NCBI GenBank assembly: GCA_033439295.1
Contig: JAVTLE010000005.1
Location: forward strand, 2,158,501-2,222,500
Direction: 5' to 3'
Source: Deuterostichococcus epilithicus
Lineage: Eukaryota > Chlorophyta > Trebouxiophyceae > Prasiolales > Stichococcaceae
DNA: 64,000 nt
Within the stretch, counting starts at the first letter, position 1, and each line of letters opens with the position of its first letter. The position numbers and the translations under genes are program-made. Below are positions 1 through 64,000 of the stretch, in pieces. The notes below the pieces were generated by a model. That model saw only the letters and a list, made by a program, of their open reading frames with translations. It was not told where the DNA came from and ran no database searches.

Positions 1-975
1 GCCTGGAGCCATGCAGATGCCGTGCCCTGCCGCTGCTCCGCTGCACATGGCAACCGCTGACGCGCCGCCAGCGTCCCTGCCGCTCCGCCGCTGCAGCCGC
101 TGCCGAGGCGCCACTACAAGCCCTTCAGTCGCCATTGGGTCCTGCACGCGTTATTGGGTCCCGCAGCAAAGACTCACGGGAGGGAAGAACTCGAAGGTCT
201 CGCAGTTGTCCTGCAGCGCCTTGAGCTCGCTGGCAAACCAGATGGAGCCATCCTTGCCGCGTCCCCAGTAGAAGGAGCAGATGCCCATCGGGTCGCGCGC
301 CGCGCAGAAGTGCCCCGTGCGCTCGTCCACGATGACGCACGCAAAGATGCCGTCCAGCGAGTTCCACAGCTCCTCGCAGTCTCCCATCTTGGCGTACATG
401 TGGCCCACGATGGCGGAGTCGCTGGTGGTGGGGATGTGTACGCCCTCCAGCACGCCGGCCCGCACCTCCTCATGGTTGTAGATCTCGCTGTTCCTGTTGG
501 GGGTGCACGGCAGTGCGCACAGGCGTCAGCGCTGAGGCACTGCAAGGCAGCCTGGATCGGGTGCACACGCATGCATCATGCACATGCAGTGTCATGCACA
601 TGCATGGCGGCGGCCGCCGCAGGTTGGCACTCACAGGGCCCAGGCGATGCGACCGTCCGGCGTATCCAAAGTGAAGGGCTGCCTGCAGGACACAAGAACG
701 CTTGCTAGGCGACGGATTGCGGCGCGGTTGACGCACGGATCAACTGCTTTTGGTTGAAGGATTGCAGGCAGCTGCCTCAAACGACGTCACCTGCCAGCCT
801 CCGTCACGTCCACGATGTTCAGGCGCTCGAAGGCCAGGTAGTTGCCGTGAGGACCGGCATACACGGACGTCGCATCGGGGCCCCGGTGCCGCTGCTGCCG
901 GCTCGCCCGAAGGACCTTGACCCTGTTTGCCTTTTGGTCGCCGGTCAGGCCCAGCGCCGCCAAGATGCCGCACAT
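1..975 (-). CDS. Asparagine synthetase (glutamine-hydrolysing), N-terminal part, truncated by window start
   Basis: Makes asparagine from aspartate, glutamine and ATP. Three exons read on the minus strand: 975–791, 682–635 and 493–178, joining in phase with GT-AG borders. The protein opens MCGILAALG, so Cys2 is the nucleophile of the class II glutamine amidotransferase domain. RHRGPDATS (about residue 28), NSEIYNHEE, DGIFACVIVDERTG and RDPMGICSFYWGR follow, as in plant and bacterial AsnB. SELKALQDNCE ends the visible part. The C-terminal ATP-pyrophosphatase half lies to the left of the window. I saw no clear coding exon in 1–170; it may be intron. The start is firm because Cys2 must follow the initiator Met. 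The gene is divergent from the JmjC gene on its right. Confidence 0.93.
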
Positions 976-1375
976 GGCCGGCTGCGGCGAACGCTCGCCG
1001 ACGTGCCGTGTGCGATCGTTTGTTTGCCAAGGTGCTCCGAATCAAGGCGCGACGGCGGATGAAGGCAAGTTTTGTGGCGGTGTTTTGGAGCCCTCAAGTG
1101 GTTCTCGGCCAGTCGTATAGAGCATCGCCCCTCTTGCACACCGCAGAGAAATCGCACTTTGCAATTGAGTTGCACCTGCTTGGAGCTGACTTGGGGTGGG
1201 AGATCGCGCCGCGGCTGGAAATTCTTGGTGATCTCGCGGTGTTTTGCCGCCCTGTAATGTGATCCTCATGCAGTCATGTTCCGAGCGAGGAGAGGGCACT
1301 TCTGCAACGCAAGCAGGAGTGTCAGGGACGCTCAGTGGTACCATCTGCCCTAGGCAAGACCCGTCACCAGCGCCC
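976..1375. promoter_or_regulatory. Shared upstream region of asparagine synthetase (-) and JmjC gene (+)
   Basis: About 400 bp lie between two divergently read start codons, so both promoters must be here. I see no convincing TATA box or other motif. An in-frame ATG at 1268 could lengthen the JmjC protein. Confidence 0.5.
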
Positions 1376-4055
1376 ATGCCGCCGGGGGGGGAGGCAATCG
1401 TGCAGCTCGACAGCAGGACCGCCGATGCGCAGGAGGTGTGGGCAACATGTGTGGCTCCCAGGAAGCCGGCCGTCCTGCTGAACAGTCTTGAGACCGCCGA
1501 CTTCAGCGGCCTGAAGCAATGGACGGACGCCTACCTCCGCAACAAAGTGGTGAGGCACCGTTTCACGCACAGCACTTGCCGCTGGCGACAGCCTGATGCA
1601 CAGCTGATAGCAGTAGTGCATCCCTGTGCATTTTTCGCGGCATTCATTGGCGGCATGACCGTGTGAGACGTCAGGGCCGATGATTGTAGGGCGCCGACGT
1701 GGCGGTCAAGGTGGAGGTGCGGCAGAGCAGCGCGGCCTCCTTCGGCCGCGGCGCCACGAAGGTCATGCCGTTCCGGCAGTTCCTGCGCCGCTTCGCAGCC
1801 GGCGACAGCAGCGTCTACATGACGGCGCAGAATGTGGGCGTTGCGCCGGACGGGCACCCGGAGCTCTTTGCGCCGCCCGTGACGCAGCTGCAGGACGAGG
1901 TGCCGCTTCAGCCGGTGGTCATGGGCGGCCTCATCCCGCAGCAGCTCAACTTGTGGATGGGGCACGCCATCGACGGTGCGTGCTGCGGGCTGCGGGCTGC
2001 CTTTCTGGTCTGTAGACCATTTCTGTCCCAGAGCAATGCTGGCCCACCAGAGCAGCTGCAACTCAACCCGACGGCCAGCCGTCACTGACTGCAGGCGCAT
2101 CTAGCGGCCTGCATCATGACATACATGACAACCTGTACCTGCTGCTGCGCGGGCGCAAGCGCTTCCGGCTGTACCCGCCGGAGCTGGCACGGGACATGTA
2201 CAGCCACGGCCGCATCGCCAGGATCCACCCCAACGGCCGCATCGTCTACGCGGGCCAGGCAAGCGCTCTACGCGCGCTCCTCCCACTTCAGAAATCCTGG
2301 CAAGGGGCGCCATGTGAAGCACAAGCAGCTTGTGTCCCGTTGCTGCTGCGATGCTGCCTGCAGCATGCTTACTCTCAGAGCTTACAACTGATGCACAGGG
2401 CATGGTGAATGCGGACGGCAGCGGCGCAGACGAGGTGGCGGAGTGGCGCGCCCGCTGCGCAGCCGAGGCGGGCGTCGCCGCCGCCCAGGCCGCCGTGCAG
2501 CGCGGCGAGAAGGTGAAATCCCTGAGCTTTGCTCCGCTACACTATTTCGCCATCCCCACAGAGCCTCAGCAGCATGTCAGCTGTGTGCGTGGCTGGCGTC
2601 TGCCGGGCCGTCCAGATGCACGTGTACAGTGCATGCCCGCGCAGGACGCCGATGGCGCGCACTCTCCTCACGGAGCCTCAGCAACTGCTTCTGCAAGGCA
2701 GGCGTTGCAATCATGGAGGTTGCGATGCCACGCAGGGCGCCAATGCGCAACTGGAGGCAGCAGAGGCGCGGCTGGACGACGTCTTGGACAGCGCACTGGA
2801 CCTGGAGATGGGCGACTTCAACGATTTTGGTGGCAGTGACGGTGCGCTTTGGCCGGCCCCTCCCCCTCCCCCACCCCCCACCCCCCACCCTGCATGAGGG
2901 CTGGGCGGCGGCTTTGCTGGTCTTGGGAGCCCAGTTCTAGCACAGCTCCTCCAGGGTTACCTGCAGGTCTTGATGCAGATCAAACCCTGAGGCGTGTTAC
3001 CTTGGTGGCTGATACACTGCACTGGTGTCCGGCAGACTCAGCCGACGATGAGCGTGCGCCGCAGCGGCAGCGCAGCACAGGTGGGCTGCTCGCCGTCCTC
3101 GGCTTGAGCAAGAGCATGCCGGAGTGCCCCACCGCCCCTCCATTCGTTCAGATTGTGGCAGGCATTGAGCATGACCATCATGTGTCGGCGCAGAAGCAAG
3201 CCACGAACCGGACAGCTTCAGTCGTGTGGACCTGGCCGGCATGACGGATGCAGCAATCCGCCATCACTTTCCCAAGTTCCCGGTGAGCAAGCCAGATCGA
3301 TGCAGCAGCAGCAGTGCTCCGTGAAAAGGTGTGCTGTGCAGTGTACTGCTGGCAGATGGTGACACGGTTCTGAACGATGCAGGGGCGCAGGGCGGCCATT
3401 GAGGTCGACCTCTGTGCCGGCCAGGCGCTGTACCTGCCTGCTGGCTGGTTCCACGAGGTGAGCTTGCAACCGCCAAGGGGTTCGTTCGCGCGCCCCAGCA
3501 AGAAGTTCCAGATGTAGGTCGGTGTTAAGCAAGTGCTTGGCATGCCGCTTGGCATGCGGGCTGTGTCGAGAGACAGTCTCGCATGAGGCTGTCCACATCG
3601 TGTTTTCCTTTGAAGTGCTGCACATCCGCAAACAGGTGACCTCATTCAGTGCGGGCGAGCAACCGGGGCACATGGCCTTCAGCTACTGGTTCTTCCCGCC
3701 TGACAACCTTGACAGCGAGGCCGGCTTTGCCAAGCCCTACCTGTCCGGCTTCTGGGGGCAGTTCTGGGCCGCCCGTCTGCCGCAGCTGCGCCCACGGGAG
3801 CGGCAGCAGCGGCAGCCGCAGAATCAGCAGCAGCAACCGCAGCGGCAGCATGGCGTGGTGCAGACCCTGGAGACGCAGGCGCTGCCTGGCGGTGCTGCTG
3901 GTGGGGAAGAGCAGGCGGGCAGGCGGCAGCGCCGGGCCAGCAGCAGAGCGCCTTCGCTCGCCTGGTGGCATCTGAGGCGGCGGCGGCCCACCTGGCTGGC
4001 GTACGGCAGGCGGCGCCACCAGCTGCACCTGCTGAAGCCCCGGGCATGGCGATGA
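1376..4055 (+). CDS. JmjC/cupin-fold Fe(II), 2-oxoglutarate oxygenase
   Basis: A probable protein hydroxylase or demethylase of the JmjC (cupin_8) type. Nine exons join in phase: 1376–1549, 1690–1975, 2095–2258, 2399–2512, 2736–2841, 3036–3080, 3194–3282, 3383–3457 and 3636–4055, giving about 490 residues. MGGLIPQQLNLWMG precedes the iron site. HHDIHDNLYLLLRGRKRF contains the HxD iron ligands, RLYPP follows, and the third iron ligand is the His of LYLPAGWFHEVTS. EPDSFSRVDL is the usual inter-strand motif. The pattern resembles JMJD7 and plant JMJ31-type proteins. An insert of acidic and Ala-rich sequence (exons 4–6) splits the domain, and the C-terminus is a Gln/Arg-rich tail. Intron 3 has a GC donor (2259). 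The substrate cannot be inferred. The start at 1376 is preferred over in-frame ATGs at 1244 and 1268, which add low-complexity residues. Confidence 0.88.
2857..2890. repeat. C-rich homopolymer-like tract in a JmjC intron
   Basis: A run made almost only of C with single T or A breaks lies just inside intron 5 of the JmjC gene. It is a simple repeat. Confidence 0.8.
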
Positions 4056-4404
4056 CACAGCCCTGTCGGATGGGGGCGCCGCCTTTGACAACTGCTCGTG
4101 GCGAAATGCAGCAACCTCGTGGTCGGTACAGTGAACACGAGGGGCTGTGCAGGTGCGACCGGAGTCATGAATTCAATTCCAAAGTATGCAACCACACTAC
4201 CTCAGCATGGCTCAAGCTGACGATTGTATGTGGATGGTGCAGGGCGGCAATTACAGTGTCAGTGTCAACAAAGTGTGGCCTGGGCGCTGCTGGCCGGCTC
4301 AGTGCTGGAATTCTGGCGGGAACCGCCGCTTCATCTCACGGCGGTGTCCCTTGCGTCGCGATGGTGGTGCCGTTTGTCTGACTGCCGTTTTGACTACCGC
4401 CGTC
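4056..4404. other. Gap between the JmjC gene and the repeat block
   Basis: Probable 3' UTR of the JmjC gene followed by spacer. No gene or clear signal is visible. Confidence 0.5.
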
Positions 4405-5990
4405 TGACTGCTACTTTTCATTTTGCTCCTTAACTGAAAGCATACTTTCGAGTGAACCTGCTACTTTTTATTTTGCTCGTTAAATGAAAGCATACTTTCG
4501 AAGTGACCCTTTCATTTGGTTCTGGCTCCTTGGCGACTGCCTCCGAAGGAACGACGGCGTGTCGCTCTTTGCTCTTGCGTTGACACTGAAAGCGGCTCCT
4601 TTCAAAGTGACCCTGCTACTTTTGATTTGGCTCCTTAAGTGAAAGCACACTTTCAAAGCCAACCGGCCCCTTGCGACCTGGCTCCTTCACTGAAGGCTTT
4701 GCCCTTGAAAGTATGACGACGCATAAGGAGCAAATTGAAAAGTAGCAGTCGCGCTTTCCATTTCATTTTTTTTCACAGCGACTCTGCTACTTGATATCTG
4801 GCTCCTTATGCGACATCATGCTTTCAAGATGACCTTGCTACTTCATGTTTTGCTCCTTATGCGACATTATACTTTCAAAGTGACCCTGCTACTTTTTTGG
4901 CTCCTTAAGTGAAAGCATACTTTCAAAGCCAACCCCCCCTTTCGATCTGGCTCCTTTACTGAAGGCTTTGCCCTTGAAAGTATGACGTCGCAGAAGGAGC
5001 AAATTAAAAGCAAGTAGCAGTCGCGCTATCCATTTCCAAAAAAAAATCACAGCGACTCTGCTACTGATATCTGGCTCCTTATGCGACATTGTGCTTTCAA
5101 GGCGAGTCCGTCTCTTTCGATCTGGCTGCTTGAAAGAAAGCTTTGCTTTAAAAAATGCCGTCGCAAGGAGCAAAATATATTAAAATATATATAATTGGCG
5201 TCCAAGTAGCACGTGCGGCGGGGAGGGCAGCGGCGCCTGTGGAGCCACCCCTCCAACGAGCACCGTGTCGCGATGCAGGCGGCTGATGCAGCGACGATGC
5301 AGGGGACAGGTGCCACACCGGTCACGCGAAGGGCCGAAAGAAAGGAAGCAGTGGCGTCTAGCCAATCAGCTCCTTTTGACACCCTTCATTCGTTCGTTCC
5401 CATTCCGGCTGCCTGGTGGAGGCGCGACCAGGTGGAAGCAGCTTATTCTTTTCCTTCGGTACCTTTCGGAAGCCCGCCGTGCTCCTTTCAAGCGAAACGG
5501 TCGCCTTCTTTAAACAACCAGATCGAAAAAAGTAGAAGGTCGCAGATCGAAAGACGCGGATTCACTTTCAAAGCATAATGTGCATAAGGAGCCAAATTAG
5601 ATAGCAGGGTCACTTGGCTGCATAATGTCGCATAAGCAGCAAAATATAAAGTAGCAGGGTCGCTTTGAGAGCATAATGTCGCACAAGGAGCAAATTACAA
5701 AGTAGCAGGGTCGCTCTGAAAAAATCTCGAAATTGAAAGCGACCCTGCTACTTTTCATTTTGCTCCTTATGCGACGTTATACTTTCAAGGGCAAAGCCTT
5801 CAATCAAGGAGCCAGATCGAAAGGGGCGGGTTGGCTTTGAAAGTATGCTTTCACTTAAGGAGCCAGATCAAAAGTAGCAGGGTCACTTTGAAAGGGACCC
5901 GCTTTCAGTATCAACGCAAGAGCAACGAGCGACACGCCGTCGTTCCTTCGGAGGCAGTCGCCAAGGATCCAGAACGAAATGAACAGCCTG
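4405..5990. repeat. Fold-back element built of ~50-bp monomers (copy 1)
   Basis: The block consists of monomers of about 50 bp that contain AGTAGCAGGGTCGCTTTGA, then CATAATGTCGCATAAGGAGC. On the left side (4405–5170) they run mostly in reverse complement, and on the right (5500–5985) mostly forward, so the two ends form a long inverted repeat. Matching outer arms are 4505–4690 and 5810–5985; both can be read as the same peptide start ([12 protein letters not shown]) on opposite strands. Left-arm composite units recur at 4609 and 4882 (about 273 bp). Small hairpin junctions, where AGTAGCAG(G)GTCGC meets its own reverse complement, occur near 4765, 5040 and 5727. The centre (about 5180–5500) is not repetitive. 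I see no transposase, so this is a non-autonomous fold-back or satellite-like element. The peptides it can encode are not genes. Confidence 0.85.
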
Positions 5991-6573
5991 TGGACGAGAG
6001 GATCCGACGGATGAATTGACTGCCGCCACATAAGTGGCGAGTCAGCGGCCCGCAGTCGTGCGGGCACTGCGCAGTGTGCACAAACCTACGGGCCCCGATT
6101 GCAGAAGAGCAGGAAGAAGAAGGGGAAAGCCAAACTAGGCGTGTCGACCACTACTCTGGCCTCTGGCAGAGCGCCAGGCAAAGTGTGACAAGTTACCCTG
6201 GGTCCGCCTGGGTCCGCCCAAGTCAAACTGGGTCGCGAAAGGAGCATTAGCATTCAAACCCTTTCAGGCAATTTGCCCATCGTGCCCCGCGACGATGACC
6301 CATTTCTCATCTGTTCAGCTCTCCCCTGGAACGCAGAACAAGCGTGGAACACTTGCAAATCATTGCAGATCCTTAGTGCTCAGGCAGATTGACAGACTCG
6401 GTCAAGCGTTGCGTCAGGATCGATCGTCGCTAGCCATCTGCAACTTTCCGAAACCGTCGCGCTTACTGAGCAGCTTCCGACACGGCATGTAAAGAGACTA
6501 CGGGGGCTGTTGCATACCCTGTACTGCTGTATGAGCCGAACGATGTGTCGGAACGCTGTCGTACACTGATTTG
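5991..6573. promoter_or_regulatory. Region upstream of PPK1
   Basis: Non-repetitive sequence between the fold-back block and the proposed PPK1 start. It should hold the PPK1 promoter and 5' UTR, but I recognise no motif. Short open frames here have no family resemblance. Confidence 0.4.
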
Positions 6574-9500
6574 ATGCACAGCTGCATGCGGCAGCACCTA
6601 ACAGCTGCATCTGGCAGCGGGGGACCGCAGACTCTGAAGCATGTAGCCATCGCACAATATGCAAGGCCCCGCAAGGTAAGGCTTGACGCATAACATTACA
6701 TGATGCAAGGACATGACGTGCCGCCAATGCTGCATCACTGCAGGGCCGCTGCGCAAGGAGTCCCAAGCTTCACCAAACTGTTGCGATCTGCCGTGTGCAG
6801 CAGGGCTGCGTCGCGCCGTTGCGGGCACAAGCCAAGCAGCCGCTGCGGGTCGAAGTCGACCGCATTCCGGTTGATGTGCTGGATGCGGGGGACGGCAGCA
6901 GTGGCAACGCGGCCCTGCTGGAAGGGACGGCCAACGGCACTGGCAGTCCGGCCCCATCAGCATCCTATGATGGAGACGCCAGCTCGGCATCCGAGGAGGA
7001 AGAGGAGGAGTGCGCCGAATGGTGCCTCCAGCCGACCTGCATGGTCGCGCCAACCCACCAGCAGACGCACATCCAGGCGGATGTGCAGGGCCTCAGCTTG
7101 GATGAGCTCTGCAGCGACGACAAGGTGTGCCATTGGTCAGCATCTGTTCAACGAGGTTGCAACGTTCAGATTGAGTTCTCCGAAATGCCCACACGCTTAG
7201 GTGTGCGGTCGTGGCTGATATGATGCAGCCGCAGGTGGTCGGATGAAGTCGACCTGGGAATGAATGAGGGAGGGGTGGCTGGCTCGCAGGTGTACAACGT
7301 CGAGCTGGCATGGCTGGCATTCAACTGGCGGGTACTGAGCCTGGCGACCTCGGTGCGGGCATCTGGCTGCGCTGAAAACTGCAATGTGCTTTCACAGTGC
7401 GTCGTGCCGGTCAGTTGGCAGGACAGCCAGCAGCCCACTGGTAGACAGGCACTGAGATCGCAGCCAACATGACTGCAGCGCGTGGCAACATCGTGGCGAC
7501 AACAACATCCGTGCTGTAGGGGAGTTCGTGTGTGATTTTGGCCAAAAAATATGCAGGAGGCGACGCCGCTGTACGAGCGGCTGCAGTTCCTGGCCATAAC
7601 GTCCAGCAACCTGGACGAGTTTTTCGCCAAGCGCGTGGGCGGCCTCATGCGGCAGGCGGCCGCGGGCGCCAAAAACCTCAAGACGCTGTCCAAGTGGCCG
7701 CCAGAGCAGCAGCTGGACATGGTCGCAAAGGTCCGTGGTTCTCACCCTGTCCTCTTGCTTACCTTCTCCTTCCAATCATTCAAACCTTGTCCTTTGGTTT
7801 CTCTTCCCTTGATCTTCCTCATGACAACCTGTGCACAGACTCAAAGAGCCCTTGTGCCGCCTGCGAGTCAGCAGCTGGCGTCTCAACACGATGCTACGTC
7901 TCACATAGCATGCTGGGCTTTGCGAACGGGGTAGCAGCCGCTGGCACATCTCCACCAAACATCAGCATCTGCGAGGTTCACTCATATCGTACGGGTTCGA
8001 CACACCCTCCACCACCTCAAACTTGTGGGCTGCTGCCTGCTGGCAGGAGGTGCGCACCATGGTTGCCGCGCAGACGGCAGCGCTGGAGCAGGAGGTCCTG
8101 CCGGCGCTGCGGTCACACGGCATCCACATCCTTACCTACTCCGAGCTCATAACCACGGGCGCTGACAGGTGACTCGCCTGAAGGCAGTGGCGGCTGGGCC
8201 AGGAACCGCCCTACAAGTTGTCGGAAAGCACCTCTTGCATGAAGACGACAGCGCACCCTGGAGGTGTGACGGGCGTGCCTGCCCAGGTGAACTGGATGCA
8301 CAATTCCCAGGCACATTGGTAGTTTGAGACGGCGCCCGCTGCGCCGCAGACTGAACAAGTACTTCCAGCGGGAGCTGGAGCTGCTGCTCACGCCCATCCG
8401 GCTTGATCCGGCACACCCCTTCCCGGTGAGGCAGCACCGGATGTTGTTCCACCGCTGCGGAACACGGCTGCTGCGCCACAGCATTCGCAGTCCTGCTGGA
8501 AGCCGTTCGAGCGCTTCGACCAGATGCTCAGGCGCAATGGTAAACGCCAAAGGAAGGACGGCAAAATCCATACAAGCCATGGAACAGACGACATCATGGC
8601 CACCAAGGACCATTTTGGATCGCAGTACCTGCCGTCGCAAAGCCTCAACCTGGCGGTCATCCTGGAGGACCCGCGGGCTGCCTCGGCAGACACACAGTAC
8701 GCCATCGTCAACATCCCAGCCAGCTTCTCGCGCTGGTACGAGGTCCCGGCGGCCGCCCGCGACAACGACACCTGGCAGCAGGTGGTGGCCTCCTGTGCAC
8801 TTCGCAGTGCTGAAGATTGCAAACGCGGCTGTGAACAAGATGTTGGCGTCAACGGTGCTGAGGGACCATCGAGGCTGCTCACCTCCAGTCCAGAAATGGC
8901 TAGTTTTCCAGCGCTTGACTTGCCCATGTGCACTGTTGGGAATGATGGAAGGGAACCCTGCACTGCCGGCAGGCGTACATGCCGGTGGAGCGCATCATCA
9001 AGGAGAACCTCGGCCAGCTGTTTGGCGGCGCTATCATCAAGGTGCGCTTGCAGCACACACGGCTCTCAGCCGCAACTGGCACCCTCGACTCCTCGCGTGT
9101 CCAGTATCGCTGACGCACCTGATTTCACAATGAGGGTGCCGCTGTCTTGCCTGCTCGGATCACGGCCAGTTTTGACCTACATTCTCCAACGAAACTCATG
9201 GTCGCACTGCTCCTGCTGCACAGGGCGTGCACACGTTCCGGGTGACGCGCAATGCGGACCTGGAGCGGCATGAGGATGAGGCGGAGGACCTCCTCGACAT
9301 GGTGTCCGACGAGCTTCGCGAGCGCAGGTGCTCGTTCCACGCATACTTTGTCGCCTCAGCCTTGTTGCTGTGGTGCGTGGTGGCGCGGCGCATGCTGGAC
9401 ACGACGAGCTGCGCGGGTGCCGGAGCTGTTTCTGTGGATTCACGAGCTATTCTGTCGGGGGGCTCTGCTGTGGACATGCCCTTTCTGCCCGCCCACAGAC

Positions 9501-12500
9501 TGCCTGTCCCGCCAGCCTGACGGACTTTTGCGCATGACGGCGCTAGACAGAGTGGCTGCTGGGAGCTCCTTAAGTGACGGCCGCTTTGAGAGCATAATGT
9601 CGCATAAGGAGCCAGTTAATAAGTAGCAGGGTCGCTGTGAAAGAAAATCGAAATTGAAAGCGACCCTGCTACTTTTCATTTTGCTCCGTATGCGACGTCA
9701 TACTTTCAAGGGCAAAGCCTTCAATATGCCAGATCACAAGGGGCGGGTTGGCTTTGAATGTATGCTTTCACTTAAGGAGCCAGAAGTAGCAGGGTCACTT
9801 TTATTCAAGTACAATGTCGCATAAGGAGCAAAATATAAAGTAGCAGGGTCGCTTTGAGAGCATAATGTCGCATAAGGAGCCAGATATCAAGTAGCAGGGT
9901 CGCTTTGAAATGGGAAGCGCGACTGCTACTTTTCATTTTGCCCTTATGCGACGTCATACTTTATAGGGCAAAGCCTTGAATCAAGGAGCCGGATCGAAAG
10001 GGGCAGGTTGACTATTAAAGTAGGCTGTCACTTAAGGAGCCAATCCAAAAGTAGCAGGGTCACCTTTATTCGAGGTACAACGTCGCATAAGGAGCAAAAT
10101 GTAAAGTAGCAGGGTCGCTTTAAGAGCATAATGTTGCATAACGGGCTATTCTGTGGGGGGGCCTCTGCTGTGGACATGCCCTTTCTGCCCGCCCACAGAC
10201 TGCCTGTCCCGCCAACCTGGCAGACTGTTGCGCATGACGGCGCTAGACAGAGTGGCTGCTGGGAGCGCGCGGCTGTCACGATGTGCGGGGACGGCCAGCC
10301 ACGCCGTCACTGGCCGAGGGCAGCGGCCCACTGCCGGCTCCTCATCGCTTCAGGATGTGTTGGCGACGGTCCATCCCATGTAGGTCTGCAGGTTCCAGAT
10401 CCACAAAATAATGGTTTGCCATCCACCGGCAGGGTGACCACAGCAACACCTGACAGGGAAGTGATGTTCCCTGCGCCAGGTTTGCTCCTTTCGTGCGGCT
10501 GGAGGTGGAGGCGGGCATGCCGGACGAGCTGATAGAGCTGCTGACGCAGGTGAGCTCCCAGCTAAGCTCCGACTAGCCGTAGGCTCCAGCCAGGTGTCAC
10601 GAAGACCGGCGTCCAGACGGGACGGGGTGCACTCGGCGAGGCAGAACAGTCGGGCAGGGTGCAGCATGTCCAATGACCTGCTTTCCCAGAGGCGCTCCGG
10701 GTGGGCTCTTGTTCCAAGATGGAAATGGTGAAGCTCGACTTTGAACTCGAGCCGCTGATCGCAGGAGCTCAACCTGGAGGCCGCGCAGAATGTTCTGCAG
10801 ATAGACTGCCTGCTGGACCTCGCCGATCTGTCCAAGCTGCCGGTGAGGCGGCACCCCCGCCTGGTGCACAGAGACAACTAGAGTGTTTCTGTGCACTGTT
10901 CTCTTCACTGTTTGGCTGATCTTGTTTAGACAGGACAGGCGCCGCACGATCACCTTGCCTGCAGCTATCAGACCACTCCCCAACGGAATCCATGGGTCCA
11001 CTCAAGCCGCAACGCAGCGGGCTGGTGCCTCTTCAGGCAGCTGCTACGAGGCTGGTGTACTTCCTGCAGCCAACCTCTCGTTCGTTTCAAAGGCTGTCCA
11101 CCTCGTGTCGCGCAGGTGGAGAAGCGCAAGCTTGACAGCGCGCTGTGCTACTCGACCTGGAAGCCGCGCGAGCACCCGCGCCTGCTCATCCCGCTGCAAC
11201 AGGTATGTTTGCAGGTTTGCTGTGTTGCGGTGCTGCACTGTTGACTATGGGTATGCGCCGCGGCTGGCCTGCAAGGCAGCTTGGCTTGTGCGCACCCACT
11301 GCATACGTTCGTGCTTCCATCCTGTAAGGCAGACGTCTTGTCCAGAATCAGGGCCTCACAGCTAGGTACCATGGCGCTGTGCAACATTGCAGAAGCGGCT
11401 GCGCAAGCGGCGCCGGTGGGCAGGCAACCGCTGGAGCAACATGCGCATGCGCTCCATCTTCAGTGTCATCCGCGACGGCGACGTGCTCGTGCAGGCGTGT
11501 GCCACGTGCTGTTGCGGCTTTGACAATCGCCGCAGCATCACGCCCCCTTGCCGAGCATGCAGTCGCCATGCGCACAGCATGTCTGGTCTCGTGCAGCGGT
11601 TGCCATCCCTGCTGAGTTCTCCTGGCTGCGGCTCCTGCACCCTGTTGCGGAGAACCACCGGAAACATGCAGACTGTGCTGCCCCGCAGCACCCCTATCAC
11701 AGCTTTGCGTTCTCAACGCAACGCTTCGTGGAGGAGGCGGCAGCGGACAAGTCAGTGGCGGCCATCAAGGCCACCCTGTACCGCACCAACTCGGACAGCC
11801 CCATCATCACCGCGCTCCTCAAGGCGGCAGAGCAGGGCAAGCAGGTGCGTCGGCCCACTACCCAACTGCACATGGCTCGCGAGCGGCGTCAGTGCTGATC
11901 CGTTTCGAAACCCAGCAAGGCGCACACCGACACGTCTCGGCGCAATTATGTGCCTACGATGCAACATGCCGGCGAAGTCTCCTTGTGGTCTCCATTGCAC
12001 GACCTTGCTGATGCCTGCCTCCAGAGAGGACCCGCAGTCGGGCTCTCACGCCCTGAACCCTAAACCCTAAACCCCACTGCAGGTGTCGGTGCTGGTGGAG
12101 CTGAAGGCACGTTTTGACGAGGCGCGCAACGTGGGCTACGCGCAGCGGCTGGAGGACGCCGGCTGCAATGTCGCCTACGGCCTCATCGGCCTCAAGACGC
12201 ACTGCAAGCTCATGCTGGTGGGGCTGGCCGTCTGGCCTGCTTCCGAACCCAAGGGCCTGCTTCCGGACCTCGGTCGGCTGACTGCCCGGCCCGGAGTGAC
12301 GCCTGGCGTTGCTGTCTGCGCGCACCAGCGGTGGAATGCAGACAATGGATGATGCGAAGAAGGGGCTTGCGCAGAGAAGGCCAATCCTTCCGGATGCCAT
12401 TTGCAAAGTCTGGGCTGCACCTCTTCACACGTGACATGCACTCGCAGGTGGTGCGGCGCGAACGAGATGCGCCGCATGGCCTGCGCACGTACGTCCACAT

Positions 12501-15110
12501 CGGCACAGGCAACTACAACCCCAGCACCGCGGCGGTGTACACCGACCTGGGCCTGCTGTCGTGCGACCCGGCGCTGTGCAACGACGTCGTCGACATCTTC
12601 AAGCACCTCACGGGTGTGTGTCAGTGGTGCAACAGTGATCTGCAGCCTGCTGCGTTCCGCCTCAGGGCCGAAGTTTTTTCTATCCGTGGTTGCGGGTCTG
12701 TCTGGCGCCGCATTTCCAAGCATTCGCCTGTGTACACATCCGGTGTGCGAGCTGCAACCCTCCGGTCTCGAGGGATGCGAGGCTCATGTCCGTCCTCCTA
12801 CTGTCAGGATGTTGCTGCCGACGGCCAGCGCATGGTCTGCAGCATGTGACGTTGGATGTCCAAATCGTCTTGCTGCACGCGTGACGCGCAGGGCTGCACG
12901 ACCAGACGGCGGTGGGCGGCTTCAGGCAGCTGCTGGTGGCCAACGAGTACATGCGCGACCAGTTCGAGGCGCTCATCGGCAACGAGGTGTCCAGCGCGGC
13001 ACACGGCCTCCCCGCCGCAGTCTGTGTCAAGGCGCGCCCAGTCACCGGAGCAGCAACTGTGGCACGCGTCTCATGCCAGTTTGCTGCAGGACAGGACTGC
13101 CAAGGAACTGTCTAGCGCGGCTCGCGACCTGCGCGGTGTGCATCGAATTGTGTTCTGCAGTCGCACCATGGCACGGCTGCTGCTTGCGTCAGCGGCGCCG
13201 CTCGGACCACACTGCAGGCTGGGCCTGTCAGCTCGGAAGGAAAGACATCAATTCCAGTGCCGTGCGCGCCGCGGCAGAGTGCCTGAACTCGATGGATGCA
13301 GCCCCCGACGATGCGCTGCTGCCGGCGCTGACTCCCGCTGAGATTGCAGGTCAACGGGCTGGACGACAGGACGCTGACGCGGCGGCTGTACGAGGCGGCA
13401 GCCAAGGGCGTACGCGTGGACGCCATTGTGCGCGGCATCTGCCGCCTGCGGGCTGGCGTGCCCGGCCTCGCTGAGAACGTGCGCCGCTGTGTTCCTCCTG
13501 GCTTGATCCTGGCTGTGCGCCCGCCGCAGCGCAGCCTGAAGCATGGATGCGCCGGCGATGAGATTGCAGCCGCCAGCTGGGGGATGCCTCCATGCGCATC
13601 AGTTTGCAGTGCAACGAGCTGTCCAGCCAACTGCGCTGACTGCCACGGTATGCAGAACGAACACAGTGAGGGCCACCAAGCTATGTCGTGACAGCGGTGC
13701 ACAGTCCTCCAGGCCTATCAATCGGATGGCGGCGTTCTGTCCAAATGCTGTTGCAGGTGCGGGTGGTGTCCATCGTGGGGCGATTCCTGGAGCACCACCG
13801 CATCTACTGCTTCCACAACCGCGGCCGTCCGCTTTACTTCATCGGCTCGGCCGACTGGATGAACCGCAACCTCATGAAGCGTGTGGAGGTTTGGCTCGTT
13901 TCTGAACAGATGCGAGTTACCTGTGCGATTGGTGCTGGTCAATATGCTGGCACAGTAATCTCGAACCATGCAAAGGAGGATGACGGCGGCAAGGCCTGCC
14001 GAGTCAAGTTCTCGAATAACCTAATCATAAACAGATCCTGGTGCACAATGGCAGACTCTGCCAGTCTCTCAGCACCTTGGCCAGTCTGCTGCCGCACGCG
14101 CCCACTCGAGACGCAGGAGCGTCGATGCCTGCAGGTGGCGGCGCCCATCACGCACCCGGCGCTGCAGGCGCAGCTGCGAGACATCCTGGCGCTGTGCCTC
14201 ACCGACGGCGTGGACGCCTGGGACATGCTGCCTGACGGCCGCTACAGGTGCTGCTCGACCTCAGCTCCTCGATTCTTCCACCCCTTTACTATTTGCCTCG
14301 CTTTAGCGGTTCTGAGCGCTCAGCCTGCCGCCGCCCTCCGTGTTCCACCAAGGCAGCAGCCACAGGTGCTCGTCCTCTTTTGCCCCTGTCCCACTTGCTC
14401 TCGAGCCATCAGCCTGCCGATGACCCCTCTGTCCAGCGCAAGACCGCTACAGGTCCAGCGTGACTCCTCTCTGTACGCTCTTCAGCCATCTCACACCGGT
14501 GCAGGCCCCTGCAGGTCTCACTCACGTTTGGCTCCTTTGCTGTGCTGCCTCTTCGCACCCGATCGAGCGCCAGCCTGGCACTATCCTCGCCACTCAGTCT
14601 GCCAAGCATGCCCTTTGTGCCGATGTCACGGTTGCTTTGCATTCCAATGCCAAGCCACGGCCTCCGGTATCACGTACCATCGCAAGGTCCTGGCAACCGC
14701 GGCTGTGGTGCCTGCAGCAAGCCGGCGCACCGCATCAGTGAGGCGCCGCTGTCGGCGCCGATGCTGGCCGAGGACGACGCCTACATCCGCCGCATCCAGG
14801 TGCTCGTCCCCACCTCCTGAACAGCTGCTCACCTGCTGACGCCGCTGCCGTTGCCTTGGGCTGTGCGTTGTGTGCGTCGCTGTCCTAGAGGCTGCATATT
14901 GCCGGGGCAAGCAGAAATAGTGCAGCAATTTCCGTGTGCGCTCACTTGCCTCGAGACTGGTGCTGAGCATTGCACCGGGTTGCTTCCGTGCTGCAGGAGC
15001 TGGGGGCGACGCAGGGATGCCAGGCAGCGGCGATGCGGGTCACCGATGTGGAGAGCAAGCACCTGCGTGGGCGCAAGCAGCACAAGAGCCTCCAGCTGGC
15101 GCCAACCTGA
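6574..15110 (+). CDS. PPK1: Polyphosphate kinase 1 (PPK1), 22 exons
   Basis: Makes inorganic polyphosphate from ATP through a phosphohistidine. Exons: 6574–6675, 6801–7126, 7235–7352, 7557–7730, 8047–8168, 8350–8425, 8626–8781, 8973–9041, 9224–9327, 10480–10549, 10765–10842, 11116–11202, 11393–11494, 11689–11844, 12083–12217, 12448–12613, 12892–13031, 13350–13478, 13757–13888, 14135–14247, 14718–14799 and 14997–15110 (about 916 residues; E. coli PPK1 has 688). [14 protein letters not shown] and [14 protein letters not shown] open the N domain. LKATLYRT-type, [25 protein letters not shown] (catalytic His), [49 protein letters not shown] (second active His) and [17 protein letters not shown] follow. 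About 140 extra N-terminal residues, partly acidic, may include an organelle signal. The first two exons are the least certain. Introns 12 and 16 have GC donors. Confidence 0.92.
9443..9568 (+). repeat. Left ~125-bp direct repeat flanking repeat-block copy 2
   Basis: From about GCTATTCTGT to GTGGCTGCTGGGAG this stretch is nearly identical to 10142–10266. Both lie in PPK1 intron 8. Confidence 0.85.
9569..10141. repeat. Fold-back element of ~50-bp monomers (copy 2) in PPK1 intron 8
   Basis: It has the same monomer family as 4405–5990. AGCAGGGTC starts recur at about 9624, 9788, 9842 and 9893, and hairpin junctions lie near 9645 and 9910. The 9620–9670 junction closely matches the one at 5704–5755. 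No coding capacity is seen. Confidence 0.85.
10142..10266 (+). repeat. Right ~125-bp direct repeat flanking repeat-block copy 2
   Basis: Partner of 9443–9568, with a few substitutions. It is much too long for a normal transposon target-site duplication. Confidence 0.85.
12051..12076 (+). repeat. Interstitial telomeric repeat (CCCTAAA type)
   Basis: One degenerate and two perfect CCCTAAA units, ending six bases before the splice-acceptor AG of PPK1 exon 15. CCCTAAA is the complement of TTTAGGG, the telomere unit of land plants and Chlorella-type algae. Confidence 0.85.
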
Positions 15111-16624
15111 CCTGACCCATGGGCAGACAAACCCATGGGCAGGCGCTGAGTACAACAGCCGCCTGTGCAGGCCACATAGGCCTTGTAGATTTCTTCGAAC
15201 TTTCATCTGTGGCAAGCCGCCAGCCTGCCCGCGGCGGCTCGACTGCCGTGGCATTGGGTGCTGTTGACTGTCGCCGCTCGTGTGGCGCTGGAGAAGGCGG
15301 CGCCTGACGATGGCAGATCCGTGCGCCTTCTCCATGCCCTCTGGGTAGTTGTATATGTTTCAATTGTTGTCGTTGAAGTCAGCAGGATGGGTGCCGGCAG
15401 CAGGGGCTTTTTGGAAGCGATACCCGAGTCGCATCCTGGACTGAGACACATTCAGCATGAGATACGTTTGGGGGGACTGTGAAGATAGAGCAGCGCGGTG
15501 ATTGTCGAGTGAGAAGTGGAGAGAGCGGCCATCTCCACCTCCAGCTCACGAGCAGGCTGGCAGACTAGCGAATGCTGAACCTCCCTCGGGCCTATCCGGT
15601 GCAACGCATTTGTCGGTCACTGTCTCTCGTTGCACAGTCAGGCGCAATCAATTCAGTTGCGTTTCAGGCCTTTATAGGTAGGTATCAATTGCCTCATGCT
15701 GACGAGGGGGTTCACAACGTTCAGTCAGAACCCGTTCAAGGGTCAACACAGCTGGGAACACATACACCGCTGCAGCCAGCTTAGGAACAACAAGCTCTAG
15801 ACGACACTCCGACGGCGGGCAGGGAGCTCTGCCGCAGGCGGCAGCAACTGGCTGTGCTGCGCTGCTGCAACTGAAGCCGGTGTGAGACAGGCCAGCGTAC
15901 AACGAAGCCCAGGCTCCTGTCATACCAGCGGTCCTGCGTGTAGGGCAGCAGCGAGTACTTGAGATCACCCAGTCAACCCAGCAGGGAGGGACACCAGGTC
16001 GGATGGGTGCCCCACGAGCAAGAGGCCTGACGCAGACAGAACCTACCCAATATATATATCCCAGGCGCTAAGTCTCCAGCAGCACACACAGCCATCAAAG
16101 CGCATTGATAGCACCCTAAGGCTGCCATTTAGACGTGGGCCCCGTGACACCGTGCGCTTCCGTGGCTCCCAACTAGCAGTATACGACGAAGCTCACCGTG
16201 CAGCGCAGTGAAGAGGTGGCTGAGGGGGGGCGAGGGNGGGGCAGCACAGGTGTTACACCGTAGCTGCCACGGGAGCCGCAGTTTACCGCACGGTGGCGGC
16301 CATCTGCGCGGCGGGGGCGACAACAGCTTCCAGCATGACAGATCACCGTGCCTGGAGACAAGGCATATGCTTGGGCGCCTGCCCTCTGATGTAGAAATGC
16401 AGGTGATGCTTGTGCCGCCAACACCATGGAGAAGTGCGAGCCAGCCGTAGGCTTTCCGGTGCAAGCCGCCAGTGCGACTGCAAGGCACCCATGGATGGAG
16501 TATACAATGACATGGTCGGGCGGCCGATCAGAAGAGGCTGTCAGCAATGGCATGCGTGTTTGTAAGAGCTGTCACGCTCACACACCTCTTGGAGCTGCCG
16601 CCACACGGTTGCCGCCGCCGGTGC
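15111..16624. other. Long gap between convergent PPK1 and mTERF genes
   Basis: It should hold the 3' UTRs of both genes. There is an AT-rich ATATATATAT tract near 16050 and one N at 16237. I found no open frame with recognisable homology and no RNA gene. Confidence 0.5.
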
Positions 16625-17992
16625 TCAGACGCTCCACTGCCGCCCCTCCGGCGCCTGCCGCCAGGCTGCCACCCACCCCCCAAAATCCGCCTCCGAGCAG
16701 CTGCACGGCTTGCAGAATTGGGGCTGCCCAAGTACCAGGTGGCCCAGGCTCGGGCTGAGGGCCCTGCCTCGCGCCCGCATGAAGTAGGTGCGCGGCGCGA
16801 TGCGGTGCGGCAGCAAGTAAGTGACGTACGCCAAAGTTTGTGCAAGGGCCGCCACCGGCCACCCGATGACTGTCTGTAAAAAGTCGAGCTTGCGCAGCAT
16901 CGTCGGCGTCGTCAAATTGATGACCAGCAGGGCCGGCTGGCTGTGGCACAGGGCAGCGGCTTGTTGCTGGGTGAGGCTGCATGCCGTCATCAGCCGCTCG
17001 AGGTAGGTCTGCAGTGTCGTCTTGTGACTTGTTAGGATACGCGGCTGTTGGGAAACTATCTTGGCGATGTCCTCTGGCGTCCAACCGAGGCCGCGGCACC
17101 ACTCCAGCAGCGCTGACGTTGTTTGTTCAATGCCACTCATGCTGCGCCCCAGCGGCATTGGCTGCTTGATGAGCACACGTGCCAGCTGGGCGTCACTCAG
17201 GCCCAGGTTATTTTGCAGTGCATCCCGCCGCTGGCGCAACACTGCCGCATCCGTACCAAGTACCTCCGGTTTCAGGCGTAGCGGCATTGATGTCGTGGCG
17301 GAGGTCAAGTCAAGCTCCTGCCGCAGGAGAAAAGCCACGTTCTTCGGCTGTGCCGGGTCACAGGCCAGGTAGCGCGGCCACTTCCGCAGCAGCGCCGCCA
17401 TGTCGGCCGCCTGGATGCCGAGGTCGCTGCTGAGGACATCCACCAGTTGCTGCACCGCCGCCGCGCTGATGGCCGCCGGCGCCAGCGCCGCATCACCTGA
17501 CGGCTGCTTGCTGCCAGCTCGCGCTTGCGGGCGGCCTTGTCGAGCCAGCCAGCGGCTTCTGCAATGTTGACGTCCATGTCGCTCGTGTGACATACTATGT
17601 GCGCAGGCGGGCTCCCAGCCAGTGTGCGCCACGGCACAGCTGCCGCCACTTTCACCATCTTCTGAGCTGCTGTTGCAGCGCTGCTCGCTGCTACTACGTC
17701 GCGCTGTTTGAGCGCTTGCTGCGCGCTGCGATGTGCCCTGGAACTGGCGGCCGCTGCTGCTGGTGCTGCTGCATTTCTGCTCCCGGCACAGTACTGCAGC
17801 AGCGTGCCTGCGAGCAGGTGTCGGCAGTGATCGAGGGCCGTGCTCATACTGTTCAGAGGTTGTTGCACCGTAACACACCAGGCGTGGCACATGGTCACCA
17901 ACCTGTTGCAGGGCGATGGGCGTGCCAGGTCTGCGAGCGGCAGGAGTGCAGCCTGCCAAGGTCCCAGGTGCTGCACTGGCGGACTGACGCAT
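16625..17992 (-). CDS. mTERF-family organelle nucleic-acid-binding protein
   Basis: mTERF proteins bind organelle DNA or RNA and act in transcription, splicing or translation. A single open frame ends at TGA 16627–16625. The first ATG in frame is at 17992, followed by an Ala/Arg/Ser-rich stretch like an organelle transit peptide. The C-terminal ~280 residues show helical repeats of about 30 residues with conserved prolines: LLRKWPRYLACDP, LKPEVLG, LARVLIKQPMPLG, IAKIVSQQPRIL, LCHSQPALLVINL and HLVLGQPQF. The N-terminal third carries no family signal. An intron with GTGATG at about 17500 is possible, because another frame just upstream (DVNIAEAAGWLDKAARKREL) also looks protein-like. So the mTERF repeats are sure and the N-terminus is not. 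The target organelle is unknown. Confidence 0.8.
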   Translation of the reverse strand: MRQSASAAPGTLAGCTPAARRPGTPIALQQVGDHVPRLVCYGATTSEQYEHGPRSLPTPARRHAAAVLCREQKCSSTSSSGRQFQGTSQRAASAQTARRSSSEQRCNSSSEDGESGGSCAVAHTGWEPACAHSMSHERHGRQHCRSRWLARQGRPQARAGSKQPSGDAALAPAAISAAAVQQLVDVLSSDLGIQAADMAALLRKWPRYLACDPAQPKNVAFLLRQELDLTSATTSMPLRLKPEVLGTDAAVLRQRRDALQNNLGLSDAQLARVLIKQPMPLGRSMSGIEQTTSALLEWCRGLGWTPEDIAKIVSQQPRILTSHKTTLQTYLERLMTACSLTQQQAAALCHSQPALLVINLTTPTMLRKLDFLQTVIGWPVAALAQTLAYVTYLLPHRIAPRTYFMRARGRALSPSLGHLVLGQPQFCKPCSCSEADFGGWVAAWRQAPEGRQWSV

Positions 17993-18070
17993 GCCGGTGT
18001 GGTGACAGCAGCAATACCTGGCCCTGGTGGTGGCTGCCGCAGTCGGCCAGGGAGGCGGGTTGAGGCCCAA

Positions 18071-18666
18071 GCATTGCGGCCGCTGCAGATGGTGCCACGG
18101 CTAGAGCTGCTTCCCCAGCCTTGCAAAGTCTCTGATACAATCAGTACAACGCTTCAGCGCCGGTGCTCCGAGCTGTCGAAGGTGCCAAGTGCTGCTGATC
18201 TCTTGTTCACCACGACCACGACGAAACGACAATCAGCCGTGGAGTCCGGCTTCGATCGACCGCCAAGGGGTCACCACAAAGCTCAAACGACTCACAAGAG
18301 AGATCGCCGGCTGTGCGCAGCGCGGATTTGTCAGCGCCCCTGCTAGCTTAAGAACGGGGGAACGTCCATCACGGCCGCCCTGTGGCGGAAGGGCCCTTGC
18401 TGTGTCCTTGCTGCAGGTGTCTTGGTTCACGATCGCAAGCCTCGACACACGCAGACAAGCAGAGATTCCGACTGTTAGCATCGATCTGATTGCCAGTTGC
18501 TGCTGACGACAAATCGGCGATCACGGGCGACTTCGACTTTACAGTCAATCGGGCCTCATTCGCGCAGAGGCAGCCTCGGAAGATCCTAAATGCCCAGTCA
18601 AGTCGAATCAACAGGCCCTTGACTGGGAAGGAGGCCGATTCTTAGCGTGTCGTGCCGGGAGGCGGC
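18071..18666. promoter_or_regulatory. Divergent upstream region of mTERF (-) and SPC3 (+)
   Basis: About 600 bp between two divergent genes. It presumably holds both promoters and 5' UTRs. No clear motif is visible. Confidence 0.4.
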
Positions 18667-20096
18667 ATGCACTCCGCCTGGTACCGTGCGAACTCTGTGC
18701 TGACGTTTGCGACCACCGTCTTGGCGGCCCTGTGCCTCTTTGCCACGGCAACAGGCGCGTGAGCTGATGCGACTGCACATTGTCGCACGTGCCTGTGCTG
18801 GGTCAAACACTTGCCGCCGCAACTATGCCTTCCATTCAACCTATGTCTTGCCGGCACATCTGTGCGCAGACAGCTTTCACCGAGGCAAGGTGGACGTGCA
18901 CGCATCGGTGTCCTCCATCGAGAGCCTGCGGCGGGAACCCACCCAGGAGTATTACTACCGGCGGCGGACGCACCAGGAGCTCAGCGACAGGGTAAGTTCC
19001 GAGGCAGCTAGCTAGCATAAGGCGGTGTGGTGTGCTCACGTCAACAGGCGCAGGCGCACGGCATGAGGCCTCTGCAGGTTTCTTAACCTGTTGTAACCTG
19101 CTGTAGGTGCATGCAACATCGATGGCGGCGTATTGGAAGCAAGCACGCAACCAATTTGGGACGAACGGCCGGGTGCTTTGCAAGAACGCACTCTCCTAAG
19201 TTCATAACGCACTGATGGCTGCAGGCACGGCTGTGGATCGACTTGTCGGTGGACCTGCAGAATGAGTTCACCTGGATGACCAAGCAGCTGTTCCTGTACG
19301 TCACCGTGGAGTTCGAGACGCCGCAGAACAGCTTCAACCAGATGGTCATGTGGAGTCACATCATCACGAGGAAGGCGCGCACTACAGCAGGCGCCTCTTG
19401 CCTGTCGCATGTGTTCAGGGAACGTGTTCTTGCCCGACCTTCGCCCGCTATCAGCGGCACAGCAAGCAGCACATGGCAAGGCTGCATCGCGGCGCGGCAT
19501 GGTTGCGGCAGCATTGTGCGATGGCCTGCGCCTCTGCCATTCGAGCCACGGCCCCTGCCTGACGCAATCATGGGCATTCCTGTCCCTCGGCGCGCAGGAA
19601 GACGCAGCACTCGAGGGGAAGGACCTGGACGAGTTCCACCCCTATGTGGTCAACGACCAGGGGTTCAATCTGCGGGGGCTGCCCTTCAACCTGACGGTGG
19701 CATGGAACGTCATGCCGCTCGTGGGTAGGGGCACTGCCGCCTCACAACCTGGCATTCAGGCCACACTCAATTCCCATGCCTTGGCGCAGGGGATCTAAAC
19801 TCTGCCATGTGCTCGGATCCCTAATTGGCCGTGTCGCTGCCGTGTCGCAGGGGCGCTGCGGACACGGTCGAAAACCTTCACAGGTCAGGCCGAGCTCCAT
19901 GTCGTGACGTTTTGTGCTGGCAACCGACCTTCACTCGCACGTGAGGAGTGCTGAGACCACGAGCGCCAGCGCTGAGACATGCATGTGTGCATCGCCAGGT
20001 TTCCAGTTTCCGGATGAGTACACACCGCCGCCCAGCACGCGGTCGCGCTCGCGCAGCCGGGCATCACAACAGGTGCTGGCTCTGCAGGCAGACTGA
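18667..20096 (+). CDS. SPC3: Signal peptidase complex subunit 3 (SPC22/23 type)
   Basis: A non-catalytic subunit of the ER signal peptidase that helps position substrates for cleavage. Six exons: 18667–18758, 18874–18991, 19225–19374, 19598–19724, 19851–19883 and 19999–20096 (about 205 residues). It starts MHSAWYRANSVLTF, the family's conserved start, then a membrane anchor of about 18 hydrophobic residues. FTWMTKQLFLYVTVEFETP and NSFNQMVMWSHII form the lumenal domain. QGFNLRGLPFNLTVAWNVMP is the family signature near the C-terminus. Intron 3 appears to use a GC donor (19375). The protein ends with an extra Arg/Ser tail (TRSRSRSRASQQ) that animal SPC3 lacks. Confidence 0.92.
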
Positions 20097-20544
20097 CCCC
20101 GAGAGGGCCCCTTGCCGGGCATGTATCGTACAACAGTATAGTTTGGCCGTCCCTCGCCTTCAAAGGTTGCCTTCCTTTCTTTAGCTGTCTGCGGTAGCGC
20201 ATCGGCCCAGGCCTCACTTGGCTTCCACATGTCACAGGAGACGGCGCCGCCGAACCCTGCGGATCTCGCGGCGGAGGTCGAGGAGGCAAGCGTGCAGAAT
20301 GTTGTCGAACATTATGATTTGTGACGGCCACGCATTTTAGCGTGAGGGGTTTCGAAGTCTGTGGCTAAAGCCGTCTAGGTGTAATGTGCAGTGCGCGAAC
20401 CGAATTGAATGAGCACTTGCACCAACAGCCCATGGATGCTCCATCTGTGCTGCTGTCCTCCAACAGAGGGACAGCCACAGTTACACGTGCCGCAAGAAGG
20501 CCGCCGAATGACCGCCAAAGCGCGGCCCTGTCAGCTCAGATGCT
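20097..20544. other. Gap between convergent SPC3 and SEH1 genes
   Basis: 3' UTR sequence for both. A TGTAA on the minus strand (20485–20481) lies 60 nt after the SEH1 stop and could be its poly(A) signal. Confidence 0.45.
20380..20384 (+). terminator. TGTAA poly(A) signal candidate for SPC3
   Basis: Green algae commonly use TGTAA upstream of the cleavage site. This one lies about 285 nt after the SPC3 stop. Confidence 0.4.
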
Positions 20545-22090
20545 CTACAGCCGTGCCTCTATGCTTGTCAGTAGGCTCCAGGTCCCGTCCAGCGCTGGCC
20601 GCCACAGCTGCACCTGCCCGTCCGCATTGGAGGCGGCCAGCCAACTGCCGAGGCCGTTGAACTCCAGCTGTGACACCGGCACAGCCGCTGTCAGCTCCGC
20701 CACCCTCTCTGCCTGCGGTGGAGCATCGAGTTCCCGTTCAAGTTTGCAAATGGTTCCGGCGACAGGTTTCAAGTCTGCCACAAGCCATGGCTCACAGGCA
20801 AACCCTTCGAAAGATGACCTTGTGCCACAAGCTTGTGGCTTGAGCTCATGCCCACGCACCGGCAGCACGATAGGTCAACCAGCCACATGAGACACATCAC
20901 ATTGGTCTCTGCTGACATTCCCACCTCCAGCACATCGGCGCTGCCGCGCAGGCTCCACACTGTGATGTCATTGTCAGCTGCCACCGCCACAAGGTCGGCT
21001 GGCCGTCCGAGCAGCGGTGCCCATGCCACCGCACTCGCCGCCGGCCCGGGCAGCTGCGCTGACTCTACCCAGCAGCAGCGCGCCGCATCGTGCCACCAGG
21101 CCGCCGTGCCCGCAGGGCCACCGACGAGGAGCATTGGAGGCACGCCACCGGACGGCGGCCGCCACGCGATGCCGGCGATGCTGCTGCTGTTGCTCTTGCT
21201 GCCATTGCCGCCGCGGCCGCTGCTGTCTACGCACAGCTGCGAATCCAGGCCCCATCCCACGCCGCCACCCGGCTGTGGCACTCGTGACCGGTACAGCCTG
21301 GTTTGCGGCATTGTCCAACGTCATGATGACAAAGCTCAGTTTTCAACACTAACGGCCATCCACGACAGTGAGCATGCCTTCCTACTTTCGGGTCATGTGT
21401 TGCAGGCGCCCTTATGTGCTAGCGTGTCACAGGGCCAACGAAAGCTGCCGCAGGCTCTGCGCATGCATCCGACAACAGCGGCTGCGCACGACAGGAAATG
21501 AGTTTCTACGAAGTGCAGAGCTTCACACGCTGAAGAGGCATGGCTCACCGGACCGTGCCGTGCGATGACGCTGCAGCCAGCCACAGCTCCCCGTGGCCTG
21601 CAGGCGCAAAGCGCAGCTCCACCAGGGGGCTGTCGATGTCGCTGAGCGTGGCCTCCAGCTGCCAGGAGGGCGGAGCTGAGCCGTCGTTGGCTTCCCGCCA
21701 GACGCGCGCAGTGTAGCCACAGGAGGTCGCCAGCACCGCGCCGAAATCGCTGTCTGCCCACGCGACCTGCAGGTCAGAGTTTGCCATGGAAAGAGGAGTG
21801 ACAAGTAAGCTTGTATACAGCAAGAGCTGCCCGGCTGTCGAGAGGCAAGTTGCACAACGCTTGCATGGGTGGCGTGCCGCGCGGCTGAGATAAGTCACGA
21901 GCACCTGCGCCACTGCTGCGTCGTGCGCGAGCCACGACGCTGTTGTATGCCAGCCTTGTGCATCGGGTGCTCTGTCAAGGGCGGTCAAGCACCCGTCTGC
22001 TGTTCCGACTGCGAGGCGATGGCCCTGAAAATCGCAGCAGGTGGCGTCTCGGGCGTCGTCCAGCGTCGCAGCTGTCACTCGCGTGCCCAT
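20545..22090 (-). CDS. SEH1: Nucleoporin SEH1 (WD-repeat)
   Basis: SEH1 is a beta-propeller subunit of the Y-shaped nuclear pore complex and, in other eukaryotes, of the SEA/GATOR complex. Four exons: 22090–21905, 21766–21549, 21297–20925 and 20712–20545, all in phase (about 314 residues; human SEH1 has 360). WD blades: CCDFQGHRLAVGTADG and ALDRAPDAQGWHTTASW near the start, matching human GDWHCTASW; VAWADSDFGAVLATSCGY with ARVW; VELRFAPAGHGELWLAAAS with GTVR; IAGIAWRPP; VAVAADNDITVWSLRG; and LGSWLAASNADGQVQLWRP at the end. The ATG at 22090 is the first in frame; no upstream ATG extends it. A Gly/Ser-rich linker breaks the fourth blade. Confidence 0.88.
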
Positions 22091-22689
22091 GATCGGGATG
22101 ATGGATGCCAAACAAGGCAATCTCCTGTCAGTACTGGTCTACGAGCCCAGCTTGAGCTATGCTGTATATCTCAGACTTGCAGTGCTGCACTGTGCCCACG
22201 TCAATGGAGATGAACTCCAACGAGGCGCAGGAAGGCAGGACGTTCTCGACGCGCAGATGCTTTTTGACAAGAGACGCCGTCCAGTAGCGGCTGCATGTGA
22301 ATATTTTGCACCACTGCATCCCGCCGCAGCATCCCATTGCAGATTTTCTTTGTCTCTTGCACCTTGTTTGTATCTTAAATGTCGCATTGTTTGCGCCTTG
22401 TTTGTAAGACAGACGAAAAAGCACCTCCACACACGAATCGCTGAGTGCTAGCGGCCTGACGGTTGACGTGCAGCGAGGCGTCTGAGCATCCCGCACATGG
22501 AATGTCCGCAAATATGCAGAACGCTGCGAATGCCTGGAGGTGCACCACCAAGCCTAGGTAGCAATAATGCATTCGACACAGACACGGTGATGTCGACGTT
22601 AAAGTTCGACCTGCAGCCCTGGAAAGCTGGGTGTACAGCAAAGCCCCTCCAAAGCAAGCGAGCGCCTCTGTTCAACTCGGGGACAACGC
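22091..22689. other. Gap between SEH1 start and the RING gene stop
   Basis: Both genes read leftward, so it holds the 3' UTR of the RING gene and the SEH1 promoter. No gene is evident. Confidence 0.45.
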
Positions 22690-25563
22690 TCAGCGGCGCC
22701 AGATGCTGCCGAGCAGGCGTCCCGCCTGCCCCGCCAGCCAGCCGACGGGCGCAAGCACCGGCACGTTGAACCCCTGCGCGACGCCGCCCTCGCGCGCCCC
22801 GCCTGCGGCCGGCTGCTGNCCCTGCGGCGCCCCGTCGGACTGCGCCGCCGACTGCGCATCTGCCTGCTCCTGCTGCACCGGCATCGCCGTGTGCTGCTGC
22901 GCGCACGGCGTGGATGGCACGGAGGAGGTGCCGCGGCCCACCACCTGTCCGGCGGGGGTGAGCGTCGCCAGGGAGGCAAGGCCCGGCGACTGACGCTGCT
23001 GGTGCGGCGCAGGCTGCTGCGGCGCCTGAGGTGCGGGTACGGCCGGTAAAGCTGCCGGCTCCTCCTACGGTATACCCGCAGAGGGCAGGTCAAGAGCATC
23101 TGATGGGCGCACGCTCTGTGCAGAGGAGCGGATCAGCGACCTACAGGTGCTGCCGTGGTGCTTGCGTGCCTGAAGCGCGGGCGAGTGGACAGAGTAGACT
23201 CACCCCCTGCGCCTGCGAGCGCCGAGCTGCAGCGCCTGCCTCCTCCGATGGGCGCCGCGCCTCGCACCGGGCTGCCGCCGACCGTGCGCCTGCGCGCTGT
23301 CTGCTGCTGCGCCGCACGGCACCGCGCCCATTGCTGGACCCGCCGCTGATGGGGATGGCCAGGCGTGAGGCGCCGCCAGAGGGCGCCCGCTGCTGCATGC
23401 CGGTGCCGGTGCTGCCCCCGCCGCCCGGGCGGCACCCAGCTCCGCTGCCGTGGCCGGCGGCGGCAGGCGGGGCGGCGGGAACCCCGCCAGGGCAGCACCG
23501 CTGCCGGCGCCGCCGCCGCTCTGTCGCCGCTCCATCCGCTGCCGGACGCGCCGCTCGTTCCGATCGTTGGCGATGCCAGCGGTCCTGCTGCGGCCTGCTT
23601 GCCCACTGGCGGCAGCGGCGCGCCGGATGTTCTCCACAGCCGCACGGGCCGCGGGGTGGATCTGGGCGTCCAGACGCTGCCGCTGTGCGCTAGCCGCAGC
23701 CGCCGCCGCCCGCTGCTGCTGTTCCGGCTGCTGCTCCTGCTGCTGCTGCTGCCGGCGTCGCTGCTGTGGTTGCTGCCCTTGGCCTGAACATAAGCAGAGA
23801 CGCCACTGGCCTGCATTGTCTGCTGCCAACAGGTTGCAGAAAAAACGTGCTGGCTGAGAGTTCGTTGTGCTTCGCGTCATGCTGATGCGTCACCACGGAC
23901 AATGAGAATGACCAACAGCACTTGAGCGGACCTGGGGGCGGCTGATAACCAAAGCCAGCGGCGGCCAGTGCGGCCGTGATGCGGCTCGAGAAGTCGCCCG
24001 CGGTGGCACCGCCAAAGGCGTCGCCAAAGTCCAGCCACACGTCGCCGTCGACGCCAACGCCGCCGCCCATGCCGCCGCCGCCGCCGGGCATACCATCGTC
24101 GCCAGGCATGGGCGCGGGCTGGGGCTGGACGCGGTGGTTGGGGTCGGGCGGCAGCTGACTTCTGCAGACTGGGCACGTGTTGTGCTGCAGGACAAGCATA
24201 GAGTCTGCTCAGGGTTGGGTGTGGCAAGAACTGACTGCAGCACTTGATGGCGTGGGAATGTGCGGTATCGGCACACCTCATGTGCTTTTCCTGAGTTGGC
24301 ACCGGCGGCTGAGTCGGCACGATGTATGTCTATGCGGGTGCACCATCTGCCAGATGCCGGGCGCAGCCATTTGCGAAGGCTTTGCAGAGAAGGAGCGGAA
24401 GCAGGGAAGTGAGAAGGAGTTTCACACCTGCTCCAGCCAGGGCATGATGCATTCCTCGTGGAAGCAGTGGCGGCAAGGCAGCTGCACCACCTCACCGCCC
24501 GCTTGGTACTCCTCGCGACACACCTGCCATCGGGAACTGAAGCTGTTCTGTCGAGGAAAGGACCCGTGGCTTCACATGCCACCGCGGCTGAACGGCGGCG
24601 GCAGCGGCAACAGATGACAGAGGTCGACAGCCCCCAAAGCATGCGGGCTCGGTGTGCATGCTCGGTGTGCATGCTGAGCTGAAGCCCACCGTGCAGGCGT
24701 CCCCCGCCTTGCAGGCAGCGCGCGCCGGCGCGCTGGGGGGGCTGCCAGCGGATGCGCAGCCTGCCGCGGCCTGGCCGCCTATCGCTATGCTGCCGGCGCC
24801 GCTGCCGCTGACAGACGCTGCGGTTCGCGCCGCGCGGGCCGCCTCGGAAGGAGTCGGCACCTTGAGGCGGGGCAGGGACTGGCGGGCGTCTGGTGCGGTC
24901 GGCACAAACACGGGTTGATGCTGCTCTGCTAGACTGGCGAGCAGCTCCTCGAAGCTCTGGCCTCCCACAAAGTCGCCCATGCTGAATCCCCCCCTGCATA
25001 GCACATGCATGCGCATCAGCATGTGACCAGCCGGTTTTTCGCCTTGGAAACCTGTTGTCGAGCAGCAGGCGTGATTAGCCACGATGCACAGGTTCACAGG
25101 TGTGGGTCGCCCCTGCAAACCTTTCTAAGCGTCAAGCCCTGTGCACCCGCATCCTATCAGTCTTGAGGGTTCAGTCAACCTAGGTCTGCTCGGACAACGC
25201 CTGTAAGCGAACAGGAAGACGTACTGGGTGCCAAAGCCCGGATGGGTGAAGTGGCCATTGCCGCCAGCCCCATGAGGCCCGAATGACTGCAGCAGGCTGT
25301 TGAAGAAGCCCTGTGGGTTGCCGGAATCGAAACCATTGCCGCCGGCTGCTGGGTTGCTGCCAGCGCCGTTGCCGAACACGCCAAACGCCGCGTCAAAGCC
25401 GCCGTCCTCGCCGCCCATGCCGCCCATGTTGACCGGCAGGACGTGGGTCGACACGTGCATGTGCAGCTGCTGGCCGCCGGGCATGGTGAAGGTATGGTGG
25501 TGCATGTGCGTGCCCGGCTGCTGCTGTGCGTCGTCCTGCTGTGCATCGTCCTGCTGTGCATCG

Positions 25564-25601
<38 letters not shown>

Positions 25602-26076
25602 GTTCTGCTGCTGCTGCTGCCGCTGCCGCCGCTGCTGTGCCGACTGCGCTGTCTGTGGCTGTCGCTGCGGCTGTGCGTCAGTGACCGTCTGCTGCTGCGC
25701 TGTGTGAGCCTGCAGCGTGAATCGTTGTCATGTCAAATCTACTGTTTGCACCAGCAAGGAACGCTGGGATGCGCTCAACTGGCTGCAGCTTGTATGTGCG
25801 CACAAGAACGCACATGTGGGGGCTGTAGTCTCACGATATGGATTCAGTGCATTCCAGTGAACACAAAATATCTCTACACACTCGTGTGAATGTGCGACAG
25901 AATGATGGCGACAGCGAGCGTTCGGAGCGAGGAGAAGCCATCGGCCACCCTGGTACCTGTGACACCATCTCCACGAAGTCGCTCGAGCACAAGGCACAGA
26001 TGCGCTGGCCTTCAGCGTCTCGTCGCTCTGGGCTGGCGGGCTGGGCCTGGCTGCATGCGTAACAATATAGCTCCAT
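22690..26076 (-). CDS. RING-H2 E3 ubiquitin ligase with N-terminal zinc ribbon and polyQ tract
   Basis: A likely ubiquitin ligase of the RNF126/BCA2-like plan. Exons: 26076–25957, 25709–25225, 24993–24690, 24523–24428, 24184–23932, one starting at 23783, and a last one ending at the stop 22692–22690. [10 protein letters not shown] plus ICALCSSDF gives a CxxC...CxxC zinc ribbon. Exon 2 carries a polyglutamine run and three QDDA copies, then Gly/Asn-rich sequence. CTVCREEYQ (the join of exons 3 and 4), [16 protein letters not shown] and [10 protein letters not shown] make a complete C3H2C3 RING. Distal to the RING are Met/Gly- and Gln/Ala/Arg-rich regions. The last coding stretch ends [18 protein letters not shown]. 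Exon borders between about 23400 and 22990 are unresolved, and the N at 22819 falls in this part. Confidence 0.82.
25542..25635. repeat. CAG/CTG trinucleotide tract coding for polyQ
   Basis: A CTG run on the plus strand, read as CAG on the minus strand, encodes about 11 consecutive Gln and more nearby in exon 2 of the RING gene. Beside it are three tandem copies coding QDDA. Confidence 0.9.
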
Positions 26077-26525
26077 CCTGGTCAAGCCTTCCAAGACCTT
26101 CTCGTTCACTGTATACTCGCCCTGGCCGCCTCGCCAGCTCGCCGCCGGCCAACAACGAGGCTTGACGGAGTAAAAATGGTACTGGTCCAGGAGGGTCTGT
26201 GCAAGGCGCGCTTTCGTGGAAGCAAGAGTGCAAGAGAGTTGCATCACGCAACGCCACGTGGTCGTGTATTGTGGCGCCTGTGTCTGCCCCTTCTGCTGGG
26301 CGTCAACGCCAGCGTGGGTTGGAACGCAAATTGTAAGGCCATCAAAGCCTTGATTTTGCTTGATTTGTCGATCTGCGCACCCGCAGCGACGGTGTCTCTC
26401 TCTGCGCACCCTCTCCTCGATCAAGCAAATCGACAGGAGTTTGTAGCAGCAATATTTCGGGTTGAAGCGGTATATTAAGAAGCTGACGATCGTCGATCTC
26501 TTGCTTCGGTGCTGCATGCAGACCC
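26077..26525. promoter_or_regulatory. Divergent upstream region of RING gene (-) and J-protein gene (+)
   Basis: About 450 bp between two start codons. It presumably holds both promoters. No clear motif is seen. Confidence 0.4.
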
Positions 26526-29500
26526 ATGTTAGCAAACCGCTCGCGGAGACACGGCTCCCAGCTCCTGGCCTGCCTGCGCCAGGCGCAGGCGCAGCGCTGG
26601 GTATCCACTGAGGTCGACGCCGGCCGCGCGCTCGAAGGTGATGATCCCATAGTAATTTGCCAAGCATGGTGATAAAGACGGAGATCATCTTCCAGAATTT
26701 GAGTTCCAATGCATTTGCCGCCGCCGACCGCAGGCTTTGGACCAGGCGCGATCCGGCCGCGGCTCGTGGAGTTCCAGATCGACGTCGAGCAGGCGAGCGG
26801 AACGTTTGACCTGAAGTGCGAAACATATGGTGAGCGAGAGCTGGCACCGGGCAGGGTTGGCCAACACGCCGCTGACTGCCGCTGCCTGCAGGCCAAGAAA
26901 TCGTTCCGGGACTGGCACGGCCAGCGATGGCTGTCGCCGGCAAAGCTGCTGGAGCAGCCCAGCAGCAGCATCCGCCCCGTACTGCTGCCGTTCTGGCTGT
27001 TCGAGGCGTCTGTTCGCGTGCAGCACTCTGCCACGCTCGGCTTTGCGGCAGAAGGGTGCGCCGCTGCTCTCATTGCATGTGAGACACAGCTCCAGGGCGT
27101 GTAGCACCTGGCGACGCTGAGCAAGCTGCAGATGTTGAGGCTTCGCCTGCGGACCATCGACAGGATGTGCGAGCAGGCCATCTGCCACGGCGCTCTTATT
27201 CACGGCGCTGCTGTTGGCGCCAACAGCACGCAGGACGGCAGCATGCTATGGCGGGAGTCGGAGGTGATGAACCGGCACCGCGAGTACCCCTGGACGCTGG
27301 GCTCCATGCAGATCTACGGCTCCTACAAATACCGGCGAGACTTCATTGAGACCGTCAAGTGCCCCGGGGCCCTGTCCCGCACGCGGACGCTCAAGGTCCG
27401 CTTGCGCCGGCGTTCCAACGCCTCTCTGCGGCTTGACGACACTGGCCTTCGTCGCACCATCCTGCATGCTGCGTGACCCAGCTTGTTTGTGCGTTCCGCG
27501 AGCAAAGCCTGCGCGGCTGACGCCTGCCCTTCAAAGCGTCCTGCTGTCAGCTCTGTTGCTGAGGAACGCAACAGGCCACTGGCCAACACACGGGCCGAGC
27601 CCGCTGCGATGCGCGACGTGCAGGAGGCGGAGGCAATCATCCAGTCGGCGGTGGCGGGGCGGGGCCTGGAGCGCATGGTTGAGATCGACGCGCCTACCAT
27701 GAAGCAGTCTGTCGCCTGGGAGCTGGCCATGCGCGCCATCCACATCCGGGAGGCACGCTCCCTGTACTCGCACAGCTCGTCCCACCAGATCGCTGCGGCC
27801 CTCTGGGTCGTGCACTGCACTTGTTTTTAACGAGGTGCCCGTGATGCGTCGCCGGCTCAGGCTCGGTTTGGGCAGGTCGGTCGCATGGGCCATGCCCCAT
27901 TGTGTGGGCTTCTGCCGAGAGACCCAGAGGTGGTTGGGCTTCGATCGCGCCAGCAGCTGCATCAATGCGCCGCGTCCTGTGGTGCAGATCGCGCTTGCAG
28001 AGGAGAGCCTCAAGGCGGAGACCAAAGCGGACGTGGTGCGGGATGTCAAGGTGAAGCTGCAGCCGGTGCGGCGGCGGGCGCGCATAGTCTACTTCCCCGC
28101 CTACATCGTGCAGTACACCTTCGGCGAGGTGCTGGCGACGACTGGCGAGCGGCGGCCGCAGCGCTTCTTGTCCGTCATCAGCGGCATGGGTGAGCGGCTC
28201 CCGTGCTATCGCTCGTCAGGGCTCACACCAGCTGCCGAGACTGTGGCTGATTTTGACTCGGGTACAAGGAGGAAGTGTCAGCTTACTACTAGTGCTGGCC
28301 CGGGCTCAGCTGCCAGCTGCTATTGCGACTGCCTGTATTGCTGCTGAGAAGCATTCCAGCCTGCTGCATCACCATCTGTCACAATGCTCACCACAGGCGA
28401 GAATCAGGTTGCGGGGGAGCGCCACTTCAACGTGCGCAAGGCGCAGCTGCTGACGGGCGCCGCCGTCGGTGGCTCCACGCTGGCGACCGGCGCGGTCGCG
28501 GCGTACGCCTTCGGCGACGCCGGCGCAGCCGTCTTCAGCATCGACAATGCATTTTGGATGCTGATGGCCTGCGCCGCAGCAGGTTTGCGCTTTAATTGTC
28601 TGGAATTCTTCTGTCGAGGGCTGCTGTGCACCTCTGTTGCTGTCTGCGCACTGAGCAGTCACAGGCAGTGGTCGTCCAGGGCTAGTTGAGGAGCAGGCAC
28701 CAGTTTCGATAGTTCAGGGCAGACTCTTGGCAGGGCACCAGGCAGTGGCCACGAAGCAGCGGCCCCCTGCGCGAGCTGGACTGGCATCGACCCCTGGGAC
28801 TGGGCTGCACATGAGCCATGCACCACCGTGCTCGCAGGCCTGGCGGCCCGGATGGCGCCACACATGCTGCAGCAGAACGTGGAGGCGGCGCGGGCGGCGG
28901 CGGATGAGGCGGACCTGGAGCGCATCATGCGCGCCGGCCTCGGGCCCCTGGACACCGGCGACGATGAGGCGCTGTGGGTGCGGCCCGGCTGCGGCAGCCA
29001 CCCCACAAGTCCACTGCGTCCTCACTGTCGATCATGCCCAGCTTTGGCGTGACAGCCAGCGGCAGACAGCTTCTGGTGGCATGAGAGTCGCGGCCCGGTG
29101 GGNGGGTGTGTGTGGGGGGGGGGGGGCTCTGCTGTGTACGCTCCGCCAAAGGTGGACGTTGGTCGTTGCATGGGGGGCAGCGCCCCTTGTTCAGATGTTC
29201 AGCCGAATCGCCTGCGACCTGTTCCTATGTTGCCACCCCAACTCTTAGTCATTGTTCTTGTCGCGCGGTGCATGGCGCGTGCAGTCGCCTGTCAGACAAC
29301 AGGTCAGATACACGCGGCCAAAGTCCACATCTGCATCGGTTGAACCCGTTGCATGCAGGTGTCGCGCAACCGGGAGTGGCGACGCTGGGAGGAGGCAGAC
29401 CTGTGGCGGTGGGATGCGGATAAGCGCCGCAAGTGGGCAGAGCGGCTGGTACTCAACACCCACCGTCGCGCGCTGACGCGTCGCCGCTTCATCGCGCAGC

Positions 29501-30443
29501 AGGCCGCTGCACGGTGAGCATGCCGTCGTGTCCTCGGATCCTGCCTGTGTGGCCGCCCTGCATCTCAGGGCAGCCCAGGAAGCGCAAAGCTCGAGCATGC
29601 CAGGGTCCTGTGACCGGCTTGAGAGCGTCTCGAATTGGCAATGCGTCTGACTCTTAGAGTACGCCTCAATTCCTCAATTAATCATCATTGCCGTGCAGGG
29701 AGCGGCAGCAGACGGAAGAGGAGCGGGAGGCGAGGCGCACCGCGCGCTTTGGCGAGTCCGCGTCCGCTCGGCAGCGCGCTGGGGACCCCTACTTCGGCGG
29801 CCGCCTGGGTGCCGGTCGCCCCGACTTCCTGGGCTACTACGAGCTACTGGGCCTGGTGCCCGACGCCGAGCGGCAGCAGGTCGGCAACCCCTGTGAACTT
29901 CATCGTGTGGCATGCCAGACTCAATTCCTGTGCAGCAATCTTTTGCTGTGAAGCTTGCCGCAGCCGCACTGGATGGCCATTCTCGCGGCTCATCTGCGCC
30001 AGTCATACCGAGCTGGCCTTTGCATGCAGGCGACCGCGGTGTCGGAGTCAGACATCAAGCGCGCCTACCGCAAGGCAGCGCTGAAGTGGCACCCTGACCG
30101 ACGTGACGGCCTCACGGAGCAGGATCGGGGCCTTGCACACCAGCGCTTCCAGGTGCGCTGGACAGTCAGCGCCTAGACAGGAGATCACTGTGAGAGACGA
30201 GGGCTGCGACTTATTGAGTGTGTCGCTTTCTTCCCAGGGTTGAGCTGCCGCAAAGATTGTGTTGTGCAATGGTTCCCAGCAGCGGCAATCAGTCACGTCA
30301 TAGGGACGAAACGAATGGCGACGCCAGGAGCTGAGGTGCACGTGTGCCTGTGCCCCTGACAGGAGCTCAGCAGGGCATACGAGGTGCTGCGGGACCCAGC
30401 GTTGCGGAAGCAGTACGATAGCGGCCAGGTCGTCATGACATGA
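26526..30443 (+). CDS. J-domain co-chaperone with C-terminal J domain and membrane segment, probably organellar
   Basis: J proteins stimulate Hsp70 ATPase. Exon 1 (26526–26637) reads MLANRSRRHGSQLLACLRQ, a basic leader like a mitochondrial presequence. The next coding part begins at 26734 and contains SFRDWHGQRW, LSPAKLLEQ and VLLPFWLFEASVRV. This resembles the domain that follows the zinc ribbon in some bacterial proteins, with YxPFW-like spacing. Later exons: 27234–27395, 27624–27752, 27988–28189, 28397–28582 (Gly/Ala-rich, about 20 hydrophobic residues), 28838–28977, 29359–29513, 29699–29879, 30030–30152 and 30363–30443. The J domain is at the very end: FLGYYELLGLVP, DIKRAYRKAALKWHPDRRDG (HPD intact) and LSRAYEVLRDPALRKQYD. 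The splicing between 26829 and 27233 is unsettled, because the frame runs open through the apparent GT-AG borders at 26830. One GC donor (27753). Confidence 0.85.
29101..29127. repeat. G-run with one ambiguous base
   Basis: GT and G homopolymer in a J-protein intron with an N at 29103, a typical sequencing problem site. Confidence 0.7.
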
Positions 30444-30612
30444 TGACATCAGATCGGCAGCCCTCCGCGGTGCCCGACCCTGCTGCAGCAGCAGCAGCAG
30501 CAGCTGCAGCAGTTCTGGTCTGGAACCCGAACTCGAGCATTCTTTTCTGCTGAGGATCACTCAATGCCGTTCGGTTGCTGTGGTGATGCCCGTTGTGTCA
30601 ATTTCGGCGCCC

Positions 30613-30638
30613 TGTAATGGTTTACTCGTAGGGTGTAA
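30613..30638 (+). terminator. Two TGTAA poly(A) signal candidates for the J-protein gene
   Basis: TGTAA at 30613–30617 and 30634–30638, 170–195 nt after the stop codon. The rest of 30444–30825 shows no gene and should include the promoter of the next gene. Confidence 0.45.
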
Positions 30639-30825
30639 GAGCGTTCCGAAAATGACCTCCGACAGCCAGCCAGTGATTGCACACCAGCCTCGGCCCACGG
30701 CCCAACGTCCTGACATCCATCCAGATTCTAGAATTCTTCATAGTTCCAGCGGTATTTAGAAGTGTACATCACGACTGCGGCGAGACCTCTCGCACTGGGT
30801 GCTGCAAGAGCATACCACGGCAGGG

Positions 30826-33800
30826 ATGAAGCAAGTTGACTGGGACCAACCCAGCTTTTATCCAGCCTGTGACTCAGCCTCCGACGTCAGTGAGGTGCGT
30901 CAAAGTTCCAAGTTGCGTGCAGTGTATGCTTCAGGCCGCTTGACTGTAGGATGACGACACACGGACGAGCATTGGTTTCTTACCTATCGCTGCGCAGGCG
31001 GACTGTGTGCAGCTGCGACAGGAAGCTGCGAGCTCCTTCTGCACAGCGGACGGCCCGTGGAGGATGACGCCCCTACCTGTCAGACCAAGCGCGACACAAG
31101 CAGGGGATGGCCATGGCGCCGTGTCCAGCTTCAGCAACGGACTGTTCTCTCCAGACGAGCGGACCACACCACAGGTGCAGCCGTGAATTCTCAAGCGATG
31201 CTGCAAGTCTGCGCACATGTCATGCTGCTGGCAGGGATGCCCAGCCACTGCCGCGTGTGCGGGCGTGCTCAGCATGGCACCTCGTCATGTGCGTGCTTCA
31301 CCCATCTATCTGCCAATCTCTGCAGCTGCAGGCTGACTCGCCGACCTGCACCGTGCATCCCAGCGGCCAGGGCCGGAGGGAAGAGCGACAGGCAATGCCG
31401 ATGCCCACCTCGCAAGGTGCCGATACTAGGCTCATCACTTGCTCGCTGCGCTTCTGCGTGCAGGAGCTCATGTCTGCAGTCAGCAGCTCATGAGGCAATA
31501 GCGTGCACTGTGCAGGTGCCGAACAGGAGGCACAGCCTTCTGAGGCGCTGCTGGCCCAGCTCCACGATCGCATCGCGTTATTGGAGGCACAGAGCTCCTC
31601 CCAGCAGCAGGTGATGCAGTTGAGCATAACATCGAGCACAATGTTGTCAAGCTCTGTGGGCACAGCACACGGCACATCAGTTCCTCAGTGTCATTTCTTA
31701 CTTGAAACACGACCTTGGCCAGGCGTCTGCAGTAGACCACAGCACTACCTCAGCCACATCGCCGCCGCCGCCGCCGCCGGGCGCCCTGGCGAGCCTCGTG
31801 GCCGAGCTGGATCGCAGCCTATCAGACATTCAGCAGGCTTGCCATGAAGAGCCCAGTCCAGGTGAAGCGGTGTGGACATCCGCTTTGGCGGGCTGCACAG
31901 GAGTGTTGGTGTGTGCCTCCTTTCCGCAAGGCAACAGCACTGCCTCAAGTAAAAAACAAATCCGGCATGGCCTGTCGCACGAGCGATGAACCTGACTGTG
32001 GCCCGCGGGGCTGCTGGTGCAGGGGCCTCGATTGAGGCAAGGCTGGTGCAGCTGCGGCGGCTGCTGCACGAGCGGGCGGAGGCTGGACTGGCGCTGACCG
32101 CGGAGAGCAGCGACGAGGCTGGACTGCGCGCTGAAATGGCGCGCCTCGCCGACCGCTTCGCCAGCGAAATGACAGAGGTGGGCTGGAAGCTGCGATGGTG
32201 GCGCTTGCGTGAGCAGCTGACGCCCCTGGCAGTTTGCGTTTCAAGCTTGCTTTTTCAATGGCGTCGAGCAAAATGGACACTGGCGCGTCCCCTTCGAAGA
32301 CTGGACAACTGAGCTGGTCCATGCGCAGGTGCGGGAGTTTGTGGCGGTAGAGATATCGGATGTATGCGAGTTTGTGGAAGAGCGCATTGAGGAGGCCCTG
32401 GAGCAACAGCAGCAGCAGGCGGGATCGCCGTCACAGCAGGGCAACGCCCGGCAGCCAGACGGCAGTGGCAGAAGCGGCCGGTTGGCCATCGCCACAGTGC
32501 CAAACATTTCCTGGAGCCCATCTAGCGGCGACGCTGGCGCCTGGAGCCCAGGTGTGGAACTTGCATTGTGGCTGTTGACGGAATGGCCAAAAGTACATGG
32601 AACGGTGGGGCTTGCGCTGACAGTATGCCGTGGCGGCTGCACCTGCAGCCGCATGCCGGGCTCTCAACCTCCCAAGTAGTCCCTGTCGGAGGACGCCTGG
32701 CTCTGGAGAGAGCGTTTGAGCATTCAGCATGATCCGCTTCCAGCTGCCCGCTCGCAGGCAGCAGCCCTGGCGGCGGCGGCAGCCTGGCGCTCTCAGAGCT
32801 TCCGCGAAACGTGCAGGAGCTGTGGCACTACATGCAACAGGGCATGCGGCGGGTGGAGGTACGTGCAATGTTGCTGCACTGCAGCTCTGTTGGCATCTGC
32901 TGGGCGCTGCAAGTGCTGCAGGGGTCGAAATGCCGCGCCCCGGTGCGGGGCGGGGCAGGCTGAGGCCTCCAGTGCATCAGACACCTCTGTCCGTGCGGCA
33001 GCCGATTGTCGGGACGCCCCTGCAAAGCGAAGCCCGACAAGCTGATGCAATCGATGTGCATGATGGGCACGCGCACGGCAGTTGAGTGGCGGCAACAGTG
33101 CGCGGCATTGTGCGCACCCGACTCCACAGGTTGGCAGCAGGCAGGTCGGACCTCACCGTGTCAACCTCCCTCCTCCTTTTGTGCAGGGGCTGCGGGTGCA
33201 CACGGAGGAGCACCTAGCGGCGGTGCGCTCGCTGTGCGCGTTTGCCGACGACCGCATCGCCGACATCAACCAGCTGCACGATCGATTCGAGGAGCGCATT
33301 GAGGACCTGCACGCCTCCCACAGGTGGGCAGTGCATCACCGCACGTTCACGATCGTATTCTTGACCATGCAACCTGCCGTCCACACGCCACGCTACCTGA
33401 CTTGGCCATTGCTGGCGGGCTTCTTGTCCGTGACACCCTGCGCCGCCTGAGACGACAGCCAGCTGAGATCACAGCCCTCAAAATCACGCTCTGGACTATA
33501 ATGCTGTCTCAAGCCGAATACGACTTGCCTTGCCGTTGCCATGCCGCAGGGAGCTGGAGCGGAAATTGGCGAGGCTGCAGGGCGAGCAGGCGCGGTCGGC
33601 GGGCCAGGTGCAGGCACTGTCCGTCGTCACGGCCGGAGGGCTGCCGCGGCCGCCATCGGCGCCCTCGTCCGCCGGCAGCGACGCCAATGGTGGTGGCGAC
33701 AGCCGGGCGAGCGCGCAGCGGACGCACAGCGCCGCAGAGTGAGTCTGGCGCGTCCTCCCCAAAAGGATTGTGTTCCAGAAGCTGCGCACGGGTGCTGTTA

Positions 33801-34035
33801 TGACCTCGTGCGATGCTGTGCTTGCATGTTGAGCCAGCGCACATCCCTGCTCTGCTGTTGCAAGCAGACCACCTGCCGAAGGTGCAAGAGGCAAATCGGG
33901 TGCTGGCCATGCAGGCGCGTGCATCCGGCCGCCGCCTGGTTGAGGCCGCTGGTGAACCTGGGAGTGCTCATGGCCATCGCCGCGCTGCTGGCTGCGGTGG
34001 CGTTCAACAATGAGCCCTATCTTGCGGCAACGTAA
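30826..34035 (+). CDS. Coiled-coil protein with C-terminal membrane anchor, unknown family
   Basis: I do not recognise the family. Exon 1 is 30826–30894 (starts MKQVDWDQPSFYP), exon 2 is 30998–31174, and several short exons follow, each bounded by cag|...|gt sites. Charged helical stretches recur: LLAQLHDRIALLEAQSSSQ (about 31540), LASLVAELDRSLSDIQQ (31780), LVQLRRLLHERAEAG and EMARLADRFASEM (32040–32180), EFVEERIEEALEQQQQQ (32370), LPRNVQELWHYMQQGMRRVE (32805), LCAFADDRIADINQLHDR plus ERIEDLHASH (33235–33320), and ERKLARLQGEQARS (33555). The last exon ends LVNLGVLMAIAALLAAVAF then NNEPYLAAT and TAA at 34033, a single membrane segment next to the C-terminus, as in tail-anchored proteins. It may tether or bridge a membrane. 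The exact exon list in the middle is not resolved. Confidence 0.6.
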
Positions 34036-34675
34036 AGCACTCGGTGGTGGAGATGGATGACAAGGTGTTGGTGGCGCCGTTTGCCTATTGTGTACATGTC
34101 AGACTGTCCGCAATTTGCTACTTGCGGAGGGCACGATGGGGTGGGGGAGGGGGTAACGATTTCAGCAGACATCCAGCGCTTCAGAAAGGCCGTTGGGATG
34201 TCCAATGCGCCGCGATTGGGGCATCAGTGCTTTTTAGGTGCATTTGGCTGAGAATATTCAGCTGGCCTGGTCGTTCGGCTCATCGAGCCGCCATGTATAT
34301 CCAGTCGATCACCTTTAAAGGGCTCAGAAATACCCAGTGTGTTTTCATCAAGCCATTTTAAAGGGCCAGCATTGCCCAGATGCCTGGTGGGGTCCGAGAT
34401 TCCCCCCTCAATGAGCCCCATAGCAATAAATTCCGAGGCAAGTCACCAGTCTGTCGTACTGATCAACTGATGACGCCGGATCTTTGTACACGTAATGTAC
34501 ACGTGATGCGAGATCCTGCATGCTCAAAGTCTCGCAGAGGCGGCACGGTGCGATCACTCACAGCACACGCGCAGCCAATCGAGCTGTCTGACCGAAGCTT
34601 CGTACAAGGCGCCTTTGATCATCCAACGGACGCCTTGCCGCTTCTCGCACGTCAAACCTACTCGGTCATCGCAGC
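34036..34675. other. Gap between coiled-coil gene and adenine deaminase gene
   Basis: About 640 bp with the 3' UTR of one gene and the promoter of the next. A short repeat (TGTACACGT twice near 34490) is present. No other gene is visible. Confidence 0.45.
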
Positions 34676-37174
34676 ATGCCTTCGCTGCGCGAGACACTGC
34701 TGCGACAGCTTCCAAAGGCGGAACTGCATCTGCACATCGAGGGTGACACCCGCGTACATGTCAGCAACGCGTCTGAGCTTCATGCACCGCTTGTAGTAAA
34801 ATCCACTGCTGTGTGCAGCCACACCACGAGCCCCCTGTGCATCTGACGTGTGTCTCATAGCACAGGAACTTTCGAGCCGGAGCTCATGCTGGAGCTCGCA
34901 CAGCGGAACGGCCTCACAGACAAGCTGCCATTCGCTAATGTGGAGGAGGCGCGAGCGGCATACCAGTTCCACAACCTGCAGTCCTTCCTGGACATCTACT
35001 ACGCAGGCTGCGCGGTGCTGACCACCCAGCAGGTGCAGATCCCACCCGCCCGTGGTGCTCTGAGGAACTGGCGGTCACCAAAACCTCACCGCGGCACATC
35101 ATCCAAGCTACCCCGACCAGCAACAGCCTCGAATCCTAAGTATAAGCTTGTGACACCCGTGTTATTTTTTTCCGCGTCTCCTGCAGGACTTCCACGACTT
35201 GATGGCTGCGTACCTGAAGCGCGCCGCAGCCGACAACATAGTCAGAGCCGGTGCGCACGCATGAGGCACACACTGCGTTGCAGGCCTGTGCGTGACCCTG
35301 TGCTACCGGGACACTCATACGCGGCGTTGCTCTTGACCACTGAACATGTGCACGACTGTGCTGATGTGCTTTTTGGCTTGAACCTTTGCAGAAATTTTCT
35401 TTGACCCTCAGAGCCACACCAGCCGCGGGGTTGCTTTCGAGACTTTCCTCAACGGCTTCCATGCCGCCATGGAGGTGAGATCGATAATTTACGCCCGAGC
35501 GGCCCTGCGCAAAGATCGTGGTCCCGGACTGCAGACCTGCACAGGATCCGGAAGCTACGAACTCACCTGGCTTTTGACAGCAATGCAGGAGGCGAAGCAG
35601 CAGCTGGGCATCAGTGCGGACCTCATCATGTGCTTCCTGCGGCACGAGGGTGGCGAGCCCGCCTGGCGGACGCTCATGGAGGTGCGTAGCTGGATGACAG
35701 AGGCACACTTACTCTCAGTAGTTTGTTACTTCAGCAGCACTCTGTTGCTCATCACACGCTTGGCCAGCCACAGATGTGTCTGCAGCGAGTCACTTGGCTC
35801 CAGAGCGATACTCCTCAGGCAGCGCTGCCCGGACATCTGCTGCTCGCCGGTTCCCGAGTCGACGGCGGCTGCTGACTCGCGCTTGGTGGTCTGCCGGCCG
35901 CAGGCGCTACCATTCAAGGACAAGTTCATCGCCGTCGGCCTGGACTCCAGCGAGGCTGGCTTCCCGCCCAGCCTTTTCACGGACACGTATGCCGAGGCGG
36001 CGAAGCACGGGCTGCGGGCCGTGGCGCACGCAGGTGCCCACCTGCTAATTAACAAATGCTGACACCTGCACTGCCCGCTGTGACTCATGGTCACCCAGCT
36101 CACTGGGTAGTCTTTGATGACACGATGTGTCGACAGACACCAACGAAATGACTCGGGCACAGTAACAACAGCAACAATGCCGAGTGTACAGGCGAGGAGG
36201 GTCCGCCGGCATATGTCTGGGAGGCCATCCGTGACCTGAAGGTGGGTGCCGCTCGAATCGCGCCTCTGGCTCTGCCGGCAGATGCATCAGGTCCACAGCA
36301 GGAGGAAGGCGGACGCAGCCAGCAGGCTCCCTGTACATCAGCAGAGTCCTCTCGGAATGCAGGTGGAGAGGATAGACCATGGCATCCGCAGCCTGGAGGA
36401 CCCGCAGCTGATTGACTACCTGCGTACCTCGCAGCTGCCGCTGACGCTGTGCCCGTTCAGCAACGTCCGGGTGCGGCCAGATACCCTGTTACAGTGGAAT
36501 CCCAGGCTGTCTGCATTTGAGGGGTAGACCGCGCATGTACATGCGTCTTCAACGCACAACGCTGTGCAGCAGGAGGGTCAGCGCCTACATGTCAGTTGCC
36601 ATGTCTGGGCGCCGCCTGGAATGCAGCAGCGCACTCCTGACATGCCCGTGTCGGTGGCTGCCTCTGCAGCTGGGGGTCTTCCCTGACCAGGACACGTACC
36701 ACAAGAAGCTGGAGGAGCTGCTGAGCAAAGGGCTGTGCACGTGCATCAACAGGTGCAGTGCATGTGTCTGGTGCCGCAGCGTGTTCTGCCGTGCCTCCTT
36801 GCGGGTGCTGCCTCTGCACGTGTGAAAGCTCTGGTGTCGACGACGGTTTGTGCCCTGCCGCGATGCAGTGACGACCCAGCGTACTTTGGCGGGTGCGCAG
36901 CGTGAATTCAGTGTTTCTATTTCCTGCACCTCCAGATCTGTCTGTGAACCCTGCGGTGTCACCAGCTTCTGATGTTGAAAGGGGGATCGAATTGTGCAGG
37001 TACCTCAACCAAAACTTTGTAAGTGTGGCCAACGCACTGGAGCTGTCGCCGCAGCGCATCCTGGAATTGGTGCAGAATTCTTTCACGGCAGCGTTCATCT
37101 CGGCCGAGCAGCGCGCCGCGTACATGCAGCAGGCGCAAGAGGTGTTTGATCGGATTATGGCGGCACACGATTAG
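34676..37174 (+). CDS. Adenine (or adenosine) deaminase, 11 exons
   Basis: Zinc hydrolase that converts adenine to hypoxanthine (or adenosine to inosine) in purine salvage. Exons: 34676–34742, 34866–35032, 35187–35250, 35392–35474, 35589–35681, 35904–36033, 36192–36241, 36363–36470, 36670–36752, 36869–36892 and 37000–37174. All join in phase and give 347 residues, the size of yeast Aah1. LPKAELHLHIEG holds the HxH zinc ligands. EIFFDPQSHTSRGV, IMCFLRHEGGEP and VGLDSSEAGFPPSLF match the adenine-deaminase branch better than mammalian ADA. AHAGEEGPP carries a zinc His and the catalytic Glu. RIDHGIRS, LTLCPFSNVR and NSDDPAYFGG (zinc Asp) complete the site. No signal peptide; probably cytosolic. 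Confidence 0.93.
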
Positions 37175-37732
37175 GCACAGCACAGCATTGCAGCGGATGA
37201 CACTGGCAGCAGCTCCGCCTTTCCAAGCATTGCGAATCGGGACATTCACTGTGAATCAGCATGGTCTGTTAGCTAGCAGGTGTTCAGAGCGTATCGGCGA
37301 GCAGAACACAGCGTGATTCTTTCGGTTGGTTCTTGGGAATTCTATTCGGTTGCTTATGTTTAAACATAACACCGTCATGACAACTTGCAAGGCCATGAGA
37401 CTGATTCGCTCCACAATCGGCTCCGTTGTCGGAGCATGAACTCACCTGCACTGGCCTGATTGCCGCCATGAACGGAATGCGGCAGATAGCTGCCTCGTCT
37501 GATGTCAGATGTGGCTTCCAAGAACGCCAGTTCTCTGTGTGGCCCGCCGGTCGACCCAGCCAATCAACTGGTGAAGCGTCCATCGACTGAACAGCACGCA
37601 TCTCGTTGGCGGATGCCTGCGCTGCCTGAATATAGAGCCAGTGTGCGTAGCACCGCTCCTGTCCTCTCAACCCAGACATGACGACTGCCATGCCCAAACC
37701 CTCAGCCAAAGACGGCATGCACATCGCCGTCG
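37175..37732. other. Gap between convergent deaminase and malic enzyme genes
   Basis: About 560 bp of presumed 3' UTRs. Open frames here on the minus strand have no recognisable homology. Confidence 0.5.
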
Positions 37733-40700
37733 TCACTGTAGTGAAACGCCTGGAGGCAGGTAGACCAGTGGATTGTACTGTGGTTCGTACCTGCGTGGGC
37801 AATGCTTCAAAACGTGAGCTAATCGTCAAGTCTCCAGCAGTGTCCAGCCAGGCATTGCTGAAACCAGGCGCAATATGATGTTCTTCCCAGTCACAGGATA
37901 CTGCTGAGACGCTGCAGTTGGGGTCGTGTACATGAATGCTGGGAGGGGCTGCACTGGGAGGGCTGCACACTCCCGCGCAGAAAGAGGCAGATTACGGCGC
38001 ACATGTTGCTGACGATCCAGTCCATGAGCGACTCGTTGCTGCTCTCAAACTCGCGAATTGCGCGCGGATTCTTCACCAGCCCCTCCTCCATGGCCTGAGG
38101 GAGTCGTGATCAGGTGGTGTGTATGAGCCCATGCTACATATCAAGCCATCCCTGGCGCCTTGTGCGCACAAGCCGCGAAGAGACCTTGACCATGTCGGGC
38201 CCAGGCTCCCGATAAGCAGCCCAAGGGAAGCTAGCATGGAGGTGAGAGGTGGCCACCTGGTACATCACCTCGAACGTCACCCGCGCGCTGATCTCCCTGC
38301 GCACAGAATGGATGAATTTTTGCAGAGGGTGTGGAGGGGCCTGGATTGGATGGTAAGTCTGAGGCATGACACGGGCTGCCTAAACAGGAAAGCCAGAGGA
38401 GACGGTGGAGGCACCTGATTGTGTTGAGGGGCGGGTAGACGAAGCCCTTCTGGCGGTCCTCCTCTGGGACCATGTTGGGCAGCGCCGCCGCAGCAGCCTG
38501 CGGCACGCAGGCGCTGGTTGTCAGGCCTCGGCATTCAATAAACAACCCTGCTGGCAAGGTGCGTCCCGTAGCATGCAAGCCTGTCAATGCCGCGGGCGTA
38601 GATTCTGGCGTCATCTCCTGAGACCGAAGGGCCAGCCTTGACAGCATGGCGCCGCATTACCAGGACAAGTCACAGCATGCAGCCGCAGGCTGCTGCCAGA
38701 GCGCACCATGATCATGCCGTCTGAGACCGCGCCCGTTTTGGCCAGGTGGGCTCCAAATGCGAGGCCTGCATGCAACGAGACCCTGAACTGGCCAGTGCCT
38801 TCGTTGGGACAAATGCAGGGGCGGTTCCCTAAGGACTGTTGTCATCTTACAAATTCTGAGTCCCTAGTCTGAATAGTCTGATAGTCTGAATCTCAGCGTC
38901 GGAAGCTGCGCGGTGTGTGCATATGCGCGACATCAAGACGAACCCCATCTGTGCGAGCCACTCAGCGGCCTTGCAGATGCCGCACCAGGGAAGATGTACA
39001 TGTTGTTGGCCTGCGACGAGGCGATGGTGCGGCCATCCATCTCCACGTTCTCCTGGGGGCTGCCGCTGGCAAAAATTGCACGGCCGCCTGTGGAAAGGAC
39101 AGCCGCAGCCATTTGACCGTCACGACTTTGCAACCCAGGCGCACTCATTCAAGATTCTTCAGAGGCACTGGTCGATCGGAGCAGCCTCTCGGCCCCTGGC
39201 AATGGCAGTGCCGGCGCCAGCCCGCTGCAGCGTATCATGCTTGCCGCAGTGCTCGGCAAGGCATCCGGTTTGTTGAAGCATCAAAGTGTCCACCTGTGTA
39301 CTTCTGGGCGTCCTCGGCTGTGCACTCCATGCGGCTGGTGGGGTTGGACATCGGGAAGATGATCGGGCGCTCGTTGTTCTGCCCCATCTCCTGTGACAAA
39401 ATTTTTTTGGTCAAAGATGATATACATATAAAGCATCACTTGCACGACCAGCACAGCAAAGTTGTAAGCCTCACCTCCCAGTCCTCAAACAAAGTGCAAA
39501 GCCTCTGAGCAGTGCAGCACTGACGCAAAGCGCTAGGGACAGGTCGAACCAGCCAGCTTGCAGGACATGCATCCACATCCACGTGTCGAGACGCGCACCT
39601 CCAGGATCTCCTGCGTGAACAGCCGCCCGGCTCCAGACAGGCCGATCAGCACCGACGGCTTCACCTGCGGCGGCCACAAATGGTGTGGCAGCGGCTGCAC
39701 GATGCAGAGCAGCCTGGGCCGGGAGCTGCGCTGCCTCGAAGGTTTCAGCCACCCAGCCTGCAGGTCGGCACTGGAACGAATGCAGCGATGAAGCACACAC
39801 CAAGAGTGCAGCCTGGCCTGCCTCCAGGCTTTATCAAGGAATGTAAGTTATATGTAAGGAAAAGCGCACCCGGCGGACCACGTCGGCGAGGGCCTCGCCT
39901 TCGGTGTCGCCGCCGCCGGGCTGCCGCGCGAAGGGCGCCACGGTGTCCGACAGGTCGGCCCGCTCGAACGTGACCAGCCCCCGGTAGTCGGCCACCCAGA
40001 AGTTGTCGCACGCCTCCCGCTCCGTGGCGCCCTGCCGCTGCATGCCTGCGTCACGTCACACGTGCACTGAGTGATGCGTCACATCACACATGCACTGAGG
40101 GAACGTGACGAGGCGGGAGATGCCGCTGCATGCCTGCGGCCGCACAGGCATGGCGCTTCGTGGCACATTTGCGTGCAAGATGGAAGGGAGCCATAAGCCA
40201 TTGTTGTGTGTGCCCTGCCGCGGGCGGCCCCTTAGCGGCACCTCAGCTTACAGTGCCTGTCAACAGGCGAGCGCAGGCGGCAGCCGCCTGGTGTGTGTCT
40301 GAAATGGATGCACAATTGCTGGTTTTACGCAGGTCCGAGATGCATGCCCTGGGCAACCCTGCTGGCAACGCCCATGTCAATGAGCCACTGACCAGTCAGC
40401 AGCAGCTGCTTGGTGTGGCTTGAGGGCTGCAGGAACAGTCCTATTTGGGAGCGCACCCTGGGCGATCATGCTGACGACGCCCATGCCGGCGCTGCCAGCG
40501 CCCACCACCACAATGCGCTGCTTCCTCAGCGCGCTGATGGGCAGCCCCCGCACCTGCACAAGGGTATTCCGGAACCAAATGTAGCTGCGGCTGCCAGCCG
40601 CGTTGCACGAAATGAAGTGGTCTATCGGCTCAGCGTCTTCTTCCCGTCCACAGGTTCAGGCACTGTGCGATCAGAAGTTGATTCGTTGGCAGTGAGACAC

Positions 40701-43548
40701 TGTGCACAGCATGCACACAGCGCGCTCCGCCCCAGGCATCGCGCCACGAAGAATGTATCCTCCAACTCAGCGGGAGACGCACCTTCATGGCACCATACAA
40801 GCCGGCCAGCGCCGTTGCGGCGGTGCCCTGGATGTCGTCGTTGAAGGTCGAATGGTGGTATCGGTACCGGTCCAGCAGCGGCTGCGCGTGACTCATGTTG
40901 AAGTCCTGCGACACAAGAACGTGACAGTCAACGGGATTTCGGCACACAGGCAAGTACACAAAGTGGTGCAGCTTCGCGGCGATGCCTCATGTGGCCAGGC
41001 TCGTGCTGCCGAGACAGATCGAGGTGCAGACGTGGCGATGCAGCAGCAGGCGAATGCGTTGCCGAGGGCGGGTCGTAGGAGCTCAGCAGGTGGAACGGCG
41101 CACCTCGAACTGCAGGACCGCCTTGGGCCAGCGACCCATCACTGCCCGCACAAACTGCAGCAGAACAGGCAGCAGCACACAATCAGCTCCCACGGTGGCA
41201 CAAGCAGCTTGACCAGCTGGCCTGCGCATTGCCGCAAGTCGGCCTTTTCTTTCCTGGTATGATCATAATCAATCAGAAGTGTCACTCACCTCGTCCAGCA
41301 GCTCAAAGTACAGCGCCTGGTCTTTGATACGTGGCTGGTGCAGACCTGCAGCCACACCCCATCGTCGAGTTCAATGCCATTCAGCAATTCTACCGTGCAT
41401 ACATGTTGCTGGTGCAGGCTCGAGCGGCAGCCGTGCCCATGTGTTGGCAATTTGCCGGCGGCAGCAGGCTGCAGCCAGCTCTTCGCATCTCGAAAGCACA
41501 TGCACACGCAAGTTTTTAAATGAGGCCAGGCGGGGTGGCGCACCCATGTACAGGTCGTTGTTTTGCAGGTCCATGTTGTCTGTGCCGACATCAATGACGC
41601 AGGGCAGCACCTTGCCCGGGTGGAAGCCCGCCGCCCCGACATACAGGTCCAGCTTGCCTGGGAGGCATGTGCAGGCAGGCCTCACAGGACCGTGTTCCTG
41701 CTGTCTTCCTTTACGTTCTTTTAAGGCGGTTGAGGCAGATCGACATGTGTGTCAATGGTAGGCTGACAGCACCCTCGGATGGTCGCAAGGACGACACCAG
41801 CCAGGAAGGCCTACCGATGGGGATGGCCATGCCGTTAATGCCCAGGTCGCCCAGTCCCAGTATGCGGCTGCAGAGCGTAAAAGTGCACATCAGCGCCAGT
41901 GTGCTCTCGGCGGCACCAGGGAGGTGCCAAACATGCACACTCGTGAAACATCTGGTGTTCTGCTACATCTGGGCTGCTGTGCCGCAGACTTTGGTGTCAC
42001 CTGCCATCGGTGACCACGATTGCGTCCACCTGCATGCAGATGTCAGTGTCGAGGGTGCTGACCGTGGATTGCACGAGGAATGCACGCCATGGGAAGCACA
42101 GCACTGGCACGGCAGGCATCGGCACTGCAGCTGCAGCACTGAAGCACACCTTGTCGCTCGGCCAGTTGTAGACCATCGATGCCTGCGCACACACAGCATC
42201 TGCCTGACGCTGGTGAAGCATCATCGGCATAAGTCTCAGGGCCCGAGCTCCATCTGCAGTGGACCTGTGTTCCGCCTCCTGCTGCCCAGCACTGATCTCG
42301 TGCTGGCAAGACGGCACCGCACCATCTCGCCGCGGTCCTTCAGGCTGAAGAACATGCCGCGCGGGCGGCGGTATACATGGTGGTAGTTGAGCGCCGCCCA
42401 CCCGACTGTCGGCGTGTACACTATTGGCGCAATTTCCGTGAAATTATCCACCATGAGCTTGTAGAACAGCGTCTCATTGCGGTCCTGCATGTGCCGCAGA
42501 TTCAGAGTGTGCTTGCTTGCTGGAAACCAGCTTTAACATGAGCGGTCTTGCTGCACAAGCTGGCGGTCGCCCGCCGCACCATCACCAGGTGGACCCTCGA
42601 ATCTTTGCATGCTGCATGCCGGACTAGTGCCGAAGGTGCGGTTGAGGGCCATGGTGTGTGTCTGCCCACCTTCAGCTCCGACAGGATGCGCCATTTGCGC
42701 ACATGGTCCCGTGTGACGGACGGGTCCTGCAGATTCGTGGAGTCATGAGTTATTATGCATAGCCACATGGATTCAGGTGAGGGAAAGCATCTTTACAGGC
42801 AGCATGCCCACACACAGGTAGGTGCACAGTTGTGGTATACACACCTTCAGATCTACCCAGTCCTTCCCCAGGAAGTAGTCGTCCTTCAGGCGCTCCACCT
42901 GCACCGGCGGATCTCAATGCTGGATGATTTTCTCATCAGCTTGCGACACGGGACATGATCGCACGTTATCCTCCAGCCTTGCCTGCAAGTCCGTGCGCGA
43001 GTCAACTGCAGCCTTGCCTGTATCTCCATGGGCATGACGCGCGGCGGCAGCAGGCCCCGGAGGCACAGCCGGTCCCGTTCCGCCTTGTCAAACGCTGTGC
43101 CCTGCCAGAAATGTTGCCACGCGATGTTGATGTCCGTTGGCGCACCGGCACAAGTGCAGCAGGCATGACGTCTGAGAGGATGCACGCACCGAGCTGACGG
43201 CAACTCCGCCAGCTGGACCTATGATGCCAGCATGTTGCAGGCAAACAGCGGACAGACCTTGTTGAAGACGCAGTCATGGAGCAGGTCTGCGCCGAACTTG
43301 TGCACGATCGCCGAGTCCGCCCCGGGACCCTCATCCGGATTGTAGGGCTGCAGTTCCGCTTTATGCGTCTTGTCCGACTGCTGCCGTTCGGGAACAGCGC
43401 AAAGCTGCTGTTGCTGGCGCGTGGACGCGGCTTCTGAGAGGAAGCGCACGGTGGCGCGGCACACGGGTGTGGCCTCGTCACCGTCGAACGCGCGCCAGCC
43501 CGCCAGACGCAGCGCCGATGCGATGCCGCGGTGCCTGGCTCGCAACAT
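37733..43548 (-). CDS. Malic enzyme (NAD(P)-dependent), about 22 exons
   Basis: Oxidative decarboxylation of malate to pyruvate. First exons: 43548–43258, 43101–43018, 42898–42845, 42726–42670 and 42484–42323. The last two are 38094–38003 and 37790–37733. Motifs in order: [18 protein letters not shown] (mitochondrial-type leader), [43 protein letters not shown] (catalytic Tyr), [88 protein letters not shown] (dinucleotide fold), [57 protein letters not shown] and VYPPLNTIR. The C-terminal exon reads [13 protein letters not shown], like plant enzymes. Intron 2 has a GC donor. Cofactor choice cannot be decided. The leader favours mitochondria. Confidence 0.93.
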
Positions 43549-44094
43549 GATTCAAATATCGAGGTATATCTAGTGCATGTCCGTTTGAGTCACAGAGATG
43601 AGCTTTCCGAAAGTACGTCGCAAGGAGAAGTTGATCCACTGAAGACTCTGCATGTGGTCCTGAGTGCTGATTGTGGTTTCTTTGGCGATCCGTTGGGACT
43701 TGACGTCGGAGTTCTGCGATTTGACCTGATCTGAAATTCAATATCGCGACGGGTTCGCCTCACACTACGCTTGCAATGGCCTCTCCCCTATCGGATATGG
43801 CTCAGCAGCTTGTGCAGGCATGCGAGCGATACGGCTGCAGCTCACAAGTTCATTCGTACATATGCACGTGAATGTGGCATCCTTTCCCATTATTCCCCTT
43901 CGACACTGAAACGCATGACGCTCCGGCAGGTGCAGCAGACCTTCTCCGCGCCTGTACAGCCGGTTTTCACAGACCAGGGTCACAAAGGCCGTACTGGAAA
44001 ATTTAGTGGAAGCACGCCTTCGAAAGCTCTCCCGGTCCGCGACTGCACCTGCGGGAGTGCACCGATCACCTCGCATAATCTCGACACCGCAACC
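43549..44094. promoter_or_regulatory. Divergent upstream region of malic enzyme (-) and cytochrome b561 (+)
   Basis: About 545 bp between two start codons. It should hold both promoters. No clear motif is visible. Confidence 0.4.
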
Positions 44095-45373
44095 ATGAGC
44101 GAGGCGCATGTCCTGAGAGGCCTGCTGGCTGCCAGTCAGGTAATCTCGACACCGCAGCCTGAGCGAGGCGCATGTCCTGAGAGGCGCATGTCCTGAAAAA
44201 CTGAGAGGCGCATGCCTTATCTATTTCAGGTTGCAACAGTCATCATCCTGCTTGCCTGGGTTTTCGGCTACCTGGGCGGCGTCGCATGGCACCCCACCGG
44301 GGCGCTCGCCGGCAATGACACCAGTCGGCTCTTCAATTGGCATCCGCTGCTCATGGTCTTAGCATGGGTGGTGTTCTCCGCCGAAGCTCTGCTGGCATAC
44401 CGGTCCCCACTCGTGCAGCAGCTCTCCAGGTGCGCCTTCCCTGGCACGGTCGCTCGACGGAACTGTCCACATTTCATCCTGTGTGTGACATACAGGCTCG
44501 ACGTGGCAAAAGTTTTAGTATATGCATCCGCATGCAGGGAGCAGCAAAAGACGCTGCACGCCAGCCTCAATGCAGCGGCAGTGGCGACGGCCTCCGTTGG
44601 CGTGGTGCGGTGATGCACCTGTGCATGTTGTGCAGCTTCGTCTGGTGACATACACAGGGGCCAAGCTGCTGAAACGCATCCCACCAAGAGCTTCACTTGT
44701 CCCAGGTGGCAGCATGGAAGTCGCACACGCTCAAACGGCCTGTGCCCATTGACAACCTGTACTCACCTCACAGGTTTGCAAAGCTTTTCTTCATGTCGTG
44801 CTTTGATCAGATCCCATGCGAGTTGGCTTGGCAGACAGTGCACATGCTGACTGCAACTCTGCGTTGGGTCCAGATGGCTGTGTGTTTGTGTGTTGCAGCT
44901 GGCTGGGAGTGTTCACACTGTCGCTGAGTGTTCTGCAACTCATTGGCGGCATCATCGTCTACATATATCCCAAGCTCAGCGCCAGCAGACGGAAGGCGAT
45001 GTACCGCTATCATGCTTCCCTTGGAGCGACCACGCTTGCGGTGGCACTCGCGACGATGCTCACAGGCATAGCGGAGAAGACCACGTTCCAGGTTTTTATC
45101 AGTATTTTTCATTTTTATGCCTGTTCGAGGCAAAGCATCAACAGCCAGCGACATGGGAACGGGCCAGTGCTGGCACGTATCCCAAGTTCAGGGTCATGTG
45201 TCCCAATGCAGGTGTTTGCGAAAGCGCCCGTGTACTCGCCTGCCGTCCGCCTGCCAGCCGCGCTGGCCCTCAGCATAGTCATCACTGGCGTCCTGGTCGC
45301 AGCCCACCATGCGCTGCTTCGAGGCCATCCGCAGGAGGTTCCAGATGCAGTCGAATATGAGCGTGTGATTTGA
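44095..45373 (+). CDS. Cytochrome b561
   Basis: Transmembrane di-heme protein that carries electrons, typically from ascorbate, across a membrane. Exons: 44095–44139, 44230–44429, 44538–44604, 44706–44773, 44899–45091 and 45212–45373, in phase (244 residues, the usual size). There are six hydrophobic helices. The four heme His are in FNWHPLLM, LHASLNA, SPHSWLG and YRYHASLGA. LFNWHPLLMVLAWVVF and WLGVFTLSLSVLQLIGG are core helices. VAAWKSHTL is the loop before helix 4. The short exon 1 (MSEAHVLRGLLAASQ) has decayed copies just downstream (44141–44214), so the start region deserves care. Probable location: vacuole, plasma or tonoplast membrane. Confidence 0.92.
44141..44214 (+). repeat. Tandem copies of the cytochrome b561 first-exon region
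   Basis: TAATCTCGACACCGCA and GAGCGAGGCGCATGTCCTGA at 44077–44120 recur at 44141–44184, followed by two partial copies of GAGAGGCGCATG. The second copy has lost the ATG. Confidence 0.85.
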
Positions 45374-45788
45374 GCCCCTGCATCAGGCAGGCACGTTTGT
45401 GCTTCTATGCAGTCGTGGCTCTGTCTCTAGCGCTGTGCAGTATCTGTCTGTAGTGATGAAAACCTATTCTGCAGGCCAGTGTGTCTGTTAGCGTCCATCG
45501 TTTTAGGTATCTAAGGGGTGCTCTGCCAGTAGCAGCACGCATGTCCGGTGTCACTAGGACAGACAAGTCGCCCCATTAGCTACGAATTGTTCAGATGGTT
45601 GCAAACCGTTGCAACGATGCCATACCCTCACACGTAGCTGCCTTTGCATCCAGACTGTTGGTTGCCAGGACCGCATGCATCTACTTGGCGTAGTTGCTCG
45701 CTATGCTCGCTGCAAGCACCCTGCTGACAGCACAAACTTGCCGAGTTCCCCCGCCTCTGAATGCCGCCCTGGCTATGGCTGTGCCCGC
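45374..45788. other. Gap between convergent cytochrome b561 and VPS20 genes
   Basis: About 415 bp with presumed 3' UTRs. No gene is seen. Confidence 0.5.
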
Positions 45789-47376
45789 TCATGCCGCGAT
45801 GGGCTCCTCCATCCGTTTTTCTGCTGCTGTCCGCGCCGCTGGCTCCTGCTCCGGCACCTTGACCTCCGTTGTTGGCACTGCCGGCAGCTCCGCCGACTCT
45901 GTGGCCGGCACATCCGGCAGGTCCATTGCGTCCGCCTGCATGAACAGTCATGAAGAGGGGTCTGGCAAACCCACTTGCAATCAGCTGAATGCCCAACGCC
46001 TCCACAATATCGTGCTGCAGAAGCAGAGGCACCACTTTTGCTGTAGAAGAGGATGCCCGACTTCCAGAGTAGCAACCGGAAGCGTGCCCACCTGACGCTA
46101 GCCGTGCACATGCCAGCTCCAGCACCCGGCGCATCAGCCATGGACGGCGCATCACACGCACCACCCACATCGATTGGGATCGAGCATGCATGTCCCATTA
46201 GCCCACCTCGTCCTGCTGTGCGGCGGCCTCCAGGGCGGCCAGGTCGGCGCGGGCAGCCTCATCCTGCTGCGGCGTGAGCGAGCCGGACAGCGCGTCATGC
46301 ATGCGCTGCTGCTGCGCCTGCGCCTCCGCGCTATCCTCCATCAGCGCCTCCACGTCCTCCACCGTAACCTGCCGCCGCCAGAACGTCGATACTCGTCAGG
46401 CTTGGGAGACCATCGCTTGACTGCAGTTTATATGTAGGCGCAACTCATCATCAAAACTGGAGCCAAAGGAAGTTGTGGCACAGCATCAGATGTGCTGTGA
46501 CAACGTATCAATACGTAACAATGGTGTGGCTGTGACGCAGTGAGGGAGGAGCGAGTCCCGTGCAAGGCGGCGCACCTCCTTCTGCAGCTCCGCCACGGCC
46601 TGGTTGCCGGCCTTGAGCGCTTCAAACAGCTGGTTCTGCTGCTTTGCCACCTCGATGTTGCTCAGCAGCTGCTCCACATTGAGCTGCCAGGTACCCTGCG
46701 ATCAGAAGCCGTGGCTCACACGACTGGTCCCTTGTCAAATTCAAAGTCGACCTCTGTGTGCGGCGGCACCGTAGCTTGTGATTCCAATAACAGCTTGGGC
46801 TCAGTCTCGAGGATCCGCTGCCTTTTCTGACCAGAGGTCAATCAGCCTCCGGGATGCCAACGCACCAGTCGCTCCAGCTGCTGTTGGTGCAGCTTGCGCC
46901 GCTTGAGCGCAATCAGCGCACGCTCCTTCTGCCGCTTGGCCACCAGCTCACGTGCCACCTGCGATGATGGATCTCAGCCGGTTCGCTGGGTACGTTGTGC
47001 AACACAACGTGTCATCCTCCTGAGGGTTGAGAGCCTGGGACCGCACAGGTTGCATTCTACCGCATCCACGTTCACGCTGTCAACAGCCGCAGCTTCAGGT
47101 GCATGAGGGGAAAATGCTGCGGACTGTCGCTCACCTGCATCTCGCGAGCTACAAGGGTCTCGAGGCGCTTCTGCTCGTTCGCCAGCTTGCGGCGCTGCGT
47201 CTTCAGCGTCAGCACAGCGCGGTCCGCATCCGTGATCTCACCCCTGCACCGTCATGGTGCTGCAGGTGAGCCTGTTGCATGTGCAGTATTCCGTGCTGAA
47301 TTGGACACTGGTCGATGGCACCGGCACGTGTACTGCTTTCGACTCACTTCTTGGGGCGGGAGCTGGATAGCCCCAT
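45789..47376 (-). CDS. VPS20: ESCRT-III subunit VPS20/CHMP6
   Basis: VPS20 nucleates ESCRT-III on endosomes after binding ESCRT-II. Exons: 47376–47348, 47243–47135, 46958–46866, 46695–46576, 46368–46207 and 45935–45789, all in phase (219 residues; human CHMP6 has 201). It starts MGLSSSRPKKGEIT, so Gly2 is a probable N-myristoylation site as in CHMP6. ITDADRAVLTLKTQRRKLAN and ELVAKRQKERALIALKRRKL form the basic alpha1–alpha2 hairpin. VEQLLSNIEVAKQQNQLFEA and VTVEDVEALMEDSAEAQAQQ match alpha3–alpha4. LSGSLTPQQDE and DLPDVPATE are the C-terminal regulatory part. In intron 3, TEPKLLLESQ (about 46790) also looks peptide-like but is not needed for the family fit. Confidence 0.9.
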
Positions 47377-47619
47377 GCTGTCCGCTCCAGCGCTGCCGAC
47401 GTTCGGCGCTCGCCCCCGCTTTGGCCCGGCGCAACACCGGCGGAGGCCGGAACCGCGTCTCAGATGGCGTCCTCACGCCGAGGAGGCTGCAGTGATAGTC
47501 AAGTGAGGCTTGGCAAGCTGTGATTCCAGCTTGCACATGATGCAGCATGGCGCGCAGGCAACCCTAAGAGATCATCGACTGCGGCGATATCCCCCCGAGC
47601 AAGCAGCATCATATGTTGT

Positions 47620-47928
47620 TCACGATTGGTGCTCAAGACAAGATACCTGGTACGTGTTTTGTTCCTGCCAGGCGGCAAGTTGCTCCTCGAGCCACTCTGT
47701 GACCTTGGCCTGCACGAACAGGCGTGTTGCGTCCAGGTCCTCGATGACGAACCGCTCGTTGGCCGGCTTCGCGTCGTTCAGACTCAAAATGAACTCCTTG
47801 GTCGGCACGTCGCTGCGGAGCACAGGTTGCACCTCAGTTTGAGCCTGTTCCGAGGCAATGACAAGATACATGCTCGCTTTTGCACCCGCTCACCATTCCA
47901 ACAGCACGCCTTGGAGCGCCGCAACCAT
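47620..47928 (-). CDS. TFB5: TFIIH subunit TFB5 (TTDA/GTF2H5)
   Basis: The smallest core TFIIH subunit, which stabilises p52/TFB2 and stimulates XPB in transcription and nucleotide-excision repair. Two exons: 47928–47894 (MVAALQGVLLE plus two bases) and 47812–47620. They join as LLECDVPTKEFILSLN, matching human LVECDPAMKQFLLYLD. ERFVIEDLDATRLFVQ and WLEEQLAAWQEQNTY complete the alpha/beta fold. 75 residues against 71 in human. It is easily missed because exon 1 is only 35 nt. The gene lies 243 bp upstream of VPS20 on the same strand and only 226 bp from the divergent cathepsin gene. Confidence 0.9.
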
Positions 47929-48154
47929 CGGGAAGCTGCACGATGTATGCTGGCGCTCTGCACCTGCGACAAGCAATTCTCTCGTGGGCCACGTGATAAG
48001 GCATGAGTCAACTTGCCGTTGATTGTCTGCGCCGCCGCCACGCCGATGCTCACAATCCAGCGAGCATCTGCAGACGATACAGCTTCGTCCATCGGTCTCG
48101 CCCTTTACAATCAGCGCACTCGGCCACGGATTGGGAGGAAACTGCCCCACATCC
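47929..48154. promoter_or_regulatory. Short bidirectional promoter between TFB5 (-) and cathepsin (+)
   Basis: Only 226 bp separate two divergent start codons, so regulatory elements are likely shared. No TATA box is visible. Confidence 0.5.
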
Positions 48155-51100
48155 ATGATGCGCACGTCAGCATACATGCTGGCCGTGCTGGCGTTGTGCC
48201 TGGTGACTGCCGTGCGTGCCGGTGACTATCGAAACGGGCACAAGAGCCCGCAGCGCGACCCGGCGACCCTGTCATACAACTATGTGCGCAAGACATTCAC
48301 AGTCATGTTCCTGCTGCATTTTGCGTCAAGTGGCTTCCAGCATGTAACAGCATTTGCATGATGAATCCAGATTGCGTCCTTGTTGGCAATTGGCAAAGTC
48401 GGACAGCCCTCGTGTCCGAACAGGGCATGCCGCTGGCGCCCCTTATCGCTTCCGCATTAGCTTGGGCAACATTCTGCAAACGCTGACCTTTATCGGCAGA
48501 GTTCGCTGAGGTTTCAGAGCTGCTATTTTGCAGGTGCCTGTGGAGCCTCTGAAGCGGCACGAGGTCGAGAAGGTGTGCTTCTACTGTGTCGTTGGACCGC
48601 GCACCATTCAGCTGCATCTGCATATCATGCAGCCGCCGCCTCAGGGTTTTTCATTGAATGAAGCCGCAATCCTGTTGTGATTGACCATTCGTTGTGGTCC
48701 ACAGAACTTCAACTGGTGCGACAAGGACGGTCTGGATCTGTGCACGGCCTCATGGAACCAGGTATGGCTTCTCTCCGTCATCGCGAGGAAATACCAGTTG
48801 GCATGGTGTTGCGCCCAATTGTTGGACGACGCAGCCGTCTGACCTTCTCGTGCATCTGTCATCATCGCAGCACATTCCCCAGTACTGCGGGTCCTGCTGG
48901 GCGCACGGAACGCTTGCGGCGATTCAGGACAGGCTGAAGATCCGCAAGGGCGGTGAGCATGCGCATAGAGCATGATGCATCACTTGGAGGATCGCCCATT
49001 CTGGTGTGTAGCAAGTTGAACAATGCTCGAAACATGTTGCATCCCTGAAGCCAGTCTTGCGGCAGCTCGACAACCTTTTTGCAATTGCTTGCATGCCCTA
49101 TGCAATGCAGGAAAGGGCATGGACGTCATGCTTGCACGGCAGGTGCTGCTGAACTGCGGCGCTTTCGACAACTTTGGCGCGGGCTGCGACGGAGGCGACG
49201 TCATTGATGCTTGTGCGCCTGTGGAAGCCCCATCCCTCTTTGTGTCTGGCGGTTCCGTGTCCAGGCCACATTGTCAGGCGTATCTGCCGGATTGCACGCG
49301 CTGACACCGTCCCGCGCCTCTCGCAGTCCACTATATGACGAAGTATGGTCTGCCGGACGAGTCGTGCCAGCTGTACAACGCAACTGACCACACCAAGTTC
49401 GGCAAGGGTAAGCCTGAGATGTGTTGCGTGCATCTGCCCTGCTGTACTGGTTTGCCTCTGTGCTCTTCCCAGCTGCCCTGCAATAAAGCTCTTGTTGGCG
49501 CTCTGCAGATGTCAAGGAGTGCCCGTCCATCGCCAAGTGCATGAACTGCATGGTGAATTTCTGCAACAAGCTCATCCCGCTGTCGAAGCGTCTGCATGCC
49601 ATGGCGGCTGGTGGTGCAACACAGATCCCAGTGTCGAATCGTCACATCCACGGCTCTGCTTCTGCTCAATGCTGCAGCTTTCCATGACCGCAGCCCGTCA
49701 ATGGCACGGACACCTGCTGGCCTGTGGATACGCCGATACTGTACAAGCTGAAGAGCTACGGCAAGCTCAAGCACGGCAGTGAGCTGGGCATGATGGCGGA
49801 GATCAAGAAGAATGGGTGCGCCACCCTTCCATCTCGCCTTCCGTCGCGTCCTCATTGCCTGTCGCCTGTTTCGTGAGGAGTGCCCCTGCCTTGAAGGTTC
49901 AGCGTGGCGGTCTAAGGCGGACCGCCCAGTCGCCATCACAGCATGCATGCGAGTGAGGCCTTGTGCGCTGTGCTGCCGCAGCCCCATCACGTGCTCGATT
50001 GCGACTCCGGACGACATGGTGTACGACTACCGCGGCGGCATCATGCTCGCGACTGACTTCAAGAAGTCCGAGGTTGGTCTTCTTGCTGCTTTCTCCACCC
50101 TCCCTGGTCTTCGACCTCAATGGGGGACGGCTCCTGCCACAATGAAGGACCAGCAAAGTTGCAGGCGTTCGTGCCACGAGGAATGTGCGCTGGAATGCAG
50201 TTGTGTCGCTGATTGATAATGTGATCGTGTTGACGCGCCGCATCGTGACGGCGCCCAATAATGGCGACTGACGTGTGGCCGTTCTGCTACCGTCTCGACA
50301 GGTGGACCACGACATCGAGGTGGTGGGCTGGGGGGAGGAGGACGGCGTCCCCTTCTGGCACGTTCGTAATTCGTGGGGTACTTTCTGGGGCGAGCTTGGT
50401 GCGTCTGCTGCCCTGGTGTTACTGCCAGCTCTGTCGCTTACATGCTGGCGTGGCTGCTCTGACGAGTTGATCCAGGAAGCTGGCGGTTCGGTGCCAGTGC
50501 CGTACGTCCTGCAACTGTCATGCCCAAGCCTTGAAGATCATTCGAACCTGCTGACGTGACTGGTTGCCCCTCCTGCAGGCTTCTTCCGGCTGGAGCGCGG
50601 CACCAATGCGCTGCAGATTGAGGAGGGCGACTGCTGGTGCGGCTTGCAAGAACTCGCCACGCTGCGTGTGCTGCCATCATTCTGCTTGCGTGACCACATG
50701 GTGCAGATCTCATTGCTCGGCCATGGCGCCTTGGCCCATTCTGGGCTGCGCACCCGCACGTGGTGATCAGGTATGCTGAGTGGCAAGCACCGATGTTGAT
50801 TTCTTTCCATCGATTCCAAAAAAACCATTCTGCCTCCAGGGCGGCGGAGCCAGAGCACCACATGGAGGACGAGGTCCGCGATGGCGAGCTGCTGGGCACC
50901 ATGGTGGGAGCTTGCACCCTCTGTATCCTTGCACCCTCTCCGTTCGTCGCACGCATGCATCAGCTGCCGTTGCGCCGCAGTTGCGGGTGTCGTTGCTCCC
51001 GATTGAGCTGCTTTCACAAGCTGTAGTCTGTGCGGCATGAAGAAGAGGCTGCTGCGTTCTTCCAGACCTGCTGACATGACTGCGACTAATAGTTGGCAAT

Positions 51101-51296
51101 CCTCGTTCAAGTATACATGGGCAGGTGTATGCACACTGACGTAATCCTCGTTCCCGTCCTGCAGTACGGCCTGGTCGAGAATGACCGCAGCCGCGCCCGC
51201 AAGGCCGCCCGCACGGCAGCTGCCGCGTCCAGCGCCGGCATTCGCAAGGCGGCGGGCATCATCCGCAAGATGCGCGGCTTCGTGTCCAGTGCTTGA
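48155..51296 (+). CDS. Cathepsin Z/X-like papain-family cysteine protease
   Basis: A lysosomal or vacuolar carboxypeptidase-type papain enzyme. Exons: 48155–48283, 48534–48572, 48705–48761, 48871–48952, 49111–49212, 49327–49407, 49509–49552, 49694–49815, 49982–50072, 50302–50398, 50579–50636, and C-terminal exons starting near 50771 and 51165. A signal peptide comes first (TSAYMLAVLALCLVTAVRAG). The pro-region is short, as in cathepsin Z. NQHIPQYCGSCWAHGTL has the catalytic Cys and is almost the human cathepsin Z sequence. LLNCGAFDNFGAGCDGGD, GLPDESCQLYNATD and GPITCSIATPDDM follow. VDHDIEVVGWGEEDG holds the catalytic His and HVRNSWGTFWGELGFF the Asn. A C-terminal tail, ending in Ala/Arg/Lys-rich sequence (AGIIRKMRGFVSS), extends beyond the usual end. 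Its internal exon borders (50771–51165) are not settled. Confidence 0.88.
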
Positions 51297-51638
51297 GCAC
51301 CAAAACCGACGAGCTGGCTCTCATCGCACGAAGACCTGTGCAGCCGTTACAAATCACGGCACACTGCTGCGTCGTCAGATTTACTTACAGGCGGGAAAAC
51401 CAATTCCCGCCTGTACGCAGAGCGATAACACAAAAATTATGGTTGGCTACGTGATACCTACTGGCATGACCATGCCGGCAGCACCGAACGTCCAGTGCTG
51501 GGGTGCAGAACTGCCAAGGTCAGCTGTAGACATGAACGTTGGAACTTCAACAGATAGGGATTGGAGTCATTGATGTTGGTTATATCTACACTGTTTGTGT
51601 GCCAGACTGCTGCGCTTCTCATAGGCGCAGCAAACAAA

Positions 51639-51643
51639 TGTAA
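51639..51643 (+). terminator. TGTAA poly(A) signal candidate for the cathepsin gene
   Basis: About 340 nt after the stop codon. Confidence 0.4.
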
Positions 51644-52056
51644 ATGTGTGAGTGGACAGATGACAAGTTTCATGGCGTCAGGTGTTTCCGACTAACATTC
51701 AATGCCTTGGCTCGGCAACAGCGTTCCTGAAGTGTGTCAGTGCGGGCCTGCTGAGTGTGCAGATGCTTGGCGCTCTCAATTGCCGGCCATGCCTCACGCC
51801 CGAGGGGGGAGATCCGGCTACAACGACCAGGGCCCTGACTGCCCGCCCCGCCCTTCCAGAGAAGACCTTTCTGAGCTGCTTTGGATGGTATTTCTCTGAG
51901 CTGCAAGAGCGGCTGACAAAACAAAGCTCGCCACCGAGTCCGAGCCTCCTGTCGTCAACAGCGGCTGAGACTGTGCCGCCCGCCAAGGCGAGCATCCAGC
52001 CCGCCTCCGCATCACCAATGGCACCGCACCAGGTGCCGCTCGAGCCTCCGCCTGCG

Positions 52057-52130
52057 CATCAGCCGTACTGGGCCAGATGACGCTTGAGCTTCCCCGCCTG
52101 CTTCAGCACGGAGCGCTTGCTGGCGTCGCA
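52057..52130 (-). pseudogene. Duplicated fragment of argininosuccinate lyase 3' coding end
   Basis: CATCAGCCGTACTGGGCCAG, then CGCTTGAGCTTCC and CAGCACGGAGCGCTTGCTGG, repeat the sequence at 52153–52226 with a few changes. It corresponds to the last ~22 codons (SVLEQAEKLKRHLAQYD region) placed just beyond the real stop. A shorter third copy of the stop region lies near 52030–52064. Confidence 0.8.
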
Positions 52131-52157
52131 GATCTTGCTTGAGCCTTCGAATGCGCA

Positions 52158-55848
<3,691 letters not shown>

Positions 55849-56403
55849 CTGATCGGGGCCGAGCCGTGATGCAGTCAGTACTCCAGAACAGAGGCGCTCG
55901 TGTTGCTGCGCGGTCTGCAGCCGATGCTCTGAATCCTGACCTAATGCGCAGTGATCTTTGCGGCATGCCTTGAACAGTTATTTCATACAAGGCTGAAGTG
56001 GATGACACGACTGTCCACTTTGTTCAAGATTTTTCTTGCGATGTTCCTCACCGGCATTCGTTCCAGTCTGGGCGCCCTGCTGCCGCCAGACACCTGCAGT
56101 CGGCCAGGCTACAGATCTGTCGAAGGCATCCCGGGAGCATCAACAGACGTGCTGTAGGCTCACGATCACAGTCTGATCCGATCATACCTTTGCAGGACAA
56201 GGAGCAAAGACTGCAGCTCTCTGGGGCGCCGTGTTCTGTAGGCCGGGCAGATGCGCTGCACCAAGGTGCGATTGCAGTACCATTCTGCGCCTGCCGACCA
56301 GGACAAGCAAACGATATTTCTACTAAGCGCAATAGATGGCGCTGATCCACGAGTTGCAAACAAAAGCAACCGGCTGCAAAGAAAACCAGGGGCTTAAGCA
56401 AAT
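55849..56403. promoter_or_regulatory. Divergent upstream region of argininosuccinate lyase (-) and TrmL-like gene (+)
   Basis: About 555 bp. It must carry both promoters. No motif is recognised. Confidence 0.4.
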
Positions 56404-57603
56404 ATGTCACGTGGATCTCATCTGAGCTGCCCAACTTTGAGCGAGGTGCAGCAGGGCAGCACACCCGGATTATACTCATCGTATATACAAGCCACATTCT
56501 ATCGGCATCACGATGCGCTCCGTGGCCTTGCCCCGACACGCTGGTCACGTCTGCACATGCTGGAATGCCTGCGGCAGCGCTGCCGTCCCGCGGCCGCTGA
56601 CCAGGCAAAGCATGCGGTGCCGGCCTCGCAGCGGTGCGGCAGCGTTCTCTGGGAAGCCAGAGTCTCAGGCAGACGCCTGGACCGTGGAAACAGCAGGCAG
56701 CAGGTTTGTGCAGATGCAGCTGCACAGCCAGCAGCAGCGGAGCGCCTCATGCATGGAATGCTGAATTGTGTTGACTCCCAGCTTCAGGACTTCAAGCATG
56801 TCCGCAGGCACGACGGACAACGAGATGACCTGCACGTGGTGCTCGTGAACCCGCAAATACCACAGAATGCGGGGTCTGTCGCCCGCACCTGCGCGGCGAC
56901 CAGCACGGCGCTCCATTTGGTCCGGCCGCTGGGCTTCGAAATCGACAGCCTAAAGTGAGACTTTGGCGCTCTCGAGCTTGCGAACAAGAGCCGGATACCA
57001 AGACAGACTCAACGAATCCTGCATGAGATCTGAACCAACGTGTACCTGCACCTGTGGCGCCTGGCGGCGGTGCATCGCCATGCCTGCAGGTATGACTGTG
57101 GGTCAAGCCCATGCAATATGTGTCTGCGCAAATGCAGGCTGAAGCGGGCAGGGCTGGACTACTGGCCGTTTGTGGTCGTGAGGGTGCATGACGACTGGGC
57201 GGCATTCCAAGACTTTTTCAGGGAACAGCGCCGCGGCCGGCTGATTGCCTTCAGCAAGTTTGGCAAAAAACCGCACACCAGCCCCGGCACGTACCAGCCA
57301 GGAGATTGGCTCCTTTTTGGGGCGGAAACCACCGGCCTGCCTGACGAGGTGCTTAATTTGCTTATTTCGGGCATTGCACTGCCCGACACACCCACTTGCA
57401 CAGCATTGCACGGAACAGGACAGCAGCTCGAATGTCAGTCGAAATGTGTGAAGCATGAAAATTTGAACGACTGTATGCAGGCTCATGCAGCCTCCACGCA
57501 CGTGGTGAAGATACCCATGAGCGAACAGCACGTCAGGTCGCTGAACCTGGCGGTGTCAGTGGGAGTCGGCGTGTTCGAGGCCATCAGGCAATTGGAAGAG
57601 TGA
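56404..57603 (+). CDS. TrmL/YibK-like SPOUT tRNA 2'-O-methyltransferase
   Basis: Bacterial TrmL methylates the wobble ribose of tRNA-Leu. Exons: 56404–56703, 56782–56954, 57138–57348 and 57481–57603 (about 268 residues). [20 protein letters not shown] is SPOUT motif 1 region (the N/R pair). [19 protein letters not shown] and [12 protein letters not shown] follow. [13 protein letters not shown] is motif 2 and [18 protein letters not shown] is motif 3, which form the knot that binds S-adenosylmethionine. About 120 residues before the domain are Arg/Ala/Ser/Cys-rich and could be an organelle leader. ATG 56557 in the same frame would give a shorter one. The 56703/56782 intron is in phase, but the frame also stays open through it, so it may be retained. 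An organelle role is inferred from the bacterial type. Confidence 0.87.
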
Positions 57604-57748
57604 AATCGCACGCGGTGGATGTACAAGGACCTAACAGACCTCGAGATCGCTCCCACCTGAACACTCGCTCAATGTCTCGATTGTGGCATACCAATCTCGT
57701 GTGTCACTGCAAGCAACCAGGAGCCAGACAATGCCAACGTCCAGAAAT

Positions 57749-60700
57749 TCATGTCTTTAGCTTCAGGTCCTTCGGGTTGAACACCTGCTCGACGCCCGCC
57801 ATCTTCTGCTGGTACTTTTGCTGCTGAGCGGTGTCCGGCGCCAACGGGTTGTCAAACACCGTCGTGTCCTGGTCCAGCAGGTGCGTGTACTTTGTGCGAC
57901 CCCGCCTGCCAAAGTTCTTGACCTGCAGCGCCAGACGCAATGCTGTGACACCTGCCCTCTCAGCTGGAGCTTGGAACTGGGAGGCCCACATGTTGTGGAC
58001 CTGCGGCGGGGCGACTGGCATGAGCGACAGTGCTGTACAGAGGGTTTCACAGACCGGTTCTTCAGCAAGCCGCAGTGCATGACACAGTCCGCGAATCGTA
58101 GATCGGCACCCCGGGCAAGCAGATGATATAGCGGGAAGATCTGGGGACACTAAGACTGTGCAGCAGAGGGGCACGCAGTACCGGATTTTGAAGGATCAGG
58201 GGGCACGCGCCTGCATGACTTTGGGCAGGATGGACTTGTCGTACTGGTCCTCTCCGGTTGCGGCGGAGTAGTCGCGCGCATAGATGTCATCGGCGCCCTG
58301 TTCCTGGAACTGATCGTCCGCGCCCGTCTGGTAGTAGGCGCCCTTGTGCCAGTACTTCTGCATGAACTTCCACTTTTTCTTCGGCGCCGCCTGCTGCATC
58401 TGTGCGGCGGGGAAGTAGGAAGCACGTCAAATGCACAGACGCGCTCACTGGCGTCCAATCACTTCTGCAGGGTTTTCAACTTCTTCTTCGGTGCTGGCAA
58501 CTGAGCACGGAGGGTAGATGACGGGCAGGCACGGTCAGAAGCTGGGTGATCTACAGTTGCAGCTCACTTGCTGGCTGCCGCCTCAGCTCGTTGCACGCAA
58601 GTAGACGGGCGTGAGGGGTGCGCAAGAGCATTGCACACAGCGCAAGACGACCGCAGGTCTGAGCACAGAGACCGGCTCGGTGGTCGTCCTCTGACGGCCG
58701 AGCAGGGACGCCGCGACAGCAGCAGGCAGCAGGCGCGGCGGACGCCCCAGGACACCCACCCTGGGGTTCTCGCGCTCCCACTGGCGGCGCTCCTCCTCCG
58801 TCATGTGCTTGAGGCGCTCGCGCTCCTCCGCCTCCCGGGCCTCCTTTTCCTTCTCCTCCCGGTCCCGTGCGATGCGCCCCAGCTCCCGCGCCTTCCACGC
58901 CTCGTACTCCGCCTCCTCGCCGACCTGGGGGTGTGCGGCATGCACGATGGCTTGAGGGTGCCGGAAGGGTTCAAAGCTGCAGATGCAGGGCTGAGCAGCT
59001 CCCATGCCCTTCGTGCCTCGGCCTCCGCCCCCTCGCTGCCCTGGCGTCAGAAAGCAGGCAGGCAGTGGGTGGCAGGCCCGAGCGTGCAGCTGCTGATATA
59101 CTGCTGCACCCTGGCTCCCGCTCTGTGGAATTCGCCTCAGTCAGCGACACACACTCAGCCTGTGTCAGAGTGCCAGACCTGCTGTCTGACGGGCAGCATG
59201 CGCCATCGCCCCCGCGCGGGGCGGGGGAGGCCTANTGCAGCGGTGCGCGCGCGCCGCAGTAGGCCGCAGGGCAGCAGCGAGGGGAAAGAAAAGGGGGCGG
59301 CACCAGTCCCAGACCCAAGTGACGAGGTCAGGACATATCAAATTTCCAGGCGGACGCTCCATGAACACACCTCAAACACCCCGGAGAGGCAGACCCCCGA
59401 GGTACCATGCAGGCGGCATATCGACGTCGTCAACGTTATTGTTCGTACCGACGGACCGGCCCTGCCTGCCTCTTGGAAGCGAGAGGGGAGGGGAAGGCAG
59501 AGAGCGCAGGTGGCGGCGCACCTCATCGTCGGTGTCGATGTCGTCGACGCCGACGGGGCCTGCCTTGCCCGCCTGGTCCTCCGCCTTCTCCTGCTCCAGC
59601 CGCTGAATGACCAGCTCCCGCGTCGCTTTCTGCGCAGGCGCAGAATCTGCTGGGGGTCCACAATCAATTTACAAGATCATGATGAACGCACTGCACCAGC
59701 GCCAGAAGCACCAGGGTGTCCCTCAAGTTTCGGGGAGGCTGACGTCTTGCATCGGGATGGTAATTACCTTGGAGCGGGCAGCAGAGTTCTGGGGCGAAAC
59801 ACAGGCTGCATTCAGCTGAGATGCGCTGCCCTGCCGCGCGCCTGCTGCACTGAGGTGCTGTCAAGAAACTTGCTGGCGGCCCACCTTGCGCTCTTTGAGG
59901 CGCTCCTTCTCCTTGTCATAGCGCGCCTCCTCCTCTGCCTCTATCCGTTCCCGCTCAGCAATTGTCTGCAAAGCCAAGCGGTTAGATTGCACCGTTCCTT
60001 CCAATATGTGCACGGAGCTCTTGCCATTCACGTTCGAAAGCACATGGCTGTATGAGCGTCAAGACACCATGCAGGAACCTGCGCCTCACCTCGCGCTCCG
60101 ACTTGCGCACAAAGACGGGCTTCAGCAGCTGCCGTGCATTGGTCTCGTCCTCGGAGTCTGTCTCATACTCCGAGCTCTCCTCCTGCACGGCGACCCGCAC
60201 CCCTTCAGCTGCATTGCCTGGTCACAGCAGGGCCAGCTGCACAGCGCCACATGGCAAGCACTGCAGGGCTGCTGCGCGTGCAGGAATCAACCCTGTGCAT
60301 GGCGCCCACCTCTTCCTCCTCCTCCTCTGCAGCTCCCGCCAAAACCTCCACCTCCTGCTGCTGCCGCAACCTGGGGCACAGCAGCGCTGCACGTCAGCAG
60401 TCTGGAGCAAATCGGGTGCTGCTTTCCACACGATTGCAAGGAATGCTGCAGACTGCAATCCACCGCAGACATTGCTGCCGCGGCGGCAGGCAGGTCAATG
60501 GAACCTCGGGTTTCACCTTTCCTTCACGGCCGCGCGTCGGGCTGCCACTGCTTCCTCGTCCTCCTCCTCCTCCTCCTCGCTGCTTTCGGCATCCGAGCTG
60601 CTGGCCTCCGCGGCGTCGCCCGACGGTTCACGCCTGTCCGCCCCCACACGCCTCAGTCAGCTTGTGGCCCAGAACCAGATTCCTTAACACCCTCGTTGAG

Positions 60701-61551
60701 GACCCAGCCAGCTGCTGGAAGGGCAGCACTGAGGCAGGCATTGAGTTGCATTGCTGCTAGCCGTCAGCGATGGATAGTGCTGCATTCATTCAGGTCATGC
60801 ACTGTGACGACTGCATCGGTGGTTGAAAAAACAAAGGTGACACAGGTTGAACGGGAGGCGTCACGCATGCCAGCGCATGCTGCAAACGTCATGCCTGACA
60901 GCTGCCGCCCGCCTGTGCCGCGCCGCAGCGCCCTCATCGTCGCTGTCGTCTGCCGTCGCGCGCCGCTGCGCCAGCCGAGCCAGGCGCGGGTCCTCCACCT
61001 TTTTGATCACCACCGGCGGCTGGAACACCGTCCGCACCACCTACAGGGTGGACACTGCGACAGCGTGAGTCGATGACCAGCATGGCGCAGTCGGCCTGCA
61101 CACGAGCGCGAGCGCGGCATCACCATCGACATTGCGCTGTGGAAGTTCGAGACGCCCAAGTACCACTGCACCGTCATCGATGCGCCCGGCCACCGCGACT
61201 TCATCAAGAACATGATCACGGGCACTGCAATGACTCGTCGCAGGTGTTCACAGGTAACGATCATGCATTTGGCAGATCGCATCAGAGGCAAGTTGATGCA
61301 CCACTGTCATGCACCTGCTAGCATGCGCACATCAGGTGCCTTGCGACAACACAATCTGGGCCTGCATGGGGGGCAGCAGCCAGCGCACCCACCTCTGCCT
61401 CCTCCTCAGCTTCCTCCCCTGACTGATCCTGCTCATCGTCCTCGTTCACCCAGTCTGGCGCTTTGCCGGGCCAGTACCGCTTCACGGTCGCCGTGCCGAC
61501 GCCGCCCTTGTTGATCTCGGCACCCGAGATGCCGGCTCGGGCTCCCGACAT
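57749..61551 (-). CDS. MFAP1: MFAP1, spliceosome-associated protein
   Basis: MFAP1 (yeast Spp381-like) joins the spliceosomal B complex with Prp38. Exon 1 is 61551–61393 and exon 2 starts at 61040. Later coding blocks lie near 60628–60529, 60376–60312, 60190–60089, 59967–59883, 59630–59520, 58930–58763, 58400–58211 and 57922–57749. Motifs: [13 protein letters not shown] (human VKRYVSGKRPDY), [14 protein letters not shown], an acidic EEEEEDEE block, [83 protein letters not shown], then [20 protein letters not shown]. This order and composition is the whole MFAP1 family. A GC donor is used at 58210, and probably another after exon 2. The N at 59235 is intronic. Intron 1 holds an EF-1alpha fragment. 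Confidence 0.92.
61068..61226. pseudogene. Rearranged EF-1alpha fragment inside MFAP1 intron 1
   Basis: On the plus strand 61104–61226 encodes 41 residues of EF-1alpha: [20 protein letters not shown] then [20 protein letters not shown], with the G3 motif DAPGH. Directly beside it, on the minus strand (61095–61068), is [10 protein letters not shown], which in the intact protein follows MITGTSQ. So two neighbouring pieces sit in opposite orientation. A tgcag precedes the minus piece like a splice acceptor. It cannot make a functional factor. Confidence 0.88.
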
Positions 61552-62208
61552 CCGAGCTGCTTCGAGGGTCCTCTGGGCGTCAGATGGCCCTCAACTTAGC
61601 TGTCAGAGATGTGTGTTCGCGGCGCGCGCCAGCTGATGCCTGCCCGTAGCTTATTACACGGTCCTTCGTGCGGTTGGCAATGCGGTGATGGGCTCACGAC
61701 TGATATCAATTGCTGAAACAACGTTCATCCGAAAGCAGCGTGGAAAGGGGGGGAGGGAGCTGCGAAAGACTGCCTTGCAGTCAGCGGAATGGTCAGGGCA
61801 CTGCTCACGAAGGGCGTAGTGGCCACGCAGCGCTCACAGCAACACTGTCTCGGTCAGTGAAGAGTACAGTGCGCCCGAAGTGCCTGCGTGCTGTGCTCCG
61901 CCTGCTTCAGCTTTCTGCCAGTGCCAGTACTCAGGCAGGGCCAACTGCAAGCCGTTGTGCTTTTATCAGGACTCGCGGGGAGTTTGCGCCAGCAGGGGCG
62001 ATAGCAGCTGCACCTAGCTTCGTTCTTGTAAACCACTCTTCTTCTAAACGGTGTTGTTTCTGGCGTCTTCGTCATCATTGCCACATTTTCGGAAAAAGCA
62101 AGCGGTCCTCTCGCGCCTGCAGATCTGCTGCACAGCCAAGGCTGCCCTTACATACTCAACCATACTCCGTCGGCCCGTGTCGACGACTGTGACCTTTGCA
62201 GGACTTCA
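61552..62208. promoter_or_regulatory. Divergent upstream region of MFAP1 (-) and ferredoxin/MBL gene (+)
   Basis: About 657 bp for two promoters and 5' UTRs. No motif or gene is seen. Confidence 0.4.
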
Positions 62209-64000
62209 ATGAGACCGATGCATACGCAACGACAGGCCTTTGCTGCCGGAATTGACAGCCAGTGTGGCGTGCACCATTCGCGTTCAGCTCGCGCACCCCG
62301 AGTGAGGGTGCGGCGCAGCACCGTCAGGGCAGCTGTCAGCGCAGAGAGACAGCCTCGCAGGGAGAATGTGGGCCTCGATAGCGATTCGGCCATCTTTGTG
62401 GACCACACTTGCATCGGTGGGCGCCTTGCTGCAGCTTGAAATGAAACCTGATCGGCTGGCGGAGGCGCATGCCCTGAAGTCCTGCGGTAGCTGTCACCCT
62501 CGCAGACTGCGACACATGCCGCTGGATGGACCCGCGCACCTTTGATCGCGTCGGCTCCATGACTGCGGTTGTGCAACAGCCAGACACACCAGAGGCCCGG
62601 CGTCAAGCGCTTCAAGCTCTGGTGGCCTGCCCCACATACAGCATCCATGTCAAGAAGCAGGTGGGTTCGAGTATGTTGTTTGCAAGCCAGGTCGGAACAC
62701 ACAGTTTGCAACAAGACGGGGTGGATGTAGCAACGCATCATGTTGCCGTCACCCTGATGCAGCAATGCGTCATGTTGCCATCAGCCTGACATTGCGAAAT
62801 GAGCTGTTGGCAGGCGCCGGGAGAGATGTCGACGGCACAGCACGACTTCCCGCTGCCCACCGTCTGCCAGGACATCTACCACTGCGGTAAGTAGCGCAAG
62901 ACGTCCTGTAGGGTCTCATATGCTGCAGGCATCACGCAGGCAAGCAGATGCTTTGGCACCCGCGAGTCGGCTCAACATGCGACGCGATGCCATCTCGTAC
63001 ATTGGCCGACTTTGGTTCTTTGATCTCCCAACAGGCTACCATTCAGAAGCCAGCTATGGAGCGGCGTCCTGGTTTCTGGCCCGGCAGCAAGGCGGCAATG
63101 TCCTCATGGACTCGCCTCGCTTCCACCCGGGGCTGGCCAAGCGCCTCAAGGTGAGCTTAACAACCTTCGAGAGTTCGACACTGCCGATTGACTGCTGCGC
63201 AAGAGGCTGTGCAGCTGCGTGATCTGACGCTCTGTCACGTCGGCACAGGAGCTGGGCGGCGTGCGGTATATGGTCCTGTCTCACCGAGACGATGTGGCGG
63301 ATCACGCCAAGTGGGCCGAGGTGCTCGGCTGCGTCCGCATCATTCACAAGGTGGTTTCAGGAGTTGCGGCTGCTGGTGCTGACCGTCAGTGCCATGCGCG
63401 TCGCTGTGAACCTTGCGTGCATCGGACCCGGGGATTGCGCATGGTGCAGTTGCGCATGTCTATCGAATCCGCTCCCCTGACCTAACGTCCAGCCTGTTTT
63501 GCAGAGCGAGGCCAACAGGCGGCAGGGCACAGAGTGAGTCCATTGCACTCACTGCCAGCCGCTTGCCTGAAGTGCACCGCACTGCAGCTGTGCACGCGCC
63601 CGCCAGTTGCATGCCAAGCGAGCTGGGCTTCTGTGCTGCAGCCAGTGTGAAATCCAGCTGACTGGGGAAGGCCCCTGGCAGCTGCCGGATGGCGGCGATG
63701 ATGTGAAGCTGCTGTTCACGCCTGGCCACACGGCGGGCTGCATCTCGATGCTGTCCAGGCCCCAACAGGTGCGCTCCTGATGCCCCACCGTGCGCTCGAC
63801 CCACGGCGCGCAGCACGTACACATGGCGCGCGGGGGACAGGGGGAGAGGGGTTGCTTTTGTGAATGGGATGGTGCCTCCTGAATTCCTTGGATGCCTGCA
63901 GCTGTCACCTGTGTCTGTCATCTGCTCGTATGGCAGTCAGCAGCTTGCCACACCTGCCCCCGACGTTTCACCACTGAACTGCAGGCTCTGTTCACCGGAG
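62209..64000 (+). CDS. Ferredoxin-like plus metallo-beta-lactamase-fold protein, truncated by window end
   Basis: Matches the plastid-type plant family that fuses a 4Fe-4S ferredoxin segment to a metallo-hydrolase domain. Exons: 62209–62416, 62506–62660, 62814–62886, 63035–63150, 63249–63350, 63505–63533, 63642–63768 and one starting at 63985 that runs off the window. The N-terminus (MRPMHTQRQAFAAG... Arg/Ser/Ala-rich) looks like a transit peptide. ENVGLDSDSAIFVDHTCIG joins DCDTCRWMDP, giving CIxCDxC, an iron–sulfur binding pattern. YHCGYHSEASYGAASWF, GGNVLMDSPRFHPGLAK, VRYMVLSHRDDVADHAKW (a variant of the HxHxDH zinc motif with two His and Asp) and FTPGHTAGCISMLS (second metal His) follow. 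LFTG at the edge should continue to the next metal ligand Asp/His. Substrate unknown. Confidence 0.9.

What the first reader, a model, noticed from the sequence alone, without database searches (positions are those of the whole stretch)
4405..5990. A fold-back repeat family of ~50-bp monomers that alternate in orientation
The sequence shows monomers of about 50 bp arranged head-to-head, with hairpin junctions (near 4765, 5040, 5727) and outer arms that form a long inverted repeat around a unique ~320-bp core. Left-arm composite units recur at ~273 bp. No transposase is present. I do not recognise the family. It could be a non-autonomous fold-back transposon or a satellite that makes hairpin RNA.
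Basis: partly seen in the sequence, partly recalled or inferred. Interest (0 to 1): 0.75.

Follow-up and report, generated by a model that had tools for sequence, protein, structure and literature searches.

The report
Low-copy fold-back repeat in green alga
A rare family of DNA repeats that can fold into long hairpins occurs in noncoding DNA at four known places in a green alga's genome; it looks like old wreckage of a fold-back mobile element, but how it moved and whether it makes RNA are not shown.

Summary
Element A (window 4405-5990) is built of ~50-bp monomers in blocks of alternating orientation (unit ~270 bp: one monomer against four). Its arms, 4511-4907 and 5585-5983, are 88.9% inverted-identical around a single-copy core; the self-complementarity score is 675 against at most 41 in 100 shuffles. 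The host is a green alga (46.8 Mb). The family was found at four loci: A; B (window 9566-10141, in a polyphosphate-kinase intron between ~125-bp direct repeats); and C and D on another contig. A and D share a ~90-bp cap at both ends, and cap searches find these four ends only. B and C are capless arrays. The layout resembles fold-back elements such as Drosophila Tetris. No partner element was found, C and D show no target duplication, and A has one weak, offset 12-bp candidate. I call it a fold-back-like family, probably relics; mobility is inferred. A hairpin-RNA role is not excluded: folding is extreme and the genome holds Piwi and RNase III domain fragments. But arm substitutions show no robust bias towards keeping RNA pairs, and two pattern scans found no match outside the family.

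The parts
4408..4507 (+). Two outer beta-like monomers, outside the palindrome
   Evidence: palindrome starts at 4511
4508..4605 (+). Left cap (terminal unit)
   Evidence: 94% match to the right cap and 78% to the right end of D
4613..4748 (+). Left arm, outer unit: beta+ (4613-4662), f+ (4670-4699), alpha- (4699-4748)
4699..4833 (.). Junction hairpin 1 (alpha- against delta+)
   Evidence: MFE -58.9 on the plus strand
4784..5020 (+). Left arm, inner unit: delta+, gamma+, beta+, f+, alpha-
4968..5107 (.). Junction hairpin 2
   Evidence: MFE -58.3 on the plus strand
5058..5176 (+). Degenerate partial unit
5199..5540 (.). Monomer-free core, single-copy in the genome search
5561..5708 (-). Right arm, inner part: three minus-strand monomers
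5659..5794 (.). Junction hairpin 3 (delta- against alpha+)
   Evidence: MFE -73.5 on the plus strand
5745..5880 (-). Right arm, outer unit: alpha+ (5745-5794), f-, beta- (5831-5880)
5888..5989 (-). Right cap
9442..9566 (+). Left copy of the ~125-bp direct repeat that brackets B
9566..10141 (.). Locus B: capless array of about two composite units, in a polyphosphate-kinase intron (about 9328-10479)
   Evidence: exons flanking it give one continuous Pfam match
10141..10266 (+). Right copy of the ~125-bp direct repeat, 119 of 125 aligned positions identical

Best explanation
A is one of two complete members (A and D) of a low-copy, apparently non-coding, fold-back-like element family; B and C are capless array fragments of it. 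Shown: a discrete unit with the same ~90-bp cap at both ends at two unrelated loci; internal arrays of ~50-bp monomers with a shared higher-order order; a near-palindromic whole; four loci outside recognised coding sequence. Inferred: it was dispersed as DNA by a transposase supplied in trans that recognised caps or monomers; arrays grew and shrank by unequal exchange; arms within an element were kept alike by gene conversion or fold-back copying. No living partner was found, so these are probably relics.
For: The same cap at four ends of two elements and nowhere else in two searches. Caps of A and D are 79-82% identical while their monomers are about 58-62% identical, as expected if the ends matter most. 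Flanking genes differ between A and D. Composite unit order is shared by A, B and C. The layout of cap, repeat array and middle core parallels the TIR flanking domain, tandem repeats and middle domain of Tetris, which also has few complete copies and lacks ORFs and a known partner (PMC4079207, sections read). At A an 11-of-12 direct repeat (4390-4401 and 6016-6027) was reached in 2 of 200 shuffles.
Against: No exact flanking repeat of 7 bp or more within 25 bp of the ends of A, C or D; the 6-bp ones are at shuffle level. In the 12-mer scan C and D are at chance (81, 187 and 171 of 200 shuffles reach the observed value), and the candidate at A lies 4 and 26 bp outside the repeat and is the best of five comparisons. 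No partner element. D has no unique core. Very low copy number. Arms are more alike within than between elements, which plain transposition of an old palindrome does not explain. B is bracketed by ~125-bp repeats, far longer than a transposase would make.
Confidence: 0.5

Rival explanations
1. Hairpin-RNA loci: the elements are transcribed with neighbouring genes (downstream of stop codons, or in an intron) and cut by a Dicer-like enzyme, giving small RNAs or lowering the host mRNA, as reported for hairpins in introns and UTRs of Chlamydomonas.
For: Folding 11 to 36 standard deviations below 24 shuffles at all four loci. A, C and D lie within about 20 to 350 bp of a stop codon, B in an intron. 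Piwi and RNase III domain pieces exist. Some stem windows are conserved at 0.93-0.97 between loci while the loop falls to 0.42. Chlamydomonas precedent: PMC4817775 (abstract and one section read).
Against: No robust excess of pair-keeping substitutions: G-U 20 against A-C 40 on the plus strand, p = 0.013 with one scoring, but p = 0.07-0.08 with three others, and 16 against 19 in eight local hairpins. Other stem windows are only 0.68-0.75 conserved. Seven of seven locus pairs have alpha less diverged than the other stem parts, but only one has p < 0.05. Two pattern scans with up to 3 mismatches give no match outside the family (22 of 22 and 18 of 18 inside it), so no near-perfect target of those two stretches. 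No Rfam match.
Confidence: 0.2
2. Transposase-free spread: hairpin-prone repeat DNA is captured at staggered breaks and copied in, and the palindrome is rebuilt at each site by fold-back synthesis.
For: ~125-bp direct repeats abut array B, 119 of 125 positions identical, and were found nowhere else. No clear target duplications at C and D. Caps are 92-96% alike within and 79-82% between elements.
Against: Only one of four loci has the long repeat. A cap at both ends of both complete elements suggests defined ends. Gene conversion explains arm likeness as well.
Confidence: 0.2
3. Assembly artefact (false palindrome).
For: Long palindromes are prone to misassembly (general knowledge).
Against: Arms of A differ at 44 of 396 aligned positions and those of D at 67 of 389, and the architecture with matching caps occurs at D on another contig.
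Confidence: 0.03

Closest known systems
Tetris, a foldback transposon of Drosophila virilis (PMC4079207; abstract and sections 10 and 17 read)
   Same: Long terminal inverted repeats made of an outer flanking domain and internal tandem repeats, a non-coding middle part, few complete copies, repeat arrays also outside complete copies, no partner known.
   Different: Tetris repeats are ~220 bp in tandem and complete copies have 8-9-bp target duplications; here monomers are ~50 bp and flip orientation within each unit, and no clear target duplication was found.
Mutator-like elements with multiple long terminal inverted repeats in plants (PMC3310237; abstract read)
   Same: Terminal inverted repeats multiplied in tandem.
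   Different: No Mutator-type end, target duplication or transposase was shown here; Mutator profiles were not searched genome-wide.
Hairpin precursors in introns and UTRs of Chlamydomonas reinhardtii (PMC4817775; abstract and section 10 read)
   Same: Long hairpin-forming sequence in an intron of, or close downstream of, protein genes of a green alga.
   Different: Expression and Dicer-like processing were measured there; nothing of the kind is known for these loci.

Membership tests
Foldback DNA transposons (FB, Tetris, Galileo type) | Long inverted repeats with internal repeat arrays | tested here: met
Foldback DNA transposons (FB, Tetris, Galileo type) | Defined, shared ends at dispersed copies | tested here: met
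   Cap at both ends of A and D; only two complete copies; B and C lack caps
Foldback DNA transposons (FB, Tetris, Galileo type) | Target-site duplication of about 8-10 bp | tested here: inconclusive
   None at C and D; at A one 11-of-12 candidate, 4 and 26 bp off the ends, 2 of 200 shuffles; B has ~125-bp repeats instead
Foldback DNA transposons (FB, Tetris, Galileo type) | Autonomous partner with the same ends | tested here: not met
   Cap searches find only the four ends of A and D. Not strictly required: Tetris has none known either
Foldback DNA transposons (FB, Tetris, Galileo type) | Actual mobility (empty sites, polymorphism) | not testable with these tools
   No relative's genome is held
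Hairpin RNA (miRNA or siRNA precursor) | Stable hairpin | tested here: met
Hairpin RNA (miRNA or siRNA precursor) | Pairing kept by selection | tested here: inconclusive
   result depends on alignment scoring; local hairpins show no bias
Hairpin RNA (miRNA or siRNA precursor) | Transcription and Dicer processing | not testable with these tools
   No RNA reads available
Satellite DNA | High copy number in long arrays | tested here: not met
   Four loci, about 4.3 kb in all

The most novel reading that the evidence does not exclude
The family spreads without a transposase: hairpin-prone repeat DNA is captured at long staggered breaks, leaving ~125-bp flanking duplications as at B, and at each new site the palindrome is rebuilt by fold-back copying, which would explain arms that are nearly alike within, but not between, elements.
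Probability: 0.15. Interest if true: 0.6.

Novelty: new variant of a known kind. Interest (0 to 1): 0.38.

Why it matters
If these are fold-back elements, they add a green-algal case in which the internal repeats themselves flip orientation in a fixed order, so that the element is made of hairpins inside a palindrome. If transcribed, they would be ready-made double-stranded RNA next to metabolic genes. The long duplication around B is an unusual trace of how such an array entered a gene.

Tried and rejected
IMG/VR scanned with a monomer pattern and a cap pattern: 0 matches each. GTDB genomes scanned with the monomer 18-mer: 6 single matches in unrelated bacteria; about 15 are expected by chance (my estimate), so they were not followed. 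Rfam: no match in the window at gathering scores. ARAGORN: no tRNA.

Selection for RNA pairing, by G-U against A-C mismatches between arms: p = 0.013 with one scoring, 0.07-0.08 with three others, no bias in eight local hairpins; not used as evidence. Special conservation of the alpha arm: same direction in seven of seven locus pairs, p < 0.05 in one, pairs not independent; not used as evidence. A PDB search with the polyphosphate-kinase exon pair found nothing; Pfam settled it. A gapless cap pattern scan found only the two caps of A, because those of D carry an indel; two searches found all four. An exact-match scan for target duplications missed the imperfect candidate at A, which I had seen by eye and then tested.

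Paper searches on fold-back elements and green algae, foldback elements in general, small-RNA hairpins in Chlorella and inverted higher-order satellites listed no description of this family. Apart from the papers named under Closest known systems I read passages only of PMC5511227 and PMC7994812, and listings otherwise.

Full report
What is there. The window lies in a 46.8-Mb genome of 21 contigs. Element A (window 4405-5990) consists of monomers of about 50 bp found with a profile on both strands. The left arm reads cap, beta+, f+, alpha-, then delta+, gamma+, beta+, f+, alpha-, then a degenerate partial unit and a monomer-free core (about 5199-5540). The right arm is three minus-strand monomers, then alpha+, f-, beta-, cap. 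The composite unit is thus one monomer in one orientation against four (one short) in the other, and recurs at 269-272 bp. Greek letters are my labels for subtypes in the monomer tree; the tree rests on about 50 columns and its branches are only a guide.

More than chance. The best self-reverse-complement alignment scores 675; 100 dinucleotide shuffles and 35 other windows of that length in the 64 kb reach at most 41. Arms 4511-4907 and 5585-5983 agree at 352 of 396 aligned positions. The plus-strand folding energy is 32.6 standard deviations below 24 shuffles. The two outermost left monomers (4408-4507) are outside the palindrome.

Where else. A whole-genome DNA search finds the family at A, at B (window 9566-10141), at C (C19 near 2.270 Mb; L009 about 4680-5485) and at D (C19 near 1.801 Mb; L010 about 3800-5165). 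That tool gives lower bounds. Two pattern scans with up to 3 mismatches put 22 of 22 matches of a 23-mer in these four loci and 18 of 18 of a 21-mer in A, B and C (reversed-pattern controls 0 and 1). More diverged copies could still be missed. Together the four loci hold about 4.3 kb.

Anatomy of the others. D is a second palindrome, arms 322 of 389 aligned positions identical, made almost wholly of monomers that are about 58-62% like those of A (group means). It keeps the pattern of one or more forward monomers followed by a reverse one and has the same cap at both ends. Caps are 96% (A) and 92% (D) identical within an element and 79-82% between elements; cap searches find these four ends only. 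B and C are arrays of composite units, alpha+ and then minus-strand monomers, without caps. B lies in an intron: the exons on either side join into one continuous Pfam polyphosphate-kinase match, with GT and AG at the edges. It is bracketed by direct repeats of about 125 bp, 119 of 125 aligned positions identical, found only there.

Gene setting. A begins about 350 bp after the stop codon of a Cupin_8 gene on the same strand (Pfam on upstream exons; that the ORF ending at 4052 is its last exon is my reading from recalled family features) and lies upstream of the polyphosphate-kinase gene. D begins about 20-35 bp after the stop codon of a gene with FAD- and NAD-binding oxidoreductase domains and ends about 225-255 bp before the probable start codon of a phosphomannomutase gene. 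C ends about 300 bp past the stop codon of a glycosyltransferase gene on the other strand, and a chlorophyll a/b-binding gene lies on its other side. Whether any locus is inside a transcript is not known; such positions are common in compact genomes.

Mechanism. One cap shared by both ends of two elements at unrelated loci argues for a discrete unit that was dispersed, and the layout corresponds to the flanking, repeat and middle domains described for the foldback element Tetris. Against a plain transposon reading: no partner with the same ends; no exact flanking repeat of 7 bp or more within 25 bp of the ends of A, C or D; in a scan for imperfect 12-mers in 60-bp flanks, C and D are at chance; and arms are more alike within than between elements. 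At A an 11-of-12 repeat (4390-4401 and 6016-6027) is reached by 2 of 200 shuffles, but it is the best of five comparisons and lies 4 and 26 bp off the ends. I therefore say that it is built like a foldback element and do not file it as one. The ~125-bp repeat around B would fit capture of array DNA at a long staggered break, so a transposase-free history is kept as a serious rival.

RNA reading. All four loci fold far better than shuffles. Some junction-stem windows are 0.93-0.97 identical between loci, others 0.68-0.75, and the loop falls to 0.42; indels make the loop alignment uncertain, and gene conversion between inverted monomers could give the same pattern. The genome has Piwi-domain pieces, the best with one TAA in its frame (1 of 10 ORFs scanned hit Piwi, below the curated cut-off), and RNase III-domain pieces, two of them about 4 kb apart on one strand (3 of 10 ORFs scanned, none with helicase or PAZ). 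Chlamydomonas DCL3 also lacks PAZ. Mismatches between arms give no robust sign of selection for RNA pairs: 20 G-U against 40 A-C with one scoring (p = 0.013), 27-31 against 43-48 with three others (p = 0.07-0.08), and 16 against 19 in eight local hairpins. The RNA role is possible, not supported.

Verdict. A real and striking structure. The best reading is a small family of fold-back-like relics in a green alga, of moderate interest, with an unexplained long duplication at one copy. The paper searches run here listed no description of this family.

Noticed in passing
window 9442-9566 and 10141-10266: A direct repeat of about 125 bp (119 of 125 aligned positions identical) brackets array B inside a polyphosphate-kinase intron; found only at these two places.
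   Followed up: partly
window about 7540-12850, + strand: Intron-containing gene with polyphosphate kinase N-terminal, middle and C-terminal domains.
   Followed up: partly
window about 1690-4055, + strand: Cupin_8 (JmjC-like) gene upstream of element A.
   Followed up: partly
window 52038-52228: Tandem repeat of 99 bp, 1.9 copies, a multiple of three and so perhaps coding.
   Followed up: no
window 25521-25637: A 15-bp array next to a CTG-type triplet run.
   Followed up: no
L063 (C19:1129500-1139400): RNase III domain pieces about 4 kb apart on one strand, a Dicer-like candidate; no helicase or PAZ hit in the 10 ORFs scanned.
   Followed up: partly
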